Shown piece after piece: positions 1 through 63,048 of a stretch of DNA of 63,048 nt. The number at the start of each line of letters is the position of its first letter. Positions within the stretch are counted from its first letter, which is position 1. The stretch comes from a virus, in the IMG/VR virus record IMGVR_UViG_3300035112_000009, positions 1-63,048 of that record; one strand, written 5' to 3'. The translations under genes and the position numbers were made by a program. The notes under the pieces were generated by a model. That model searched no databases and was not told the origin of the DNA. It saw only the letters and a program-made list of their open reading frames with translations.

Positions 1-127
1 GACTGCGCACAACCTTGTATTCATATTCCGTCTCGCCCCTGGCATCCGCAACGCGTTGATTCTCTGCTCGCTCCCCGCAAATTACGCCCATGCCCTCCAT
101 CAGGTCGAGGCGGTCTTTAAGGTCTGC
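1..127. repeat. Left copy of 127-bp terminal direct repeat
   Basis: Bases 1-127 are identical to 62922-63048. The repeat lies inside an open reading frame that reads smoothly across the joint. The length matches a common assembler k-mer, so it is most simply the overlap of a circular assembly and not a biological terminal repeat. Confidence 0.95.
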
Positions 128-952
128 CGTGCTCATAAAATAGTGCCGCACCCGCATCTCATGCTCAATTGCGGGCATTGGCGGGGAGAGCTGGGCCGCG
201 ATTGCCTTCCTAACCACCGCGCAGTCCTTAGCCACCGTGCGCTCTAACTGCCGATCGCTCACGTCGATCGTCGCCCTGAAGTACCGATGTAGGAACCTGG
301 CACCATTCAAGTCCGGTTCGCGCTCTTTGATTAGCGTTGTCAGCTTGTCGTCATACATGCTCACCATTACCTTGAAATCCGTGAGCAACTGGCGGATGGC
401 CGGATCTTGCAGAACCACCAAATCATCGGCCGGTGCATCTTCGTCGCCACCCTCAGCGGCCCGCTTAATCTTCTTGCGGAGCTTATCAACGCTCCACTTC
501 TCAGCCTCGGCCAAGTCGAGCCAGTGATCCTGCTCTTCCTCGGTCTCCATGTAGGCAACCGTTTGGTGATGACCGAAGTAAAGATTCTGACGACGTCGTC
601 GGATTGGGAAACGGCACGCGGTTTGCTGATAGTGGCGATAGGTTTCGTTTCGGCCTTCGTTGTCTCGTTTCTGCTCTTCGTCAGGGTCAATTACTTGGGC
701 ATACTCTTCTGGGAATCGACGCTCGCCTTCGTTGAGCGCGTCACCAATCCACCACTGATGCCCGCGCCCCGTCGTGTCAGCCGCCTCAAAGAGTCGCAAC
801 CATTCCGGCAGGGTCAACGCTTTCTTTTTAACCGTCAGGCCGACAGTCGTGCGCTGACACCAAGCGGGAAACGGCGGGGCACTCTTCGGCTTAACACGCG
901 GCACTGGCGGCAGGGGAGTCCTTGGCTGTTGCTCAATCGTGGCTGTTGACAT
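1..952 (-). CDS. Hypothetical protein with W-W-I-G-D motif, 5' part of a gene crossing the contig joint
   Basis: ATG at 952, preceded by a GGAGG ribosome-binding site. The frame is open to base 1 and, on the circle, continues through 62921 to a TGA at 62878-62880, giving 331 aa. The N-terminal quarter has a conserved-looking block (LPEWLRL, then WWIGDALNEGERRFPEEYAQ, about residues 48-86). The rest is charged and helical, and the C terminus ends in five Asp residues followed by IVW. Nothing identifies its activity. It is the penultimate gene of the long leftward early operon and sits behind a two-hairpin leader (953-1072). Confidence 0.85.
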   Translation of the reverse strand, partial: MSTATIEQQPRTPLPPVPRVKPKSAPPFPAWCQRTTVGLTVKKKALTLPEWLRLFEAADTTGRGHQWWIGDALNEGERRFPEEYAQVIDPDEEQKRDNEGRNETYRHYQQTACRFPIRRRRQNLYFGHHQTVAYMETEEEQDHWLDLAEAEKWSVDKLRKKIKRAAEGGDEDAPADDLVVLQDPAIRQLLTDFKVMVSMYDDKLTTLIKEREPDLNGARFLHRYFRATIDVSDRQLERTVAKDCAVVRKAIAAQLSPPMPAIEHEMRVRHYFMSTADLKDRLDLMEGMGVICGERAENQRVADARGETEYEYKVVRS

Positions 953-1072
953 ATTCTTTCACGCCTCCAAAAAGGTTTCTGTGCTATGCTCTCGTTGCTA
1001 CCGAGGACAGAAACTTTTCGGAGACCAGAGACGCTAAGGGGAAAGGCAAATTCCCTTTAGCGTTTCGCTTTT
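953..1072 (-). promoter_or_regulatory. Two-hairpin leader / attenuator-like region
   Basis: A 120-nt gap in an otherwise gapless operon holds two strong stem-loops. One pairs 1031-1040 with 1053-1063 (ACGCTAA/TTAGCGT plus GGG/CCC). The other pairs 970-982 with 1007-1018, 12 bp with G-U wobble, and has a smaller CTCG/CGAG hairpin in its loop. On the minus strand the second stem is followed by a T run and then directly by GGAGG and the ATG of the downstream gene. This is the layout of an attenuator or a terminator with readthrough. Confidence 0.5.
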
Positions 1073-1267
1073 TCAACCCTTCTCTGGCTCGGTCTCAAGC
1101 GCATCCTGAGATCGAGCTCGGTGCATTCTGCGGTACAAATCCAGCCTTTCACCGAGATCGCGGATCGGAAATAGTTCCGCAAACTCTTTCGCCTTCAATT
1201 CCACCTCATTTTCCGCTAGTGGATCGTTATTGAGAATTGCGAAGATGTTGCCTGTGTCTGTGTTCAT
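1073..1267 (-). CDS. Hypothetical small protein, 64 aa
   Basis: The start ATG at 1267 abuts the stop of the upstream HAD gene. The protein is acidic and helical with no recognisable domain. Position in the operon and clean spacing support it as a real gene; function unknown. Confidence 0.6.
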   Translation of the reverse strand: MNTDTGNIFAILNNDPLAENEVELKAKEFAELFPIRDLGERLDLYRRMHRARSQDALETEPEKG

Positions 1268-1864
1268 CTATGCCTCCATTGCTGTTTCGTTTAGTGTGAC
1301 GTACCCATTCGCGCCGAGCGTTCCTTGCCAGCCATCCGCCCGCCACACTTCGGCCCACATGAACTTGATGTTTGCGCCTTCCGCGCACTCTTGATCTTCA
1401 ATTCGATCTCCCACAAAAAGCGCGAGATGCGGCGGATAGTATTCGTTGAATCGACTGGCGAGATTGTGAGTAGCTTCGAGGATCAATCCAATGCGAGGTT
1501 TGCGGCACCAACAGATCGCATACTCAGGATCGGCTGCGTCAGGGTGATGAGTACAGAACGTTATTTTATCGAATAATCCCTTGCACTGGCGATTAGTTTC
1601 CAGCATCGCTTTCATGCAGTCTTCCATAGAAAGAATGCCAAGCGCGACGCCGCCCTGATTACTGATCCCAACAATGCGCCAGCCCTGCTTCTTGTACTCC
1701 GCAAGAATCGTGGGCACTTCGGGAAACACCTCAACATCTGCCGATTTATTAACAAATCGGCCTAACGCGCTCTTGCCTTTGCGCACAGTGTCGTCCAAGT
1801 CGAGATACAGAACCGGAGTCGCCTTACTACCGCGCTCAATCCACTCGCTAACGATCTTCATCAT
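1268..1864 (-). CDS. HAD-superfamily phosphatase, GmhB / polynucleotide-phosphatase type
   Basis: 198 aa. HAD motif I is LDLDDT (about residues 21-26, nucleophile Asp22). Motif II is GISNQGG (about 65-71). A GmhB-like zinc motif, C-x-HHP ... C-x-C-RKP, lies in the middle and a late VGDRxED supplies motif IV. This family removes phosphate from small molecules or, in phages, acts as a 3'-phosphatase in nucleic-acid end repair; the sequence does not tell which. The start overlaps the upstream stop (ATGATG) after an AGGAAAG ribosome-binding site. Confidence 0.8.
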   Translation of the reverse strand: MMKIVSEWIERGSKATPVLYLDLDDTVRKGKSALGRFVNKSADVEVFPEVPTILAEYKKQGWRIVGISNQGGVALGILSMEDCMKAMLETNRQCKGLFDKITFCTHHPDAADPEYAICWCRKPRIGLILEATHNLASRFNEYYPPHLALFVGDRIEDQECAEGANIKFMWAEVWRADGWQGTLGANGYVTLNETAMEA

Positions 1865-2178
1865 CTTTCCTTTCCGTTCTCTGGCGATTTGTAACGAATA
1901 ACCGCCGGGCCATCGGTGAGCCAGATATGCTTCAGACCCGAAGGCAATTCACAGTCAACATCCACGAACAATCTGTGTGGCACCCCGTCGATATTCATGA
2001 ACACATCGGTTGCGGTCGCGTTGAAAGTTGCAGGCTTCTTTGACATACTCACGCCCGGCATCCCGGAAACATGCAGATTTACCTCGTTCGACGTAAGGTT
2101 CACCCTTGCGCCCGTCGGATTACTGAAGATCGCCTGACAAACCATTCCGTTCATGTTCACTAGGCTGAATTGTTTCAT
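1861..2178 (-). CDS. Hypothetical protein, 105 aa
   Basis: Start chosen at 2178 because GGGGGAAG lies 6 bases upstream and it overlaps the preceding gene by 4 bases; longer in-frame starts lack a ribosome-binding site. The protein looks beta-rich, with several short hydrophobic strands and no motif I recognise. Confidence 0.6.
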   Translation of the reverse strand: MKQFSLVNMNGMVCQAIFSNPTGARVNLTSNEVNLHVSGMPGVSMSKKPATFNATATDVFMNIDGVPHRLFVDVDCELPSGLKHIWLTDGPAVIRYKSPENGKER

Positions 2179-2432
2179 CTTCCCCCGCTCTCCGGCGGAC
2201 TGCCTGAGTGATGGCGTATCCGGCCTGAAACGGAGCGCGAATAGCCACACGATGTACACTTCCACACACTGACCGCTTTAGCTGGGCCGGCATAGGAAAG
2301 CGTTTGGCCCGGCGAATCCTTATCGTCGCCGTGAAAATCAGGCGCACCCGCGCTCACGGTGTTTTGCAGTGCCACGCCATCGCGCAACGCACCTCCGCAA
2401 CGCGGGCATCGCTTCTTCTCAACTGGTTTCAT
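2175..2432 (-). CDS. Small zinc-ribbon protein
   Basis: 85 aa. It starts KKRCPRCGG and ends with a second WKCTSCGYS pair, so two CxxC knuckles frame a linker: a classic zinc ribbon. Overlaps both neighbours by 4 bases (ATGA coupling). Target unknown. Confidence 0.65.
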   Translation of the reverse strand: MKPVEKKRCPRCGGALRDGVALQNTVSAGAPDFHGDDKDSPGQTLSYAGPAKAVSVWKCTSCGYSRSVSGRIRHHSGSPPESGGR

Positions 2433-2809
2433 GGTTGACCCTCCATAGGTGGCGATAGTCGCATCTGCCCTGCGGCCTCAAGCTCCGCATGAGTCACGGG
2501 TGGTACTTCAATCGCTGCTGGTTTTTCTTTCAGTTTCGGCTCATCACAGCTTTCGCAGTAGGTAAATCGGCCCGCGTGAGTCAACACCCAACCTTCAAAG
2601 CGAGCACCAAAGCCGCCGTGCGAGTCAGTAAAGGTCACGGATTCAATCATTCCTTTGGCTTCCAATCCCGCCATCAACTTGCTGGGGCGACACTGGAACA
2701 TCTGAGGAAAGCGCACGTTGCGAATCGCGTGATCCACTTCAGCGGCAAACATTTGTCCGAGACGATCCAACTCACGTTTAGAAACTGTGTCGTCTGTTAG
2801 TTCCGCCAT
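2429..2809 (-). CDS. Hypothetical protein, 126 aa
   Basis: Start at 2809 follows GAGGGGAAAG. N-terminal helices (residues 10-45), then a small beta region with a YCESC pair. Possibly a winged-helix/zinc fold but not recognised. Confidence 0.55.
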   Translation of the reverse strand: MAELTDDTVSKRELDRLGQMFAAEVDHAIRNVRFPQMFQCRPSKLMAGLEAKGMIESVTFTDSHGGFGARFEGWVLTHAGRFTYCESCDEPKLKEKPAAIEVPPVTHAELEAAGQMRLSPPMEGQP

Positions 2810-2820
2810 CTTTCCCCTCC

Positions 2821-3111
2821 TCAACCCTGAACCTCGATACCCAGCGCGCGGAAGGCATCGCTGATTGTTTCAACTTTAACGATCGGATAACCCGCCCACC
2901 TGTCCGCGAATCTCTGCTGACCCGGCCTGAGTTTGCGGCGGCTCGGTGATTTGTCGCCGTCCTTAACCTCGAAAAGCCATAGGTTGAATCGAAAGCCGAC
3001 AAGCAAATCAGGAATATCATCCTGATTGAGTATTTCAACTTTTACGCCAACGGCTCGCAACGCTTTAACGATGCGATCCTGATTTTCATCTTTGCGTGCC
3101 GCTCGTCTCAT
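2821..3111 (-). CDS. VRR-NUC-type nuclease (putative Holliday-junction resolvase)
   Basis: 96 aa. The PD-(D/E)xK signature reads IPDLLVG ... FEVKDG, followed by SPSRRKLRPGQQRFADRW, as in phage VRR-NUC proteins. Catalytic residues are Asp in IPD, Glu and Lys in FEVK, and Gln in PGQQ. Start at 3111 is preferred; upstream in-frame alternatives overlap the previous gene heavily, but a TTG further upstream with GGAAGG is possible. Expected to cut branched or recombination-intermediate DNA. It joins Endo VII-like and NinG-like genes elsewhere in this genome. Confidence 0.75.
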   Translation of the reverse strand: MRRAARKDENQDRIVKALRAVGVKVEILNQDDIPDLLVGFRFNLWLFEVKDGDKSPSRRKLRPGQQRFADRWAGYPIVKVETISDAFRALGIEVQG

Positions 3112-3176
3112 TTCATCATCCGTTTGCTTTCTATCCGACCGCTTGCATCTACAGACCAAAGCCAGCCTTCCGTTTA

Positions 3177-3422
3177 CTACATCGAAGACATGCCAGCGGG
3201 GTTGGGGGCTTGGATCGCAGCGTGTCGCTTGTTGTATTCCTCGCGGCGTTTCCGTGTTTCCTCTTTGCATTTTTCACAGTCAAATGGGATTTCAGAATGG
3301 CCACTGTGCCGACAATCGAAACATGTCACTTCGATAGCGCATCCCGTCAAGTAGTCTTTCCCGCAGTGATAGCAGTGGCTATGAGTTACTGTGTTTGGCA
3401 CGATGAATCTTTGCCCTTTCAT
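3177..3422 (-). CDS. Zinc-finger protein, 81 aa
   Basis: Three CxxC-type pairs are visible (CYHCGKD, CFDCRH, CEKCKEE) followed by a basic helical tail. Start at 3422 overlaps the upstream gene by 44 bases. Nucleic-acid binding is plausible, target unknown. Confidence 0.55.
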   Translation of the reverse strand: MKGQRFIVPNTVTHSHCYHCGKDYLTGCAIEVTCFDCRHSGHSEIPFDCEKCKEETRKRREEYNKRHAAIQAPNPAGMSSM

Positions 3423-3621
3423 ACTTGAATTTGCCTTCTTCGGCGGGTGAGAAAATCTCATCAACATCGGTTGACGCCTTGTCACCAAAACGCGCTTTAA
3501 GCACTTTGGTATTACACGCGGAACAGACTGCAAAATCTTCACAGGTGCCCAACTCTCCGACGTACCCGCCGCACTGAATACAGTTAAGCGGCTGTAGTTC
3601 AAACTTGCATTCAGTTGGCAT
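3379..3621 (-). CDS. Zinc-ribbon protein, 80 aa
   Basis: CIQCGGYVGELGTC and CSACN pairs form a zinc ribbon in the first half; the second half is charged. A GGGAGG ribosome-binding site precedes ATG at 3621. Confidence 0.55.
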   Translation of the reverse strand: MPTECKFELQPLNCIQCGGYVGELGTCEDFAVCSACNTKVLKARFGDKASTDVDEIFSPAEEGKFKYERAKIHRAKHSNS

Positions 3622-3727
3622 CCCGATCCCTCCCCCATCTCCCTATAGCCAGCACCGTAAACCAAAGAATTAGAGATAGAGTGATCCCCTTTGTGATCCG
3701 ATCTAGTGTCCGATCATTTGTTTTCAT
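3611..3727 (-). CDS. Very small single-pass membrane protein, 38 aa
   Basis: ATG at 3727, TGA at 3611-3613, overlapping the next gene by 11 bases. Residues 14-29 form one hydrophobic segment (ITLSLILWFTVLAIG) with basic flanks. It exactly fills the space between neighbouring genes, which favours a real gene. The Shine-Dalgarno is weak, so translation may be coupled. Confidence 0.5.
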   Translation of the reverse strand: MKTNDRTLDRITKGITLSLILWFTVLAIGRWGRDRDAN

Positions 3728-3729
3728 GG

Positions 3730-4134
3730 CTATTGCTCAGTTTCCGAAATATAAGTCGCAGACAGGATGTCACTGTTCGGTATCACTCGGGGCTCTGGCG
3801 CTTTGAACGTGTAATGAGTCTTGATCGGCAGTCGGGCATTAGAACCAAAGCAAACCTTTAGCGGCCCGATATGCAGCGTCCAACCGAACACCTTTTGCTC
3901 TACACCTTCATAACCCACCTGCCAGCCGTGCCAGTTGATGAACTTGTGAGACGCTTTCCGCTGCCAGCGTAGGAAGATCGGCCAGTACAAATAACGCTTG
4001 TATGCACGCCAACTGTGATCGCAAAGCGAGCACGAGTAATTGCCCGATCCATCTGAACTGATGTACCTAGACGCGTCTTGGAGTCGCTGGTTATAGTCTT
4101 CCCAACTGACTTCAATTTCTTTGATTCTGTTCAT
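3730..4134 (-). CDS. Hypothetical protein, 134 aa
   Basis: Start at 4134 follows AGAGGA. It carries a CSLCDHSW knuckle near residue 35, then an aromatic-rich stretch with many Trp and Tyr. Family not recognised. Confidence 0.55.
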   Translation of the reverse strand: MNRIKEIEVSWEDYNQRLQDASRYISSDGSGNYSCSLCDHSWRAYKRYLYWPIFLRWQRKASHKFINWHGWQVGYEGVEQKVFGWTLHIGPLKVCFGSNARLPIKTHYTFKAPEPRVIPNSDILSATYISETEQ

Positions 4135-4145
4135 TTGTCCTCTCC

Positions 4146-4403
4146 CTAACGGTAGACTCGGAATGCGCCCTCCGCGTCCGAATCGCAAGTTTCAATCGTG
4201 AGAATGTCTGCGCCGTGTTCGTCTTGGCCGTGGTTAACGTAGCGACAATACGCAACGTGTTCTTGCGCCGTTTCGCGCCTATCCCGCAGGTATTTAATTG
4301 CTGCGTTGATCGCTTCGCGCATTGCGTTTTGCTTCTCCGACGGAACCCAGTTGCGAAGCATCACATCGACCCGTGCCAGTGGGTTCATGTTTACTTCCGC
4401 CAT
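4146..4403 (-). CDS. Hypothetical protein, 85 aa
   Basis: Helical protein without a known motif. It is the last leftward gene before the plus-strand TnpB cassette, whose left end must lie in 4404-4551. Confidence 0.5.
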   Translation of the reverse strand: MAEVNMNPLARVDVMLRNWVPSEKQNAMREAINAAIKYLRDRRETAQEHVAYCRYVNHGQDEHGADILTIETCDSDAEGAFRVYR

Positions 4404-4467
4404 TCTCTCACCCTCCTAAAGTGACGAACCGAGCAGCCCGTAGACTGCCCGATCCGACCGAGTTCTG

Positions 4468-4517
4468 TGGTAAAATAAGAACGGCTCGACAGACCGCGTC
4501 CAACGATCCATCGAGCC
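4468..4517 (+). promoter_or_regulatory. Extended -10 promoter plus 5'-terminal hairpin upstream of tnpB-1
   Basis: TGGTAAAAT at 4468-4476 is an extended -10. Seven bases later, where transcription should begin, GGCTCGA (4483-4489) pairs with TCGAGCC (4511-4517). The same arrangement precedes the Endo VII-like gene (33979) and both non-coding RNAs near 61.2-61.6 kb. The hairpin could instead be the subterminal left-end hairpin of the IS-like element. Confidence 0.5.
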
Positions 4518-4551
4518 TTACCAGTACCCAACGTGATAGGACACGCTCGGC

Positions 4552-5670
4552 ATGGCGCACAAAGTTTACCGCTTCAGAATCTATCCAACCAAACGTCAGA
4601 CGCAGACGCTTAACAACCAGCTTGCGATCTGTGCGGAGCTGTATAACGCAGGACTGCAAGAAAGACGTGACGCATGGAAGCTGAGCGGCAAATCGATTAG
4701 CTACTTTGACCAGACGCTTCAACTCGCCCAAGTAAAACCGATCAGGGACGATGTAGCCGCTATCAGCGCAAACGTCCTTGAGAATGTTTTGAAGCGCGTC
4801 GATCTTGCGTTCAACGCGTTCTTTCGCCGTGTGAAGGCCGGACAAAAGGCGGGCTACCCAAGATTCAAGTCCTTCCGACGATACGACTCCATGACGTTTC
4901 GCCAAATCGGGAACGCGATCACCAAAAACAAACTGCGCGTTTCCAAAATCGGGCAAGTGAGAATCAAGTTGCACCGCCCAATTCAGGGCACGATTAAGAC
5001 GCTCACCATCAAACGTGACGCTGGACGATGGTTGGCGATCTTTGCTTGCGAAGTGGAATCCAATCCGTTGCCCTTCAATCCGAATGTGATCGGCGTCGAT
5101 GTTGGCCTGACGCACTTCGCAACTCTGAGCAATGGGAGCACGATTGAGAACCCGCGTTACTATCGGACGGGACAAGCGGCCCTGAGGATCGCGCAGAGGC
5201 GCTTTAGTCGGCGCAGGAAAGGTTCTAATAGGCAACGAAAAGCCGTGCTGGCGGCCCAACGCGCTCACGCGCACGTACAGGCGCAACGGCGCGATTTTCT
5301 CCATAAGACTAGCCGATCCCTGGTTAGTAACTTTGGGTTGATCGCGGTCGAGAATTTGAACGTCAAAGGGATGGCGCGAAACCACAATCTCGCCAAGAGT
5401 ATTCACGATGCCGGATGGTCTACTTTTATCGATATGCTCACCTACAAAGCGGAAGATGCTGGTAGGGTGCTGGTCAAGGTCGATCCTCGCGGCACAAGTC
5501 AAACATGCACATGTGGAGCCGAAGTTCGCAAGACACTGGCAGATCGCTGGCATCTTTGTCTTTCGTGTGGTTTGTCTGCTGCTCGTGATCATGTCAGTGC
5601 TCAAGTAATTTTAGGGCGAGCGGTTCGCCTTCAGGACTTAACGGGGCCGGTTGCGGCGTCCGTGTCCTGA
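4552..5670 (+). CDS. tnpB: TnpB, IS200/IS605-family RNA-guided nuclease
   Basis: 372 aa, full length for the family. RuvC-I is GVDVGLTHFA (Asp183), RuvC-II IAVENLNVKGM (Glu267), zinc ribbon Cys319/321 and Cys336/339, and RuvC-III ARDHVSA (Asp346), so the catalytic triad looks complete. Known members use an RNA from their own 3' end (omega RNA) to guide double-strand DNA cleavage next to a short target-adjacent motif. No tnpA transposase accompanies it. It lies on the opposite strand to the surrounding operon, directly beside attP and the integrase. The omega RNA should cover the 3' end of the gene and roughly 5650-5790. Confidence 0.9.
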   Translation: MAHKVYRFRIYPTKRQTQTLNNQLAICAELYNAGLQERRDAWKLSGKSISYFDQTLQLAQVKPIRDDVAAISANVLENVLKRVDLAFNAFFRRVKAGQKAGYPRFKSFRRYDSMTFRQIGNAITKNKLRVSKIGQVRIKLHRPIQGTIKTLTIKRDAGRWLAIFACEVESNPLPFNPNVIGVDVGLTHFATLSNGSTIENPRYYRTGQAALRIAQRRFSRRRKGSNRQRKAVLAAQRAHAHVQAQRRDFLHKTSRSLVSNFGLIAVENLNVKGMARNHNLAKSIHDAGWSTFIDMLTYKAEDAGRVLVKVDPRGTSQTCTCGAEVRKTLADRWHLCLSCGLSAARDHVSAQVILGRAVRLQDLTGPVAASVS

Positions 5671-5686
5671 GAAGATTGCGGTTTAA

Positions 5687-5713
5687 TCTACCGACCTGCT
5701 GCCTATAGGTAGA
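5687..5713 (+). ncRNA. Hairpin after tnpB-1, candidate omega-RNA scaffold
   Basis: TCTACC (5687-5692) pairs with GGTAGA (5708-5713) 17 bases after the tnpB stop, where IS605-type omega RNAs fold. Boundaries and guide segment cannot be set from one copy. Confidence 0.35.
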
Positions 5714-5773
5714 CAGAAATAGACCTCCGGCGAGCCCCTTTTCAGAGACTTTTCGTGGTCTATGTGTGTTTGA

Positions 5774-6001
5774 TTTGTGGAATTAAATCTGAAATGTGGT
5801 GAGCCGAGCAGGACTCGAACCTGCGACCCACTGGTTAAAAGAGTGTGGAAGCCCTCTGTGGCCCTCCGCTGGCCTCTGCCGCTCATTGCCGCATCGCTCG
5901 AAATAAAACAGCCAGAGAGCCTATTCCAGCGCCGTAGACCTTGCTGCACGATGCTGTCTGGGCTAGCATCCCGCGCACTAGGTTTGTGGCTGAATTTGTG
6001 G
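5774..6001 (+). promoter_or_regulatory. TTTGTGG repeats flanking attP, candidate integrase arm sites
   Basis: TTTGTGG occurs at 5774-5780, 5983-5989 and 5995-6001; the first and third share ATTTGTGGAAT. They lie on both sides of the tRNA-derived core and before the integrase start, where arm-type Int/Xis sites would be expected. The interval 5842-5980 holds nothing else I can identify. Confidence 0.4.
5797..5841 (-). other. attP: attP core: 3' half of a tRNA-Lys(UUU) gene
   Basis: On the minus strand this reads as the exact 3' half of a tRNA. It has a 7-base anticodon loop CTTTTAA, stem CCAGT, variable loop GGGTC, T-arm GCAGG-TTCGAGT-CCTGC, acceptor strand TCGGCTC, discriminator A and encoded CCA. 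The 5' half is absent: the bases before the loop cannot form the anticodon stem. Such half-tRNA identity next to an integrase is the signature of an attachment site that rebuilds the host tRNA on integration. Confidence 0.85.
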
Positions 6002-6006
6002 AATAG

Positions 6007-7098
6007 ATGAGCCGACCGCGTACAGGATCGATTTTCAAATGCAAAGACGGGCAGATATTTGCCCGCATAACCTTCACTGACGAGTTCGGAAAACGGCGCG
6101 ATATTAAGCGCAAAGCATTCAGCCGAACCCACGCCCGCCAACTTATCAAAGAACTTCTGAGAGAGGTCGAAGAACGCGGCGAAGAGTCTCTGGATTCGTC
6201 GCGCCTCACTTTTGCACAACTCGCCAAGCATTACAAGGATCGCTACGCTACCCCGGCCAGATTCATAGACAGCCGCAAGGTCAGCGGTCTGCGCTCTAAC
6301 GTCGAGGTCAAGAGAATTGTTGAGATCTTGGCGGATCATTTTGGTTCTAAACGTCTCCGGTCTATCACTCACGGCGATATTCTTCAGTTTAAAAGTAAAC
6401 GGCTCGACAAGCTGGTTGAGTTCAAGAAAGCACCCTCAAGACAGCGATCCATCGCCACGGTAAACAGGGAACTAACAGTGCTCCGTAGAATGCTCACGAT
6501 TGCATTCCGCGAAGGCTGGATACTCAAACACCCGTTCTCTGGCAGCGATACGATCATCTCAACATCGGACGAAACGAAACGCACTCGCATCCTGTCCGAC
6601 GCGGAAGAAGATTTGTTATTAGATGCCTGTGACGGCCCACGCGAACGACTCCGAACCATCATCATTTGCGCTCTCGATACAGGCATGAGGCGCGGCGAAA
6701 TTCTCTCGCTCAGGTGGCGTGACGTTGACCTGAAAGAGAAGCGAATCAACATCCAAGCCCTCAACACCAAGACACTGAAGGCGCGGCAAGTTCCGATCAC
6801 CCCGCGACTCTTGGAAGAACTGGAAAAACTTCCCCAGCGCGATCCTGCGCTTCGCGTGTTCGGCATAACTGACACGGTAAAAAGATCGTGGGCCACCGCC
6901 AAAAGGATCGCCGGGATTAGCGATCTAAAGTTCCACGACCTGCGGCATACGTGCGCCACAAGACTCGTGCAGGGCGGTTTGCCATTGGCTGAGGTGTCAC
7001 GCATTCTGGGCCACACTTCCATTGTCACGACGTTTCGCTACGCCAATGTTGACGACTCGACTCTTGATCGCGCCTCCGCTATTTTGACTCGCCGCTGA
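6007..7098 (+). CDS. int: Tyrosine integrase
   Basis: 363 aa with an N-terminal arm-binding domain, a SAM-like core-binding domain (about 68-175) and a catalytic domain. Catalytic residues are visible: Arg228 in TGMRRGE, His310-x-x-Arg313 in HDLRH, His336 in LGHTS and nucleophile Tyr345 in FRYAN. It should recombine attP (5797-5841) with a host tRNA-Lys gene. Its last 102 bases overlap the xis-like gene on the other strand. Confidence 0.95.
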   Translation: MSRPRTGSIFKCKDGQIFARITFTDEFGKRRDIKRKAFSRTHARQLIKELLREVEERGEESLDSSRLTFAQLAKHYKDRYATPARFIDSRKVSGLRSNVEVKRIVEILADHFGSKRLRSITHGDILQFKSKRLDKLVEFKKAPSRQRSIATVNRELTVLRRMLTIAFREGWILKHPFSGSDTIISTSDETKRTRILSDAEEDLLLDACDGPRERLRTIIICALDTGMRRGEILSLRWRDVDLKEKRINIQALNTKTLKARQVPITPRLLEELEKLPQRDPALRVFGITDTVKRSWATAKRIAGISDLKFHDLRHTCATRLVQGGLPLAEVSRILGHTSIVTTFRYANVDDSTLDRASAILTRR

Positions 7099-7266
7099 AT
7101 GACCGAACCTTTCATGCAATTCGTTAATGTGGCTCTGGGTGTACCGGATTTGGCCGTTCGGGAGTTTGATGTATCCCACGATCCGATCCTCACGCCAGCG
7201 CAGCGATGTAGCCCGATCAATCTTCCAGTGTCGGCAAAATTCTTTGTCTGTGAAAGTCTCTTCCAT
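6997..7266 (-). CDS. xis: Excisionase-like helix-turn-helix protein
   Basis: 89 aa. Residues 4-50 read as an HTH_17/Xis-type winged helix (FTDKEFCRHWKIDRATSLRW, then an LPNGQIRYT wing). Start at 7266 has AGGTGAGG five bases upstream. The 3' end runs 102 bases antisense into the integrase gene. Adjacency to int supports a recombination-directionality role; a plain regulator is the alternative. Confidence 0.65.
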   Translation of the reverse strand: MEETFTDKEFCRHWKIDRATSLRWREDRIVGYIKLPNGQIRYTQSHINELHERFGHSAASQNSGGAIKSRVVNIGVAKRRDNGSVAQNA

Positions 7267-7322
7267 AACCTCACCTTTTGCGCTCATACTCACCTATAGC
7301 CCTACTGATTCTCTGTTCCCCT

Positions 7323-7880
7323 CTATGCAGCCGCCGAAATCTTTGCCACCGGAACATCCCAGCGCCACGTTTGAAATACAGGTTCTCGATCGAAGCGAGA
7401 GCCCCACAGACTTAACATGCAATCCTTCGGGTAGCTCGCGCAGCCCAAGCATGAATCGTCACACCTCCGCTGTTTGTTTTTGTCAAGGTTGTGACAGCCT
7501 TCAAACTTGATACGCGGCCTGAGGCCCACGATCTTTGTATTGCCCTCGCAGTGTTCCGCGAACCATTCAGATCCGATACTGGCGGGCGTGAGCATGATGA
7601 AGTCCGATCCGACTTCGTACCGCTTGCATTGCCTAGCCCATGGATCGATGTCGGCAAACTCTGGATTCAACCAACCAAGTCCGCCGCCGATCCTCTCTGT
7701 CCAGTTCTGCTTTAGCGAGTCTTCTTCCGGCGTGATGAATAGCGGAGCCTTTGCGTTATCGGCCCGCGCCGCAAGATCGATTGTGAGAGATCCCCAACGC
7801 GCTTCGATCGCACGAATTAAACTCCACGGCGTGCCGTAGTCCTGTTTGCTGCTTCCCGGTTTCTGTTTTGGTTCTGCCAT
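7323..7880 (-). CDS. Phage-type DNA N-6-adenine methyltransferase (Dam family)
   Basis: 185 aa. Typical phage Dam features are YGTPW at the N terminus, LTIDLAA, FITPEEDSL and a LNPEF catalytic motif in place of DPPY/NPPF. A four-Cys cluster (CDDSCLGCASYPKDC) lies near the C terminus. Likely protects phage DNA from host restriction. First of three methyltransferase-like genes in 2.3 kb. Confidence 0.8.
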   Translation of the reverse strand: MAEPKQKPGSSKQDYGTPWSLIRAIEARWGSLTIDLAARADNAKAPLFITPEEDSLKQNWTERIGGGLGWLNPEFADIDPWARQCKRYEVGSDFIMLTPASIGSEWFAEHCEGNTKIVGLRPRIKFEGCHNLDKNKQRRCDDSCLGCASYPKDCMLSLWGSRFDREPVFQTWRWDVPVAKISAAA

Positions 7881-7901
7881 TGGGCTTTGGTTCTACTCCC
7901 C

Positions 7902-8606
7902 TTAAACTGCTACCTCGAAACTGGCTTGCTGTTGCGCCCGCTCAACCTGTTCGCATATCACATCAAAGAAATGCGGCTCTTTCTCAACAAGGATTACAGG
8001 GTGGCCCATTTCCAACGCAGCCACACCGAACGCGCCTGATCCGGCGAAGAAATCGACAACCAGTTCACCGGGTTTCAGTTTTGCCTGTGCGATGCAAAAC
8101 TTCCCGAGGCCCACGGGCTTTTGATAGGGATGCAGCTTGGCTCCATTGCGCGAAAGGTTCTCTCGTCCAGCTCTGCAGACACCTTTCCATAACTGCCGAT
8201 AGGTTCTGATCGCTTTACCGTCAAGGTTTGACCACGCTAGTTCCGCGTCGGAATTGTCGTCACTCGCCGCGCCATCGCGCTTATCCCAAACAAACCATTT
8301 CGGAGACTGCGGCAATAGATGCGCAAAGTGATTACCGCCCCACATGACGATCTTTTTGAACCTTAGAAATGGAGCAGGATCAAACGCTTTGGTGTCGTCA
8401 TCAATGTTCCAATCTTGGTTATCAACCAGAGTTCCACCAATCATCTTTGACATTCCGCGATTGCTGCTCAACCCTTTAGCGTTTGCGCCCATGCCGTACA
8501 TCGGATCGGTGAGCAAAAGACCACGCGGCTCGAGCGTCTGAACTATTTCATACGCGTCGCCACAGTAGACCGTCGCCATTCCGATTTGTTGAATAACTGC
8601 GCTCAT
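7902..8606 (-). CDS. Site-specific DNA methyltransferase (N4/N6, beta-class order)
   Basis: 234 aa. The catalytic motif TDPMYG comes first (about residue 33) and the SAM-binding motif VVDFFAGSGAFG comes late (about 190), the beta-class order. HPYQKPV before the SAM motif is typical of the family. DPMY replaces DPPY. Start 8606 (ATG) is preferred to GTG at 8609. No cognate restriction enzyme is present, so a protective orphan methylase is likely. Confidence 0.85.
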   Translation of the reverse strand: MSAVIQQIGMATVYCGDAYEIVQTLEPRGLLLTDPMYGMGANAKGLSSNRGMSKMIGGTLVDNQDWNIDDDTKAFDPAPFLRFKKIVMWGGNHFAHLLPQSPKWFVWDKRDGAASDDNSDAELAWSNLDGKAIRTYRQLWKGVCRAGRENLSRNGAKLHPYQKPVGLGKFCIAQAKLKPGELVVDFFAGSGAFGVAALEMGHPVILVEKEPHFFDVICEQVERAQQQASFEVAV

Positions 8607-8616
8607 CACTTCTCGG

Positions 8617-8832
8617 CTACGCTTCCAACTTCCTAGTTACTGGAACTCCAATACTCCCTGAGTACGCGGATCGACACGTCGGTTTTGCGGCATATCCGCC
8701 ATCGGTTGAGGGAATAGGAGGCTTGATAGTGATCTCCACGTGCTTCCCGCACAGGAACTCACCTGTTTCCAGTTGGACAGATAAGATGTCATCTTCAGGT
8801 ATGTAGCAGCCGTGTAAGCAGCGTCTTTTCAT
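8617..8832 (-). CDS. Hypothetical small protein, 71 aa
   Basis: It begins KRRCLHGCYI, then FLCGKHVE, a possible C-x2-C/C-x2-H zinc site. Overlaps the upstream gene by 4 bases. No known function. Confidence 0.5.
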   Translation of the reverse strand: MKRRCLHGCYIPEDDILSVQLETGEFLCGKHVEITIKPPIPSTDGGYAAKPTCRSAYSGSIGVPVTRKLEA

Positions 8833-9065
8833 GCGATCTCCATTGCTTTTAGAGCCTTGTTTAGCAACGCTTCCGCGCTCTCTGCTTCCGCCTTAGTTGC
8901 AAAATCTTCGACGTGAACTAATCCGCCGCTCCTTACGTGCCAGTAGACGGACCAGCAAGCAATCGCGGGATCGTTTTCCTCACATTGCTCCATGATTTCT
9001 TTGCCGTCAGCATCCGTGCCAACGATTGTGCAGGGGTGCAATTCTACTGCGTCAGGAATGAACAT
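8829..9065 (-). CDS. Hypothetical small protein, 78 aa
   Basis: A short beta-sheet region followed by an Ala-rich C-terminal helix (residues 55-78). Overlaps both neighbours. Not recognised. Confidence 0.5.
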   Translation of the reverse strand: MFIPDAVELHPCTIVGTDADGKEIMEQCEENDPAIACWSVYWHVRSGGLVHVEDFATKAEAESAEALLNKALKAMEIA

Positions 9066-9654
9066 CGCCGTCTCCTATCAAGCTGAATTGGGCCGACTCG
9101 CGCTTGCGCTCGACCGTACAAATAGTTTCGTTGTGAACCCCGCCGTGAGCAACTAAAAGAATCTCCACAATGTCGAAACCATGCTGTATTCCCATCGCGT
9201 TTGTGTTCCAGCCAAACGAAAGCACGAACGCATCCGGCGTACAGATTTCAGCGATTGCCGATTTCCAGTTGGCCCACGAAGCGCCCTGCGTGTCTTGCAT
9301 CGTCACGTTGCGCCCGACCGCGTTGTAGCACTCCATAACCTGTCTTGCGGAATAGGGCGGATCGAATAAAACCAAATCAGCTTTAACACCCCGCCGTTTC
9401 AGGTCCGCAAGAAACTCCAAAGCCTCAACATGGGACTCTGCCGCTGTCTCTGGATTCAGATCGTTTGTGTATGTCGCCCATCGCTTGTTTCGCGCAAACG
9501 GATCAACGCTCACCCTCGATTTGTAGAGATACGACTTGACCAAAGCGCGGATCGGGGGAATATCAAAGGTGAAGGAAGAAGGCATGGCCCACACGCGGCG
9601 CATAGGGATCGCCCGCTCAATGGAAACCAATTCTTCTTGCAATACCGCGCTCAT
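9052..9654 (-). CDS. Adenine-specific DNA methyltransferase-like protein
   Basis: 200 aa. Centre shows LVLFDPPYS (about residue 103), the DPPY catalytic motif. An FARN/TNDLNPE region upstream is where SAM binding and the second domain would lie. The canonical FxGxG motif is not clear, so activity is uncertain. Start overlaps the upstream stop by 4 bases. Confidence 0.7.
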   Translation of the reverse strand: MSAVLQEELVSIERAIPMRRVWAMPSSFTFDIPPIRALVKSYLYKSRVSVDPFARNKRWATYTNDLNPETAAESHVEALEFLADLKRRGVKADLVLFDPPYSARQVMECYNAVGRNVTMQDTQGASWANWKSAIAEICTPDAFVLSFGWNTNAMGIQHGFDIVEILLVAHGGVHNETICTVERKRESAQFSLIGDGDVHS

Positions 9655-9989
9655 TTAGTCTCCCGTACTACCCGCCGACGTTCTGGAAACCATCGAAGCT
9701 GGCCCGGCCTGTCACGGCCCGAACTGTAAACAAGGTGCATGAACTCCAAGTCGCTACATCGTCGCGCCACCTGATAACGATCTAATCCCGGTTGACAGGT
9801 TCCGAGTTGCTTACTCGTCCAACCGGGGAACTGTTTGATCAACCTCAACACCGCTTCCGCTTGCTCAGTCATGCGACCGCTGGCCTTCATCTCGCGCTCG
9901 GCTTCATGGCTACTCACCGGATCACTGTTACGCGATCGCGGTGGATCGAATAGCGGTAGATAGTTGATCGTGGTTTCGTTCGTGCTCAT
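9651..9989 (-). CDS. Putative winged-helix DNA-binding protein
   Basis: 112 aa. The segment SHEAEREMKASGRMTEQAEA followed by VLRLIKQFPGWTSKQLG looks like the DNA-binding part of small phage wHTH proteins. Located just downstream of the helicase gene, so a replication or regulatory role is plausible. Confidence 0.55.
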   Translation of the reverse strand: MSTNETTINYLPLFDPPRSRNSDPVSSHEAEREMKASGRMTEQAEAVLRLIKQFPGWTSKQLGTCQPGLDRYQVARRCSDLEFMHLVYSSGRDRPGQLRWFPERRRVVRETK

Positions 9990-9992
9990 TGC

Positions 9993-10139
9993 TTAGGCTG
10001 CGATCTCGCCTGACTCCAAATGCCACAGGCGATCCACTTCATACGCAAGGTCTTCGTTGAGTTCTTCTAGGCGCTTGATTCGTTTGTTGCGCCATTCGAT
10101 CTCACTTTTCAGATATTGGATTTCTTCTTCTGGCGTCAT
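9993..10139 (-). CDS. Small coiled-coil protein, 48 aa
   Basis: ATG at 10139 overlaps the helicase stop by 4 bases; TAA at 9993-9995. The product is almost wholly a charged heptad helix (EEEIQYLKSEIEWRNKRIKR). It fills the gap between two genes exactly. Confidence 0.55.
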   Translation of the reverse strand: MTPEEEIQYLKSEIEWRNKRIKRLEELNEDLAYEVDRLWHLESGEIAA

Positions 10140-11458
10140 GCGACTTCCTCCAGTGGCCTTCTGCGATAAGTGACCAACTCGCCGTTGAATGGCAATTCAA
10201 CTCGAAACAGCGGCCCCTCTCGTTGCTTGCTGCACTTGAGAGTTCGATCAAAGTATTTCGCGCCTTCTTCCGGTTTCTCACCGAAAAGAAAGAACACCGC
10301 GTCCGCGTCTTGCTCGATTTCGCCCGAGTCGCGCAGATCCATTAACTCCGGCTCGCGTCGTTCCTTCGCTGAATTTCGGCTGAGTTGGCTTAGAGCAATC
10401 ACAGGGATCTGAAACTCCATTGCCAGCCCTTTGAGTGCGCGCGACACCGATCCAACTTCCTGGTTTCTTGTCTCTCTGCGCTTGCCTTCAGATTCGAGTA
10501 ATTGCAGGTAGTCGATCATCAGAAACTCAACCGGATTGCCTCGGTTTGCACTCTCTCTGAGGTAGCCGCGCACGTCGCCAACCGTCAGGCTGGTGTCGTC
10601 CAGAACAATCGGCTTCTCAGCCAGTTGGATAACGGCCCGCTGCGCTCGCTTGTAGTCGGATTCCCAGATGCCTGGACGCAGCTTCCAGCGGTGAATGCCA
10701 CCCTGAAAAGCAACCAGCCGATCGAACAAAGACTCACGCGACATCTCACGCGATACCACGTAGGTTCTATGTCCCGATCCGCCGATGTTCGCGGCAATGT
10801 CGAGGCCCAGAGTTGTCTTACCCAATGACGTTGAGGCAGCAAGGATGTACAGTCCGCTCGGGGATAGCCCCCCACCCATAAGGTTCTCGTCAATCTCAGG
10901 AAAACCCGTAGGCAGAGCGTCTGATATGCCCTGAAAGAATCGCTCATAGCGGTACATTTGATCGTCTGCGATGTCTTCAAGGGTTGAAGGTTGGCGCTTT
11001 TCAGTTCCCAAGCCTCGCACCGTGTCCAGTTTGCTGATTGCTTGGGCAAACATTTCATCGGGCGTCATCTCACCGTCGATCGCTTGCGCCTCGATCATTT
11101 CGGCAAACTTCAACGCCCACCTTCGGCGGTGCGCCTCTCGAATCAGCTTGATGTAGTTTTTGAGATTCGCGGCCGGCGGGACACCGTGCATCAGGTTCGC
11201 CAGAAACACTGCGCCGCCGCACGATTCAAAGGCGTTGTCCTTGCGCAATTCCTCACCAACCAGGACGCCGTTTATTTCTTCGCGGCGAGCGTTCAGGGCC
11301 AGCATCGCGGTTAAAACCATGCGGTGAGACGGCACGTACAGCCAGTCAACCGGGCAGTCTCTTTTTGCTTCTTCGATCAGAAGGTTGTTCAACATGATCG
11401 AGCCAAGCATTGCTCGCTCAGACTCAGGCGACGAAGGAAGCTCATGCAGTTCGCGCAT
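10136..11458 (-). CDS. dnaB: Replicative DNA helicase, DnaB family
   Basis: 440 aa, the usual length. It has an N-terminal primase-interaction domain (about 1-110), linker helix, and RecA-type core with Walker A AASTSLGKT (207-215) and Walker B EFLMIDYLQLL (about 311-321). DnaB-type motifs ALSQLSR and MDLRDSGEIEQDAD follow. Hexameric 5'-3' helicase at the phage fork. It follows the replisome-organizer gene, which probably loads it. Confidence 0.95.
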   Translation of the reverse strand: MRELHELPSSPESERAMLGSIMLNNLLIEEAKRDCPVDWLYVPSHRMVLTAMLALNARREEINGVLVGEELRKDNAFESCGGAVFLANLMHGVPPAANLKNYIKLIREAHRRRWALKFAEMIEAQAIDGEMTPDEMFAQAISKLDTVRGLGTEKRQPSTLEDIADDQMYRYERFFQGISDALPTGFPEIDENLMGGGLSPSGLYILAASTSLGKTTLGLDIAANIGGSGHRTYVVSREMSRESLFDRLVAFQGGIHRWKLRPGIWESDYKRAQRAVIQLAEKPIVLDDTSLTVGDVRGYLRESANRGNPVEFLMIDYLQLLESEGKRRETRNQEVGSVSRALKGLAMEFQIPVIALSQLSRNSAKERREPELMDLRDSGEIEQDADAVFFLFGEKPEEGAKYFDRTLKCSKQREGPLFRVELPFNGELVTYRRRPLEEVA

Positions 11459-12239
11459 TGGGGTTCATCCTTTCCCGCAACTCGATCTCTTTGCGTTTCT
11501 TTTCTTCGGCGGTTTGAATGGTGGGAAGTGGCGAGCGCTCGCCAGATGCGATCTTCGCCATCTCACGCTGGTATCTATCCACCATGTTTCCAGCGTTTTT
11601 CTTTTGGTAGTCGTTCCCCTTCGCTATCGTCATAATCGAGGTCCAGGTTGCGCGGGATTCCGGCGTATCAGCCACGGCCGCGGCGATCGTCTCGGCCTGA
11701 AAAATCGACAAGCCGGGCTCGGGCCTTAAGGTGTTGGCGTACTCCAAAACGGCGAAGTGGTCGAAGGGGTAGCCGCGCTCTTCTACATCCGAAGATGAAA
11801 CTGAAGAAGAAGATGAAGGGGTTGGAATTTGCTTAAGCCGGGTGGTTGGGTTTTGCTTATCCCCGTTGGTTGGCGTGTGCTTAAGCAAAGCGGGATTTCC
11901 GCCTTTTTTGCCCGCCTCGGCGCGGATTTTTCGCAGCCGATCGTCGTTAACCATTCGACGGTTGATTAGTGCTCCGGTTTCGTCGTCTCGGCTTGCTACC
12001 CCATAGGTCAAAAGCGTGGTTAACGTGCTGCTCAATGTTTGGTTATCCAAACCAAGCACCCGCGCAAGGGCGTCATCGGGCATCGCTTTGCCGTTCAGTA
12101 GTAGTTTTCCGCGCTCGCTTGACTCGTGCATAAGGCAAAGAATTTCAAACCAAACGCCACGATCGAAGTAGTTGAGAGATTGAACGCCAGGGTCCTTGCG
12201 CCAGTCGGCCGGGTAAAATTGCAGAGCTGGAAGTTTCAT
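11442..12239 (-). CDS. Replisome organizer / DUF1376-like replication protein
   Basis: 265 aa. The N terminus (LPALQFYPADWRKDPGVQSL, then YFDRGVWFEILCLMHES) is the winged-helix start typical of phage replication-initiation proteins. A low-complexity Ser-rich linker (about 140-150) leads to a helical C-terminal domain of the helicase-loader kind. Overlaps dnaB by 17 bases. Likely binds the origin and recruits the helicase. Confidence 0.75.
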   Translation of the reverse strand: MKLPALQFYPADWRKDPGVQSLNYFDRGVWFEILCLMHESSERGKLLLNGKAMPDDALARVLGLDNQTLSSTLTTLLTYGVASRDDETGALINRRMVNDDRLRKIRAEAGKKGGNPALLKHTPTNGDKQNPTTRLKQIPTPSSSSSVSSSDVEERGYPFDHFAVLEYANTLRPEPGLSIFQAETIAAAVADTPESRATWTSIMTIAKGNDYQKKNAGNMVDRYQREMAKIASGERSPLPTIQTAEEKKRKEIELRERMNPNARTA

Positions 12240-12715
12240 GCGATGAACTCCGATTCCAGCACGTCCGACTCTGCGGCTTCAGCCATGCATCGGGCATGAC
12301 GCATGGTTGCGTATGTCTCTAGTCGGCGTTCTGCTCGCCCTCCGATGCGAAAAATAACCTTGCCATACTGTTGGAGTCTGCGAGGGAAAAGCTCATCGTC
12401 TGAGGCTAAGGCGCGCACCACCCTGGAAATAAGATCATCGGCCTGTATAAAGAGCAGATCGGCCTGAATCTCTTTAATGTGATCAGGTGTGAGACGGAAC
12501 CACTCTCCATTCATGCGCACGTGTTTGAACTCTTCGTGTAGATGCTTTTCGGCGCGCACTGCATCCGACACGCGATGAGCCATGACGACTCGGTACGGAC
12601 AGGGAAGCTGAATCCCAAGTTCCGACATTCGCCTCCGAACGTTCGATGTACGCCCGATCTTGAAGTAGTCGTGACCCTCCATCTGGACCACATAAATGAA
12701 TCCTGGTAGCCTCAT
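12236..12715 (-). CDS. GIY-YIG / MUG113-type protein
   Basis: 159 aa. GFIYVVQMEGHDYFKIGRTS followed by a basic RRRMSEL helix and AEKHLHEEF matches the T5 orf172/MUG113 branch of GIY-YIG proteins. Catalytic equivalents are Tyr in IYVV and Lys/Arg in KIGRT. Some members are nucleases or homing endonucleases; others only bind DNA. It sits immediately downstream of the structured region 12716-12866. Confidence 0.7.
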   Translation of the reverse strand: MRLPGFIYVVQMEGHDYFKIGRTSNVRRRMSELGIQLPCPYRVVMAHRVSDAVRAEKHLHEEFKHVRMNGEWFRLTPDHIKEIQADLLFIQADDLISRVVRALASDDELFPRRLQQYGKVIFRIGGRAERRLETYATMRHARCMAEAAESDVLESEFIA

Positions 12716-12866
12716 AAACTAAAAACCCCTTAGCGAGATGCCCGGTGCTCTGGGAAGCAATTTCGCACCCGAGGGCGCAGAATTAGATCCGAGGCACCTC
12801 GCTAAGAGGTTCCCGTTTCCGGCCGCTTCCCAGGACGCCGGACTTGTGTAAATCGTCACTATTATC
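12716..12866 (-). ncRNA. Structured leader with interleaved helices and a T tract (switch-like)
   Basis: Minus-strand helices: A, 12825-12833 with 12750-12758 (CTGGGAAGC/GCTTCCCAG). B, 12798-12806 with 12729-12737 (CTTAGCGAG/CTCGCTAAG). C, 12794-12798 with 12744-12748. D, hairpin 12765-12778, which pairs fully only on the minus strand because of a U-G pair. A and B are interleaved, so they form a pseudoknot or exclude one another. B is followed by GGGGTTTTT 14 bases before the next ATG. A GATAAT -10 candidate lies at 12866-12861. Confidence 0.55.
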
Positions 12867-12969
12867 TGCTCGCTTTCTCTTTTATTTTTTCGGAGCCAGT
12901 GCCGAGGAGAATCTCTAAACCCCGAGTCACTCGATAGATCGTTTAAGTGCTTCTCACTGGCCCCGAAAC
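12867..12969 (-). other. Non-coding upstream part of the structured gap
   Basis: No gene. It has GCCAGTG (12895-12901) pairing with CACTGGC (12955-12961) around a smaller hairpin (12928-12949), plus an AT-rich stretch 12878-12890. Could be the 5' part of the same RNA, or part of a replication origin given the adjacent replisome organizer. Confidence 0.4.
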
Positions 12970-13332
12970 CTATCCGCTTACCTTGACGTGCGCCCGCCAG
13001 TTGTAGGGCAATTCCTTGCGGCCCATGAGCCAGTCCTTGATCGACTCGCCATCGATCTCCACCGTGACTTCGTAGGCTCGCTCAAACTCTTCACAGAGAG
13101 CCGCAAGGCAGTTCGCCGCAAGCCCGTTGCAGTCCTCAATCGCCAGCTCGCGCATGTCGCCCTTAATAGCCTCACTGTGCGCCGTTGGATCGTAGGCCAT
13201 GAAGCGATACGCGTAGATTTCTGCGGTGTCGCCACCGTAGCCATTGAGGGCAAGACGCGCTTCGCATAACTCACCCCAAAGCTTCATCAACTCAAGAGTG
13301 TTCACGGTTAACAGCGGGTGCGAAAACAACAT
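12970..13332 (-). CDS. Hypothetical protein, 120 aa
   Basis: Start at 13332 has GAGGAG eight bases upstream and avoids overlap with the preceding gene. Predominantly helical; no recognised motif. Confidence 0.55.
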   Translation of the reverse strand: MLFSHPLLTVNTLELMKLWGELCEARLALNGYGGDTAEIYAYRFMAYDPTAHSEAIKGDMRELAIEDCNGLAANCLAALCEEFERAYEVTVEIDGESIKDWLMGRKELPYNWRAHVKVSG

Positions 13333-13342
13333 GCTCTGCTCC

Positions 13343-13513
13343 TCAGTCCCATTCCTCGTCATCGTCAATTTCTCTAACCGCCGGACAGTGTTTGCAGACC
13401 ATCACGGGCTCACCGTCGTCGTCACATTCCGGCATCCAGTGATGATCCATGCCCTCACAGACACCACAATGAACAGCGCAAACCTCAGAAATTAACGTTG
13501 CTTCGTCTGCCAT
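13343..13513 (-). CDS. Acidic zinc-ribbon protein, 56 aa
   Basis: CGVCEGMDHHWMPEC and CKHC form a compact metal site; both ends are strongly acidic (ending DDDEEWD). Small acidic proteins of this kind are common in phage early operons; possible DNA mimicry is speculation. Confidence 0.55.
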   Translation of the reverse strand: MADEATLISEVCAVHCGVCEGMDHHWMPECDDDGEPVMVCKHCPAVREIDDDEEWD

Positions 13514-13544
13514 TTCCTTTACCTCAACTCCTGCAATAAGAGAT

Positions 13545-13760
13545 TCACTCTGCGCGAGTGATTTGATTGATCGTTGAGACAAGGGCCTTCATATCCAGAC
13601 TCTCAACGACCTGTGAATAAATCTCCGTCTGCTCAACTTTCTGGTAGTTAACTTGGGGTGCGTAACCGCGCTCGTCCGAATCGTCGCGCAACTTGACCCA
13701 TTCTCGGGGCATGGGACGAGTAACTAATCTGGTTTCTTCAACTGTGATTTTGAACGGCAT
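13545..13760 (-). CDS. Hypothetical small protein, 71 aa
   Basis: Strong purine-rich leader (GAGAGAGAGAGAAG) before ATG 13760. N-terminal strands rich in Arg/Thr, then a helix. Not recognised. Confidence 0.55.
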   Translation of the reverse strand: MPFKITVEETRLVTRPMPREWVKLRDDSDERGYAPQVNYQKVEQTEIYSQVVESLDMKALVSTINQITRAE

Positions 13761-14032
13761 CTTTCTTCTCTCTCTCTCAAAACCCCTTCCCCCGTATAGC
13801 GATTTGCTTCAACCACTACCCGAGGAAAAATCAAAGAACTTGCGCCACGTATGCAGCCCGAAAAGACCACGTAGCGTCACCCACTCTGGAGCGGCCGTCG
13901 ATGAAATAAAGCGCCGTCAGACTGCGTGGGGAAATCTCTGCGAGGGACGCCCACCGTCCCTCGCGTGTCTGCGGATTCAAACTCAGGGTAGTAGCTCCCT
14001 GCCACGGTGCGTCCGTGATTCCCGCAGAAAAA
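13761..14032 (-). ncRNA. Structured non-coding gap with hairpin and three-way junction
   Basis: The 272-nt gap has no credible gene. 13940-13949 pairs perfectly with 13955-13964 (10 bp, 5-nt loop). 13969-13974 pairs with 14022-14027 (CTGCGG/CCGCAG) and encloses two hairpins, 13984-13988 with 13997-14001 (CAGGG/CCCTG) and 14003-14007 with 14013-14017 (CACGG/CCGTG): a textbook three-way junction. The strand is not decided; the operon is transcribed on minus. Confidence 0.45.
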
Positions 14033-14284
14033 CTAAAGTGCTTCTCTGTGCCATGCGCCTTCGCGTTCGGTTGGCACTCGTCGAATTACCGACTGCCGGC
14101 GCTTCATTGGTGGCGTTCGTAAACTCCATGTCTCAGGGTGCCGCTTCATTAGCGCGGCCAGCTTCCAGTGATGATCAAATCCGAGCAGCTTAGAAGCCGT
14201 GCTGATGCTCCCGTTGGCTTTCCGCAAGGCACTGGCGATTAGCGCCGACTCGACCCGAAAGATGCAGTCCTTGAAGTTGTTCAT
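14033..14284 (-). CDS. Fis-type helix-turn-helix protein
   Basis: 83 aa. SALIASALRKANGSISTASK followed by LLGFDHHWKLAALMKRHPE matches the Fis/HTH_8 fold, with a basic C-terminal tail. It may regulate the operon or bend DNA for recombination or replication. Overlaps the exonuclease gene by 4 bases. Confidence 0.65.
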   Translation of the reverse strand: MNNFKDCIFRVESALIASALRKANGSISTASKLLGFDHHWKLAALMKRHPETWSLRTPPMKRRQSVIRRVPTEREGAWHREAL

Positions 14285-14937
14285 TGCGGCCCTCCGTTGC
14301 GAGAGAAAATGTGGGCAACCCTGGTATCAACTTCTGCGATGAACTTCCTGACCTCAGACTCAATCGCTGCGATCACCTTTTCGTCGCGCTCGATGCGCCG
14401 CCGAAACATCTTGATCTCTTCGGGCATCGTTGGATTGAAGGCCACAAAGTCACACCATTTGCGACCAGTGCAAGCCATTCCAAAGTGAACTTGGGGCAGA
14501 TATTCGAGCATTACCGAATCGTCACCAGAAAAGAGCTTGAGATGATTTCCCGCGTCCAAGCACTTGATTTCAATCATGCCGCTTCTGCGCACAATGCCAT
14601 CAGGACTGGCCCCGGCTCGCTCAATCGAGGGATGCTGCACGAACCCAACTAAAGAGACTTCATTGCCCGTATAGAACGAGTAACAGGCCCGCGCATCGGG
14701 CTCCATTTCAGCCCGGTCTGTAAGTGACTTAACTTCTTTCCAGTCTTGCGGCTTTCCAGTGATTCGTTCGGCTACGATCATGTCGAGGTAATTAGCTCGC
14801 TTCGCTGAGTAGGCTTTGCCGCCATTAATCGTCTTGATAACGTCAGAGACTTTGCTCGCCGTCACGGCGCCGCAACGCGCCATTCTCCACTCAAGGCTTC
14901 GCTGCTCAAGTTCGGCGGTGTCGATCGCGTCAATCAT
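14281..14937 (-). CDS. YqaJ/lambda-exonuclease-type recombinase nuclease
   Basis: 218 aa. Starts QRSLEWRMARCGAVTASK; has ASPDGIV and IEIKCL, the Asp and Glu-x-Lys of the PD-(D/E)xK site; then EYLPQVHFGM. Paired with the ERF annealase immediately upstream, it forms a Red-like 5'-3' exonuclease plus annealase recombination module. Confidence 0.85.
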   Translation of the reverse strand: MIDAIDTAELEQRSLEWRMARCGAVTASKVSDVIKTINGGKAYSAKRANYLDMIVAERITGKPQDWKEVKSLTDRAEMEPDARACYSFYTGNEVSLVGFVQHPSIERAGASPDGIVRRSGMIEIKCLDAGNHLKLFSGDDSVMLEYLPQVHFGMACTGRKWCDFVAFNPTMPEEIKMFRRRIERDEKVIAAIESEVRKFIAEVDTRVAHIFSRNGGPQ

Positions 14938-15674
14938 TTTGCGTTCTTTCGCTTATTGAAAGCTGTTACCGCGCTCTTGAACATTGCAACTGGAAGGTTT
15001 TCGATCTTGTCGATCTTCATGTACTCGCAGAAGCCTTTGATAACGTCAGCCCCGGTTTCGCCGCTCCTCTTTGCCTCGTCCGCCAACGCTCGCAAGTCGG
15101 CAACCTGGGACGCTGTGATCACTTTCTTTGGCTCGTTCCCGTCGTTATCGTCTTTGTCTACCAACATGGGAATGTTCCAGATCATTTTCTGGAGGTAGCG
15201 CATGGCATAAGATGTTCCGTTGCCTACGGCTTGCGCTCCGGTCATTACGCCGCCGCCCTTTGGCCCTTGCCCGTCAATGGACATTGGTAATCGGTATCGC
15301 TTCGTGTGACCTCCGTCGTGAGATACGTCGCAACAGAAAATCATCTGCCCCGCAACCGGGCTTACTTCGGCGTCAAAACTTTGGGTAAACCCGAACTTCT
15401 CTCGAATCGGGCGAAGCATTTTTTCGATGGTTGGATATTTGACGTAGTGATTGTTGTCACCCTTCTTGTCCCACTTCAGGGCCACGACTTCCTTTTGTGC
15501 GTTCTTCATTGCCGCATCGAACGATTTCTCGGCCTCGCGGTCTTCCAAGAGCAGCCGCATATCGACCAGAATTTTTAACTTCTCGGCGGACAGTTCCGGG
15601 TTTCCGGTCACCTCTCGAATAAGGTCAAGATACGGGTCTTGGATTGGCTCAAGTGCTTGCTGTGTTTCACTCAT
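14934..15674 (-). CDS. erf: ERF-superfamily single-strand annealing protein
   Basis: 246 aa. Core motif KYPTIEKMLRPIREKFGFTQ, central GAQAVGNGTSYAMRYLQKMI, and a VDKDDNDG acidic stretch are the ERF signature. Catalyses homologous strand annealing during phage recombination. Overlaps the exonuclease gene by 4 bases. Confidence 0.88.
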   Translation of the reverse strand: MSETQQALEPIQDPYLDLIREVTGNPELSAEKLKILVDMRLLLEDREAEKSFDAAMKNAQKEVVALKWDKKGDNNHYVKYPTIEKMLRPIREKFGFTQSFDAEVSPVAGQMIFCCDVSHDGGHTKRYRLPMSIDGQGPKGGGVMTGAQAVGNGTSYAMRYLQKMIWNIPMLVDKDDNDGNEPKKVITASQVADLRALADEAKRSGETGADVIKGFCEYMKIDKIENLPVAMFKSAVTAFNKRKNAK

Positions 15675-16057
15675 TGTTGAATTCCTTTAATGTTTGGCTG
15701 TTTCGTTGCCCTTAAAATCGTTCGCGCATACTTTGAAATTGCCTTGTTTCGCTTATCCTCTTCCGCCTGAATCTTCTCTTGCTTCTTGGCGTTGATTAGC
15801 AATCGCCTGAGCGCAGCTTCCACGTGTGCGCAGTGCTTTGAAAAAGAATTAGCGGGGCAGACTTCGCCAGTCTCACGATCCACGCATTCAATCTTGATAA
15901 CGCCCGTGTCACTGCGATCCAGGGTGACGACTCTTACCGCTTTTCCCGGCTCTGGAATCACCAGATAAGTGAAGGGCGAAAGAGTACGAACGTGCATCCG
16001 CTTGGCGCGGCGCAGGACGTGCGGACTTGGGCTGTTTGATTGTTGCGCCGAAATCAT
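15671..16057 (-). CDS. SWIM-like zinc-finger protein
   Basis: 128 aa. After a small beta domain, C-x9-C-x8-C-x-H (CVDRETGEVC ... HCAHVEAALR) resembles a SWIM finger. A basic helical tail follows. Sits just upstream of erf and may assist recombination; inference from position only. Confidence 0.5.
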   Translation of the reverse strand: MISAQQSNSPSPHVLRRAKRMHVRTLSPFTYLVIPEPGKAVRVVTLDRSDTGVIKIECVDRETGEVCPANSFSKHCAHVEAALRRLLINAKKQEKIQAEEDKRNKAISKYARTILRATKQPNIKGIQQ

Positions 16058-16069
16058 CCTTACCCCTTC

Positions 16070-16297
16070 TCAACCAACCCGCACAGCGTTATTTGCTGCG
16101 TTCTTAGCGTCCAAAACTCTGTCCAGATGGTCGATTCGTAACAGTCCGGGCGTACATGCCACTTCAACGATCCGACGCTGTGCAGGGCTTAATCTCCACG
16201 CCCAAATAGGCTTTCCGCGCACCGTGATTGAGCGAGACATTGCAACCCCGTCAACGAGCCTTCTGACTTGCTGTAAATCTTTTGCTGTTGGGTTCAT
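16070..16297 (-). CDS. Hypothetical protein, 75 aa
   Basis: Basic helical protein (LSPAQRRIVEVA, LLRIDHLDRVLDAK); possible wHTH but not certain. Start overlaps the stop of the tiny upstream gene. Confidence 0.5.
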   Translation of the reverse strand: MNPTAKDLQQVRRLVDGVAMSRSITVRGKPIWAWRLSPAQRRIVEVACTPGLLRIDHLDRVLDAKNAANNAVRVG

Positions 16298-16437
16298 AGA
16301 TACCTCTCAATCACACGCATAGCGCTGCAGAAGCAGATCGCATAACAAACAAACTTCTCACCATCGAACACGCCATGAGTTATTAACCTTGTGCCGTCAT
16401 GTGTGCGGAAGATTTGGGGTCTGATTGTTAGCGTCAT
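16294..16437 (-). CDS. Small protein, 47 aa, abutting the tnpB-2 insertion
   Basis: ATG 16437 with GAGG upstream, TGA 16294-16296 overlapping the next ATG. The C-terminal half is hydrophobic and Cys-rich (FVCYAICFCSAM). Its start lies about 30 bases past the tnpB-2 stop, so the element inserted right at its 5' side. Confidence 0.5.
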   Translation of the reverse strand: MTLTIRPQIFRTHDGTRLITHGVFDGEKFVCYAICFCSAMRVIERYL

Positions 16438-16464
16438 ATCTTGAGCCTCTTCGCCTTTGCATAA

Positions 16465-16476
16465 CTGAAGTTTCAG
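16465..16476 (-). ncRNA. Terminal palindrome over tnpB-2 stop, candidate omega-RNA hairpin
   Basis: CTGAAGTTTCAG overlaps the TGA stop; on the minus strand it folds as CTGAA-AC-TTCAG. IS605-type elements end with such subterminal hairpins, and the omega RNA scaffold ends just beyond them, putting the guide near 16440-16460. Confidence 0.4.
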
Positions 16477-17519
16477 GCGGCAATCGCTTGCCTCTCGTGG
16501 GCGGCTCCCGCCCCGGCATTCAACGTGTTCACGGCAGCGTTAATATCTCTGTCGTGCTCGGCATCACAGCCGCACGTCCAACGCCTTACCTTCAACCCTG
16601 CAAGCCCTCGCGGCCCAGTCAAAGCACCGCAAGTCGAACAGGTGATGGTGGATCTTCTGGAATCAGGTTCGTCATATTCGCTACCGCCTATACGGCTCTT
16701 GTAGGCGAACATCTGACGCATCTGATAGTGCCCCGAACTCAGGACGCTCTTGCCAAATCGCTTGGCAATTCCCTTGATGTTGTCTTTGCTGAATCTGATT
16801 ACGACGTTCTCTGAAACGAGTCGCCGCGTGAGTTTATGATTGCGATCCTTGCGCTGGTTAGTTATGCGCTCCTGGATTCGTGCGGTCAGCCTACGATCAT
16901 TCCCGCGCTGTGCCTGAGCAAGCCTCAAGGCCAAAGCCTCGCGCTCTCGCGGGTGCGCAATCTTTTCGCCAGTTGAAAGTGTTAGCAGATCGCTGAAGCC
17001 GGGATCGATTCCGATTTGACCATTGGCAATTCGCGGGATCGCATTGGGCTGCGCTTGAATGAAAACACAGAGACACCAACCAGAAGCCCTCTTTACGATC
17101 CACATCTGTCCGATATGACCTTCGGGAACGTCTTGCGCATGGAACCGGACGCGTCCGAGCTTAACCACTGAAACCCGGTCCCCATAAATCTTAGTTCCGT
17201 GAGCAAAGGCGATTGAGTTGAGACGATTGCGATAGCCTTTTAGGTGAGGCTTGCGACCGATCTTCTTAAAACATCGCTGCCACGCTTCGTGCGCAGTTTT
17301 GAGCGTGCCATCGATCACGTCCTGAGGGACTCCGATCTTTGCGCCGTGACCATTGAGTAGCTTTTGCAGGCTGAACGATGAATAGTAGATACCACCCTGA
17401 GCGTCTTGCTCGATCTTTCTCACGCCCCAATTCCACACCGATCCAAGATGGCGCAGCCAATGGTTCAACTGGCGCTCTTGGCGCGGCGTGAGTTTCAGTT
17501 TTAGCTGGCGTTGAATCAT
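16473..17519 (-). CDS. tnpB: TnpB-like protein with altered RuvC-II residue
   Basis: 348 aa from ATG 17519 (a TTG at 17543 is possible). RuvC-I GIDPGFSDLL (Asp172), zinc ribbon CSTCG/CGC, and RuvC-III DRDINAA (Asp325) are present. At the RuvC-II position, where TnpB-1 has VENLNVKG, this protein reads FSKDNIKG, so the Glu is replaced by Ser244. Glu284, just before the zinc ribbon, could serve instead; branches of TnpB with rearranged catalytic sites are known. Otherwise it would be nuclease-dead. No tnpA. Located between the first switch regulator and the recombination genes. Confidence 0.85.
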   Translation of the reverse strand: MIQRQLKLKLTPRQERQLNHWLRHLGSVWNWGVRKIEQDAQGGIYYSSFSLQKLLNGHGAKIGVPQDVIDGTLKTAHEAWQRCFKKIGRKPHLKGYRNRLNSIAFAHGTKIYGDRVSVVKLGRVRFHAQDVPEGHIGQMWIVKRASGWCLCVFIQAQPNAIPRIANGQIGIDPGFSDLLTLSTGEKIAHPREREALALRLAQAQRGNDRRLTARIQERITNQRKDRNHKLTRRLVSENVVIRFSKDNIKGIAKRFGKSVLSSGHYQMRQMFAYKSRIGGSEYDEPDSRRSTITCSTCGALTGPRGLAGLKVRRWTCGCDAEHDRDINAAVNTLNAGAGAAHERQAIAA

Positions 17520-17592
17520 CTTGTCTTGAGCCCGTTCGGTCAATTTGCTGCTTTGCGGAATCTCGCGTTCGTGATATACAGACTGGAAAATT

Positions 17593-17620
17593 CAGGGCGA
17601 GCGAAACTTAACCCGCCCTG
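17593..17620 (-). other. Hairpin between XRE gene and tnpB-2
   Basis: CAGGGCG (17593-17599) pairs with CGCCCTG (17614-17620), 14-nt loop, no T tract. It may be the left-end hairpin of the tnpB-2 element or a weak terminator of the regulator gene. Confidence 0.4.
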
Positions 17621-17621
17621 C

Positions 17622-17891
17622 CTACCGCGCAGAACCCCCATTCAACACGGCAAGATGAAACTTTGATTTCGGTAGTTCGAGGTCGAATAAGTGCTTCCAA
17701 CTAACGCCCAAGCCGTCTGCCATTTGCCGGAGCTTCGTTGTGGTCTTGAGTTTTCCGGCCAGAGCTGCATCAACGGAGGGACGGGAAACGCCGCACTCGT
17801 CGGCGGTTTGAATGATGTCCCAGCCCCGGCGCTCCATTGCGTAGGCTATTAAATCGACTCGGTACAGTGGCGTTTTATTTGTGGTTGGCAT
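17622..17891 (-). CDS. XRE-family regulator heading the leftward early operon
   Basis: 89 aa from ATG 17891 (AGGA 10 bases upstream; longer frames upstream read through the promoter). HTH: WDIIQTADECGVSRPSVDAA, then LAGKLKTTTKLRQMADGLGV. As the first gene in the same direction as the recombination and replication genes, a Cro-like role is likelier than CI. A repressor role cannot be excluded. Its promoter and operators are at 17893-17955. Confidence 0.75.
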   Translation of the reverse strand: MPTTNKTPLYRVDLIAYAMERRGWDIIQTADECGVSRPSVDAALAGKLKTTTKLRQMADGLGVSWKHLFDLELPKSKFHLAVLNGGSAR

Positions 17892-17892
17892 C

Positions 17893-17955
17893 CGATTATT
17901 TCCTGCTAGGGGGATAATAAAAAACTTTTCATGAGAAGTCAACAAGAAATAATCG
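17893..17955 (-). promoter_or_regulatory. Switch promoter with operators
   Basis: Minus-strand promoter: -35 TTGACT (17942-17937), 17-bp spacer, -10 TATTAT (17919-17914). A near-palindrome ACTTTTCATGAGAAGT (17924-17939) covers the spacer. A perfect 10-bp inverted repeat, CGATTATTTC (17893-17902) and GAAATAATCG (17946-17955), brackets it. CAGGAAATAATCGG, the minus-strand form of the left arm, is repeated exactly at 19887-19900. Geometry fits an autoregulated operator. Confidence 0.65.
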
Positions 17956-17990
17956 AAATCTTTCCGACTATAGTGGGACGGCCCGGTGCT

Positions 17991-18392
17991 ATGCTTCCGG
18001 ATACCGTGAAAAGGCAGAGAGAAACGCTGCAAGAGTGGATTCAGCGTAAGGATAAAGAAATGCAGGGCACCCTGATCGGTGACCGCTATGCGGGCCACCC
18101 GGCCCTCTCGGATCGGGCCAAGCGCCGGGGACATGCCATCTCTGCGGGTTATCTGGATAACCTCGCAAACGGCAAAGCCACGAACCCCAGCGCGAAGCTA
18201 ATGGAGGCCATCGCAGCGGCTTATGCCGTGCCCCTTACGGAGATCATTGCCGTTGTTTTTGACTTGCCGAGTGATCAGGCAGTGAATGGGATTGCCAGGG
18301 ATTTGATTGAGAAATACGAAACTCTTCCACCATCAAAGCAGCGGGAGAAGCAGCCTTTATTGGAAATGGTGATCCGGGAACTTCAGCGGTAG
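17991..18392 (+). CDS. XRE-family regulator, CI-like candidate
   Basis: 133 aa from ATG 17991; an ATG at 17931 falls inside the operator palindrome and is less likely. The HTH region is split by a short insert (LQEWIQRKD ... GHAISAGYLDNLANGKATNP, then AKLMEAIAAAYAVPLTEI), followed by a helical tail (EKYETLPPSKQREKQ) that may dimerise. A TATAGT -10 is at 17969-17974 with a poor -35, so activation may be needed. Divergent from the Cro-like gene across the shared operators. Confidence 0.75.
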   Translation: MLPDTVKRQRETLQEWIQRKDKEMQGTLIGDRYAGHPALSDRAKRRGHAISAGYLDNLANGKATNPSAKLMEAIAAAYAVPLTEIIAVVFDLPSDQAVNGIARDLIEKYETLPPSKQREKQPLLEMVIRELQR

Positions 18393-18393
18393 G

Positions 18394-19350
18394 CTAATTC
18401 TCTGAGTCGGTCTGAGGCTCGTCTATTTGCTGAGGTCGAAATCTCGCAACCTGAGCCTGATAGAAATTCTCAAACTCCGCGGTTAAAACAATCAGTCTGC
18501 GCATGGCTCGATCTGCAATAGGCTCGTCAGGCATTGAGAGCCCAGCGATTAATTCAAATAATTCCAGAGCGTGTTGGGCGTCATCATTGACCGTTAAGGT
18601 ATGAATGAGTTCTTCTGAACGTTCCAGTGTCAGGGCAAGAGGCATTGTGCGGCTAGCCTTTCCGGGAGACGAGGGTTGACGGGGCGAGTCAACAAGGTCG
18701 GGCGTATCTTCTAACATGATCCGCTTATCGTACACAAGACTTAAACGCTCAAATTCCAACCGTGCGGCTGTTTTATTTTCGCAGAGAACCAATGCGATCC
18801 CGTGCGTAGTCAAAGCCTCGGCTAACACGTTGGGCTGATCTACCTGTTGAAGTAATTCTACCGCAACCCGGCTTTCTATTTCTGCCGCTTCCGCGTTTCC
18901 TTCATCTAAGAAGATTCGCGCCTTCTGATCATGCGACTGCCCAAGATTCCCGGTATCGGTAAACAATGTCAGCGCCTTATCGACGCTTTCATGCGCGAGC
19001 ACGTGATTACCTAACAGTGAAAAAGATCGGGCCGCGTTGTTCATGGCGATCGCTTGAAGTTCGACGTTCCCACAGGCTTCAAAGTGCGCCGCAGCGCCGG
19101 AGAATTCAATGACGGCCGGATCGTGCTGTCCCAAGTCTTGCAGCGCCATCGCCCTGGTATTGTGAAACCTCCCCCGCCGATCATCTGAAACCATCTCAAT
19201 CATGGGTTCAGCTTCCGCAAGCAAGTCCAGCGAAGCCTGAAAATCGCCCCGTTTCCATAGATCCACCGCTTCCGTAAGCAGAGCACAGAACCGTACCTCA
19301 ACCTCTCGGTCTACGCTCTGATTTGTCGCAAAAATAAAAGCTGAACTCAA
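18394..19350 (-). CDS. TPR-repeat protein in the lysogeny switch, candidate peptide sensor
   Basis: 318 aa, TTG start at 19350 behind GGGGAGAAC (no ATG before residue 50). Helical repeats of TPR type run from about residue 30 to 200 (for example RFHNTRAMALQDLGQHDPAV, AIAMNNAARSFSLLGNHVLA). A Ser/Pro linker (about 220-235) and a second helical block follow. No DNA-binding domain. Stop is one base from the convergent CI-like gene. It starts 14 bp from the divergent secreted-peptide gene. TPR proteins without HTH can sense peptides (Rap-type); that role here is inference. Confidence 0.75.
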   Translation of the reverse strand: MSSAFIFATNQSVDREVEVRFCALLTEAVDLWKRGDFQASLDLLAEAEPMIEMVSDDRRGRFHNTRAMALQDLGQHDPAVIEFSGAAAHFEACGNVELQAIAMNNAARSFSLLGNHVLAHESVDKALTLFTDTGNLGQSHDQKARIFLDEGNAEAAEIESRVAVELLQQVDQPNVLAEALTTHGIALVLCENKTAARLEFERLSLVYDKRIMLEDTPDLVDSPRQPSSPGKASRTMPLALTLERSEELIHTLTVNDDAQHALELFELIAGLSMPDEPIADRAMRRLIVLTAEFENFYQAQVARFRPQQIDEPQTDSEN

Positions 19351-19364
19351 GCTAAGTTCTCCCC

Positions 19365-19532
19365 ATGAAAAAGCTACTTTTCGCCCTAACCATCGTGTGC
19401 GTTATCGCCCTTTCCGTCATAGCTCAGGAACCTCCGGTGTGCATACCGGGGAGCATACCCACGCCGCCGGGATGCGCCGAACCGTCGTCATTTATGGACG
19501 ATGTTCTGTGCGCGGTCGGATTCTGCTTCTAA
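19365..19532 (+). CDS. Small secreted peptide, candidate signalling pro-peptide
   Basis: 55 aa, ATG 19365 to TAA 19530-19532. Clear Sec signal: MKK, hydrophobic core LLFALTIVCVIALSV, cleavage after VIA before QEPP. The predicted mature part is 35 aa, Pro-rich in its first half, with four Cys (positions 26, 37, 49 and 54 of the precursor) and a hydrophobic CAVGFCF end. No Shine-Dalgarno is visible. Its start is 14 bp from the TPR gene (divergent) and its end overlaps the XRE-3 gene by 4 bp (convergent). Confidence 0.6.
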   Translation: MKKLLFALTIVCVIALSVIAQEPPVCIPGSIPTPPGCAEPSSFMDDVLCAVGFCF

Positions 19533-19804
19533 CGCTTCTTCCCGTTCGCTTCTGCCGACTTAGGGCGACGTGTGCCTACAAACTGAACCAAGTCGCCAAC
19601 GTTGCAGTTTAACGCCCTTGCAATCTTCCACAAGGTTCGCAAGTCGGGCAATCGTGAGCCGTTTTTAGGGTTGTAATTCCACGCCGCTGTAGCCATTGAG
19701 CGGCTTATGTTTGCAGCTGCTGCTAACTGGCTCGGGTTCTCAATCTTCTTGGATTCAAGAGCCCGCGCAGCTCTCTGAATCGTCAATCGAATATCAGGTT
19801 CCAT
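19529..19804 (-). CDS. XRE-family regulator (HTH_26-like)
   Basis: 91 aa from ATG 19804. HTH: NPSQLAAAANISRSMATAAW, then RLPDLRTLWKIARALNCNVG, basic C-terminal tail ANGKKR. Its own promoter reads TTGAAG, 17 bp, TATAGT and places +1 at or next to the ATG (leaderless). Convergent with the peptide gene, overlapping 4 bp. Third DNA-binding regulator of the switch. Confidence 0.75.
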   Translation of the reverse strand: MEPDIRLTIQRAARALESKKIENPSQLAAAANISRSMATAAWNYNPKNGSRLPDLRTLWKIARALNCNVGDLVQFVGTRRPKSAEANGKKR

Positions 19805-19811
19805 GCCCCGC

Positions 19812-19840
19812 ACTATACCGATCCGGCATTAAAACTTCAA
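19812..19840 (-). promoter_or_regulatory. Promoter of XRE-3, leaderless
   Basis: -35 TTGAAG (19840-19835), 17-bp spacer, -10 TATAGT (19817-19812); the ATG at 19804 is 7 bases beyond the -10, so the mRNA should have no or almost no leader. Confidence 0.6.
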
Positions 19841-19886
19841 TCTTTATTTGTACCGTTTGCGGAACGCCTTTAGCCTCAAGGGGTTA

Positions 19887-19900
19887 CAGGAAATAATCGG
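19887..19900 (+). promoter_or_regulatory. Operator-like 14-mer before the rightward early operon
   Basis: CAGGAAATAATCGG is identical to the minus strand at 17905-17892, next to the switch promoter. It lies 55 bp before the first gene of the 19.95-27.24 kb operon. A GTACC/GGTAC hairpin (19929-19944) and AT-rich AATAAT words between suggest the promoter is here. Confidence 0.5.
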
Positions 19901-19954
19901 CTATCGACAAATAATAGTAGACAAGAGCGTACCTTTCGCGGTACAGTAACGCGT

Positions 19955-20551
19955 ATGGCAACAACACGGCGACCATGTAAAGAGGCGGGGTGCGAGCGAC
20001 GAGCGTGTGCGCGGGGATGGTGCACGGCACATTACCAGCGCTGGTACAAAGGTCAGCCCATGAACGGCCCGATTCAAGCGTATCGGGTAGGCATTAAGTC
20101 GCCTTGCGGGGTTGAAGGCTGCGAGCGAATTGCCAGCACTCGCGGCCTCTGTGTGCGGCACTATTCGCGTGTACGCAAATACGGCGATCCGTTGGCTTAT
20201 CACCGAAAGGGCCGGCCTCCTATCAGGACGGAGCTTCCGCCCGAAACAAGCCCTACAAAGCTCGGTAGACTTTTAGGTGTATCCCGGCAGCGTGCGCATC
20301 AGCTCTTGAACAAAGAAGCGCACAACGCGCGCATCGTACTCGGCCAAGCCGTCAAAGCCGGGACAGTAACTAAGCCAGAAAGGTGCGAACGCTGCCAAAA
20401 ACAAACCAGCGATCTTGAGGCTCATCATTGGGATTATCGAGAAGCCTTAGACGTGCGCTGGCTCTGTCCGCTCTGTCACGCAATCGTTCATCCCCACGGT
20501 AACAAATACGGGAGAAGCGGAAAGCCTAGCCCTGAATCAATCGCAGCGTAG
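19955..20551 (+). CDS. Zinc-knuckle and HNH-like DNA-binding protein
   Basis: 198 aa. Two related N-terminal motifs of form C-x4-C-x8-C-x2-H (about 8-30 and 52-76), a helix-turn-helix (LGRLLGVSRQRAHQLLNKEA), and a C-terminal C-x2-C ... HH ... C-x2-CH HNH-like site (CERCQKQ, EAHHWDY, CPLCHAIVH). Resembles phage HNH endonuclease-like proteins. First gene of the rightward operon, so a regulator or early nuclease. Confidence 0.6.
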   Translation: MATTRRPCKEAGCERRACARGWCTAHYQRWYKGQPMNGPIQAYRVGIKSPCGVEGCERIASTRGLCVRHYSRVRKYGDPLAYHRKGRPPIRTELPPETSPTKLGRLLGVSRQRAHQLLNKEAHNARIVLGQAVKAGTVTKPERCERCQKQTSDLEAHHWDYREALDVRWLCPLCHAIVHPHGNKYGRSGKPSPESIAA

Positions 20552-20600
20552 CTCAGAGCGGCAGAAGATGGCCGCGTAAACGAAAGAGGGGGAATCACTA

Positions 20601-20858
20601 ATGCAAAACAACCCAACACAATCACCCGCACAGTCAACCAGCGAGAGAACCCTGCTGTGTGGCTGCGGCCCTCAGCTTTGTCCTGAACACGCGCCGCCAG
20701 CGTTAGAACATCCTCCACTACGATCACTTTGGGAGATTCAAGCAGAGAAATATGCGCACTGTGATCACAACATGGTGAGGGATGACAACCACAACTTGCG
20801 ATTCTCTTTCAGTCGATATGTGTGCGCTAAGGGATGCGGATTGAAACAGGATTTCTAA
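20601..20858 (+). CDS. Cys-rich small protein, 85 aa
   Basis: Good ribosome-binding site (GAGGGGGAA). CGCGPQLCPEH near the N terminus, CDH in the middle and CAKGCG at the end suggest metal binding. Unknown function. Confidence 0.5.
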   Translation: MQNNPTQSPAQSTSERTLLCGCGPQLCPEHAPPALEHPPLRSLWEIQAEKYAHCDHNMVRDDNHNLRFSFSRYVCAKGCGLKQDF

Positions 20859-21040
20859 TGAGTGAAAAACGATATTTAGGCGACTCGGTGTATGCCAATT
20901 TCGATGGTTATCACGTTGTTTTGACGACCGAAAACGGCTACGGGCCAAGCAACACAATCGCGCTAGAGCCCGCGGTGCTTGATGCGCTTAACGAATACGT
21001 GAAAGGAATTTATGGACAACGAACGACAACAGAAGATTGA
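20858..21040 (+). CDS. Hypothetical small protein, 60 aa
   Basis: ATG overlaps the upstream stop (TAATG). Beta-rich first half (VYANFDGYHVVLTTENG), then a helix. Short conserved phage proteins with this fold are common; function unknown. Confidence 0.55.
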   Translation: MSEKRYLGDSVYANFDGYHVVLTTENGYGPSNTIALEPAVLDALNEYVKGIYGQRTTTED

Positions 21041-21422
21041 TGCAATGCGGCGGATTTGCGACTTCTTAGAATCGCATCCTGAGTTTAAACTGCCCTACGA
21101 AATGAACACGGGCAAAACAACGGCATTCCCGTCAGGCAAGGCTGACTTTGCCGCTCATGTGCGAATGCTCGGCAGCGGAAACAAGGAAGTTGACGATAGT
21201 TTCTTCCGTTTTTCCCGCGACTTCGGCGGCGTGGTAATCGAACTAGCGGAGTCCCGCGATCTTATCTGTGATCGCGTCGTTGTCGGCACGAAAGAGATCG
21301 AAACTGAAGAAGCTGATCCGGTTGCTGTCGCTGCAATTCCGAAGGTCAAGGTTAGGAAGCAAGTTGAGATCGTGGAATGGCGATGCCCTGACAACCTGTT
21401 AAGCGCGGCTCAGTCGGCCTGA
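21012..21422 (+). CDS. Hypothetical protein, 136 aa
   Basis: Overlaps the preceding gene by 29 bases; AAAGGA precedes the ATG. N-terminal helix (MRRICDFLESHPEFKLP), then a mixed region, then a Val-rich tail. Not recognised. Confidence 0.55.
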   Translation: MDNERQQKIDAMRRICDFLESHPEFKLPYEMNTGKTTAFPSGKADFAAHVRMLGSGNKEVDDSFFRFSRDFGGVVIELAESRDLICDRVVVGTKEIETEEADPVAVAAIPKVKVRKQVEIVEWRCPDNLLSAAQSA

Positions 21423-21453
21423 CGCCCTCTGTAGAGATTGAAAGGGAGAAACG

Positions 21454-21768
21454 ATGGCGAAATATCCGTTACATGAAAAGCTGAAAGCGCACGAGCACGA
21501 ATCGCGGGTGCTGAGTGGCTTCCTCGACATGCTTGATGAACAAGGGCTCACGCTCGGGAAATATCACTCGCACACTGAGGAATGTTTTTACGAACACGAA
21601 GAGTGGGGGCGAACCCGAGGCTGCGGACTACAAGAAGGGCTTTACAGCTTCGATGTCCCGTCTAAGGCTGAACTCATCGGACTGTATCTCGACATTGATC
21701 CGAAGGCTCTGAGCGCAGAAAAAGACGCGATGTATGCCGAGATTGTAGCGGCGAACAAACCTCGATAA
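21454..21768 (+). CDS. Hypothetical protein, 104 aa
   Basis: AAAGGGAGAA ribosome-binding site. His/Cys-containing acidic protein (KYHSHTEECFYEHEEW). Not recognised. Confidence 0.55.
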   Translation: MAKYPLHEKLKAHEHESRVLSGFLDMLDEQGLTLGKYHSHTEECFYEHEEWGRTRGCGLQEGLYSFDVPSKAELIGLYLDIDPKALSAEKDAMYAEIVAANKPR

Positions 21769-21802
21769 GCCGCCACGGGGCAGGGGGAGAAGGGGATTAG
21801 TT

Positions 21803-22165
21803 ATGAGTGAAACAAAGAACAAGGATCGACCCGCGCTATTGCCGTGTCCGTTTTGCGGGAGTACCAGCACCGTGTGGAGCGATCACTTTCAGCGAGTTCG
21901 CTGTAACGGTTGCTTCATTGGAACAAGTCCTCCGAATGTTCGCATCACGGGACAAGCCAGAGACGATTTAATCATGCGCTCTGTGGCTCAGTGGAACGCC
22001 CGCGCCTTTCCCTCAGAGGCAGACAGGGGACTGCTGGAAGAGATTCGAGACGCGATGCCGAAGTGGATTTATTGCGTGGCCGAAAACGGCGAACACGATA
22101 ATGCTTTGGTGAAGCGTTATCTCGATCCGCTAATCGATCTAATTGGAAGGCTAGGTACTCAATGA
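21803..22165 (+). CDS. Lar-like restriction alleviation protein
   Basis: 120 aa. LLPCPFCGS, then VRCNGCF, then SVAQWNARA reproduces the Lar-family zinc ribbon and WN-R ending. The C-terminal 50 residues are an extra helical part. Lar modulates host restriction; together with three methyltransferases it suggests strong restriction pressure. Confidence 0.7.
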   Translation: MSETKNKDRPALLPCPFCGSTSTVWSDHFQRVRCNGCFIGTSPPNVRITGQARDDLIMRSVAQWNARAFPSEADRGLLEEIRDAMPKWIYCVAENGEHDNALVKRYLDPLIDLIGRLGTQ

Positions 22166-22449
22166 GCAACGAAATCAAGTCTGACGAAGTAACGGGGCTG
22201 TGGGCAGAGTATTTTGCCATGCTGAAAGAGCGGCGAATAGCGGGCACGAAAAGCACGGAAATCGCTTACGTCGCGGGCCGCGCTGATCAGTCAAAGTTAT
22301 TCGTCGAACAATACGACCGCAGGGAATCTGTAATAGCGGATCTAGTAGCTGCGATGGAAGGGCTGGAAGAATACTATTTGGCCTCTGGGCAAAGATGGGA
22401 CGCTGCCAGGGCTGCTCTGAAGTCTTGGGAAGAGGTAACGAAACAATGA
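22162..22449 (+). CDS. Hypothetical protein, 95 aa
   Basis: ATGA overlap with the Lar-like gene. Helical (VTGLWAEYFAMLKERR, AYVAGRADQSKLFVEQ). Unknown. Confidence 0.5.
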   Translation: MSNEIKSDEVTGLWAEYFAMLKERRIAGTKSTEIAYVAGRADQSKLFVEQYDRRESVIADLVAAMEGLEEYYLASGQRWDAARAALKSWEEVTKQ

Positions 22450-22649
22450 CACCTGAGCAACACAGAGACGCCGCAGCCAGCACGGGCATGGACACGCAAA
22501 GGGCTATCTACCACGCGACAATGGGCGTACTTGAAGCTCTATTGCAAATGGACATCTGTGGACATGGAGTTCGAGGCTTCTGCAAGGATTGTGTGCGCAT
22601 CGAGTTTCTGAGTTATCCGATTGCCGTGAGAGAGGCGGGTAAATCATGA
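22446..22649 (+). CDS. Hypothetical protein, 67 aa
   Basis: Start at 22446 overlaps the upstream stop (ATGA). Contains CGHGVRGFCKDC, a compact metal site. Unknown. Confidence 0.5.
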   Translation: MTPEQHRDAAASTGMDTQRAIYHATMGVLEALLQMDICGHGVRGFCKDCVRIEFLSYPIAVREAGKS

Positions 22650-22855
22650 GCGCGATTCTGAGCGCTGAACCCGACGACTGGCCAGATGGCTACTGCGAAC
22701 TAGCCCCAGAACCAGGGGCGCATTGTTATCGCAAGGCTGTTCGCGTCGTTTCTGAGCCTTACACACCCGGCAGATTCAAGATTAAGTGTTGCGATGAATG
22801 CGCTCAGAGCTTGATTGATTCTGGGTATCACGATCGAGGGTTAGTGAACGGATAG
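22646..22855 (+). CDS. Cys-containing small protein, 69 aa
   Basis: ATGA coupling. CYRKAV and KCCDECAQSL pairs suggest a zinc ribbon. Unknown function. Confidence 0.5.
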   Translation: MSAILSAEPDDWPDGYCELAPEPGAHCYRKAVRVVSEPYTPGRFKIKCCDECAQSLIDSGYHDRGLVNG

Positions 22856-22878
22856 CTTCTAACTGAAAGGGAGAATTG

Positions 22879-23379
22879 ATGAACGTAAATCTTAGCGAAG
22901 ACGAAATACGAGACGCTGTACGGGCTGTGGTTGACGAGGAGATGCCGGACGCTGTGCGAGTTGCCGTCCTGTCACACGCGGGCACTTTAATCAAAGACGC
23001 TGTAGCCGCTCGCATTGGGCCAGTCATAGACGAAATGCTGTCAAATGAACAGTTCGTTACGGGGCGATACGATGACGTTAAGACGCCGCTGGATCGACTG
23101 GTTAAGGGTGCGGTCAGCAAATATCTGGACGAGCGTGTTTTCCTGTACTCAAAAACAGACGACCGCCCTTCGGTTCGGTTTAGTGCCTCCGCTGGAAATA
23201 GCGGCCAGCCAACCCGTTTAGAAGCGTTCCTACGTTTCACGGTTGAGCGATTCTGCGACGAGCATTTAGCGACCAAGCTCGAACCAACCGTGAAGGCTTT
23301 CATTGAGCAACGCGGCGGGATTGAGAGCGTGGCCCGTGAGCAAATGGCCGCACTGTTGAAAGAAAAATTCAAACTGTGA
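22879..23379 (+). CDS. Hypothetical helical protein, 166 aa
   Basis: Behind AAAGGGAGAATTG. Two related acidic helical halves (VRAVVDEEMPDAVRVAVLSH and FCDEHLATKLEPTVKAFIEQ), the general look of a scaffold or adaptor protein. Unknown. Confidence 0.55.
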   Translation: MNVNLSEDEIRDAVRAVVDEEMPDAVRVAVLSHAGTLIKDAVAARIGPVIDEMLSNEQFVTGRYDDVKTPLDRLVKGAVSKYLDERVFLYSKTDDRPSVRFSASAGNSGQPTRLEAFLRFTVERFCDEHLATKLEPTVKAFIEQRGGIESVAREQMAALLKEKFKL

Positions 23380-23392
23380 AGGACGATTACTG

Positions 23393-23530
23393 ATGCTTGG
23401 AACTATGCTCACGCGCCACACTGAACCTGAACCTCTCAAGTCATGGCCCCGCACTCTGGGACGTGCTCTGGTGTTCATTGGGTTCATTGTTTTGTTTGGA
23501 GTGGTGTTGATGATTTGGAGTAATTCTTAA
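23393..23530 (+). CDS. Small membrane protein, 45 aa
   Basis: ATG 23393 to TAA 23528-23530. One strong transmembrane helix (ALVFIGFIVLFGVVLMIW) near the C terminus. Fills the gap between genes in the coupled operon. Confidence 0.5.
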   Translation: MLGTMLTRHTEPEPLKSWPRTLGRALVFIGFIVLFGVVLMIWSNS

Positions 23531-23561
23531 CGCGCTACGGGCGCAGAAAGTTGAAGTGATT

Positions 23562-24161
23562 ATGATCGAGATCAGCGCGAAGTATTGGCGAGATGCGCAA
23601 GCGTTCACTAAGCCAGAGGATAGGTTCACGAACATGCTGCGCGTGGAGCCATGCCCACTAGGAGGCGCATTTGTGATCGCTACGGACGGCACGAAGTTGG
23701 CTATCTTTCGAGACGCTGAGGCAGTGTGCGATGAGTCGCTCACGGTTGCCTATAAGAATCTGGACGCTCCCGATGTTGATCGAATTCGCCTTGCGCCAAA
23801 CGTAATTTTCCACATTAAGGACGGGCGGATCGTTGGCGGCGATGTTTACCCAGAGGCCAATTACCAGTTTCCGCAGTGGCGCAAAGTCATTCCCAAAATG
23901 CCCGCCGCTCCGGTCGTTGCGTTCCTTGATCCTAAGCAACTGGCGGCTTGTGCGCTGGGATCGTTTGCCTGTGCCGTAGTTCCGATTAAGCCGGACGCGC
24001 CAGCTTTTATCTTTCCGTCTGATCGACGTGACGCGTTTTCGATTTTAATGCCAGTCCGCGCGAGCCAATCAGAACCCGACTGGATGGCGTCAATCCGCGA
24101 ACCCGCTGATGTGCCGATTGCCGCGCCCCCGCAGGAAGCAGAGATAACCGAAAGGGAGTAG
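23562..24161 (+). CDS. Sliding-clamp (DnaN)-like protein
   Basis: 199 aa. The segment VEPCPLGGAFVIATDGTKLA and a later YQFPQWRKVIP resemble a beta-clamp domain as seen in phage clamp-like proteins. It is about half the length of a cellular clamp, so at most one to two domains. May recruit or mimic the host clamp. Start 23562 (ATG) preferred to GTG 23556. Confidence 0.55.
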   Translation: MIEISAKYWRDAQAFTKPEDRFTNMLRVEPCPLGGAFVIATDGTKLAIFRDAEAVCDESLTVAYKNLDAPDVDRIRLAPNVIFHIKDGRIVGGDVYPEANYQFPQWRKVIPKMPAAPVVAFLDPKQLAACALGSFACAVVPIKPDAPAFIFPSDRRDAFSILMPVRASQSEPDWMASIREPADVPIAAPPQEAEITERE

Positions 24162-24323
24162 ATGAGAGACGAAAATGAAGTTCAAGAAATGGCTGACAAG
24201 GCCGCAACCGCAGCGGACAAACCAAGTAAATCGTTCGGCATGACCTACGAGGAAGGCGTTCGCGCCGCGTTGGGTTGGGTGCTCGATGAAAGCATTCCAG
24301 ACGAAGAAAATCCGCTGGCGTAG
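24162..24323 (+). CDS. Small acidic protein, 53 aa
   Basis: ATG follows directly on the upstream TAG; GGGAG overlaps that stop. Strongly acidic, ends in a DESIPDEENP tail. Unknown. Confidence 0.5.
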   Translation: MRDENEVQEMADKAATAADKPSKSFGMTYEEGVRAALGWVLDESIPDEENPLA

Positions 24324-24341
24324 GCGGGGAAGGGAAGTGAG

Positions 24342-24581
24342 ATGAACGACTGTCGAAACTGTACGTGGGCCAAGTGGCAAATGACGGGCGGTAAGAAGCC
24401 GCGAATCAATAGCAATCAGCCGGGACAGTGTACCTACAGAGTTGAGCCCATGCCCGTGCTTCCGGCCGTCTTGGTTGAGTCGGGCGTTCAGAACGCTTTG
24501 CAACATGCGGTCATTCGCGGAGGTAGATCGATTTGGTCTGACAGCGCGTTCACAAACTGTGCGGTCTGGAAAAAGAAATGA
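24342..24581 (+). CDS. Hypothetical protein, 79 aa
   Basis: Good AAGGGAAGTGAG ribosome-binding site. CRNCTWAKW at the N terminus and NCAVWKKK at the C terminus, with a Pro-rich middle; probable metal site. Unknown. Confidence 0.5.
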   Translation: MNDCRNCTWAKWQMTGGKKPRINSNQPGQCTYRVEPMPVLPAVLVESGVQNALQHAVIRGGRSIWSDSAFTNCAVWKKK

Positions 24582-25135
24582 TCAAGCGCAAACCAACACA
24601 CAAGCAACTGGCGCGAACACCGTTCAAACGCCCCGCCCTGAGCGATTTGAAGCGCCCAGAGCGTAAGGCTGGCTTCGGGTCGAAAAGAGGCCCCAGCGGG
24701 ATGCTACGGGCAGGAATCGGGCCGCGACGGGTGAGCAAGGCTAAGACTGTGGCCGGCGCCAGCGAACGGGCGATCCGTGACGAGTGCGACGAGCTTACAC
24801 GGCGAATCGTTCTGAGAGACACAAGGTGCTGTTTCGTCTGCGGCCAGTTCGATGTTGAGCTTCACCCCGGCCACTACATTACCCGCAAGGTATTGGCACT
24901 TCGCTGGGACGTGAAACGGGCTGTCAGGCCACAGTGCAATACGTGTAACGCCCTGCACAACGAACGGCCCGAGCCGTACCGCTTGATCCTGGTACTCGAC
25001 ATCGGGGAATCCGCAGTGCGGGAAGTGGAGCGAATCGGCAAAGAAAACCCTCGGCTTGAGTATTCGGATCTTCTTGAAATCAGAGACGGACTCCGAAGGG
25101 AACTCGGGACTTATCAGAAAGCGAAGGCCGCATGA
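24578..25135 (+). CDS. ninG: NinG-like recombination protein
   Basis: 185 aa. Basic N terminus (KRKPTHKQLARTPFKRP), then CFVCG ... LHPGHYITRKVLALRW ... PQCNTCNALHNERPEPYR, matching the Cys/His nuclease-like core of lambda NinG. In lambda NinG participates in phage recombination. Third branched-DNA type enzyme candidate in this genome. Confidence 0.8.
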   Translation: MIKRKPTHKQLARTPFKRPALSDLKRPERKAGFGSKRGPSGMLRAGIGPRRVSKAKTVAGASERAIRDECDELTRRIVLRDTRCCFVCGQFDVELHPGHYITRKVLALRWDVKRAVRPQCNTCNALHNERPEPYRLILVLDIGESAVREVERIGKENPRLEYSDLLEIRDGLRRELGTYQKAKAA

Positions 25136-25407
25136 ACGCCGATTGCTATTACGAATCAAACCCCTTGAGCGGTGGAGTCGGATCGCACAGCAGCCGTTGT
25201 GCGCGAGAACTAGCAACCCCGCATTCAGTGCCAACGCATCACGTTCGGCTAGGCGGCTTTTGCGGGTTGATGTGCGGTCCCTGCGTTGCAGAGTTCGGAA
25301 AGCGGAAGGACTTCAAAGAGGCGATTGTGAGAGAGATAACAGAGGCCCCAAAGCCGGAAATACTTAAGCACTGTGAAACCTGTACGTGCGGAGGCGTAGC
25401 CCAATGA
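25132..25407 (+). CDS. Cys-rich small protein, 91 aa
   Basis: ATGA coupling. Multiple Cys (FCGLMCGPCVAEF, CETCTCGG) suggest two metal sites. Unknown. Confidence 0.5.
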   Translation: MNADCYYESNPLSGGVGSHSSRCARELATPHSVPTHHVRLGGFCGLMCGPCVAEFGKRKDFKEAIVREITEAPKPEILKHCETCTCGGVAQ

Positions 25408-25664
25408 CTGACATAAACAAAGCGGCAAAAGAGATCGCGGAAGACTTCAGCCACGACGACTCTGAGGAGCGAGTGCTGACTGATGCCATCGTCGCGCTCG
25501 TTGAAAAGGTGCGAGAGGATTGTGCGGGCGCGGTTTGCCCGTACTGTCGAATCGGTGTGCCAGTTGAGTACCAAGACGCTGGCAAGACATGGATACATGA
25601 CGGCGCGGCTGGTATGTGGAAAGTCTGTCTAGCCGACGCTATCCGTTCAGGAGGTAAGGCATGA
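25404..25664 (+). CDS. Hypothetical protein, 86 aa
   Basis: Start 25404 overlaps the upstream stop. Helical acidic half followed by AVCPYCRIG. Unknown. Confidence 0.5.
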   Translation: MTDINKAAKEIAEDFSHDDSEERVLTDAIVALVEKVREDCAGAVCPYCRIGVPVEYQDAGKTWIHDGAAGMWKVCLADAIRSGGKA

Positions 25665-25837
25665 CTGAACCTATTGATTACGCGAAGTGCAAAACAGATC
25701 GGACAGGGCTATACATCATGGTCTTTCTGCTCCTTTTGTCAGGCCCGTGCAGTTCAAATCCATCCACAAGGGTGTTGAATACGAAACTGGATCGCATTGA
25801 AGCCATGAAGCCCTGTAGTCAGGAGCAAGTCAAATGA
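25661..25837 (+). CDS. Small protein with hydrophobic segment, 58 aa
   Basis: ATG 25661 and TGA 25835-25837 each overlap a neighbour by 4 bases, so this unlisted frame completes the coupled operon. Central segment LYIMVFLLLLSGPC is membrane-like or a lipoprotein-type signal, but the lipobox is imperfect. Confidence 0.5.
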   Translation: MTEPIDYAKCKTDRTGLYIMVFLLLLSGPCSSNPSTRVLNTKLDRIEAMKPCSQEQVK

Positions 25838-26229
25838 CGGAATCAAGTGAGACGGTGAAAGCACCTGAGAGTTGCGTGAAGTGCGATGAGTTTTACGAAG
25901 GCGTGAGATCCGACTTCATGCGCGCACTCGACCGCGAAGATATGGCGATCAAGATGCTTATTGACGCGGGAGTAATCTGCCCGCCGCGCGTCCTGCTCCT
26001 GAGACGCTACCAAACGAGCCAGAGCGACATGAGTTCGAGGGTATCGGCGGTATGTTGGCAGAGTGCATGCGTTGCGGACAATACTTCGGTGCCCCAATAC
26101 ACCTGCCAGTCGATAAGAGTGTACCAGTACATCAACCCGGCCCTGAGTCGCAGTTCGAGAGAGACTTTGCCCAGTGGACTGAACAAGTCGAACGCGAGAA
26201 TGAGGCCACGCGGAGATCAGAGCAAATGA
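25834..26229 (+). CDS. Hypothetical protein, possibly frameshifted
   Basis: Residues 1-50 look protein-like (CVKCDEFYEGV, then a helix ending AGVICPP). After about base 25985 this frame becomes Arg/Ser/Cys-rich and unconvincing, while the -1 frame reads PAPETLPNEPERHEFEGIGG straight into the next gene. A single gene 25834-26525 with a -1 shift, or an indel, fits better than two genes. Confidence 0.45.
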   Translation: MTESSETVKAPESCVKCDEFYEGVRSDFMRALDREDMAIKMLIDAGVICPPRVLLLRRYQTSQSDMSSRVSAVCWQSACVADNTSVPQYTCQSIRVYQYINPALSRSSRETLPSGLNKSNARMRPRGDQSK

Positions 26230-26525
26230 CGGCAGAGGATATGGCGACACGGGTACATCAACCCGCCGCAGGGGAGCAACCAACCAACGAAACTCCTGAA
26301 TGCTTCTGCGGTGTTGAACTAGAAGCTGGCATATGCCCAAACGGTCACGATCCTGCCCTTTTGGACGAAGTTGATCGCCGCAAGGACGCGGTTGTTGATG
26401 CCGCTGTTGCGTGGCACCAAAGCGGACGCGAAGGTGACGATACCTGGTTTGATAAAGGCGAAGTGTTGGGACGTGCGATAGATGAGCTATTAGCAGTCCG
26501 CGAGTGGCACAAGGAGAACCTATGA
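26052..26525 (+). CDS. Hypothetical protein, 157 aa (3' part of possible split gene)
   Basis: Starts AECMRCGQYFGAP; later CFCGVELEAGICPNGH, so two zinc-type sites. Coding quality extends upstream of this ATG for about 25 codons to a stop near 25960, which suggests fusion with the preceding gene. GAGGG ten bases before the ATG would also permit an independent start. Confidence 0.5.
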   Translation: MLAECMRCGQYFGAPIHLPVDKSVPVHQPGPESQFERDFAQWTEQVERENEATRRSEQMTAEDMATRVHQPAAGEQPTNETPECFCGVELEAGICPNGHDPALLDEVDRRKDAVVDAAVAWHQSGREGDDTWFDKGEVLGRAIDELLAVREWHKENL

Positions 26526-27241
26526 GCGATAAACCAACAGAGTCGTGTGAGTTTTGCGATCATCCGACCGCGTTCTTTCCCGCCGCTCCAGAACACGGCA
26601 AATTCATTCATCGTGGACGCGACAACGAAGCCGAAGCATGTACCGCACCTGAGCGCAAATGCTCGAACTGTGGCGCGATAAAAACATCGCCAGAGTGTTG
26701 GGATTGTCAGTTTACGGAAGTGCCAGAGTCAGCGCAGAGCGTCACCCCAGAGGGCGCGCAGGAGCCACCAGAGCGAATCCGAGTCTGTGTCCGAGCGGGC
26801 AAGAGCGACTGGATCGGAATCGCTTACGCGCCGAACGCAAGCCAGCCCGATACGATTGTTGAATACGTCCGGGCCGACCTCGCCACCCGTACCCCTGCAA
26901 GCCCTGACGTAGAACAAGTTGCCGAGCAAGTTGCGCGGGCAATCTTGCCCATGTTCGACCCGTGGCACATAGACATGGATAAGGCCGCAGCGGACGCCAA
27001 GAAACTTATCATCCCGATCATCGCCGCTGCTCTATCTGCTCCCCGGCCAGAACCAAAACAGATCGTCGATGCCGTGATGAGTTGCTTACAGCAAACCACC
27101 GAGGGAGATGTTTACGTTGATGAGTTGCGGGCGAAGGTTTTAGTGGGTCGCATCTTGCGCGGAGATTGCCCGCCATCCGACCTGAGAGCGAATGCCAAGT
27201 ACGATCTTCAAACCTCAACTGAGGTCGCTCGCGGGAAGTAG
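26522..27241 (+). CDS. Hypothetical protein, 239 aa
   Basis: Last gene of the rightward operon, ATGA-coupled. N-terminal zinc sites (CEFCDHP, CSNCGAI ... CWDCQ), then a beta region (IRVCVRAGKSDWIGIAYAP) and a helical C-terminal domain. Unknown. Confidence 0.55.
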   Translation: MSDKPTESCEFCDHPTAFFPAAPEHGKFIHRGRDNEAEACTAPERKCSNCGAIKTSPECWDCQFTEVPESAQSVTPEGAQEPPERIRVCVRAGKSDWIGIAYAPNASQPDTIVEYVRADLATRTPASPDVEQVAEQVARAILPMFDPWHIDMDKAAADAKKLIIPIIAAALSAPRPEPKQIVDAVMSCLQQTTEGDVYVDELRAKVLVGRILRGDCPPSDLRANAKYDLQTSTEVARGK

Positions 27242-27266
27242 CCCCCACTGGCTATCCCTGAACCCT

Positions 27267-27279
27267 GGTAGGACCTACC
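27267..27279. other. Perfect inverted repeat at the convergence of early and late operons
   Basis: GGTAGG-A-CCTACC lies between the end of the rightward operon (27241) and the stop of the leftward tail-fibre gene (27275). No T tract; it may still help stop or process converging transcripts. Confidence 0.35.
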
Positions 27280-28429
27280 TAACCCGCCGCGCCGAAATAA
27301 ACGCATTACTGGACATAGTGCTAACGGTGAAGACTGCTCGTCCGACGAGATAGACCGTGGTGGTAGCACTCAAGGATAACCGAACAGCAGGTAGTGCCTG
27401 AGTGATGACACTGGAGGCTCCTGGCACGTATGCGGCCCTTAGATCGTCGAGGTACTTGCCGCTGGTGGCGTCTACGGTATTGTCAGTCGTGTTAATCGCG
27501 GTCACTAATTCAGTGATGCTGGTAGTCGAGGCGGGCAGGAAGTAGACGATGCCCGTAACGTCCCAATCGCCAGCGGTGAGACTGATGCTGGTAAGAGATT
27601 TAGAGGTCGCGGTGGTGATGGAGACGCCAGCAGCACTCGCGGTGACGTACTCGCCTACCGATCCAGCATTGGCATTGTTATTGGTGGTCGTGCCGACGAT
27701 CCCGTTGGTTTGAGAGGGAGTAAAAGTACCAGTCGAGCTAAGGGTGGTAAACGAACCCGCCAGCGGCGTCGAGGTGCCGATGACGACGTTGTTAAGCTGG
27801 TTGCCGCCACCTGCTACAGTGCCGCCAAGCGTAAACGCTGGAATAGTGCCTGCTGAAGAAGGCGAGCCTAACGCCCCACCATTTAGCACGGGCGCACCTG
27901 CGGAACCAACGTTAACACCAAGCGCTGTCTGAACACCGGTGCCGAAGGTAATCGTATTTTGTTTTAGATCCAGTGCGGTTTGCTGCGCGGTGCTTACCGG
28001 CTTATTGACATCACTCGTATTGTCAACGTTACCCAGTCCAATGTCACCTTTCGCCAGTGCGACGCTGTTGATTTTGTAGGTTTGTCCCGAAGGGATGTTC
28101 ACCGATCCACTGTCATCAATCGTCACCAGCGAGTTTTGAAGCGTCTTGCCGCCAGCGCCGTCGAATCGAGCTACTGCATTATCCGTTGACGAGGCGGGGC
28201 CGGCCACGTCCCCGGGGGTGCCCCCCGAAGTGATTTTCGCACAAACTCCCGCAGCGTTACGTTCCCAATTCACGAGACTCGTGGCGTTATAATAAATCTT
28301 CCCGACCACGCAAGTTGATGCTCCGGTAATGTCCGTCGTCACCTTGACCACTTCTTTAGTGGATACCTGAGCACTCACGCAGATAGTCAAAGAACAGAGC
28401 AGAAAGAATAGAATTACGACTCGTTTCAT
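27275..28429 (-). CDS. Tail-fibre-like protein with an N-terminal signal peptide
   Basis: 384 aa. Residues 1-20 are a Sec signal (MKRVVILFFLLCSLTICVSA before QVSTKE). The rest is Gly/Ser/Thr/Asn-rich with fibre motifs (KGDIGLGNVDNTSDVNKPVS, LGSPSSAG, PLAGSFTTLSSTG) as in phage tail fibres. Last late gene, directly after the tailspike. A signal peptide on a virion fibre is unusual; it might be a secreted or surface protein instead. Confidence 0.7.
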   Translation of the reverse strand: MKRVVILFFLLCSLTICVSAQVSTKEVVKVTTDITGASTCVVGKIYYNATSLVNWERNAAGVCAKITSGGTPGDVAGPASSTDNAVARFDGAGGKTLQNSLVTIDDSGSVNIPSGQTYKINSVALAKGDIGLGNVDNTSDVNKPVSTAQQTALDLKQNTITFGTGVQTALGVNVGSAGAPVLNGGALGSPSSAGTIPAFTLGGTVAGGGNQLNNVVIGTSTPLAGSFTTLSSTGTFTPSQTNGIVGTTTNNNANAGSVGEYVTASAAGVSITTATSKSLTSISLTAGDWDVTGIVYFLPASTTSITELVTAINTTDNTVDATSGKYLDDLRAAYVPGASSVITQALPAVRLSLSATTTVYLVGRAVFTVSTMSSNAFISARRVR

Positions 28430-28444
28430 TTTTAGTTTCCCTCG

Positions 28445-30676
28445 TTAGCCTTCAGCCGTGAACCTCACCGTTTCCAGCGATACATTAGCGTTGCTGCCAA
28501 TCTCTACCGTGACATCTCCCGCTGACGTGACGGTAACAACTCCAAAAGTATTCCCAGCCCGCACGATAAAGGACTCGTCACTGCCGGGCCGGAAACCAGT
28601 AGGCAGTGAAAAGGCTACCGCAGGCACCGTACCGCTCTTGATCATCCCTCGCAGCAACACTTCCGCCCCGCGCATTCGATAACCCGATGTCTGGTAGGGC
28701 GCTCCAAAGTTTACCCAGCTATTTAGCAGTGTAGGAGCGTTCCATTTCGGGCCGGAAAGCGCCCCCGTCGAGTATCGCTTCATGGAAGTACGCCAGTCAG
28801 TTGTAGACGAGTTATCCGTTACCGTACCTGAGCCTGAAATGTCCCACGACGGATGATCGTCAATCACCGTGCCCAGCGCGCTCGCTTCCGTAGTAAAACT
28901 GTTAAAGCCCCCACCCCTAATAACCGCATAGCGCGCAGCATTCTTAATGGTGGTAGCGCCCGTGGAGAGAACATTAGTGAAGATGTTTCCGTAGCCTGCA
29001 TCGCTGAAATCATCTCCCGTGTTGGATTCGCAATCAGTACCGATGAATGTATTACCCTCACAAGTGGAGGCTAGAATGACTCCGGCACCGCCGTTCCCCT
29101 CAGACGATCCTCCAATGAATTGACACTGCCAAGTGTTAGCGAGGTCGATACCATTGCCGCTCGTACCCTCAATAATCGGGTTGATGAAGGTGCAGGCTTG
29201 GACGGTTTCCCCCGCATTCCGAATGTTAGTGACGATACCTTTTGCTGGCTGAACTACTACCGTATCCTCATTCTGGGAATACCGTAGATTGTCGTAAGTG
29301 CTCAAGATGGCGAAGTGAAATTCGAACGCCGCTGTGGTCACGTCTCGAACTTGAATATTTCGCACGATGGCATGATGACAGGCTTCCATGTACATGCCGC
29401 GAGTAGCAGTGGCGCTGCCGATGATCACGAAATCTGAGAAGTTTACGCCAAAAGTTCCACTTCCCGGTGTTGCCGCCCCAATGAAACTTGTTGCGTTACC
29501 TGTTCCGGTGAACTTCAGGATATTTCCATTGCCGATGAGGCGAATGTGTTTCTTGGCCCAATTTGGAGCGGTAGAGTAGGCGTAGTAAGCCGGGGAGCCA
29601 TCAGGCTGTGAAGTGAAGATATAGGTAGAGTTAGCGCTCCACGTAATAGCCGTGTCCCATCCGATATAAGGGGATGCCAACGTGCCAGCACCTGACGTAG
29701 CTGCCAGTGCCACGCTGACCACGGACGCGAGAGGATCGCCAAAACCTCGCACCTCGCCTCCAAAGAGCTCAATCACGGCCACTGTATCGCCATTGGTTAC
29801 AGATCGCACCCTCCCAATAACCTGACCAGAAGGCGGATACGATGCCTGCGCATGAAGCTGACCATTCACAGTAGGAGAGATGACAACGTAATAACCTTCC
29901 GTCCCGTCCATAACGGAATCAAAGAACGGAGAGCTTTGCGAGCCTCCAATGGCAACCGTAACCGCGCCGACGATTCCGGACGCAACTATTCCAATACATC
30001 CTTTGGTATCGGAGGTGGTAGTGATAACTGCGTTGGCACCTACCATCTTGACGGGATGTCCTATGGCTAGTGAGCCGTCACCAGAGTAGGAAAAAGTCAT
30101 CAGCAAGGGGGTATCTGCCATCGGTGCCCGATTGTCCGTGTTTCGAGGATCGTTATCTCCTACTGCTATGGGGTTGGACGCGGAGACGGGCGCGACGCTG
30201 ATCTTAGTGCGACCTTTAAGCGTGGTTGAAGCGTCGGCCAACGTACCGACTGCAAGCGCGATCTGGGTATTGGTTTCAGTTTTGGTGTAAACCGAAGTAT
30301 CCCTTAATGGCTGTTTCCCGTTCTTGTTGATCTTGATCTGTGCCCAGGTAACAGTCGGCTCAAACGATGAAGGCAGGGGGAAATTATCGAGCACTGTACT
30401 GACAACGCTCTTAATTCCTATGCGGTGGAGAGTTACTGTCCAGCGAGCCGTTTGATCATCTAACCCTGCTGATGTGGCTGGCAGGGTTAGATTTGGAATC
30501 GTAGGACGGAGTGCCGTGATGGTTCCGGTCCCCACGACACGAGATTCGTTCGCAGGAACGACTTCGCTTTCAGCCGAAACCCACGCCTTGTTGGATTTAG
30601 CGCGAACCTCGAAAGTAGAATCTCGCGAGTTGGGCCAGTCTGCCCAATACTCTGCCGATTGAATCGTTACGCTCAT
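28445..30676 (-). CDS. Tailspike with parallel beta-helix
   Basis: 743 aa from ATG 30676. N-terminal 100 residues are virion-binding-like; about 360-600 shows right-handed beta-helix repeats (HIRLIGNGNILKFTGTG, IVRNIQVRDVTTAAFEF, CTFINPIIEGTSGNGIDL, NTFIGTDCESNTGDD). The C-terminal beta domain is trimer-tip-like. Probably binds and perhaps cleaves host surface glycan; catalytic residues cannot be assigned by eye. Confidence 0.75.
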   Translation of the reverse strand: MSVTIQSAEYWADWPNSRDSTFEVRAKSNKAWVSAESEVVPANESRVVGTGTITALRPTIPNLTLPATSAGLDDQTARWTVTLHRIGIKSVVSTVLDNFPLPSSFEPTVTWAQIKINKNGKQPLRDTSVYTKTETNTQIALAVGTLADASTTLKGRTKISVAPVSASNPIAVGDNDPRNTDNRAPMADTPLLMTFSYSGDGSLAIGHPVKMVGANAVITTTSDTKGCIGIVASGIVGAVTVAIGGSQSSPFFDSVMDGTEGYYVVISPTVNGQLHAQASYPPSGQVIGRVRSVTNGDTVAVIELFGGEVRGFGDPLASVVSVALAATSGAGTLASPYIGWDTAITWSANSTYIFTSQPDGSPAYYAYSTAPNWAKKHIRLIGNGNILKFTGTGNATSFIGAATPGSGTFGVNFSDFVIIGSATATRGMYMEACHHAIVRNIQVRDVTTAAFEFHFAILSTYDNLRYSQNEDTVVVQPAKGIVTNIRNAGETVQACTFINPIIEGTSGNGIDLANTWQCQFIGGSSEGNGGAGVILASTCEGNTFIGTDCESNTGDDFSDAGYGNIFTNVLSTGATTIKNAARYAVIRGGGFNSFTTEASALGTVIDDHPSWDISGSGTVTDNSSTTDWRTSMKRYSTGALSGPKWNAPTLLNSWVNFGAPYQTSGYRMRGAEVLLRGMIKSGTVPAVAFSLPTGFRPGSDESFIVRAGNTFGVVTVTSAGDVTVEIGSNANVSLETVRFTAEG

Positions 30677-31287
30677 TTCTTGAAGAAGCCAGTGCCGCCT
30701 GTTGCCATGCCCGCACCGACTCCAGCCGCGCCCTGAATGCCCGCCATGAGGAGGTTGGACCAAATAGAGGGAGCCGGTCGAAAGTTAGTCCACTGATTCG
30801 TTGAATTCTGTGATTGATTTGAGGTGAGCCCAGCCAGCCCCATAGTTCTCTGTTGCTGCAATCCAAGCAGAGGCATGATCGATCCGCGCATCTCAGCGTC
30901 TTTCATGCGATACGCCGCCTCTAACCCGCCTGCGGCTTCCTGTTGTCTCTGATCGTCTGATTGTTGACGGAGTAAAGCGCCTAAACCTGGATTCGTGTTT
31001 TGAGCGCCCATCTGGATCAAGCCTCGACCCATCCGTTCGCCTTGCTGCCTTTGGGCTGCGCCTTGATACAAGTTGACGCTGGGCCCCATGCCTCTCATTG
31101 TGGCGATGTCAATAGGACCATTCTTTCCCGACGTGTCAGCAAGCCAATTCGTCTGTTCTGTTTCCAGCGCCGTCTCAACGGGTTTGGGGGCAGTGGCCGC
31201 GGCCAGTGCTGCTTGCTGTGCTGCTCGATCAGCGGCCTGTTGGCGCTCAAGTTCAGCGAGTTTGTTCTTGTCTGTGCGATCTTTCAT
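30673..31287 (-). CDS. Putative internal virion protein
   Basis: 204 aa. Gln/Ala-rich helical body (RQQAADRAAQQAALAAA, LRQQSDDQRQQEAAGG) and a Gly-rich hydrophobic C terminus (GIQGAAGVGAGMATGGTG), the usual look of podovirus ejection proteins. 4-bp overlap with both neighbours. Confidence 0.5.
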   Translation of the reverse strand: MKDRTDKNKLAELERQQAADRAAQQAALAAATAPKPVETALETEQTNWLADTSGKNGPIDIATMRGMGPSVNLYQGAAQRQQGERMGRGLIQMGAQNTNPGLGALLRQQSDDQRQQEAAGGLEAAYRMKDAEMRGSIMPLLGLQQQRTMGLAGLTSNQSQNSTNQWTNFRPAPSIWSNLLMAGIQGAAGVGAGMATGGTGFFKK

Positions 31288-31643
31288 TTACGTCTCCAAA
31301 TCACGCCGGGAATCGGTAAGAATCCAATACGATGGACAAGCGTTTCAACATGAGGATTAGTTGTAACCAGCATCTCTGCAAAGCCTTCGGTGTTGTATTT
31401 CTTGATCTCGGTTGCGAGATGCAGAGCCAATCCGTTGCCCCTTGTTTCTCTTGCAACCCATAGCGGCGAAACGTGCCAAGTTCTTTCGGCGCCCACGCAT
31501 CCGACGATCTGATCGCCATCGAATGCCGCAAGCATAATGCTTTGCTCAGGTTTAAGTTCTGGGAGTGGATCGTCAGAACGACACTCTGCGTATGCGTGAG
31601 CAAGTTCAGGCCATCGTTCAGGGGGTAGGGGTTCAATTCTCAT
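31284..31643 (-). CDS. GNAT-family N-acetyltransferase
   Basis: 119 aa. The acetyl-CoA loop region reads VSPLWVARETRGNGLALHL, the GNAT motif A, preceded by strand DQIVGCVGAE. Embedded among tail genes. Phages often carry GNATs here; the substrate (virion or host protein) is unknown. Confidence 0.75.
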   Translation of the reverse strand: MRIEPLPPERWPELAHAYAECRSDDPLPELKPEQSIMLAAFDGDQIVGCVGAERTWHVSPLWVARETRGNGLALHLATEIKKYNTEGFAEMLVTTNPHVETLVHRIGFLPIPGVIWRRK

Positions 31644-31646
31644 GCG

Positions 31647-32198
31647 TTAGTCGGCGATCGCGCCATGCCCTCCCGTTACCCTGAATCGGGCCAACAAAGC
31701 GTTGATCGCCGCTCGTGCTTCCACGTCAATCACTGCTCCACCCGTAGCGTCAGCCACCGCCGCGCCCCTCGCTCCAATGACCTTGTTCCCGGCTACCTTC
31801 AGTGACGTAGTGAGATCCAACGTCACGAACTTATCAACCCAAGCCCCGGCTTCTACTCGCCAGATTTTATTTTGATCATTCGTGAAGAAAAGCGCTCCGT
31901 TATCATTTGCGGTAACAGTGATCGCTGCTCTGGTGGCATCCGTGCCGACATTGATTCCGGCGAGATACTTCCACGCCGTTCCCGCCCAATAGTCCAGCCA
32001 GCCCGTGTCTGTCTCGAAATAGAAGTCATTCAGAGCTGCGCTACCGGGCTTACTTGCTCGCGTTCCGGTGGATAGAGACCCTGCCCCCGAAGTCAGAGAT
32101 CGCACAGACGTAAAACTCACAAAGCTATCCTGAGCATCGGCGGCCTGACGCTGGGCCATCGTAGTGTCAATATCTGGTGCCGAGGTTTCTGGCTTCAC
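31647..32198 (-). CDS. Putative tail/fibre adaptor protein
   Basis: 183 aa, GTG start overlapping the upstream stop. Beta-rich (LNDFYFETDTGWLDYWAGTA, GALFFTNDQNKIWRVEAG), typical of receptor-complex proteins. Exact role unclear. Confidence 0.5.
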   Translation of the reverse strand: MKPETSAPDIDTTMAQRQAADAQDSFVSFTSVRSLTSGAGSLSTGTRASKPGSAALNDFYFETDTGWLDYWAGTAWKYLAGINVGTDATRAAITVTANDNGALFFTNDQNKIWRVEAGAWVDKFVTLDLTTSLKVAGNKVIGARGAAVADATGGAVIDVEARAAINALLARFRVTGGHGAIAD

Positions 32199-33979
32199 GA
32201 TATATTTGAACTCACTCCACGAATACGAACGCGATCCGGCCCCGCGTCACCCGTCCCACACGCCTGGCTCAGATAAACTTGGTGCGACTTGGCGCCCCTC
32301 ACGTTGGGTTTCTGCGTCGGCAAGTGCTGTCTTGTGGCAGTCGGCGTGACCGTTCGTGTGTCTTTCGCCGTGGTTCCATCACCGTTAGTGAATATCTTCA
32401 CTGTGATTGCATTGGTCGTATCTGAGCGAACGGCAATCTCAACTCTTAAAAGTTGATCAGCTTCAGCTTCTGATAGATGGATCTGCCCATAGGCTTGGTA
32501 AGTCATTCCCGTACCGGAATTAAAAGTGTAAAGCCGAATTGTTGAGCCATCATTCGCAGCCAATAGAAGACCCCCAGAAACGGGAACACACGAACAAAGC
32601 GATCCGGTAATCTTCGTACTCAGGTCAATCGGCGTGTCCCATTTTTCTCTCTGAGGATTGAAAAGCAGAAGTGTCTGATCGTGTCCGAATACATCACGAT
32701 TGTGATCCGCATCGAAACCACCAATAACATTCGCCATCGTCCATGATGCGGTGTCGTCAACAACATCTTCGGCAAACGATGTGTCAGGCTCCCCTGCGCT
32801 ATCAATTCGTACTAATCCACGTTTAGCAGTTGCGGCGTACAGTCTTCCGCCTTCGCCTAGAAACCAATTATTCGGGCTTTGAATTCCCGTAGTCGGCCAG
32901 ATAACTCTAAGTGAAAGAGGGTTAGCCCCGCCGGTATAAAGAAGCGCCGCAACATACCCCTCTCCTCCGATGAATACATATCCATCAGCGGCCCGAGACA
33001 AGACACCCTTCGGAGGGGCGGGCAGAAAGAGGAGGGAGTCGGGTGGAAACGATTCGATGAAGACCGGAAGGGAAACGGCGATTGCGGTTCCGGGGGTCGT
33101 TGATGTTACAGCGGTGCCAATATCTCCATAGCAACCAATGACAGCAACCACGTCCTCAAGCGCGGCGGCGAAAACTCCCGCCGGTGGTGGATAGTCGAGT
33201 ATCGGAGCGAGGTCTTTGCCGATTAACTGAGGATCGGCCCACTCCAACAGAACAGAATTCGCAACGGTGTCAACCGTCGTAAGAGTTGAGATCGCTATCT
33301 CTCGTTCTTCGTAATGCGGACCCGTTGAGCCAAATCCGGCCGCTGTAACCCCAATGCCAATGCGATCCGCACCAACGCTCGCTGCATAGGTCAAATCAGC
33401 TCCAGCGACCGTGAGGCGCATCTTGAAGCCTGAATTAACGATGACAGCAGAGGGCGAACTTCTACGCGAGCGACCACCTGTAGCCCCACGCACAAACCAG
33501 ATCACGGCAGAGTACGTGCCTGACATGATCGTTGATGCAGTTGGTGTGTTCGCTAAAGTTGGTGCAGTTGGCGGTTCTAAGCCCGCAGTAAAAGGGCCAG
33601 TTCCGGTTCCTGTGTAGCTCGCTGAAACATAAAGCAACAGTTGGAGGGCCGTAGATGCTGAGATCGAGCGTGAGACTCCATTGATATAGACCTCGCCGCT
33701 TCCGATGATTCCCAACGCACGAGCGATCAGGCCAATGATGTTGCCGATTCCTGCTGTGTTGAAATCTCCCAAACCCGCGTAAGAACCGTCGATGGCATTA
33801 AAAAGAAGCCTAGATCCGGTAACACCATTTATAATTGCGGGGCCACGAAAACACTGCGCCCGACCTGCACCTGTAAAGGTTAAATTCTTCGACCCTGTTA
33901 AGCACGCTCCGCGCTCCGAATCGACTAGGGACGAGTTCGAAATGTAGTGATTAAAAACGGTGTCGCTAAGAGCATTCAT
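32195..33979 (-). CDS. Beta-rich head-tail connector or tail protein
   Basis: 594 aa from ATG 33979. Long stretches of beta repeats (SRLLFNAIDGSYAGLG, DGYVFIGGEGYVAALL, GRLYAATAKRGLVRID) suggest a propeller-like fold of the kind seen in podovirus head-closure/tail proteins. Size and position fit a tail hub or gp10-like factor; not certain. Confidence 0.5.
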   Translation of the reverse strand: MNALSDTVFNHYISNSSLVDSERGACLTGSKNLTFTGAGRAQCFRGPAIINGVTGSRLLFNAIDGSYAGLGDFNTAGIGNIIGLIARALGIIGSGEVYINGVSRSISASTALQLLLYVSASYTGTGTGPFTAGLEPPTAPTLANTPTASTIMSGTYSAVIWFVRGATGGRSRRSSPSAVIVNSGFKMRLTVAGADLTYAASVGADRIGIGVTAAGFGSTGPHYEEREIAISTLTTVDTVANSVLLEWADPQLIGKDLAPILDYPPPAGVFAAALEDVVAVIGCYGDIGTAVTSTTPGTAIAVSLPVFIESFPPDSLLFLPAPPKGVLSRAADGYVFIGGEGYVAALLYTGGANPLSLRVIWPTTGIQSPNNWFLGEGGRLYAATAKRGLVRIDSAGEPDTSFAEDVVDDTASWTMANVIGGFDADHNRDVFGHDQTLLLFNPQREKWDTPIDLSTKITGSLCSCVPVSGGLLLAANDGSTIRLYTFNSGTGMTYQAYGQIHLSEAEADQLLRVEIAVRSDTTNAITVKIFTNGDGTTAKDTRTVTPTATRQHLPTQKPNVRGAKSHQVYLSQACGTGDAGPDRVRIRGVSSNIS

Positions 33980-34028
33980 GGTAAAATACAAAACGGCCCG
34001 AACACTCGCGCAAACGAATGAACGGGCC
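33979..34028 (+). promoter_or_regulatory. Extended -10 promoter and 5'-terminal hairpin before the Endo VII-like gene
   Basis: TGGTAAAAT at 33979-33987; 7 bases on, GGCCCG (33995-34000) pairs with CGGGCC (34023-34028). Same pattern as at 4468. It overlaps the start of the leftward gene at 33979. Confidence 0.5.
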
Positions 34029-34062
34029 TTGCCAAGCCATTTCCTAGTTGAGAGGAAACAGA

Positions 34063-34725
34063 ATGACCGAAGCCATCATAGAACAGTTCAAAACGTGCAC
34101 GAAGTGCGAAACGCAAAAAAGCGTGTACGGTTTCCACAGGGACCGCACTCGTCCTGACGGCTTGTTCCCGCAGTGCATTGAGTGCGTAATTAAGGATCGG
34201 CATCGCTATCGAGCAACTTCCAAAGGTCGGGAAGCGACCCGCATTGCCAATAATAAATATATTCGGAGTGAACTCGGCCGGGCAGCTAGTCGGCGGATTA
34301 GTAAAACTCGACGCGCCACCGAAAAGGGTCAGCAAGAATGCCGCGATTATCGCGCTAGACCAGAAGTAAAACAGCGTAAGCGAGAAAGCAACAGAGCCGA
34401 GAAAAAGACTCCGCAAGGCAAGGCTCGGGAACGGCGCTACAACCTGTCTTCCAAATATGGAATGTCCATTGCGGACTACGATGCAATGGTTGAGGCCCAA
34501 GATGGTAAATGCGCCATCTGCCTCCGCCCTCCTAGCAAGCGACACTTGTTCGTCGATCACGATCACTCTACGGGCAAGGTTCGCGGGTTGCTTTGTAGTC
34601 TGTGCAATCTCATTCTTGGACGGTGGAAAGACAGCCCGGAGACGGTAGAGCGTGCCAAGCAATACCTTCTGAGGCACCGACAACTCACCTTGATCAGTAG
34701 AGACGGAAAGGAAATAGCGGCATGA
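34063..34725 (+). CDS. Endonuclease VII-type (HNH) recombination nuclease
   Basis: 220 aa from ATG 34063 (GAGGAAACAGA). N-terminal CTKCETQK ... CIECV zinc site, long basic helical linker, then C-terminal CAICLRPPSK, LFVDHDHSTGKVRGLLCSLC and N of the Endonuclease_7 family. Known members resolve branched DNA before packaging. Opposite strand to the late genes with its own promoter, so an inserted unit. Confidence 0.85.
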   Translation: MTEAIIEQFKTCTKCETQKSVYGFHRDRTRPDGLFPQCIECVIKDRHRYRATSKGREATRIANNKYIRSELGRAASRRISKTRRATEKGQQECRDYRARPEVKQRKRESNRAEKKTPQGKARERRYNLSSKYGMSIADYDAMVEAQDGKCAICLRPPSKRHLFVDHDHSTGKVRGLLCSLCNLILGRWKDSPETVERAKQYLLRHRQLTLISRDGKEIAA

Positions 34726-34961
34726 CGAACAAGCAAATTGACCAAGAAGCACAAAGGCTGCGCGAACTCGCCGCTGGCGATGATCACACGTGGGAATACC
34801 ACGAGGAGGAAATCGCTCGTTCATTGCGCCGAGCCGCGTCGGACGCTTACGAAAGTGCCGCCCAAAGAGCGGAGTACCATCAAACCCATTGCGCGAACGA
34901 TGATAGGTTCTATTGTCCTGACGAGATCGCCAAAGAGATACGCTTACTGTCATCGACTTAA
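34722..34961 (+). CDS. Small protein coupled to the Endo VII-like gene
   Basis: 79 aa; ATGA overlap with the nuclease stop. Helical, charged. Its last 12 bases overlap the convergent leftward gene. Unknown. Confidence 0.5.
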   Translation: MTNKQIDQEAQRLRELAAGDDHTWEYHEEEIARSLRRAASDAYESAAQRAEYHQTHCANDDRFYCPDEIAKEIRLLSST

Positions 34962-35546
34962 CACCTGGGCGTCATTTTGTACTGGACGTCTTGCGGCTTC
35001 TGCCTGGCTCAATGCGGCTTGCATCGGAAGCAATCTGGATCGCGGTGGCCTGGCATTTCGATGACCGCATTTTTGGCATTCGATCACGCTTACCAAGTCG
35101 CCATGCAGCGGAGAAAAGATTTTCTCTCTCTCAAACCGTGGCGTTACTGCTAACTCGACATCATTCATTGTGGCCTTGCTGTCGGGACAGTCGCACTTTT
35201 CCGTGTCAGGCTTCTCAATCGCTTTCACGATGTCGCGGAAATACTTTCTTCGGTGTTTGTCATTGTGAGTTTCCGCAGCTAACGCAAACTGTCCTTGCAT
35301 AGCCAAAGCATCAGCTAACTGATTCTCTGCAAGTATCCGAGCCTCTTTGTTGCGCCCTGCGGACACCTCAAGATTTCCTCTTGCGGTTGCTTCAAGTAAC
35401 GCCCCCCGGCCGATCAGTCTTTCACTCTCAGTCATTTTGGCGCGAGTGAATGATGCACGCAGAAGATCCTGGCGCTGCCGTTCTGCGACTTGCTGCTCAG
35501 GTGTCCCCTGAAGCCATACTGGAAAATCGAGTTTCTTTGCGGTCAT
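34950..35546 (-). CDS. Late structural-module protein with zinc site
   Basis: 198 aa. Helical N-terminal two thirds; CDCPDSKA and CQKCGHRN in the C-terminal third form a zinc ribbon. ATGA coupled to the upstream gene. Role unknown. Confidence 0.5.
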   Translation of the reverse strand: MTAKKLDFPVWLQGTPEQQVAERQRQDLLRASFTRAKMTESERLIGRGALLEATARGNLEVSAGRNKEARILAENQLADALAMQGQFALAAETHNDKHRRKYFRDIVKAIEKPDTEKCDCPDSKATMNDVELAVTPRFEREKIFSPLHGDLVSVIECQKCGHRNARPPRSRLLPMQAALSQAEAARRPVQNDAQVLSR

Positions 35547-36103
35547 GCGGCTTGAACAACCATCCCTTGAGAGAGTTCAATCATGCACTCCAATAGCATC
35601 GGCTCGTGACTGAATTTCACGTTTGAGATTAGCGGAGGATATGCAGCGCGCACCGTTGCATTATTCCCTAACGCGGTTCGATCGTTTGCCATCATCGTAA
35701 AGAGCGTGTTGTCCTCAACGGCGAAGTAAGCGAACTCTTCCGAACGGTTCAAATCCAATGCGCTTGAGCTTCCGAGCTTCCGCAGTTTCCCGTCAGCATT
35801 CGTGTCTGTTACAGCATCAGGATGAGTAACTTTTACGATCTCAGAAGGAATCATCGGCTCGGAAGTGAGGGCAGTATGGGTGGCCAAACTACCCTGTCCA
35901 GATGTTAGAGCAACGGTGTAATTCTTCCGATAGAGTTCCGCTTCAGCATCTCCAAATCGCTCGCAGATCTTGGTCGGCAATAGGCGAAGCGCAGACGGCA
36001 CTAAAGTAACGAGACGCGGGGTGATCGAAGCGGGAATGTTCGCCCCGGCAGATCGCAGCCGCTCATAAGTATCATTCGCTAACGTGAGTTCGGTGTAGCT
36101 CAT
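35543..36103 (-). CDS. Head-tail module protein, 186 aa
   Basis: N-terminal helices then a beta region; no diagnostic motif. Its place between connector-sized proteins suggests an adaptor. Confidence 0.45.
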   Translation of the reverse strand: MSYTELTLANDTYERLRSAGANIPASITPRLVTLVPSALRLLPTKICERFGDAEAELYRKNYTVALTSGQGSLATHTALTSEPMIPSEIVKVTHPDAVTDTNADGKLRKLGSSSALDLNRSEEFAYFAVEDNTLFTMMANDRTALGNNATVRAAYPPLISNVKFSHEPMLLECMIELSQGMVVQAA

Positions 36104-36792
36104 GCTGCCAACACGACCGTTTCACTTGGATTAGGCTCGTCTTGCTTTAGGAGAAGCGCGTACTCGGCCCTCGCATCGGCCACGATCGTGGCTATAAATG
36201 GCCCCACATCGCCCTCTTTCAAGCAATCTCCGAGAGAAAGCCCTAAGAGCATGTCTTCGTCGGTTTCGGGGCTCTGGCAAGCCCCTGAGCGCGTAAAAGT
36301 GGCTATCAGGCACTTCGCGTCGGCCCCGGTATAGAAAAGTTGATTTCCCCGCCGAATATAGAAGCCTGAAAGAGCGGAATTCGCGGCATTATGGGCCGTG
36401 ACATACCTTGTCCCCACGTTCGCGCGCCATCGTTCAATGTCTGCCAAAGAGAGAGACGCATCGAACTTTCCAGCCTTGTAGTCAGTGTCAGCGGAGACGT
36501 ACTTGATCGTTACTTGCTCGATTGGCCCGAGATGGTCTGGGATGGTTCCGCCGTGCGTAATACTTGCCGATAAAGACAGGAATAAAGATCGGTAGCCGTC
36601 GCCAACTTTCGACGCGCGAGCAGCACAGATTCTCGCATCAGCCGCCAGAATGATGTTGGTTAGTTCGGTGTCATTCCTGCGGGCATCATTGGACGCAGAG
36701 ATTGTCGTCGCCCACGTCGCCGCGGGAGCTGCGTTGACCGCGGCTATCAATCTGCCGAGAACAGTTGAAAGAGTGCATCTGATAACTGCCAT
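36100..36792 (-). CDS. Head-tail module protein, 230 aa
   Basis: Helical adaptor-like protein (TELTNIILAADARICAARAS, YRSLFLSLSASI). Coupled to both neighbours by 1-4 base overlaps. Role inferred from position. Confidence 0.45.
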   Translation of the reverse strand: MAVIRCTLSTVLGRLIAAVNAAPAATWATTISASNDARRNDTELTNIILAADARICAARASKVGDGYRSLFLSLSASITHGGTIPDHLGPIEQVTIKYVSADTDYKAGKFDASLSLADIERWRANVGTRYVTAHNAANSALSGFYIRRGNQLFYTGADAKCLIATFTRSGACQSPETDEDMLLGLSLGDCLKEGDVGPFIATIVADARAEYALLLKQDEPNPSETVVLAA

Positions 36793-37469
36793 TAGGTCAA
36801 CTCAATCGGAAACGGACTCTTCCACATCATGTTTACCTTCATCGGAACGGCACTGTTCGTAGATGGAGCAGCGGCACCTAAACTAGCGTCGGGAATATTG
36901 TCGGTGTAGGTTGTTCCAGAGTTGTTCGCAATCGAGCCCGAGAGTTTGTAAACCGTCCCACCTGCCTCTGTACGATAGATTTTCCGAGATGTCACCGTGA
37001 CCCCTGCCGTTGCGTCGGTAGGCACAGAAGACAATGCCGGGGGAAGTTGGGCCGCGGGATCAACTGTGATTTGATTTGACGCTGTACCGGCTTCAGTCTC
37101 ACCGTCAGCCGTAACAAACGTGACCTTCCACTTGTAGTTCCCTGCGGTCAGTAGGTTAGTTCCGGCTCCCCCTGTTGCCGCCGTAGGAGCACCAGGAGCA
37201 GCCAGTACCTTGTCGATCACTATGTAGTCATCCACGCCCGCCAGTTCTTGCTTATTCACAGAGTCGCTAGCGTGTAATTCAGCGTCGTGACTGGTCGTGG
37301 AAACATGAGCATCGCCAACAAAAACGCTTCCTAAATTGTCTTCGTCGGCGGTGTAGGTCATCTGCTCCGCATAGAGAAGGTTGCGGTACGTGTTTCCGTC
37401 AACATCGCCGGCAGCGGCTAATGCGCGGGCCTGAATTCTGGTTGTGTTTGCGATCTTAAATGTCGGCAT
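36792..37469 (-). CDS. Virion protein with a fibronectin-III-like domain
   Basis: 225 aa from ATG 37469 (GAGGTGAC). The middle (about 90-190) has the FN3-type strand pattern GNYKWKVTFVTADGETEAG ... SRKIYRTEAGGTVYKLSG ... TYTDNIPD. Such domains decorate phage capsids and tails. Confidence 0.55.
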   Translation of the reverse strand: MPTFKIANTTRIQARALAAAGDVDGNTYRNLLYAEQMTYTADEDNLGSVFVGDAHVSTTSHDAELHASDSVNKQELAGVDDYIVIDKVLAAPGAPTAATGGAGTNLLTAGNYKWKVTFVTADGETEAGTASNQITVDPAAQLPPALSSVPTDATAGVTVTSRKIYRTEAGGTVYKLSGSIANNSGTTYTDNIPDASLGAAAPSTNSAVPMKVNMMWKSPFPIELT

Positions 37470-37476
37470 TGTCACC

Positions 37477-38184
37477 TCATCGGGGAACGAAGAATCTTGT
37501 GCGATCCAAAAAAGGATAGTTACGCCTTAGTCGGGCAGGGGTGAAAACTCTCGTCTTATAGCCCGCCCCCTTCTGAGCGCCCTTTGTCACAAACCGCTGC
37601 CACTGTCTCTCACTTCCGGACAATCGAGATGCCATCACATCGCCAATGGGCAGGCCCATGATCTCCCGACATTGCGCAGCCGTCCTTAACTTCAAATATG
37701 AGTCGTAAAGGTTTCCGAGTTCTGTGGATTCAGCTAGTCGAGGCTCATCATTTCCTGAACGCTCATACCAAACCTTCAGAACGTGAGAAGCGTCAGGCTG
37801 CCATGACACCTCACCACTCAATCCTCGAAACGCTACCGCAAACTGTCCTTCTGCGGAGGCTTGCGCTAACGCGCTCGGGATTACGATTTCAACCGGAAAC
37901 CAAACGGTAGAAGATGGGTCGGTTTGCAGAGTGACGTAAGAAGGTGATGCCGCGTCGTCGTTCAATGTGAACTCGAACTCGTCTGTCGCCAGATTGACTT
38001 CCTGCTTATCAATCCTTCGGCCCTGGTTTGAGAGTTCCAAGTCTCTAAGCATTTCATCTTCGGTCTCACTGAGAACCTGAAAGACAAACTGCTGCGGTAA
38101 GCCCTTTTCGGCTAAGGGCCGATCGTCGGGGTTGCCACAGTATTCGTAGACTTCCCCGACTAATCTTGATCTGAGAACAGACAT
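37477..38184 (-). CDS. Putative head-tail adaptor
   Basis: 235 aa. N-terminal helices (LVGEVYEYCGNPDDRPLAEK), a beta core, and a basic C-terminal tail (RLRRNYPFLDRTRFF). Fits adaptor size and location; not recognised directly. Confidence 0.45.
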   Translation of the reverse strand: MSVLRSRLVGEVYEYCGNPDDRPLAEKGLPQQFVFQVLSETEDEMLRDLELSNQGRRIDKQEVNLATDEFEFTLNDDAASPSYVTLQTDPSSTVWFPVEIVIPSALAQASAEGQFAVAFRGLSGEVSWQPDASHVLKVWYERSGNDEPRLAESTELGNLYDSYLKLRTAAQCREIMGLPIGDVMASRLSGSERQWQRFVTKGAQKGAGYKTRVFTPARLRRNYPFLDRTRFFVPR

Positions 38185-39102
38185 TTACGCCCTCGGCTGT
38201 TTAGCTGAAGTCTTTGGCTCTTGCGCGGCGAGCAGAGCATCAATCTTGCTTTCGAGTTTGATTCGCTCGGCTCGTTCCTCCGCTAACTGAGCCGCCATCG
38301 ATTCAGCCGCAGACTCTTCCTGCAACGCACGTTTCGCGAGAATGTTGATTGCATCACCACTACCCGCCGATCCGCCTGTTCGATCAATGCGAGCCGGGAC
38401 AGGTTTGTTGATCTGCTGGCAGACCCACGCATGAGACTGATAAGCGGTGCTCGGATTTGAGATGCCCTGACCACCAGCCATCTTGTCGCTCATAGACGAG
38501 ATCAGTGCTTCGTATTCCGCGAGCGCTTTTGTCTCTGCGGCCTTCGCGCCATTCAGCATGATCCTGGCTACGGCTCTGGCCTTGTCCTTGTCGGCGTCCG
38601 AGAGATTGCTTTCGCGGATACGCTTCTCAGCGCCAGAGGTGAACTCCTCAGCCATTTCGTGAACTTCGTACTCAAACGGCTGGACCGTCAGGAATATTCG
38701 CCCAACCAGTTCAGTGTCATCCATCCCAAGAAACGGCAGGAGCACACGGAGTCCGTCATTCGCGTAGGACTGACCCAACTCAGCGGCCTGATCCTGAGCA
38801 AACTTCACCCGCTCAAGGCGGGGCAGTGAATCGGAACTCACATTGAATCCGGTTGACGCCGACGCCGCTTCGCGATCGACCTCGGAAGATGTCAGGTTTC
38901 CCAGTGGATAGGGCGTGCATCGCTTTAGCACCGTCCAGCGTTGATTTCGGTAGCCCAACTGAGAGCGGATCTCAATCGGCCCCATGTTGTTAATGTCTCG
39001 ATAAGGAGTCCAGACCCAATGCGTCTGACCCTTCACTGCTTGCTGCTGTGGCGTTGCCTCGCCCATCGGCGGCAATATGGTTGGAAGTGCTGTTTCTGAC
39101 AT
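38185..39102 (-). CDS. Late protein, 305 aa, coiled-coil C terminus
   Basis: Last 50 residues form a heptad coiled coil (ESMAAQLAEERAERIKLESK). The preceding region is helical and charged. No family recognised; virion morphogenesis role inferred from position. Confidence 0.5.
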   Translation of the reverse strand: MSETALPTILPPMGEATPQQQAVKGQTHWVWTPYRDINNMGPIEIRSQLGYRNQRWTVLKRCTPYPLGNLTSSEVDREAASASTGFNVSSDSLPRLERVKFAQDQAAELGQSYANDGLRVLLPFLGMDDTELVGRIFLTVQPFEYEVHEMAEEFTSGAEKRIRESNLSDADKDKARAVARIMLNGAKAAETKALAEYEALISSMSDKMAGGQGISNPSTAYQSHAWVCQQINKPVPARIDRTGGSAGSGDAINILAKRALQEESAAESMAAQLAEERAERIKLESKIDALLAAQEPKTSAKQPRA

Positions 39103-39121
39103 GGTTACTCTTTCTCCCCGC

Positions 39122-39847
39122 TCACAAGCGGGGGATTAGGTGACTAGGAACGGCCCCCGTGTAAACGAACCCACTTGGGCGCCGCAGTTCTTCGAGTTCC
39201 TGGCGTCGCGCAATTTCGCGATCTGCCTGCTCAAGCTCGTCCCTCTTGTTCTGGGGTGTTAGTTCCCATGCCCAAAGAGCGCGAGCGATGTTTAAGATTT
39301 CATCGTCAGGTGGGTGATAGGTCAGGTTTGCTCGTTCAAGTCTCAGCCAGTAGTCATAACAACCCTCGGCCGGAAAATCACACAGCAGTTGACCTTCTCC
39401 ATCTTCTCGAATCTGCCGAAGATAATTGCGTACCGATCCGCAGGATCGGCATCGTTCAGGGCCATCGATACTCATTGCCAGTTCCGCATGACACCCCTTG
39501 CAGAAATAGAAGTCTTTGACGGTTCCCGAATCACTCAAAACTTTGTATCGACCACTGCGAACAAGAAACTCCGGTGATCGCCAAATCTCGATAATGAATC
39601 GTCGTTCGCCTAACTGAATTCCGTCCTTGCCAATGAAGTCGAGGTACTTGATTCCCTTATCCACTTGCATCGGGTCTTGGTGCGTCGCACCCCAGATCAT
39701 CTTCAGATTCGGCTGACCATGAGGGTTCTTACCCCCAATACGCTCCAACTGCTTGCGAAACCACCGAGCTTCGCCCGCGCTGATAACGTCATCCTCACGC
39801 AGCACGATATGAGTATCAGGATTATGCGGATCGAGTTCGGGGATCAA
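39122..39847 (-). CDS. Zinc-ribbon late protein, 241 aa
   Basis: TTG start at 39847 overlaps the upstream TGA and follows AGAGGTAATTCA. The core has FCKGCHAEL ... CRSCGSVRN, a zinc ribbon. C-terminal coiled helix (DELEQADREIARRQELEEL). Unknown. Confidence 0.5.
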   Translation of the reverse strand: MIPELDPHNPDTHIVLREDDVISAGEARWFRKQLERIGGKNPHGQPNLKMIWGATHQDPMQVDKGIKYLDFIGKDGIQLGERRFIIEIWRSPEFLVRSGRYKVLSDSGTVKDFYFCKGCHAELAMSIDGPERCRSCGSVRNYLRQIREDGEGQLLCDFPAEGCYDYWLRLERANLTYHPPDDEILNIARALWAWELTPQNKRDELEQADREIARRQELEELRRPSGFVYTGAVPSHLIPRL

Positions 39848-40128
39848 TGAATTACCTCTTTGACCTCGGCAGCGACAATCACTCGCGGAATCTCGCGCTT
39901 GAACCGCTCATAGCAGAGTTCGCCGTATCTCTTAGCCGTTGAGTCCTTGTCGCCAATTATCGTCTCTGCAACGTGCTGGAATGCGGAGTTGGCACACTTG
40001 ACCGCAAGCTTTTCCAGTGGTTCAGTCTCGTTGACAGGTTGAATTCTGGCGAAGTGAAATAGACGCACGGCATCCTCTACTGTCGCCTTGCACCACTGAT
40101 CGATTAGAACTTTTTGGTTTGAGTACAT
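39844..40128 (-). CDS. Hypothetical protein, 94 aa
   Basis: Helical protein in the capsid module. Upstream, CGTGGCG and CGCCACG form a 7-bp stem (about 40139-40169). Confidence 0.45.
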   Translation of the reverse strand: MYSNQKVLIDQWCKATVEDAVRLFHFARIQPVNETEPLEKLAVKCANSAFQHVAETIIGDKDSTAKRYGELCYERFKREIPRVIVAAEVKEVIH

Positions 40129-40185
40129 AGGTTAGAAACGTGGCGATCCCCAAGAAAGACCGCCACGCCTTCCACGTTCAAGCGG

Positions 40186-40728
40186 TTAGTCCCGCTCGAC
40201 AGTAAGAGACAGCCGCACAATCCCTGCGGACTTCGGCGTGTAAGTTCCGAGAGCGGTGATAACCACCCACAGACCTGAACCGCCATCCGCGCACTGGTAA
40301 TAAAACGGCAGTCCGCTGGTGGTGGTGCTGTTGATCGTGTGACGAATCTGGCCCAACGTGCCGCCCGCCTGCGTCACTAAAATCGGAGGATCGATGTACC
40401 CCAGATAAGTGGAGGGGTTAGTCGAGACTCCCGTAAACGCGGCATTGTCGGCCTGCGGCGTCAGCGTCGCGTTAAAGAAGTGGAGGCGAAACGTCGCAGT
40501 GGTAATCGTTTCGAGGTCGAAGGCCATCATCAACTCAAGGATTCGGCCAGAGCCTCCGTTACCCTTAGCAGCGTTAGGAAATGACATCGCTGCCGGAGTG
40601 GTAACTGGCCCCACTACGTCGCCGGCCGCGTATTGAGTCGTATCAGACGGACGAGTAAAACTCGCAGTGATCCGCTTGCGGTCAGCAACCGGATTAAATG
40701 GCGTCCCAAAGGCATCAGTTAGTGGCAT
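40186..40728 (-). CDS. Putative capsid decoration protein
   Basis: 180 aa, beta-rich and Thr/Gly-rich, immediately downstream of the major capsid gene, where decoration proteins usually lie. The 131-bp spacer to the capsid gene holds two hairpins (GGCGGG/CCCGCC and CCGCTT/AAGCGG). Confidence 0.5.
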   Translation of the reverse strand: MPLTDAFGTPFNPVADRKRITASFTRPSDTTQYAAGDVVGPVTTPAAMSFPNAAKGNGGSGRILELMMAFDLETITTATFRLHFFNATLTPQADNAAFTGVSTNPSTYLGYIDPPILVTQAGGTLGQIRHTINSTTTSGLPFYYQCADGGSGLWVVITALGTYTPKSAGIVRLSLTVERD

Positions 40729-40859
40729 TGGTTAAATTCTCCTCACTCCTACTCTTATTCGGAGTGCATCTATGCCGCTTGGCAAGCGGACGAAACCCGG
40801 CAACTGCCAGAGTCCGAAGGCGGGCGAACCCTTATTCACCCGCCTCAGAACACAACAAA

Positions 40860-42131
40860 CTAGAAGCCCGAAACATACGGCAGATTAATGACGGCCGACT
40901 GGTTTGAGCGGTTTTTGCAGATCAGGTCATAACGGGCATAGTTGGCATATTGAAGGGCGTCATAGGGCGCGCCCGAGCCCGACTTCATCCACATCTTGTT
41001 ACCGTTGCCGTCGTCGTAAAACTTCGGCAGGGTGACGTACTCGATCGCCCAATCTGGTAGATAGAGATCCCAGATGGTTGACTTGGGAGCCTGGTTATCC
41101 AGAACCCACGTCTGACCGTTGTGCGACGCCGCACCGATGCCCAGATCGAACTTGCTGGCGTTCATTCCCACCACACGCTGAATGCCGTAGGTGGTCGTGT
41201 AACCCAACTGGCGATAGTTGAATTCCTGGGTGGTGTGCGAGATGTAGGTGCGGCCGTTCTTGCTGACGTTCGCCCCGCTCCGTCGCCGGCGCTTGGCTTC
41301 CATCAGATCCAACATGCCGGGAGTCAGGGCAGTTCCACCGACACCTGAGGATGCACCAGCATCCACGACGGACGACTTGATCCCGCTGTAGGTCGCGGTG
41401 TTGACACCCAGATAGTCAGAGCTGGACGTTTCGCTTACGTGGTAGCCAATGCCATGCGGCATCAACCCGTAAGAGCCGTAGTGGTGAGCCGTGTCGGTCG
41501 CCACAACGTCAGTGGGCACGGTATCGAAGGTCACTACATCCCCGGCGATCGCCGTGACAGTGGAAACCAGAACCGCGGCCGACTGGTTGTGCGCAACGCC
41601 AGCAGACGAATAGAAGACGAGGCGGGCGCCGATGTCGATATTCTCTGCGCCATAGTCACCGCCGAACGTCACCGTTCCGCCCGAGCCGGTAGTTACCGCG
41701 GTGGCAACACCCAGAGCACCCGATCCGGTGCCGTGCATCCAGAGGTTCTGCCAGTGGCGGAACTTCTTCTGATCCGCCTCCATAGGAAAGCGGGCGAACT
41801 TAACCAGGTCTTCGGCGCTCTGCTGGTCGAGGACAGATCGATTGATTTCGCCCATCATGAATTGATTGAGGTAGTAGATGCGAAGCTGAACGATAGCCGG
41901 GGTTCCCGCCAACGGGAGCTGTCCGCCTTCGCCAATCGCACCATAAGAAGCGTTCGGAACGACTTGAATGGGAATCCGGCGCCCCAGTTCATTGGTGCGC
42001 TCTTTTTCGCCCTTCATAAAGAGATCGAAAGTCGGAGCCTCTTCGTCTGTACCCACCAAGAATGCACTTCTCAGTACGGGCTCGATCTTCTCAGTCATCA
42101 CCTTAGAGGCGGTCGAAACTGTGAATGCCAT
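40860..42131 (-). CDS. Major capsid protein, N4-gp56 family
   Basis: 423 aa. N terminus has the N4-gp56 pattern: KVMTEKIEPVLRSAFLVGT, FMKGEKERTNELGRRIPIQV, then YLNQFMMGEINRSVLDQQSA. Forms the HK97-fold capsid shell. Located after the scaffold gene with 20-bp spacing. Confidence 0.85.
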   Translation of the reverse strand: MAFTVSTASKVMTEKIEPVLRSAFLVGTDEEAPTFDLFMKGEKERTNELGRRIPIQVVPNASYGAIGEGGQLPLAGTPAIVQLRIYYLNQFMMGEINRSVLDQQSAEDLVKFARFPMEADQKKFRHWQNLWMHGTGSGALGVATAVTTGSGGTVTFGGDYGAENIDIGARLVFYSSAGVAHNQSAAVLVSTVTAIAGDVVTFDTVPTDVVATDTAHHYGSYGLMPHGIGYHVSETSSSDYLGVNTATYSGIKSSVVDAGASSGVGGTALTPGMLDLMEAKRRRRSGANVSKNGRTYISHTTQEFNYRQLGYTTTYGIQRVVGMNASKFDLGIGAASHNGQTWVLDNQAPKSTIWDLYLPDWAIEYVTLPKFYDDGNGNKMWMKSGSGAPYDALQYANYARYDLICKNRSNQSAVINLPYVSGF

Positions 42132-42151
42132 TGTGAAATTCTCCTAAAGTT

Positions 42152-43354
42152 CTAGGCGGACGCACTCGCTATCGCTTCGTCCCAAGTAGTAGGAGGCTTC
42201 ACTGTCACTCCTAAAGCTGAACCAGGGGCGGGCAGAATAGGATTGGCCGCGCGTGAAGTGGCTTTGGATTGGTTGGCAAACGCTTCGATCTCTTCGAGAA
42301 TCGCCTTGAACTCGTCGCTCTGCTTGATCGTTTCAGCGGCAGCACGCGCACGGACTTTCAGGTTGTCTTCCTCGCGGAAAGCGTTCTGATACTCCCTGCG
42401 GTTAATGGCTTCGGTGACGGTGCTCACGAGTTTTACGTTCTCGGGAACCTCATCAAAAGCGGCCATCACACGTTGTCTGTCGAGAAACTTTGCGGCTGCT
42501 CGTTTCAGACCGGCGATCTTTGGCGGATCGTTGGCTTGCACTTCCAATCCCGTATCGCGAATCACCTCATCCACTACACTCAGAACATTGCTCAGAAGCT
42601 CGTTCTGCTTACCCCGGATCTCTGCTTGCGCGGCCGATTCCTTTTGCGTCCTGACCTCACCGTTCACAGCTTCAAACTGTGTTCTGAGATCATCGATCTG
42701 CTTCTGGAATTCAGCGGCGGCTTTCTGTGCTGCCTGCTCCTGAGTTTTCTGAATGAGTTGAACAACGTCCTCGTTGCTCATCTCTTGCAGTTGCTCTACG
42801 GTTGGCACAGGCACATCAGAGACGGGTGTTTCTGGGGTGGCGGCGGGTGTGCCGTTCGACTGCAAACGAGCCTTCACGTCCTCGAAAGGAATACCCAACA
42901 AGTCTTTGCTGTGGCGTTTGAAGATGTCGTTTACGTGCTCGGTGTACCGAGACGCCGAAAGGCTGTGCAGTTCGTCTCCCAGAACCGAAATAGGCTTGTC
43001 AAAGTCGAGATAGTTGCGGATCGGCGCGGCGTCCTTGTATTGCCTTCGTGCCCACCTTCGAGAACTACTTTTCGAGGGGAGCGCGAGGATTTCGGGCGTA
43101 TCGCCTTCCTCAACATCTTCGTCTTTGGTTTCCTGTTCGGTTGCCTCAACTACAGGCTCAGGAGCGTCTGCGGGGCTTTCGCTTTCACGCACGGTATCCC
43201 CAGCCTCTAACTGAGGGGCCGCTTCAAGCGTTTCTGCTTCAGCTACGGGAGTCTCAACAACTGGCTCGACTGCTGGAGTTTCCGCCACAGGAGCGGCAGG
43301 CAGTTCAGGCGTCGGAGTCGATGCTGTTTCCCATGTTTGGTTTTCTTCTGGCAT
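42152..43354 (-). CDS. Scaffold protein
   Basis: 400 aa. Acidic Pro/Glu/Ala-rich N-terminal 100 residues, then a long helical region with a coiled coil (AAAEFQKQIDDLRTQFEAVN). Position between portal and capsid genes and composition are those of phage scaffolds. Confidence 0.75.
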   Translation of the reverse strand: MPEENQTWETASTPTPELPAAPVAETPAVEPVVETPVAEAETLEAAPQLEAGDTVRESESPADAPEPVVEATEQETKDEDVEEGDTPEILALPSKSSSRRWARRQYKDAAPIRNYLDFDKPISVLGDELHSLSASRYTEHVNDIFKRHSKDLLGIPFEDVKARLQSNGTPAATPETPVSDVPVPTVEQLQEMSNEDVVQLIQKTQEQAAQKAAAEFQKQIDDLRTQFEAVNGEVRTQKESAAQAEIRGKQNELLSNVLSVVDEVIRDTGLEVQANDPPKIAGLKRAAAKFLDRQRVMAAFDEVPENVKLVSTVTEAINRREYQNAFREEDNLKVRARAAAETIKQSDEFKAILEEIEAFANQSKATSRAANPILPAPGSALGVTVKPPTTWDEAIASASA

Positions 43355-43471
43355 ATCGTCCCTTTCCGCATCAAGCGGGTTGGATTCGGTCAGCCAGAAT
43401 AGTTACCACGGACTGAAGATTTACGTTTTTAGGTGTGGATTCGGGAGATCAATAGGAGTAAAATCAGGGGC

Positions 43472-43672
43472 ATGGAAACACAACCTCCGCCCGTATCAGT
43501 GCCGATTATCGAGTTAGGCGGCACAGTTCATTACAGCCTCGAAATGCGCGCATACTTAGCAAGATTGCCGCGCGAGGAAGCCGACCGGATCGTTAGAGAG
43601 ATTGAATACAAGTACCGTCCGCGTCGAGTCATTGATTGGGAAGAAATTGGGCGGCAACAGGCAATCATTTAG
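43472..43672 (+). CDS. Embedded plus-strand small protein, 66 aa
   Basis: ATG 43472, AGGGG just before it. TAAAAT (43459-43464) would set transcription at the ATG. A C-terminal helix (EEADRIVREIEYKYRPRRV) dominates. Against the direction of the late operon, between scaffold and portal genes: a small independent (moron-like) unit. Confidence 0.55.
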   Translation: METQPPPVSVPIIELGGTVHYSLEMRAYLARLPREEADRIVREIEYKYRPRRVIDWEEIGRQQAII

Positions 43673-43692
43673 CGAGAAGGAAAGTAAGAGAT

Positions 43693-43845
43693 ATGAAACA
43701 ACCGAAGGCTTGTCGGTGTTTACTTTGTCAGCCGCGCCAGCAATCTTGGCTTGCAATGCTGTTCTGGCCTGCACCATTCTCAGCGAAATGCGCAGCCGTG
43801 TTCATGCGGAAGCGGGTGGCGGCACGGCTTGCGGCACTGGACTAG
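43693..43845 (+). CDS. Small Cys/Arg-rich protein, 50 aa
   Basis: ATG 43693 with AAGGAAAG upstream; CRCLLCQPR near the N terminus. The last 44 bases overlap the portal 3' end. Follows the previous small plus gene, so likely the same transcript. Confidence 0.4.
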   Translation: MKQPKACRCLLCQPRQQSWLAMLFWPAPFSAKCAAVFMRKRVAARLAALD

Positions 43846-46369
43846 CAGCCGCATTCAGTAACGCCTTGTGGGATTCTAACTCTGCCTGATTCTGAGTCTT
43901 TTCCGCATCCAATTCGGCCTGAGTTTGGGCTTGATGTTCGCGATCCTTCTCTTTCAAAGCCTGTTCACCCAGAGCGTTCTGGATCAACTCAGCCGTGCCT
44001 TGCTCGTCAGCTTGCGCCATTTCCGTTGCCTGTTGTTCTTTCTGCTGGTTCGCCATCTGCTCTTGCATAGCCATCTGTGGGGATTGAGAAGCGATCTGAG
44101 CCGCACCCTGCTCTTGGGCTTGAGTAACGATACCTTTGTTCAGGTGTAGACCGTGGACTGTTTGAACTACCAGCCTCAAGAGCGAATCGGCGTTTCGGCC
44201 TTCATCTGACAGCCACCAGTCTTGGTAGAAGTCTCGGAATGCGGGGTGATCATCCATGTAGGGATTTACCCTTGCCCACTCTGCGACGTTCGCAAGTACC
44301 ACATCGACCATCTCAGGAGAAGCCGCGAATCCACCTTGAGCAATGATTCCCGAGACACGGGCATATTCCTCAATCCTCATACTCGCATTACGTTGGGCAG
44401 CGCCCCACTCATCAACTGAATGATCAATATCGAAATCTGAGGCAATCAGCGAAACCAGTTCGGGACTTTCCTTTAGTTGCCCCGCAGCTTGCGCGAAACT
44501 GGCGGCATTAGCCCGTTTCTGTTGAGGCGTGGTCGGCATCCAACTGCCCTCTACAGGTTTGATAATCAGATCGGTTTTTACGTTGCAGTTAAAGAAGGCT
44601 CGAACCCCTCGTTCGGTGTATTCCACTTCGCCTTTTTCGTCGCACTTTCCGGCCATTTCAAGGAACATCTCAGCCGTGTAATGCTCGCGCTCAAAACAAA
44701 GCACTTGCTTGATCCACTCTGTTCCAGCGAAGGCTTGGAGTTTACGATTAGGGATCATTCGGCCTACGGCCTGATCCCTGGACGCCTCAACTCCCGTAGC
44801 CGTTCCGAGGGCCTTTGTATCTGCGGCACCCTGCATTGAGAGCGAAGATGTTCCCGCAGCATCCTGCAAACTGGCTCGCATCGCATCTCGGAATCCGTAG
44901 ACATCAGAAGCAAGAGATTCAGGTTGGGATCTTCCGTAAGCGTATCCAACAATGTCATTCACTTCGGGCGGCGCTTCAACAATCCCCACTTGGTTGTAAG
45001 CTGGAAGTTTCCCGCCTTCTAAAGCCCCAGAACGAACAAATTCTCTACCCGCAGCAGCGTAGTAGTGATGAGCTACAATGAAAGCATTCTCGTCGTTAAT
45101 CGTATCCTGCGGCCCCAACAGCGCGACAGTGCCGGAACCGTGCAGGGCGTGTTCTCGGAGTCCGTAGACGCACATCGTCCAGCACTCATTTTTGTTAGAA
45201 GCGAAAACGTCGAGAATCTTCTTGCCGATCCTTGCAATACAGGCTCCCGAAGGGTAAGGATCAACGAACTTCTCGCCCTTTTTCAGTTCGCGTCCTTCAC
45301 CCAGCGTCTCGTTCTCGGGGTTGACGTATCGCTGGTAAACCTTTGGATCGAGCCAAACTAACTCACCTTCGATCTTCTCGAATTGATCTCCGCCAGCAGA
45401 GTAGTCAGACGATCCGCCCCAGCCTGATTGTGATGGTTGGCTTTGAGCGTCTGAGCGATCCCGCGCCTCTTTCGATTCGTCGCTTGAGGGAATCTTGACG
45501 TTCGGAAACATCGACTCCCAATCACACCGACGTAAGACAACGCGCCAGCGCACAAACAGGCTTGAAGCGATATCACGACCGTTCAAATCAAGCTGAACCA
45601 TCGTTGCATCAGGTCTGACGGTGACAACCCGACCGGCAGACTTCGTGTTTTGCTCGGTCTTAATACCTTCAGAATCAGGATAGGCGAGATCCTTTGCCTC
45701 CGTGTCGCCACAATTAGGACAGACGGGATCGGTTTTGGTTAAACCACACGTTCGGCATACTTGAACCTTTCGGCCGGCTGTAACGTGCTTCATTACCCGC
45801 ATCTCAACGCACTGCTCTGAGCTATCTGCATTCTGATCAAAGAACGTGTATCGCAATGCCCACTTCTTCAGCAGCAGCGACATATTCTCGCCCTGAATAA
45901 AAGGTTCTGTCTCAATGCGATCCTGGTTGACGGCTATCCTTCGCTCGGCAAACTGAGCGGCTTCGCGCATCTCAGCGCTGAACCTGTTTACGGCTTCAGG
46001 CTTGTACTCAATGCGTCCGCGGCACATCTCCATTTGGAGCTTGTCGATCTGCTTTTTGTATTCATTGTCAGAAGGTTGGACTTCCCCAGCGACTGATTCG
46101 TTATCAACCCACTCCCCGTTACGACACTCTCCATCCCAGCGCCCATCGTAATAAGCGACGCACTTAACCATCTCGTTGTGAATCTTGAGGTTTTCGTTGG
46201 CGTCTAATCCCGCGATGGCATCGAGCGTCTTGTTCAAATACGCGGCGAGTTTGGGAGCGTTGATCTGCTCCTCCTTGCGTTCTTCAGCAAGGCGATCTGG
46301 TGGCTCGGCGGGGTCGCGCACGGCCAATGCGCCACTGTGGGATTCAAAAGGGGCCGAAGTTTGACTCAT
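43802..46369 (-). CDS. Portal protein
   Basis: 855 aa, large podovirus-type portal. Features: N-terminal acidic region, zinc ribbon CRTCGLTKTDPVCPNCGD (about 206-223), an adaptor region with the loop WLDPKVYQRYVNPENETLG, and a C-terminal Gln/Ala/Glu-rich coiled-coil barrel (MANQQKEQQATEMAQADEQ). Forms the dodecameric DNA gate. Lies after terL with two small genes between. Confidence 0.8.
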   Translation of the reverse strand: MSQTSAPFESHSGALAVRDPAEPPDRLAEERKEEQINAPKLAAYLNKTLDAIAGLDANENLKIHNEMVKCVAYYDGRWDGECRNGEWVDNESVAGEVQPSDNEYKKQIDKLQMEMCRGRIEYKPEAVNRFSAEMREAAQFAERRIAVNQDRIETEPFIQGENMSLLLKKWALRYTFFDQNADSSEQCVEMRVMKHVTAGRKVQVCRTCGLTKTDPVCPNCGDTEAKDLAYPDSEGIKTEQNTKSAGRVVTVRPDATMVQLDLNGRDIASSLFVRWRVVLRRCDWESMFPNVKIPSSDESKEARDRSDAQSQPSQSGWGGSSDYSAGGDQFEKIEGELVWLDPKVYQRYVNPENETLGEGRELKKGEKFVDPYPSGACIARIGKKILDVFASNKNECWTMCVYGLREHALHGSGTVALLGPQDTINDENAFIVAHHYYAAAGREFVRSGALEGGKLPAYNQVGIVEAPPEVNDIVGYAYGRSQPESLASDVYGFRDAMRASLQDAAGTSSLSMQGAADTKALGTATGVEASRDQAVGRMIPNRKLQAFAGTEWIKQVLCFEREHYTAEMFLEMAGKCDEKGEVEYTERGVRAFFNCNVKTDLIIKPVEGSWMPTTPQQKRANAASFAQAAGQLKESPELVSLIASDFDIDHSVDEWGAAQRNASMRIEEYARVSGIIAQGGFAASPEMVDVVLANVAEWARVNPYMDDHPAFRDFYQDWWLSDEGRNADSLLRLVVQTVHGLHLNKGIVTQAQEQGAAQIASQSPQMAMQEQMANQQKEQQATEMAQADEQGTAELIQNALGEQALKEKDREHQAQTQAELDAEKTQNQAELESHKALLNAAASPVPQAVPPPASA

Positions 46370-46671
46370 GAATTACCGTTTCGCGCCTTCGCTGCGGCCG
46401 CGAGTATCTGTTCAGCGGTAGGAACTTCGTTCGGGGATGCGTGTGCTGCCTTATATGCGCGCTTGGCCGTAGGGCCGATCGGAGCCTTTTCAATCGGTTG
46501 TGCGGGTGGCGGCTTCGGCTGAAACAAGGGCGATATTCGCGCCTGTTCGAGCGTCTTGTTTTGCCATTCCAGCAGCTCTCGTCGTAAACGGGCATTTGCC
46601 CGGCGCTCTGCTTTTAATAACTCCCAGAGCAGCCGGGCCTTCGGATTAAGAAAAAAGCGGGGGAACCGCAA
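46366..46671 (-). CDS. Hypothetical basic protein, 101 aa
   Basis: TTG start at 46671 after GAGAGGGG. Basic coiled helix (LLKAERRANARLRRELLEWQ) then a Pro-rich tail. 4-bp overlap with portal. Confidence 0.45.
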   Translation of the reverse strand: MRFPRFFLNPKARLLWELLKAERRANARLRRELLEWQNKTLEQARISPLFQPKPPPAQPIEKAPIGPTAKRAYKAAHASPNEVPTAEQILAAAAKARNGNS

Positions 46672-46685
46672 AGGGCGACCCCTCT

Positions 46686-47192
46686 CTAGGCGAACAGAAG
46701 ATCGCCAGTTTCAGGATTCACCACCGTAGCCCACAGTGCGGGCGTCGCATCAGGGCCAAAGCCATCAGGGATCGTAAACGCTGGCCCGCCCTTCGGCCTG
46801 ACGATCATCCCGGTACGCGGGGCAATGACACCCAAAGGCGTGACGCTGGACAGTCGTTTGGACGCATCCGAAGCGTCAGGATCGTTCTGAGGGCTCACGC
46901 CCACATAATCCTCGCCCGTGGTATGATCTCGAACAAAGAACAGTCCTGATCGCAGAATCTTTCCGGCGATCGTGTTGTCCTCTTCGGGCTTATCTTCGTC
47001 TTTCTTGTCCACCGCCTCAATGCTTGCGGCATTTACCGCGGCTCCTGATTTACCTTGCGGGTCAACCTGGGCGGCAATTTCATCAGCCGGCTTGGAATGA
47101 TCGGTCGGATCTTCGGTTGCGGAAACAGGCTTGCCAGTCGCAGCGTGATCCTTCTTTACCTTGTCAGCCTGTGATTTCGTATCCTTTGCCAT
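46686..47192 (-). CDS. Virion-associated protein, 168 aa
   Basis: The first 80 residues are Lys/Asp-rich and disordered. The C-terminal half is a small beta domain (SGLFFVRDHTTGEDYVGVS, IAPRTGMIVRPKGGPAF). Between terL and portal; unknown. Confidence 0.45.
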   Translation of the reverse strand: MAKDTKSQADKVKKDHAATGKPVSATEDPTDHSKPADEIAAQVDPQGKSGAAVNAASIEAVDKKDEDKPEEDNTIAGKILRSGLFFVRDHTTGEDYVGVSPQNDPDASDASKRLSSVTPLGVIAPRTGMIVRPKGGPAFTIPDGFGPDATPALWATVVNPETGDLLFA

Positions 47193-47237
47193 TTTCTAAA
47201 TCCTCCGTGGTCTTGTTCTAACTTTGTCTTTGAGGGG

Positions 47238-49028
47238 CTACCGTCTGAAGCGAATCTTACTTGGAATCGTTAACTTATGTTTTCCCGGCTGTTGTTCAGC
47301 GAGCATTTTCTTGAGATACAGATCCCTGCTTTGAAGCTTTGCCTGTTGAATTAGTGGATTTTCTTCGGCAACAATCGCGGGTAGACGAATCTCAGGGCGC
47401 AGTGCCTGCTCATTGGCTTCTGCCCGAGTCAGCGGGGTAATCGACGGGAAAGCAGAATATGCCGCCGCACGAATCGTATCCATGAAGTCGTTAAAGAACG
47501 GGTGAGGCACAACTTCAACGGTGGGCTCACCTGAATTGAGTTGCTTGTAGTGGTAGGCAGAAAACTCAGCCTCTACCCTTGCCCACACCGAATCAGGACG
47601 GCGCCGCGGCCAGTCTTCATCAGGAACCACACAAACAAAACGAGAGCGGCCCATGAGATCAGGAAAGAACGGGTTTGGCTTGTCTCGATCGATAATCGCC
47701 AAATAGTCCCGCATCTGAGCAATACCAATGTTTGGGCCGGCAGTCCACGACGAGAAATTGATTCCCATCTTTCGGTATTCCAACCGCTCAGATTTTGCTT
47801 CGTGAGAATTAAGCCAATACTGCACCCTGGAACGCTCTGAAATGCCACCAAAGCGATCAGGGTGGATGTCCGCGTTAATCTCTTCCTTTGACTCCTGACG
47901 CGCACCCATTAGGGTTAGAATCGCGTCCCCTACCTCTGTCGGTGACTTTTCAGTAACCATCAAGGCGCGATACATTGCCACTAGATCGGGAATTGGGCTA
48001 TTCTTTGCCGCCGTCGCAAACCAGCTCGTCGCGCCGATATGCTCATCTGAGGTTCCTTGATCCTGTGAAACGGTGACTCTCCAGTGATCGGGAATGTTGT
48101 TTGTCCCAATTACCGCAAACCACCGACTCCACGGCACAAAGACGTAATTCGGATCGAACATCCAGTAAATGTCGCCCCGCTGCCTGATCTTCCAGTCGCC
48201 CTTTCGCAGTTGGGCGTGACTCACCGCATCCAGTTCAGATAAGGCTAAGTCGTATTCGTCGGCATCCAGGTACGGGTTGTCCTCGAGTCGGGCAAACACG
48301 AAATACCGCCGAAGCGTTCGGTTGGTTCGTTCGTCTACTCCATCCTTAGACAACACACGGGGGGATTGGTTCGCCTCCGTCTCGGGATCGAAGTCATCGG
48401 GAATGAACCTTTCCTCAACCCACTGCATTCCCGGCTCACCTGGCTGGGCAGGGTTAGAAGCAGACCGCATCCTGATTGGAACATGCTGGGCAGTTTTCAG
48501 ACGCCGAAGACGAGAGAATAGATAGGTGTAAGTCTTCTTGTGGAATCGCGTGAGTTCATCGATTCCGATTAACTGATATTCAGCCGTGCGGTAGTTGTAC
48601 TTATCCGCGTCGTTCTGAAGATAACCAAAGCTCAACGTTGCAGACGGTCCCGCGACATTCGGAAACTCCCAACTCTTCGTCAGTGAATGCCATAGAGCAC
48701 CTGATCCCGTAAGCCATTCGTGCGCCCGATCCATCAAGGCCCCCGGCTTAGAGAGATCCGCAAAACTCTTCATCAAAAGCAGGGCGGAGTACCCAGGAAC
48801 ATCGACATATTGAAGCGCAGCCATCAGCAGGGCATCCGTCTTACCACCGCCGGCCGCGCCACCATAGAAGGCTTCGAGTTCTTCAAGGGAGAGGAATAGT
48901 TGCTGTCTTGCTGTGGGACTGTGAGGGCAGTAGTCAATCGCCTTCCGGGGTGGCTTAATCCCATGCCTTGCTGCTACGAGCTTTGCATAGGCATATCCAT
49001 TGGCTAGTTGTTCTGGGGTTACTGACAC
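47238..49028 (-). CDS. terL: Terminase large subunit
   Basis: 596 aa. Walker A GGAAGGGKT (56-64), Walker B YQLIGIDELT (151-160), and a C-terminal nuclease domain (VSQDQGTSDEHIG with acidic residues; further acidics around 390-480). GTG start with AGGTGA close before it. Powers genome packaging. Separated from terS by about 8 kb, which is unusual. Confidence 0.9.
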   Translation of the reverse strand: MSVTPEQLANGYAYAKLVAARHGIKPPRKAIDYCPHSPTARQQLFLSLEELEAFYGGAAGGGKTDALLMAALQYVDVPGYSALLLMKSFADLSKPGALMDRAHEWLTGSGALWHSLTKSWEFPNVAGPSATLSFGYLQNDADKYNYRTAEYQLIGIDELTRFHKKTYTYLFSRLRRLKTAQHVPIRMRSASNPAQPGEPGMQWVEERFIPDDFDPETEANQSPRVLSKDGVDERTNRTLRRYFVFARLEDNPYLDADEYDLALSELDAVSHAQLRKGDWKIRQRGDIYWMFDPNYVFVPWSRWFAVIGTNNIPDHWRVTVSQDQGTSDEHIGATSWFATAAKNSPIPDLVAMYRALMVTEKSPTEVGDAILTLMGARQESKEEINADIHPDRFGGISERSRVQYWLNSHEAKSERLEYRKMGINFSSWTAGPNIGIAQMRDYLAIIDRDKPNPFFPDLMGRSRFVCVVPDEDWPRRRPDSVWARVEAEFSAYHYKQLNSGEPTVEVVPHPFFNDFMDTIRAAAYSAFPSITPLTRAEANEQALRPEIRLPAIVAEENPLIQQAKLQSRDLYLKKMLAEQQPGKHKLTIPSKIRFRR

Positions 49029-49452
49029 TCACCTAAAGAATAGGTGAGTAGTGGGGTTTAGGTTTTGCGGGCGAGTCGGTGCTGTTATCGATCAGTGATC
49101 AATAAATCTCTTTAAGGAAAGTGTAGCGTGAATCGGTGACAGTGTAGCTTAACGCGACTTTTTGTTTGGATTCTTTGGCCTCCCAGGCTTTGGAGCCTCA
49201 AAACCCTTGAGATCGGCGTCTGGTATCCACCACACCGGGTCCGGTCCGGCCCGGCGTGGCATGTTATGGTCTGGTAGGTTCGGGAGGGATGCGTTCATCT
49301 GAGTTGTGTTCAGTACCGTCATGGTAAGCAGCGTTCGGTAGGGCGGCGGTGGGTCATGCTGCGCTAAGCTGCGTTAGGATAAGGGAAAACGGCTACATGG
49401 GTGGCCGTTTTCATTTGCCTACATCTCACTTCAGGAGTAGGATTCTCCAGCT
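49029..49452 (-). promoter_or_regulatory. terL leader region with operator-like palindrome and hairpins
   Basis: A 424-bp gap with no gene. A 21-bp near-perfect palindrome is at 49085-49105 (arms TTATcGATCA and TGATCaATAA). A 10-bp stem 49230-49239 with 49250-49259 pairs fully only on the minus strand (one U-G), so the RNA is probably minus. AGGCT/AGCCT (about 49178-49191) is a third stem. Likely holds the terL promoter; no clear -35/-10 seen. Confidence 0.45.
49386..49411 (+). terminator. Hairpin with T tract, or 5' hairpin of the following plus gene
   Basis: AAAACGGC (49386-49393) pairs with GCCGTTTT (49404-49411). As a plus-strand terminator it has a short T run. It also starts 6 bases after TAGGAT (49375-49380), as other leader hairpins here do. 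Both readings are open. Confidence 0.4.
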
Positions 49453-49671
49453 ATGACGAGAGCACAACGGACTATCTTCATATTTGGCGCGATTGCCATT
49501 CTCGCTGCTCTGCTGTTTCCCCCGTGGGTTACTGAAGGTGGCTCAAAGGGATACCATTTCCTGTTTAGCGGGGTCTCTTATCGAATCAACACATCACTTC
49601 TCTTTATCCAGGTAGCTTCAATCGCGGTAATCACGCTGTTCGTTTACTTCGCCGCTAAGTCCCGCGCTTAG
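49453..49671 (+). CDS. Plus-strand membrane protein, 72 aa
   Basis: Two transmembrane helices (IFIFGAIAILAALLFPPW and LLFIQVASIAVITLFVYFAA), GGAG ribosome-binding site. Convergent with the ejection-protein gene (4-bp overlap). An isolated unit in the late region; may alter the lysogen membrane, for example superinfection exclusion (inference). Confidence 0.6.
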   Translation: MTRAQRTIFIFGAIAILAALLFPPWVTEGGSKGYHFLFSGVSYRINTSLLFIQVASIAVITLFVYFAAKSRA

Positions 49672-52600
49672 TGCCCGCGCTTTTTCTTTGAATCGTAAAC
49701 CGACACGCCCTCACCTAACGTAGACAGCGGCAGGGTTTCAGCTACACCCGTCCAGCCGTCTGCGTCATAGGCATCACTCGCATCTGAATAGATCATCGGC
49801 AACAGGCGATTAGCTAACGCACTGGTGTCTCTGCGATTGCTGGGCACACCAAGCAGTGACGTAGGATCTCCCTTAAAGTCTGTGCCATAGGTCTCACCGC
49901 CCACCTTTTTCTTCTGAGCTAAAAAGAGATCGTGAACAAGCGAAGCGTTAGGCGATTCCTTACCCCTGAAGTAATGCTCCAGGACGTTGACAGGCTCCGT
50001 CTTGGTTGCCCGGCCCTGCTGCCGATCGTAGAAGGCTTTCATCAATCGAGTAGCAACACGAATATGACTCTGGAAACCTCCTGAAAAATCAACATGTAAC
50101 TTGCCCCAACGGGCCTTTAGGAAGTCGGGCGAGTTCGGATCGGTGTCTACCTCGGCACCTGACAACTTGGCGAGCGCCAACTGTGAACTAACAAGGCCCG
50201 CATAACTGAACAGTGTTTTGAATGCTTCGACTCGTGCCGGCCGCGTCATTTGCGTGTAGGTCCTGGGATCGAAAGGTATGCTCAGCATCTTCACCCGTGA
50301 GGCCCAAAAGCGCGGACTGAAGATCACCGTTGCTAATGCTGGCGATGCGCTCTGAAGTCTGCCCAACGAACCTCTACCCGTTGCGTTATTGATCAAAGAA
50401 ACGCCTTCCTCGAACGCTTGGCGATCCTTTGGATTCTCCGGGTCGAGTCCCAACTTTCTCAGCTTAGCAACGTAGTCCTTGAACCATCCCATTCTGAGAT
50501 GATCTGCCATCGTTGAATACGCTTGTTCGCTATGCCTGACAATCGGCAACTTCTGAACAAATCGAGATTGGAATGCTTCTTCACGGCCACCCAACGGCGA
50601 ATGTTCAGATGCTCCCACGGATGTAAGATCCAATCCAAACCGTTTGGCATACTTGAACTCAGGATCGGTTTCCAGCTGTGAAACTAGCCGCTCGTATTGC
50701 TTCGTGTTCAGCGCTTTGAATTGCTTAACGAACGCATCGGCCCATATCTTTGGATGACGGGCAAGGCCCATCTTCCCCTGCCGGAATCCGAACGACAGAT
50801 CAGCCGTAGTCGTCAATGCTCGGGTAAGCCCGGTCACGTCCACAATGCCACGCCCAACCTTTTGCATCCGAGTCGCGCTTAGATCGCGGAAGGTGCGCGC
50901 CAAGTTAGCTCGGGCTTTCCTAGCTTCTGTCTGAGCATCTAACCGTTCATTGATGACTGCCTGAACATTCTTTGCATCGGGCTGGGCTCTGAGCGCTCCG
51001 CGAACTCGAGACTCCTGGAGGAATTGCTTTCGCTGTTCATCGTAAAGCGCGTAACTCGATTTGTAGATTCGATCGAGATGCGGCTTGATAGCGTCCCCAA
51101 ACTCTTCGGCCATCTGCTTCGACCACTCTGCCGCCGTGATCCCCTTGCGAGCCAGCTTCGCAGCCCCAATCACCGAGTAGTCTGCGATGTCCAATGCAAC
51201 CGCCGCAGGATTCACGGCAGCGCCTCGTTGCCCGCGCGGACCTTTAGTCGCCTCGATCATTTGCGCCTTACGAGCCTCTAGCCTGGCCCGCGCATCCGTC
51301 TCCATCTTCACCAATCGCTCTTGCAGGTTGCCGACTCGCTGACGTGCTGACTTCTCCGTAACAGGAGGCGCGCCGGAATCCTGCATTTGCTTTTCAAGAG
51401 CAGAGATCCGCGCCTCGGCTTGCTCAACTCTTTTGGCCTGCTCCAGCAGGCTTTGCGCTTGGCCTCGGGTTAGCTTTTGCTCCGGTCGCAACTGTTTTTG
51501 CGCAGCCAATAACACACCCTCAGGTGAGAGACGCGACACTATCGATGCTGCCTGGATCGACTGACCGGCCTCAGTTAGTTTCCGCGATAGGTCGCTGGCG
51601 ACATTCACGGCACTTTCAAGATTGCCCTGATCTTGCAGATGCTTTATCAACAGAATCCCTGCTGCCGTATCCTCGGCTGTTATCTCTTTCCGCGCAGCAA
51701 GGTCCGCAACGGAACGCTCAACTCCGTCTGATTTGATCTTCTGGGCCGCTCGGGTTAAGGCTTCGGCATTTGTGATTACCGTGTAATCGCGATTCTCTCC
51801 ACCTTGAAGCCCTGCGCGTTCGAGCGTCTGAGGGAAAGAACGTTGCCGGGTTACGGGTTCGGGCGGAGCAGACTGCGATGGTCTGACGCGCTCCAGCGCT
51901 GTTGTAGGTTCTGGAGTGGAGACCGCCACGGGCGCGGCCTCTGCTGGCATAGTCGATGCGGGCTTGCTGGCGGATTCAATCGGGGTGCCCGTTTGAGGGA
52001 CTAATGTTTCAGGACTTGTTCCGCGGCGATCGATGACTCTGAATGGCGCTGTGCGTTCCGCTTCGCCTTGCGCATCAACTTCTTGGGCGCTCATCGGCTT
52101 TTCACGAATCGGGACAGCGATCTGATTGCCTTCACCGCGCATGTTCGGACGTTGAATAACATGCTCAACACCTGACTCGTCCAGTACACGAACCTTGCCA
52201 CGTGTTACGCCTGCCTGGTTTGCGGATTCCGTGACCGCCCCAAAGTCTCGATGCTGCCAGCGGTTCAGCTTCGCGCCTTCCTCAACGGCAACAATAGGCT
52301 TGCGCGGTCCAACAACTCCGAGGTTTTCCGGGATTTGATTTATCGGCGGACGCGATTGAATCTCAGGAGATACCTCTGCCGGCTGAACACCTCGAAGTTG
52401 ATCGCGAACCCTTACTCCACGCGGACTTGGCAACGCATTAACAGCGGATTCTTTGGCGGCAATCTCCCGCTGGAAGTCGGGCACAACCTGCGCGCGCTCC
52501 ACTCCCAACGTCCTACCTTCGCGGGCCGCAATATCCAATGGCACGTCAGGATTGCCCTGCCTAGCACCAACCGGAAATGCTGCGCCAGTAATCGCAGATT

Positions 52601-54242
52601 GAAATATCTCTTTCGGGCCCGCACCACCTGCCGCGGCGCTTCCTGCCAAGCCTGCCGCGCCCGCAGTTCTTAGTAACGCTTGCCGCTCCACAGCAGACAG
52701 AGCATTAGCGTTGACTGCTTGCCCGATCGGGCCCGTGGCAGCTATTGGGGCGGCGAGTATCCCGGCCTTGTACGCGGCTTCTGGGCCTCTCTGAACGTTC
52801 TCCAGTGCTTGTTCAGCAGGGAAGGCTGCGCCGCCTCCTAAAGCCTCAGCACGAGTAATAGCGCCCGCTGTACCAAGTCCCGTCTCTGCCGCCGTGCCCG
52901 TCCATGTGGTTTGCCTCGGAATGCTTTCCTGCGCTTGAGCGATCGCCAGAGCATTAGGATCGGATTGGGGATCGACCTCAGCTGGGCGTTTACCCGTCAA
53001 AGCTTCCGTCGCAGCCAATACAGGGCTTGTTAGGCGAGCCGCAGTCGGTGCCAAGTCCGCAACGTTCTGGGCGAGTTGATTTGTCCGCAGCAGCTCACGG
53101 GCTCCTGCCTGCGCGAGATCCTGCCTAACGCCCTCACCCGCCTTTAACTCGTTCTTGATGTCGCGAGCAACCGCCGCTCTGCCTGATTCTTGCGAACTTA
53201 CCGCTGCCTCATAAGCCTTTCGCCCTCCGAGGCCATAAGCATTTATTGCGTCGATCAGCGCTCGGGTGGGGCGCCCGTGGGCCACGAAAGACCCATCAGG
53301 CAACTGCTCCACCGCCGCGTTACCCGTAAGCGGCACTCCCATCTCCTGCCTGAATTGTTTTGCGAGTTCGCCGTATCCAGGCCCAAGCTGTTCTAATAGT
53401 GCATCGTCTACTTGTTCGGAGGTTGGCTTCTCTTTGAATCGGACCTCGATATGCTTACCCAGAAGATCGGGGTGATTAGCGGGTAGTTGCATTCCCTGCA
53501 TTCGCACCTGCTCAGCCAATTCTTTTGATGATTGGGCTAGTCGGTTTAGCCCGGATTCGGCACGGGGATCGGCTGGCTCAAACTTTAACGGCTGACGCTT
53601 AACGGGCTCGGGCAGTACATCGCCACCGACTTCTGTAACTGTAGAAGTGACGCGCGGTTTGATCGGCTGACGAACACCTTTAGCCGCACCTTGCATTTCC
53701 GTGGGCAGTTCGGCATATGGTTCGCTTGGGTTTGGCGTGTCAGTAAAAGTGAACTCTTCTGGCTTGGTTCCGTTGAAAATGCTGTAGACGTGATCACGAG
53801 TATTGATTAGCCCGTCGCCAACGTCAGGAATGCCCACGCCCCCGCTTTTTAGATCCTTCTCTACGTTCCCGGCCCCAGCATGATACGCAGCCACTGCTCG
53901 CATCCATGCGCCTCGCTCAGACGGCGCTCCTTGCCGGAATTTGTCGTAGTTCTGCTTTAGCAGGTACAAGCCTGCGTAAGCATTATCGAGCGGGTTATTG
54001 TTGTCGAGATTCTTTCCCGTCTGCTTACTAATTCCTGCCAGCGTGTCGGGCATGACCTGGAAGCGGCCACGAGCGCCAACAGGCGAGACAGCGGAGGTGT
54101 TACCACCAGACTCCTGGTTAACCATTCGATCAACCAAGACCTTCGGGATCTTAAACTTCGTGCGGAGTTGATCGATAGCAGAATCGAGATCGATCTGATC
54201 GTCAGGCGGGCTTGAGCGGGGTAGTTGGGATTGAGGTGTCAT
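49668..54242 (-). CDS. Large ejection/polyvalent protein with lytic transglycosylase domain
   Basis: 1524 aa, the largest protein. Residues about 20-130 are an SLT-type transglycosylase (DRMVNQESGGNTSAVSPVGA, GRFQVMPDTL, then AVAAYHAGAGNV; catalytic Glu in NQESGG). There follow long low-complexity and coiled-coil stretches, then a C-terminal region (about 1130-1500) resembling large polyvalent-protein domains. It probably enters the cell with DNA and opens peptidoglycan. It contains the only peptidoglycan-cleaving domain I can find. Confidence 0.8.
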   Translation of the reverse strand: MTPQSQLPRSSPPDDQIDLDSAIDQLRTKFKIPKVLVDRMVNQESGGNTSAVSPVGARGRFQVMPDTLAGISKQTGKNLDNNNPLDNAYAGLYLLKQNYDKFRQGAPSERGAWMRAVAAYHAGAGNVEKDLKSGGVGIPDVGDGLINTRDHVYSIFNGTKPEEFTFTDTPNPSEPYAELPTEMQGAAKGVRQPIKPRVTSTVTEVGGDVLPEPVKRQPLKFEPADPRAESGLNRLAQSSKELAEQVRMQGMQLPANHPDLLGKHIEVRFKEKPTSEQVDDALLEQLGPGYGELAKQFRQEMGVPLTGNAAVEQLPDGSFVAHGRPTRALIDAINAYGLGGRKAYEAAVSSQESGRAAVARDIKNELKAGEGVRQDLAQAGARELLRTNQLAQNVADLAPTAARLTSPVLAATEALTGKRPAEVDPQSDPNALAIAQAQESIPRQTTWTGTAAETGLGTAGAITRAEALGGGAAFPAEQALENVQRGPEAAYKAGILAAPIAATGPIGQAVNANALSAVERQALLRTAGAAGLAGSAAAGGAGPKEIFQSAITGAAFPVGARQGNPDVPLDIAAREGRTLGVERAQVVPDFQREIAAKESAVNALPSPRGVRVRDQLRGVQPAEVSPEIQSRPPINQIPENLGVVGPRKPIVAVEEGAKLNRWQHRDFGAVTESANQAGVTRGKVRVLDESGVEHVIQRPNMRGEGNQIAVPIREKPMSAQEVDAQGEAERTAPFRVIDRRGTSPETLVPQTGTPIESASKPASTMPAEAAPVAVSTPEPTTALERVRPSQSAPPEPVTRQRSFPQTLERAGLQGGENRDYTVITNAEALTRAAQKIKSDGVERSVADLAARKEITAEDTAAGILLIKHLQDQGNLESAVNVASDLSRKLTEAGQSIQAASIVSRLSPEGVLLAAQKQLRPEQKLTRGQAQSLLEQAKRVEQAEARISALEKQMQDSGAPPVTEKSARQRVGNLQERLVKMETDARARLEARKAQMIEATKGPRGQRGAAVNPAAVALDIADYSVIGAAKLARKGITAAEWSKQMAEEFGDAIKPHLDRIYKSSYALYDEQRKQFLQESRVRGALRAQPDAKNVQAVINERLDAQTEARKARANLARTFRDLSATRMQKVGRGIVDVTGLTRALTTTADLSFGFRQGKMGLARHPKIWADAFVKQFKALNTKQYERLVSQLETDPEFKYAKRFGLDLTSVGASEHSPLGGREEAFQSRFVQKLPIVRHSEQAYSTMADHLRMGWFKDYVAKLRKLGLDPENPKDRQAFEEGVSLINNATGRGSLGRLQSASPALATVIFSPRFWASRVKMLSIPFDPRTYTQMTRPARVEAFKTLFSYAGLVSSQLALAKLSGAEVDTDPNSPDFLKARWGKLHVDFSGGFQSHIRVATRLMKAFYDRQQGRATKTEPVNVLEHYFRGKESPNASLVHDLFLAQKKKVGGETYGTDFKGDPTSLLGVPSNRRDTSALANRLLPMIYSDASDAYDADGWTGVAETLPLSTLGEGVSVYDSKKKRGH

Positions 54243-54245
54243 CGC

Positions 54246-55661
54246 TCACTGCATAAGCTCCTGAAGTCGTTGAGTACTCACCTTTGGAGCAACATACTTG
54301 GGGCCGCGCTTCACGCCTCGGGTTTCGCCTCGTACTGGTTTGAACTTCGTTGCCTGACCCCTTAACTTGTCGGCGTTGGCATAGTGACCATTTCGGCCCT
54401 GTTCAAGTTGGGCGATACGCGAGTTCAGCGCATTTAACTGATTCATGCGAGCTGAATGCGTAACCTTATCCTCAGTCTCTTTCACAGGGCCTTCACGCGC
54501 CAGCAAGCTCTGAATCTCGGCCCTTTGAGCGTACAACCCACCGGGATCGCGTAACTGCTTGTCAATCGTGTCGCCCATAGCCCTGGCGCTCTGAGATTGC
54601 TCGAGCAACGACTGCGCCTCAGCGTTCTTATCTTCATCCTGCCGGGTAAAAGTTTCTTGATCCTTTTCGCGCTGATATTCCCGCTGACCCCGAGTCGCTA
54701 ACGCATTGGCAGCCTGAGACTGGGACACCGTGAACTCTTGCCCGTCAATCGTCACTTTTGTTGGCACTTCTGACTGGTTTACCAATGGCTGACCATCTCT
54801 AGTAACCGGCGTGGCCGTGCGAGTCTTTCGATTAACAGCGAGTAACTGACCGTTGATTTTCTCGATCGTCGTTTCGTCTTTGGCTTCGCGATCAGGTAGC
54901 ACTAAGCCCAACGCTGCCGCTCGATCTGCAATCGCCTTGTGCTGCGGATTGGAGCGGCTAAAATCAGGCAGGGAATTGTAAAGTTGACGTAAGTTGTCGC
55001 GCTCTTGTTCTTTGCTCTGCGCGGCTAGGCGATCCGGCTCCCGAGTCAGATGTTCAGCCTCTGCCCGTTTATAGCTTCGCTCAACCTGGGCATTAGCCAA
55101 ACTGTTTTCCTGATTCCGACTCAACACCTCCCGCTGAATCCGGCCCTGAGTAGCCGCAACGTCGTTTCCCACCGCGTATTCATTTCGCGTCTGAGGATTG
55201 AGTTCATAGTCAGCAAGGCCACCTATTGCCCCACCAACGCCTCGATTCAAGAATCCCAACGCAGTAGCAATCAGGGCATCTTTCGCGCTTCTGGGGGCTT
55301 TGTAGGCTAACTGTGACTCTAGCAGCGCACGATCACGTGTTAGCGGATCAGCATCGCCAATGGTTCCAACTGGCCGGCCATTGTGACGAGTAATCATCGT
55401 CGGGCCTTCTAACTCGGACGTGTCAACCGTCGTAGGCGTTCGCGTCAACAGTTCAGGCGCCACGTTGGGCGGTGCCACAGCAGGCAGCACGGACGGAGTA
55501 ATCATTGGGCGAGATTCAACCGCAGGAACCTCAATCGTCGGACGAGTAAGAACCTGACTCGGCGAAGGCGCCGGAGTCTCTAAAGGTTCACCCTGAGTCA
55601 GTCGTCTGATTATCTCAAGGTGACTTGGATCGGTTAAGGGTTTGCGGGTTAGGAATGCCAT
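54246..55661 (-). CDS. Putative internal virion/ejection protein
   Basis: 471 aa. Pro-rich N terminus (about 30-90), then helical coiled coil (about 180-260 and 340-420, for example LNALNSRIAQLEQGRNGHY), basic C terminus. Directly upstream of the large ejection protein. Confidence 0.5.
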   Translation of the reverse strand: MAFLTRKPLTDPSHLEIIRRLTQGEPLETPAPSPSQVLTRPTIEVPAVESRPMITPSVLPAVAPPNVAPELLTRTPTTVDTSELEGPTMITRHNGRPVGTIGDADPLTRDRALLESQLAYKAPRSAKDALIATALGFLNRGVGGAIGGLADYELNPQTRNEYAVGNDVAATQGRIQREVLSRNQENSLANAQVERSYKRAEAEHLTREPDRLAAQSKEQERDNLRQLYNSLPDFSRSNPQHKAIADRAAALGLVLPDREAKDETTIEKINGQLLAVNRKTRTATPVTRDGQPLVNQSEVPTKVTIDGQEFTVSQSQAANALATRGQREYQREKDQETFTRQDEDKNAEAQSLLEQSQSARAMGDTIDKQLRDPGGLYAQRAEIQSLLAREGPVKETEDKVTHSARMNQLNALNSRIAQLEQGRNGHYANADKLRGQATKFKPVRGETRGVKRGPKYVAPKVSTQRLQELMQ

Positions 55662-55673
55662 AACTTTATCTTG

Positions 55674-55832
55674 CTATCGGTGAAGCAAACGCGCCAACCA
55701 ATTCAACCACGCGCGCCAACGCGGAATCTTTGTTTGTGAGACCCAGTACGTTCGACTTCCGCGCTGTTCAATGAAATCTGTGGAGGTAGCCCAATCAGGA
55801 ATCCGATCCACATTGAGAACGTGCTTGTTCAT
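55674..55832 (-). CDS. Small protein, 52 aa
   Basis: ATG 55832 overlaps the upstream TGA by 4 bases; TAG 55674-55676. The C terminus is Trp/Arg/Leu-rich (IPRWRAWLNWLARLLHR), an amphipathic membrane-active-looking helix. Not previously listed because it is short; the coupling supports it. Confidence 0.5.
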   Translation of the reverse strand: MNKHVLNVDRIPDWATSTDFIEQRGSRTYWVSQTKIPRWRAWLNWLARLLHR

Positions 55833-55999
55833 TTCGTTACCATCCTCGCAGAGTTTAGCGGCCTCGAATGCTTGTTTCCATCTTCTTCAGCGGTCAACTC
55901 CACTGGCCGCTTTCCGAGCAAATTTGCATCATCACAATACCCGTCGTGCTTACGCCCGCAGTTGCAGCAAATTCCGTCCGCAGGATCGTTCAAACTCAT
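55829..55999 (-). CDS. Small zinc-knuckle protein, 56 aa
   Basis: ATG 55999 overlaps the upstream stop; TGA 55829-55831. CCNCGRKHDGYC near the N terminus is a compact metal site. Unknown. Confidence 0.5.
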   Translation of the reverse strand: MSLNDPADGICCNCGRKHDGYCDDANLLGKRPVELTAEEDGNKHSRPLNSARMVTK

Positions 56000-56316
56000 C
56001 GTTTGCTCCCCTTCGGCCTCGGCCCTCTCCGCATAGCCATCGCCGCCCGCTCCCGTGCCAGATGCTTGTCCTCAACCGTCTGCTGGGTTGGCCCTGCGCC
56101 TGTAGACTCGTAAACCGGAAGTGAACCGTCCCCGTCCCCATACGCGAACTCGCCCAACTTCGGCAGGGCAGACTCCACAGTAACAGTCGCCGTTCCCGCC
56201 CGCCCCGTGGCCTCTGCCATTCGAGCCGCCACGACCGCAAAATCCACAGCCGCACCCTGGGATCCTCCAAACCCTCGAATCCACTCCATCGTTTCCGGAC
56301 TCACCAAGCAGTTCAA
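55996..56316 (-). CDS. Ribbon-helix-helix-like protein, paralogue of 56827-57252, with in-frame TAG upstream
   Basis: 106 aa if started at TTG 56316. Its N terminus (NCLVSPETMEWI ... VDFAVVAARM) aligns with the protein at 56827-57252 (NCLISPETKATI ... VDVAVAAY). Upstream and in frame, R-V-K would extend the match but is cut off by a TAG at 56326-56328. Either a short TTG-start version or a gene damaged by a nonsense mutation. Confidence 0.5.
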   Translation of the reverse strand: MNCLVSPETMEWIRGFGGSQGAAVDFAVVAARMAEATGRAGTATVTVESALPKLGEFAYGDGDGSLPVYESTGAGPTQQTVEDKHLARERAAMAMRRGPRPKGSKR

Positions 56317-56325
56317 CTTTACCCG

Positions 56326-56400
56326 CTACGGATTGATCATGTAATGCACCGGCGGCGGTATGACACAAACGGCTTCCCATCCCGGTATTTGATACTTCAC
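56326..56400 (-). CDS. Mini-ORF, 24 aa, in frame with the next gene
   Basis: GTG 56400 behind GAGGAGAAGAA, an excellent ribosome-binding site; ends at TAG 56326-56328. It is in the same frame as 55996-56316, with only the TAG and three codons between. Could be a coupling leader or the 5' part of an interrupted gene. Confidence 0.35.
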   Translation of the reverse strand: MKYQIPGWEAVCVIPPPVHYMINP

Positions 56401-56426
56401 TTCTTCTCCTCTGCTATCGGCGAAAC

Positions 56427-56576
56427 CTATTTTCCCGAGTCATCTACCGGCCAACACGTAACCTCGCCCAACCCACTCTCAACACATGGAACTGGAAAGT
56501 TCCCAGCATCAGGAGTCGGTAAAGGTGGTAGCGTCTCAGCCGTAAAGATGATCATTAGGACTGTTTCAATTATCAT
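56427..56576 (-). CDS. Small protein with hydrophobic N terminus, 49 aa
   Basis: ATG 56576 overlaps the upstream TGA; TAG 56427-56429. The N terminus MIIETVLMIIFTAETLP is hydrophobic; the remainder is Pro-rich with two Cys. Unknown. Confidence 0.45.
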   Translation of the reverse strand: MIIETVLMIIFTAETLPPLPTPDAGNFPVPCVESGLGEVTCWPVDDSGK

Positions 56577-56830
56577 TTTGAGCCTTTCGTTACCGTCCTC
56601 GTAGAGTCAACGGATTCAGATACACCATAACTCCACAAAGTAAGCCCTTCGATTTCTGCCTTACGGCGATAAAAAGTATCCCACTGGAGACGATCTTTCT
56701 CATCCTCCAGTTTGCGTACTCGGTCGCTCAGGCTATTCCACGAAAGCCACAGCCCAGCGATAAGCATAACCATGAGCCATCCGGCGGCCCCAACGACAAA
56801 CCCCAGTATCATTTTGCCCGTCTCGCTCAT
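56573..56830 (-). CDS. Single-pass membrane protein with coiled coil, 85 aa
   Basis: Start 56830 overlaps the upstream stop (ATGA). TM helix MILGFVVGAAGWLMVMLIAG, then a heptad helix (LSDRVRKLEDEKDRLQW). The layout resembles an inner-membrane spanin or holin accessory. Confidence 0.55.
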   Translation of the reverse strand: MSETGKMILGFVVGAAGWLMVMLIAGLWLSWNSLSDRVRKLEDEKDRLQWDTFYRRKAEIEGLTLWSYGVSESVDSTRTVTKGSK

Positions 56831-57252
56831 CGCTTCGCATCTCCCGGCTTCAATAGCGGCTTGCGATTCGCCCGCCAAATCTGAATTGGCCGATCATCAA
56901 CTATCGCTGGCGGTAGGTTCGCAGGAACGCGATTGAACCCGACACTCCCCGCGCTCGGCAACTCATCAGGATTCATGTAATCAATGTCCGTTCGGCCCAA
57001 TGCCTGAGCCAACGGATCGGCTGCTTTCCTCGCCTCGGCCGCTTGTGCTTTCTTAGACAGCTTTGGAGCAACGGGCTCGCCCACAGTGAGCGACCTCTGG
57101 AACGCGGGCGAACAATACGCAGCAACGGCAACGTCAACCATTTCGCCTTGCGAGTGCTCACACCGCAAGCGGTCAATCGTCGCTTTCGTCTCTGGTGAAA
57201 TAAGGCAATTCAAAGAAACCCGCCTCTGCTCATCTGCTATACGTTTTGGCAT
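56827..57252 (-). CDS. Ribbon-helix-helix-like DNA-binding protein
   Basis: 141 aa. The N terminus RRVSLNCLISPETKATIDRL, then SQGEMVDVAVAAY, has the strand-helix-helix look of RHH proteins. A basic linker and Pro-rich C terminus follow. Lies directly after terS; may recognise packaging or late regulatory DNA (inference). Confidence 0.5.
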   Translation of the reverse strand: MPKRIADEQRRVSLNCLISPETKATIDRLRCEHSQGEMVDVAVAAYCSPAFQRSLTVGEPVAPKLSKKAQAAEARKAADPLAQALGRTDIDYMNPDELPSAGSVGFNRVPANLPPAIVDDRPIQIWRANRKPLLKPGDAKR

Positions 57253-57287
57253 GTAGAGATAATAACAACCTGTAGAGGTTTAAGTTC

Positions 57288-57833
57288 TCAACCAATCTGC
57301 CCGTGCTCAACATCAGCCCCAAACAGGTCAGAAACGATCGTCTTCGCCGCTTCAGGAGGTAGTTTGTACTTCCCGGATGGATCTGTTAGTTCGGCCAGTG
57401 TTTCTTTGGCAACCTGATCAGGCGTGAACGCGTGTTCAACCTTGTCGGTGAATAGCTTGTATTTCTTGCCCATCAACTCACAAGCTTTGATTTTGTCGGC
57501 CAATTTCAGCCTAGCGCCGACAACTTCACCCTCAGATCCGTACCTCACTTCAACCAGATCGCGCCACGGAGTCATGGCAATTTCAGATAACTCGGCCTGG
57601 ACTTCAGCCGCCGTCATAATCCTTTTCCCGAGTTTCTGTTCCGTGGATTTCCGCAATCGTTTGATTTCGGCCTGAATGTTAGGTTTTGCAAGGTTCTCAG
57701 AAGCCACAACTCTGAGCGTGTCTTCATTGCCTTTATAGCCCGCAATCCTAGCCGCTTCAGTCGCGTTTCCGTTCGCCTCGCCAGCGTAGGCCAAGCAAAA
57801 GGTTCGCATCTTTAGTGTGAGCTTTTCTTTCAT
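57288..57833 (-). CDS. terS: Terminase small subunit
   Basis: 181 aa, Terminase_2-like. KMRTFCLAYAGEANGNATEA, then ARIAGYKGNEDT is the DNA-binding HTH. ENLAKPNIQAEIKRLRKS, then MTAAEVQAELSEIAM is the oligomerisation helix pair. Recognises the packaging site. Confidence 0.85.
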   Translation of the reverse strand: MKEKLTLKMRTFCLAYAGEANGNATEAARIAGYKGNEDTLRVVASENLAKPNIQAEIKRLRKSTEQKLGKRIMTAAEVQAELSEIAMTPWRDLVEVRYGSEGEVVGARLKLADKIKACELMGKKYKLFTDKVEHAFTPDQVAKETLAELTDPSGKYKLPPEAAKTIVSDLFGADVEHGQIG

Positions 57834-57852
57834 CTCTCACGATGCTGGGGAG

Positions 57853-58257
57853 TTACTTCGGATCATCGTTCCAGGGAATGCCCCGAACCTTGAATATCGC
57901 CTTAGCCCACTGAATCTGTTTCTCATAGGCTTCGTTCTCGTTTGCCAGTCTTTCAAGTTCCAACTGCTTAAACGTTAATTGCTGAATCATCCTCAACACC
58001 GCATCCCCGGCCGATATGTTCGTTTGCAAATCAAGACTTCTTACCTCTGCGAATGCTCGCGCCGTCCGAGCCTCAGATTCGTGTATCTCCGCTGCCTCAA
58101 CTAACTTCGGACTTCGTGGCTTCCTTCGATCCAAATACAGCTTCAATATCCCCAGAACCATGCCTCCACCGAGTAGATTTGCAAGGCCAGTGGCTAATGC
58201 GAAACGGGCGAATTCCGCTATGGTATGAGGCAGGGTGGTAGATGACGTTTGCATCAT
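57853..58257 (-). CDS. Membrane-anchored coiled-coil protein, 134 aa
   Basis: One TM segment (FALATGLANLLGGGMVLGIL), then a long helix (LKLYLDRRKPRSPKLVEAAE; QLTFKQLELERLANENEAYE). Might be an inner-membrane spanin or holin-like component. Confidence 0.5.
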   Translation of the reverse strand: MMQTSSTTLPHTIAEFARFALATGLANLLGGGMVLGILKLYLDRRKPRSPKLVEAAEIHESEARTARAFAEVRSLDLQTNISAGDAVLRMIQQLTFKQLELERLANENEAYEKQIQWAKAIFKVRGIPWNDDPK

Positions 58258-58653
58258 TCATCTGGATTGACATAGCCCGTTGACGGCTCCCTGTAGTGCT
58301 TCAAACTCGTGGCGCGTCATAAATACACCGTCAGGCGAAAACCGTTTATACAACTCCTTCGCCTCAGAGCGAGGCCACACAACTGGCCCGATCGCTGCCG
58401 CTTGGGGAGGTAGCGCCACGTCCATGTAAAGCGGTTTGTAGAAGTAACTCCCGTCCAGACACATGGAATCCGCTGTCTCTTCGTCGGACGTGATCGCAAT
58501 GTCTTCTGAGGTGGTTTGATAACCCGTCAGAAAGTAGACAGCGCGAATCAGCCAGCGAGAGAGAAATGGATAGTCTGCCAATGCCCTCGGATGCTTGCCC
58601 ACCCGAAACACGACCTTCGGCTTGATGTCCGGCTTTAGAGCTACTTGAACCAT
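58258..58653 (-). CDS. Hypothetical protein, 131 aa
   Basis: Mixed alpha/beta with an aromatic patch (YPFLSRWLIRAVYFLTGYQ). No motif recognised; in the lysis-type gene cluster. Confidence 0.45.
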   Translation of the reverse strand: MVQVALKPDIKPKVVFRVGKHPRALADYPFLSRWLIRAVYFLTGYQTTSEDIAITSDEETADSMCLDGSYFYKPLYMDVALPPQAAAIGPVVWPRSEAKELYKRFSPDGVFMTRHEFEALQGAVNGLCQSR

Positions 58654-58841
58654 TATCCCGGGCCTCCTGGTCCTTCTGTCGATCCTCCGCCCGGCGCCGG
58701 CGGTGGCTCAGGTGCGGGCTCACCAGGACCCTCTGTGGATCCTGGATTTGTCGTATCGAAAGGCTGAGGGCTGGGTTTCCCCGGCTCTGGCTTGTGCTCG
58801 TTTGGATCTTTCGGTCCTTGTGGATCTTTTTCAGTTGCCAT
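58653..58841 (-). CDS. Pro/Gly-rich low-complexity protein, 62 aa
   Basis: Almost wholly Pro, Gly, Glu and Lys. STEGPGEPAPEP and STEGPGGPG form an internal repeat. Likely disordered; could be a spacer or periplasmic stalk. Confidence 0.5.
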   Translation of the reverse strand: MATEKDPQGPKDPNEHKPEPGKPSPQPFDTTNPGSTEGPGEPAPEPPPAPGGGSTEGPGGPG

Positions 58842-58965
58842 TGTCTTGACCCTTTCGCTCGGGCTGGGTTACTTTCCCTGCCGCGGCGGTCGCTGTCACC
58901 TGAAAAGTATGGCGGCCGTCACGGTTGCGGGCGTTGACTCTCGGGCCAACGTCCGCGCCTCTCAC

Positions 58966-59256
58966 CTACTCAAAATCATCATCAAAATTCCGCTTCTGTG
59001 CGGCCCTCAGATTCCTTAGTAACCGCAATATTTCAACCTGATTCTGTTCAATTCTCATCAGCATGTTGACTACTGGGATCAATGATTCTTTGCCGATTCT
59101 AGCGAACTCAATCAGCCAGTAGTTCTTGTTCTGCTCTCCGGCTTTCTCTGAACCGTTTCCGTTTGTGCCAAACCTTACCCGCCGCGCAACTTCGCTCACA
59201 GCGGCTCCCAGCACTAATGCCCCGATCATTGCGAGGATAGATGTAGTGGTGGACAT
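58966..59256 (-). CDS. Small membrane protein, 96 aa
   Basis: N-terminal TM helix (SILAMIGALVLGAAVSEVA), basic loop, then an amphipathic helix (VNMLMRIEQNQVEILRLLRN). Holin/antiholin or spanin-like by layout. The interval 58842-58965 upstream of the next gene holds no clear gene. Confidence 0.5.
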   Translation of the reverse strand: MSTTTSILAMIGALVLGAAVSEVARRVRFGTNGNGSEKAGEQNKNYWLIEFARIGKESLIPVVNMLMRIEQNQVEILRLLRNLRAAQKRNFDDDFE

Positions 59257-59270
59257 TCATTTTCAAATCC

Positions 59271-59540
59271 TTAGCGACCTCGCCCCTGTTCATCCACAGT
59301 GCTCAAGTGTGCTGCCTCCATCGCCGTGCGATTGCCTTCGGGTATACCTCCCACCCTGCGAGTTTCCCGTGCGTCTGCGAGTTGAGCCAGAGTTTGGGCG
59401 TTCAACGTTGTAACCTCTTTCTTGATTGCATCAGCCTTACGCCCGTTTCTTAGTGATGCCCTAAGCGCAAATGCGCTAACAATCGCAGCTAGCCACGCAG
59501 GGCCGGATACTATCAGCGCAACTTGGACAGCTTCGCTCAT
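59271..59540 (-). CDS. Small membrane protein with coiled coil, 89 aa
   Basis: TM helix VQVALIVSGPAWLAAIVSAF, then a charged helix. Class III holin or i-spanin-like arrangement (inference). Confidence 0.5.
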   Translation of the reverse strand: MSEAVQVALIVSGPAWLAAIVSAFALRASLRNGRKADAIKKEVTTLNAQTLAQLADARETRRVGGIPEGNRTAMEAAHLSTVDEQGRGR

Positions 59541-59765
59541 TCATTCCATGTTCTTGAGATCGTCCGCACCTTTGATTGCTTCATTCCAAGCCTCGCTCGC
59601 GTCAGCTAAAATCTGCTCCCGAGTCTGCCCCGTCTGAGCGATTCGGCGCTCCACTTCCTGCTCACCAATCGCCAGCAACTTCTGAGCTAAGACAGCTAAT
59701 TCAGGGTGTCCAGCAATTCCACCAAGTACCGGAATCATTTGGCCTAGTAGCGCGATCCAGTTCAT
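59541..59765 (-). CDS. Small protein with hydrophobic N terminus, 74 aa
   Basis: WIALLGQMIPVLGGIAG then acidic helix. Coupled with the lipoprotein gene by 4 bases. Possible membrane-active lysis accessory. Confidence 0.45.
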   Translation of the reverse strand: MNWIALLGQMIPVLGGIAGHPELAVLAQKLLAIGEQEVERRIAQTGQTREQILADASEAWNEAIKGADDLKNME

Positions 59766-60211
59766 TTCAGCACCTCCGCGATCGTCTTGGAATGGCCCTC
59801 AAGACTCTTTCCTGAACCCTTCAAACCATCAGAAGTTAAGTCAGCAATGATCGATGCGATTAACGCGGAAAACGGGGCAAATTCGTTGCGTAAGAGGGTT
59901 GCGGTATCAGGCGGAACCGTGCCTTGAGGGTATTTCTTATCGAGATCGATTAGCAGATCGTTGAATGCCTTGCCTCTCACTGCCACAGATTTGAGCTTGG
60001 AGGCGTAGTCGTCCTTCCGTGCTTTGGACATGTGGCCGGAGGTGTAAACAGCCGCTACAGCCTTTTCTATCGTAAGCGTGTCATGCGCAAGCTCACGACT
60101 TGCGGAGGCCATGCGATCCAAGTCTTTCGAACTCGGACACGCGGCCTGACTGAGTACCAGGAACGCTAGCAGGGCTACCGCCGGGACGGTTTTGAGTGAA
60201 TGTCGTTTCAT
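59762..60211 (-). CDS. Lipoprotein, candidate outer-membrane spanin
   Basis: 149 aa. Signal-II peptide with lipobox LSQAAC (Cys25) after a hydrophobic core AVALLAFLVL. The rest is helical. In a cluster of membrane proteins this may be the o-spanin, but it is long for one; a lysogen surface lipoprotein is the alternative. Confidence 0.6.
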   Translation of the reverse strand: MKRHSLKTVPAVALLAFLVLSQAACPSSKDLDRMASASRELAHDTLTIEKAVAAVYTSGHMSKARKDDYASKLKSVAVRGKAFNDLLIDLDKKYPQGTVPPDTATLLRNEFAPFSALIASIIADLTSDGLKGSGKSLEGHSKTIAEVLK

Positions 60212-60543
60212 GGCTTGAAATCCCCCGCGATCATCTGCGTCACGGTAACGCTAATACAGTCATTCGCGTAGCCTTCCTTCTTGTGCCAACCCGCTCCGTT
60301 AGCGTGCCCTGAAATCGAAATCTGGACGTAAGGGCCGGGGATCGCCTTCAGAAGTTCGCGCACGGCAGCGAGAGCCGCTTTGATCTGATCTGAGACGCAG
60401 CCAACTTGCCGGTCTACTTCTTCTTGCGGCACGTTTTGGACCTGAACGCCGCCCGGATTAATCGCCTGAACGTAGAGTGTAATCAACTCATTCTCAGCAT
60501 CGACCTTCAGGACTGGTTTAACTGTGCTTGTTGACCAACTCAT
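60208..60543 (-). CDS. Hypothetical soluble protein, 111 aa
   Basis: Start 60543 behind GAGGGGAGAAGA. Two beta hairpins (VLKVDAENELITLYVQAINP; PGPYVQISISGHANGAGW) around a central helix (VSDQIKAALAAVRELLK). Not recognised. Confidence 0.5.
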   Translation of the reverse strand: MSWSTSTVKPVLKVDAENELITLYVQAINPGGVQVQNVPQEEVDRQVGCVSDQIKAALAAVRELLKAIPGPYVQISISGHANGAGWHKKEGYANDCISVTVTQMIAGDFKP

Positions 60544-60571
60544 TCTTCTCCCCTCACTTTGCAATCACAGC

Positions 60572-60898
60572 CTACTGAGGCGGTGTATTTAACTTCGGTT
60601 GCGGCGGAATCGAAGACTGCTGGCCGACTTTCTGCCCCTCGATATTCGTGACTTCCCCGGTGCTGTCCACTGCTTTTGCCTGAGTCCCGGCCCCTGTAAC
60701 GTCACTCGCCTTCGCTGTAATCAACCCGATACCAGCTAACACGGCGATCAGATCGGGGATCAATTCCTGCGTGCTCGTCAGTAGCGTCGCTATGTCTTTT
60801 GTCCGCCACGCCGCCAAGATTTTGGCAATCACGCCGAAAATAACAAGAATCCCCGGCAGGGTGGTTTTCCAATTGATCCCGAGTAGCTTCTTAAGCAT
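60572..60898 (-). CDS. Putative holin, 108 aa
   Basis: Start at 60898. Two TM segments (LPGILVIFGVIAKILAA and IPDLIAVLAGIGLITA), then a soluble Gln/Pro-rich tail: holin-like topology and size. Confidence 0.6.
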   Translation of the reverse strand: MLKKLLGINWKTTLPGILVIFGVIAKILAAWRTKDIATLLTSTQELIPDLIAVLAGIGLITAKASDVTGAGTQAKAVDSTGEVTNIEGQKVGQQSSIPPQPKLNTPPQ

Positions 60899-60917
60899 AT
60901 TTTCGATCCTTAAGTTT

Positions 60918-61097
60918 TCAGGCCAACGCCACCGACAGCACCGCGAAAAAGACGCCAGCCCACCCCAATGACAGCCGTCCAGTGTCACGAGGCCAACTCA
61001 GCGCAGCCAGAAGCAGCAATACCAGGGAAACGATTAGACAGATAAGAGACCACGGCGCGGCGCTCAGAGACGCAGGGGTAAGTAGTAGGTAGCACAT
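60918..61097 (-). CDS. Small two-helix membrane protein, 59 aa
   Basis: ATG 61097, TGA 60918-60920, 19 bp before the putative holin. TM helices LICLIVSLVLLLLAALSW and GWAGVFFAVLSVALA separated by a basic turn. First gene of the leftward late operon as I see it; holin/antiholin candidate. Confidence 0.55.
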   Translation of the reverse strand: MCYLLLTPASLSAAPWSLICLIVSLVLLLLAALSWPRDTGRLSLGWAGVFFAVLSVALA

Positions 61098-61150
61098 GCC
61101 CCGAGGATAGGCGATTTCGTGGTTTTAAGTGTTCAGCGTGGGATTTGTCG

Positions 61151-61159
61151 TGGTAGAAT
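61151..61159 (+). promoter_or_regulatory. Extended -10 promoter of plus-strand RNA
   Basis: TGGTAGAAT; the -35 is poor, as at the other extended -10 sites. Predicted start at about 61166, where the first helix strand (61167) begins. Confidence 0.45.
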
Positions 61160-61272
61160 GACTCTGCTCGTTCGAGGTATCACGCAATCCTCTGTATGAG
61201 GGAGGTTGTTCAGTCCGGTGAGCTTAGATAGCGTGTTGCGAATCGGATAAGCAACTGAACGAGTAATTCACA

Positions 61273-61386
61273 ATGGTTGTGGGGCTTTCCTGCAACGGCG
61301 GCACCCAGCGCGACCCGCTTTCAAATGTGCTGGTGGAGGAGGTTGAAAATCAACCCCCGTTAAAAACGGCTAAGGCTCGTGAGTAA
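61273..61386 (+). CDS. Possible 37-aa ORF within the plus-strand RNA
   Basis: ATG 61273 to TAA 61384-61386, no clear ribosome-binding site; acidic middle (VLVEEVENQPP). Its 3' end coincides with hairpins and the terminator stem, which argues for RNA function; kept at low confidence. Confidence 0.25.
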   Translation: MVVGLSCNGGTQRDPLSNVLVEEVENQPPLKTAKARE

Positions 61387-61401
61387 CATCGCGGGCCTTT
61401 T
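61374..61401 (+). terminator. Rho-independent terminator, plus strand
   Basis: GGCTCG (61374-61379) with CGGGCC (61392-61397, one G-U) followed by TTTT. Ends the plus-strand RNA and faces the next terminator. Confidence 0.55.
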
Positions 61402-61419
61402 CATTTGTAGGGCCAAAGT

Positions 61420-61613
61420 AAAAGAGGCCGCCTGTTTCCCAAGCGACCTCGAAAATTTAGATCGTGAGTTGGATTTTAACCAACGCTTAGCCAGCCTCAC
61501 TTCTGGCCGCCGTTCTCCACGCTTGACTGGAATAGGGCCGCGTTTTGCTGTGCATGCACAGTGCGACTTGTTTCCCCCGGTGCGCTTCGACTCCCCGCGC
61601 AAGCCACGATCTA
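61420..61613 (-). ncRNA. Structured minus-strand RNA, about 195 nt, multi-branched
   Basis: The closing stem of 9 bp, 61613-61605 with 61466-61458 (TAGATCGTG/CACGATCTA), begins at the start site predicted by an extended -10 (61628-61620). Inside nest four hairpins: 61601-61597/61585-61581, 61561-61557/61552-61548 (CATG loop), 61507-61503/61494-61490, 61484-61480/61472-61468. Terminator at 61424-61450 follows. No competing gene of credible composition. Confidence 0.6.
61424..61450 (-). terminator. Rho-independent terminator, minus strand
   Basis: Minus strand GAGGTCGC (61450-61443), 11-nt loop, GCGGCCTC (61431-61424), then TTTT. One mismatch in an 8-bp stem. Confidence 0.6.
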
Positions 61614-61619
61614 GAGCCT

Positions 61620-61628
61620 ATTTTATCA
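61620..61628 (-). promoter_or_regulatory. Extended -10 promoter of minus-strand RNA
   Basis: TGATAAAAT on the minus strand; start about 61613. A strong hairpin ACGGCC/GGCCGT with inner CTCA-GAAA-TGAG lies just upstream (61641-61668). Confidence 0.5.
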
Positions 61629-61668
61629 CCAAAGACACCAACGGCCCACTCATTTCTGAGAAGGCCGT

Positions 61669-62043
61669 CAATGTACGATTGTCGTTCTGGCTAGCTTCGA
61701 ATGGACAGCCAGAGAATACCACAAAACGTAAGACCTGAACATGTGCGATCCTGCTGTCACGATTGTTGTTTGAAAGAATGGATCACCCGCCTGACATTTC
61801 CAGCCGGAATGATCCCCAAATCGTCGTCTCAGGGCAGCACTTGCGGTTAATGAAGCCGGGAGTCCTTGTCTTAATACTTCAGCCGCCTTCCGAATAGCGA
61901 GGGCGCACAGATAAGCCCCGGCCTTGTGTTTCCAGATGAGACGTTAAGCATTCGGCCCTATCGCATGAACAACTGAGGCGATAAATCCGACTGGAAGACC
62001 CGTCAGAGACAATTACGTTGGCTCCGGCTATACGAAAGAACTC
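61669..62043. other. Intergenic region, no gene recognised
   Basis: No open frame with credible start and composition on either strand, and no strong repeat. May hold regulatory sequence or a replication or packaging site; I see no direct sign. Confidence 0.5.
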
Positions 62044-62077
62044 TGTGACCTATGACGCACTACCGGGGTAGGTCACA
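62044..62077. promoter_or_regulatory. 9-bp inverted repeat upstream of the gene at 62118
   Basis: TGTGACCTA (62044-62052) and TAGGTCACA (62069-62077), perfect, 16-bp gap. Either an operator or a leader hairpin for the downstream gene. Confidence 0.45.
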
Positions 62078-62117
62078 AGTGTGTCCACCGTTTCACCAAC
62101 TACCGAAAGTGAGCACG

Positions 62118-62393
62118 ATGAAACCAATCAGAGGCACCGCGCACGTCGAGGCAAAGCGAGACGCAAGACTGTGGATTCTGGCAGCGATACAGGCGCGAAA
62201 CGAGCAACCAAGCAAGGCAGTAGAGAAGGAAGTCAGGCGATTTGTTCGCAGATTGCAGCGCGACATAACGGCACTGGATCGCGCTCTGGTTCAACTTGAA
62301 AACTCACGCTGGGCTCAGGTTGCGAAGCTAATGCAGGAGCAAGCAAAAGACGCGGGCGATAGAAGGATGAGATTTGAAAACGCCATCAGGTGA
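62118..62393 (+). CDS. Hypothetical helical protein, 91 aa
   Basis: ATG 62118 preferred to the longer frame from 62052, which starts inside the inverted repeat. Basic helical (VEKEVRRFVRRLQRDITALD). Isolated plus-strand gene converging on the early operon. Unknown. Confidence 0.5.
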   Translation: MKPIRGTAHVEAKRDARLWILAAIQARNEQPSKAVEKEVRRFVRRLQRDITALDRALVQLENSRWAQVAKLMQEQAKDAGDRRMRFENAIR

Positions 62394-62511
62394 AAAGCAA
62401 AGGGGCCAACGCTCGGATTAGGACCATCGACCCCTTAACCTCAACATAATATCTGCTTCGAGTTGCCAATCTTATTTCATACGATTTGAGTTTCCTTTCT
62501 GTAGTTAGATT

Positions 62512-62841
62512 TTAGAGCCTTGAATGTATCACTGACGCGGGACTTGGTTTCTCAGTAAGAACGTCGGGCCACAAGTCCGCTTCGGTTGCGCGATAAAAGC
62601 GGGCACGCAGACGCGGATCGTTGCGAGGAACGCACAAAGGATCGCTCAACTCGCCTAAATTTACTCGCCATCGCAAGCCAAACAGCGTGACACCGTAACC
62701 GCGCACCCGAGTCCATTGCGGCCACAGATAAGCCTTTGCGCGATAGGCTTCAATGCCGAGGTAATGCCAGCCGAGACTAAAAAGCCACCCGCCGCCAATG
62801 CGAAGATGAAAGCGCTTGAAACTGGTGTGATAGGTTCTCAT
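62512..62841 (-). CDS. Hypothetical protein, 109 aa, last gene of leftward early operon
   Basis: Rich in Trp, Tyr, Arg (IGGGWLFSLGWHYLGIEAYR). Start 62841 with GAGAGGAAAAA upstream. Unknown. Confidence 0.5.
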   Translation of the reverse strand: MRTYHTSFKRFHLRIGGGWLFSLGWHYLGIEAYRAKAYLWPQWTRVRGYGVTLFGLRWRVNLGELSDPLCVPRNDPRLRARFYRATEADLWPDVLTEKPSPASVIHSRL

Positions 62842-62877
62842 TTTTCCTCTCAGGGGGAGCGGGGAAGTTATTTCCCG

Positions 62878-63048
62878 TCACCAAACAATGTCGTCGTCGT
62901 CGTCCGCGCTTGTTTCGCCGGGACTGCGCACAACCTTGTATTCATATTCCGTCTCGCCCCTGGCATCCGCAACGCGTTGATTCTCTGCTCGCTCCCCGCA
63001 AATTACGCCCATGCCCTCCATCAGGTCGAGGCGGTCTTTAAGGTCTGC
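62878..63048 (-). CDS. 3' end of the W-W-I-G-D protein (continues at base 952 to 1)
   Basis: On the circle, codons from base 1 run into 62921 and stop at TGA 62878-62880; 62922-63048 duplicates 1-127. The end encodes the five-Asp tail and IVW. Confidence 0.85.
   Translation of the reverse strand, partial: ADLKDRLDLMEGMGVICGERAENQRVADARGETEYEYKVVRSPGETSADDDDDIVW
62922..63048. repeat. Right copy of 127-bp terminal direct repeat
   Basis: Identical to bases 1-127; see the left copy. True genome length is 62,921 bp if circular. Confidence 0.95.

Follow-up and report, generated by a model that had tools for sequence, protein, structure and literature searches.

Two opposed blocks of early genes meet at 17.5-19.95 kb of the window (the whole stretch of DNA that was analysed, 63,048 bases, which is an entire IMG/VR virus record), the rightward block running from 19955. 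The genes that lie between them alternate in strand, in the order XRE-A (minus), XRE-B (plus), TPR (minus), peptide (plus) and XRE-C (minus), and the features of this region are as follows.

17622..17891, minus strand: XRE-A regulator, first gene of the leftward side; weak HTH_3 match, below the Pfam cut-off
17892..17904, minus strand: operator-like word AGGAAATAATCGG, copy 1, between XRE-A and XRE-B
17914..17942, minus strand: leftward promoter-like site TTGACT-17-TATTAT, from a sigma-70 scan
17931..18392, plus strand: XRE-B regulator, tail-to-tail with the TPR gene; weak HTH_3 match, below the Pfam cut-off
17944-17956, plus strand: two-mismatch copy of the operator-like word, at the XRE-A/XRE-B promoters
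18394..19350, minus strand: TPR protein, 318 aa, with a TTG start behind GGGGAGA
19328..19376, plus strand: 49-bp element conserved in a related phage, ungapped, 78%, E 8e-5
19353..19358, plus strand: -10-like box TAAGTT, 6 nt before the peptide ATG
19365..19532, plus strand: Sec-signal propeptide gene, 55 aa, ATG start, predicted cleavage after residue 20
19529..19804, minus strand: XRE-C regulator, tail-to-tail with the peptide gene (4-bp overlap); above the Pfam cut-off
19812..19840, minus strand: promoter-like site TTGAAG-17-TATAGT, ending 7 nt before the XRE-C ATG
19888..19900, plus strand: operator-like word, copy 2, beside the rightward early promoter
19918..19947, plus strand: rightward early promoter-like site TAGACA-18-TACAGT, ending 7 nt before the first gene (19955)

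A preliminary description of this DNA placed a peptide gene and a divergent TPR gene among three XRE regulators, between two early operons and inside a lysogeny switch. Three HTH genes do flank the pair, but XRE-C is the only one that passes the Pfam cut-off, the other two being weak matches. The assignment of the locus to a lysogeny switch is supported by the opposed promoters and by the presence of the operator-like word at both early promoters. This 13-bp word has exactly two exact copies genome-wide. At up to three mismatches there are 17 matches against 15.7 expected, which is no excess, and the argument for an operator is therefore made from the two exact copies and their positions. Their placement is what one operator common to both early promoters would look like; the word is absent from the TPR/peptide junction. 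The sites also offer a lead to which of the XRE proteins is the master repressor. The promoter-like site before XRE-C probably serves the TPR gene as well.

The window carries a 127-bp direct terminal repeat, so the genome is probably complete. A tyrosine integrase (6007..7098, plus strand; PF00589, E 6.9e-31) has just upstream of it the 3' half of a tRNA-Lys (UUU), read by eye on the minus strand at about 5797-5846; ARAGORN found no whole tRNA in the window, and this half is the probable attP core. Given the integrase and the likely attP, the phage is very likely temperate. Other genes recognised in the window encode a terminase, a major head protein, DnaB, Erf and YqaJ. There are also two IS605 OrfB/TnpB-like genes (PF07282, PF01385), one at 16473-17543 (minus strand) directly after XRE-A and the other at 4552-5670 (plus strand) adjoining the integrase and attP, and no TnpA partner for either was recognised in the window.

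The GC content of the window is ~53% and the switch promoters look sigma-70-like. The named neighbours of the integrase and the terminase are too distant to indicate a host. A protein of 1524 aa encoded in the virion region (49668-54242, minus strand) has an N-terminal transglycosylase SLT domain and is reminiscent of the ejected internal proteins of short-tailed phages. Such a protein would suit a didermal host, of which it is no proof, and we infer that the host is perhaps didermal.

The peptide frame is as described: a 55-codon frame with a Sec signal (MKKLLFALTIVCVIALSVIA) followed by a mature part of 35 residues with four Cys (QEPPVCIPGSIPTPPGCAEPSSFMDDVLCAVGFCF), the cleavage site between them being assigned by rule. 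Its start codon lies 14 bp (19351-19364) from that of the divergent TPR gene, and the coordinates of both genes were confirmed. We applied a crude Sec rule to ATG ORFs of 35-90 aa. The peptide, with clear n-, h- and c-regions by this rule, is the top scorer among 210 such ORFs in the window, of which two pass; passes average 0.35 per shuffled window, and 172 kb of other phage loci yield four. The frame has a codon score just below zero (-0.1 bits per codon), and nothing resembling the mature part was found in Pfam, PHROGs or NCBIfam.

The TPR protein matches Pfam TPR_12 over its gathering score (E 2.3e-8), a match that is generic. The claim that it lacks an HTH was borne out, none being found by Pfam or in a structure model. 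That model, built on a two-row alignment in place of a poor single-sequence fold (pLDDT 54), has a mean pLDDT of 70, rising to about 88-97 over residues 21-170, and in it residues 10-215 contain ten helices that make up five TPRs, beyond which come a linker of low confidence and weak C-terminal helices. The nearest solved folds by Foldseek are the TPR domains of kinesin light chain (KLC) and LGN, several of which were solved with bound peptides. For this partly confident model, the best 50 Foldseek matches include no structure of Rap, Rgg, PlcR or AimR, and no phage AimR was matched in a viral structure library. Among the models of Pfam and NCBIfam only generic TPR models match, and none for the RRNPP receptors (Rap, Rgg, NprR, PlcR, PrgX, AimR).

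Single-sequence scans with the TPR protein or the peptide gave no match in IMG/VR, GTDB genomes, phages or plasmids. A two-row TPR profile, together with the TPR protein of the related phage described below, matched in IMG/VR only that relative, and yielded nothing useful in phages or plasmids. A TPR_12 gene is missing from all 48 other tested relatives, which were found via Erf or distant terminases; the TPR gene is therefore specific to this type of switch. Erf- or terminase-found relatives were also matched by neither the TPR nor the XRE-B profile and thus add no further instance, which leaves the known instances of the pair at two.

The second instance is in IMGVR_UViG_3300026530_000001, a temperate phage of 62 kb with its own integrase and a terminase 80% identical to that of the window in a terminase scan. 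A 14-kb locus of this phage (L019) carries the following genes.

L019:6199-6351, minus strand: divergent Sec-signal ORF, 50 aa, counterpart of the window peptide
L019:6385-6747, plus strand: DUF4326 gene, between the peptide and TPR genes and overlapping the start of the TPR gene
L019:6744-7628: TPR homologue, 294 aa, TPR_12 over gathering score
L019:7618-8079: XRE-B homologue, 25% over 151 aa, E 7e-13, tail-to-tail with the TPR gene
L019:8089-8406: XRE-A homologue, E 2e-6, beyond the XRE-B homologue

The two TPR proteins are 46% identical over residues 5-185 (E 9e-40) and 41% over the alignment. The relative's peptide, MKKLTLTALLILTFSTVLFA followed by GDTNSPPCAESSSPIPLSLIVGLVTIAIKP, has a clear Sec signal and a different mature part, with one Cys and a hydrophobic stretch, IPLSLIVGLVTIAI, at its end; the window's mature peptide has no comparable stretch. 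Its ORF overlaps an HTH gene tail-to-tail, as the window peptide gene does XRE-C, and this HTH gene is unrelated to XRE-C. Both phages thus have the order HTH, divergent Sec peptide, TPR, XRE-B, XRE-A. Since the DUF4326 gene has been inserted and the HTH gene replaced, the order of peptide, TPR, XRE-B and XRE-A has held through a change of neighbours. A Sec-like ORF would be expected in the relative's 175-bp gap by chance with a frequency of about 0.004, a rough figure taken from the density in other loci. The preliminary description had proposed a search of relatives for the pair and had staked the idea, among other things, on the peptide frame being kept beside TPR homologues; in the one case available it is kept, at the same place in that phage's switch. 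The same locus of the relative encodes, at L019 3760-4773 (minus strand), a protein of tandem repeats (SSHVEAWG / SSHVEARG).

BLASTN of window positions 17001-20600 against the relative's locus gave a single significant match between the switches, the 49-bp element at the TPR/peptide junction. The element contains a GCAAAAATAAA stretch, a TANNNT box and the first four peptide codons; within it ATGAAAAAGCTA is identical in both phages, as are the first 12 coding bases, so that, within the switch, conservation of the DNA is highest upstream of the peptide and over its first four codons. The relative has TAAAAT at the place of the window's TAAGTT box. The background frequency of a TANNNT 5-8 nt upstream is 2.2% of all ATGs in the window, and no Shine-Dalgarno site precedes the peptide in either phage. 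Given the -10-like box 6 nt before the ATG and the missing Shine-Dalgarno site, the peptide gene may be leaderless, a geometry first noticed on inspection and then compared with the background. A Shine-Dalgarno site is likewise lacking before XRE-C and before the first rightward gene, which carry TATAGT and TACAGT, respectively, 7 nt before the ATG, and these boxes fall inside promoters found independently by the sigma-70 scan. The scan gave no promoter for the peptide gene, for which the 49-bp element is the probable promoter. The simplest reading of this geometry would be that several switch genes, the peptide gene included, are made from leaderless transcripts. The arrangement at 19353-19364, 19805-19817 and 19942-19954 (three switch genes) resembles that of lambda cI transcribed from PRM. 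A Bacteroidetes-type promoter (TAnnTTTG) in the conserved element was considered and dropped, since the TPR gene would then have no start codon before residue 43; the sigma-70-like look of the other switch promoters also disfavours it.

Identity between the two TPR proteins, by blocks of 20 residues, is about 35-60% up to residue 180 and 10-15% in 181-220. The mature peptides share PPxCAExSS and then diverge completely, the shared part being not significant alone (p about 0.06-0.08 by shuffling). Hence the mature peptide and the TPR region past residue 180 are both strongly divergent between the phages. A conserved middle and a variable end, in these two sequences, would be consistent with a propeptide that carries its signal at the end. 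The preliminary description had called the peptide Cys-rich, which applies to the window peptide with its four Cys but not to the relative's, which has one; a disulfide-rich fold is therefore not the conserved feature, and Cys-richness was dropped as a defining property.

We regard the head-to-head pair as a good candidate for a chemical signal between viruses, outside the bacteria known for such signals. The best mechanism that we can propose, tentatively and by analogy with Rap proteins, is an antirepressor sensor controlled by an exported peptide, to which we give somewhat less than an even chance. The steps that we infer for it run from export and processing through re-import and binding to an XRE target and an effect on lysogeny. 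A cytosolic protein with five TPRs and no DNA-binding domain would bind a neighbouring XRE regulator and so relieve repression; XRE-B, being adjacent and conserved, would be the best candidate target. The propeptide would be made from its own, probably leaderless, promoter, exported by Sec and then trimmed. It would accumulate as infected or lysogenic neighbours become more numerous, re-enter the cell, fill the TPR groove and switch the antirepressor off, so that where phage is abundant repression, and with it lysogeny, would win.

In favour of such a sensor are the gene order kept in a second temperate phage, the low chance frequency of the relative's ORF, the conserved DNA upstream of the peptide, the joint divergence of the mature peptide and the TPR region past residue 180, the peptide-binding KLC and LGN folds, the specificity of the TPR gene to this switch type, the match to the five-point RRNPP signature and the precedent of Rap_pLS20, the last two being taken up below. 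Against it stand the two instances only, the divergent orientation of the peptide gene, the DUF4326 gene between the pair in the relative and the absence of RRNPP receptor homology in Pfam, NCBIfam and Foldseek. In addition, we know of no route into the cytosol for such a peptide in a didermal host.

The main rival, which we consider only slightly less likely than the sensor, is that the peptide is an envelope peptide expressed by the prophage, acting in superinfection exclusion or lysogenic conversion, while the TPR protein has an unconnected role inside the cell, in regulation or defence, and the two genes are neighbours only as lysogeny genes. Small exported products encoded beside repressors are common exclusion genes; the relative's hydrophobic end could sit in a membrane, the peptide gene has a promoter-like element of its own, and in the relative DUF4326 separates it from the TPR gene. 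However, the window's mature peptide has no such hydrophobic end, and the two genes stayed paired despite the change of HTH gene and the insertion. A pairing with a TPR gene that is rare in related phages would also go unexplained. It is quite unlikely, in our judgement, that the TPR protein senses some other host or phage protein and that the peptide acts within its producer only, as an autocrine timer or a non-exported partner. TPR domains mostly bind proteins, those nearest in fold here are eukaryotic scaffolds, and a didermal host would make re-import of a peptide of 30-35 residues difficult, but one would not expect a cytosolic partner to carry a clear cleavable Sec signal, as both peptides do. 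Least probable, by a small margin, is that the short frames are accidental and untranslated and that the 49-bp element serves the TPR side as a promoter or operator: the negative codon score, the missing Shine-Dalgarno site, the lack of a homologue in any library and the non-significant similarity of the mature parts would suit this, but the same gap, on the same side, is occupied by a Sec ORF starting MKKL in a diverged phage, its first 12 coding bases are identical, and both have a leaderless start geometry common to other switch genes.

The fullest form of the proposal, that soil phages of a non-Bacillota, perhaps didermal, host have a lysis-lysogeny peptide communication of independent origin, with a leaderless propeptide and an HTH-less TPR antirepressor of XRE repressors, is unlikely when taken as a whole. 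If it were true, phage-to-phage peptide signalling would extend beyond Bacillota and would have arisen more than once, and a didermal host would have to provide a route for both export and re-import of the peptide. Metagenomic prophages could then also be searched by a two-gene signature, in which a TPR gene and a short Sec ORF stand head-to-head and a TANNNT box closely precedes the ATG of the ORF.

Phr and AimP genes usually lie downstream of their receptor genes, in the same orientation, and RapI-PhrI of ICEBs1 is similar to the system of plasmid pLS20 discussed below. The RRNPP signature has five computable points: a small propeptide, a Sec signal, a receptor of 250-500 aa, TPRs and neighbouring genes (PMC10075063). 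The window shows all five and the relative four. Both propeptides (55 and 50 aa) are within 10-100 aa, Sec export is predicted for both by the crude rule only, the receptors have 318 and 294 aa, and TPR_12 is over its gathering score in both, with five TPRs in the model. The genes are direct neighbours in the window (14 bp), whereas DUF4326 intervenes in the relative. The strict level of the signature adds an annotated propeptide or a high-confidence ribosome-binding site (PMC10075063); neither phage has a Shine-Dalgarno site, and both show leaderless geometry instead. Candidates that RRNPP_detector lists for phages and prophages, including those with the layout "RRNPP next to divergent c1 repressor and operon", likewise lie among repressor genes near an early operon, although that survey covers Firmicutes and their elements (PMC10075063) and the window pair has no RRNPP receptor homology. 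Since no kinship was detected, we do not file the pair as RRNPP by descent.

In the arbitrium system of SPbeta-group Bacillus phages, AimR-AimP-AimX, a TPR protein and an exported short propeptide are likewise encoded in a phage lysogeny region (PMC6458997). Here, in contrast, the TPR protein has no HTH, the XRE regulators are separate, and gene order and strand differ. Resemblance to AimP stays below the cut-off: the NCBIfam model NF033802 gives 18.2 bits against a cut-off of 35, over residues 1-20 only, which are the signal peptide. For want of an HTH and with the AimP cut-off missed, the pair is not filed as arbitrium. What stands of the earlier analogy with arbitrium and RRNPP systems is the temperate phage, the switch locus, the conserved linkage and the five points; neither sequence nor fold searches related the TPR protein to AimR, Rap or any other RRNPP receptor.

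The closest parallel in layout is the conjugation switch of the Bacillus plasmid pLS20, in which Rap_pLS20, an HTH-less TPR antirepressor, binds the separate repressor Rco_pLS20 and is released by the exported Phr peptide (PMC7430634). No Rap model matches the phage protein in Pfam or NCBIfam and no Rap structure is among its best 50 matches, and the peptide gene here is divergent rather than downstream. The mature peptides, with four or one Cys, are also unlike that of pLS20, and the host is perhaps didermal. The likenesses are of arrangement: each system sits at the switch of a mobile element and has an HTH-less TPR protein beside a separate HTH repressor, XRE-B being tail-to-tail with the TPR gene in both phages; the peptide gene adjoins the TPR gene in each, and the Phr_pLS20 propeptide, at 44 aa, compares with 55 and 50 aa here. 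By this analogy, the phage pair may work like a Rap-Phr antirepressor switch.
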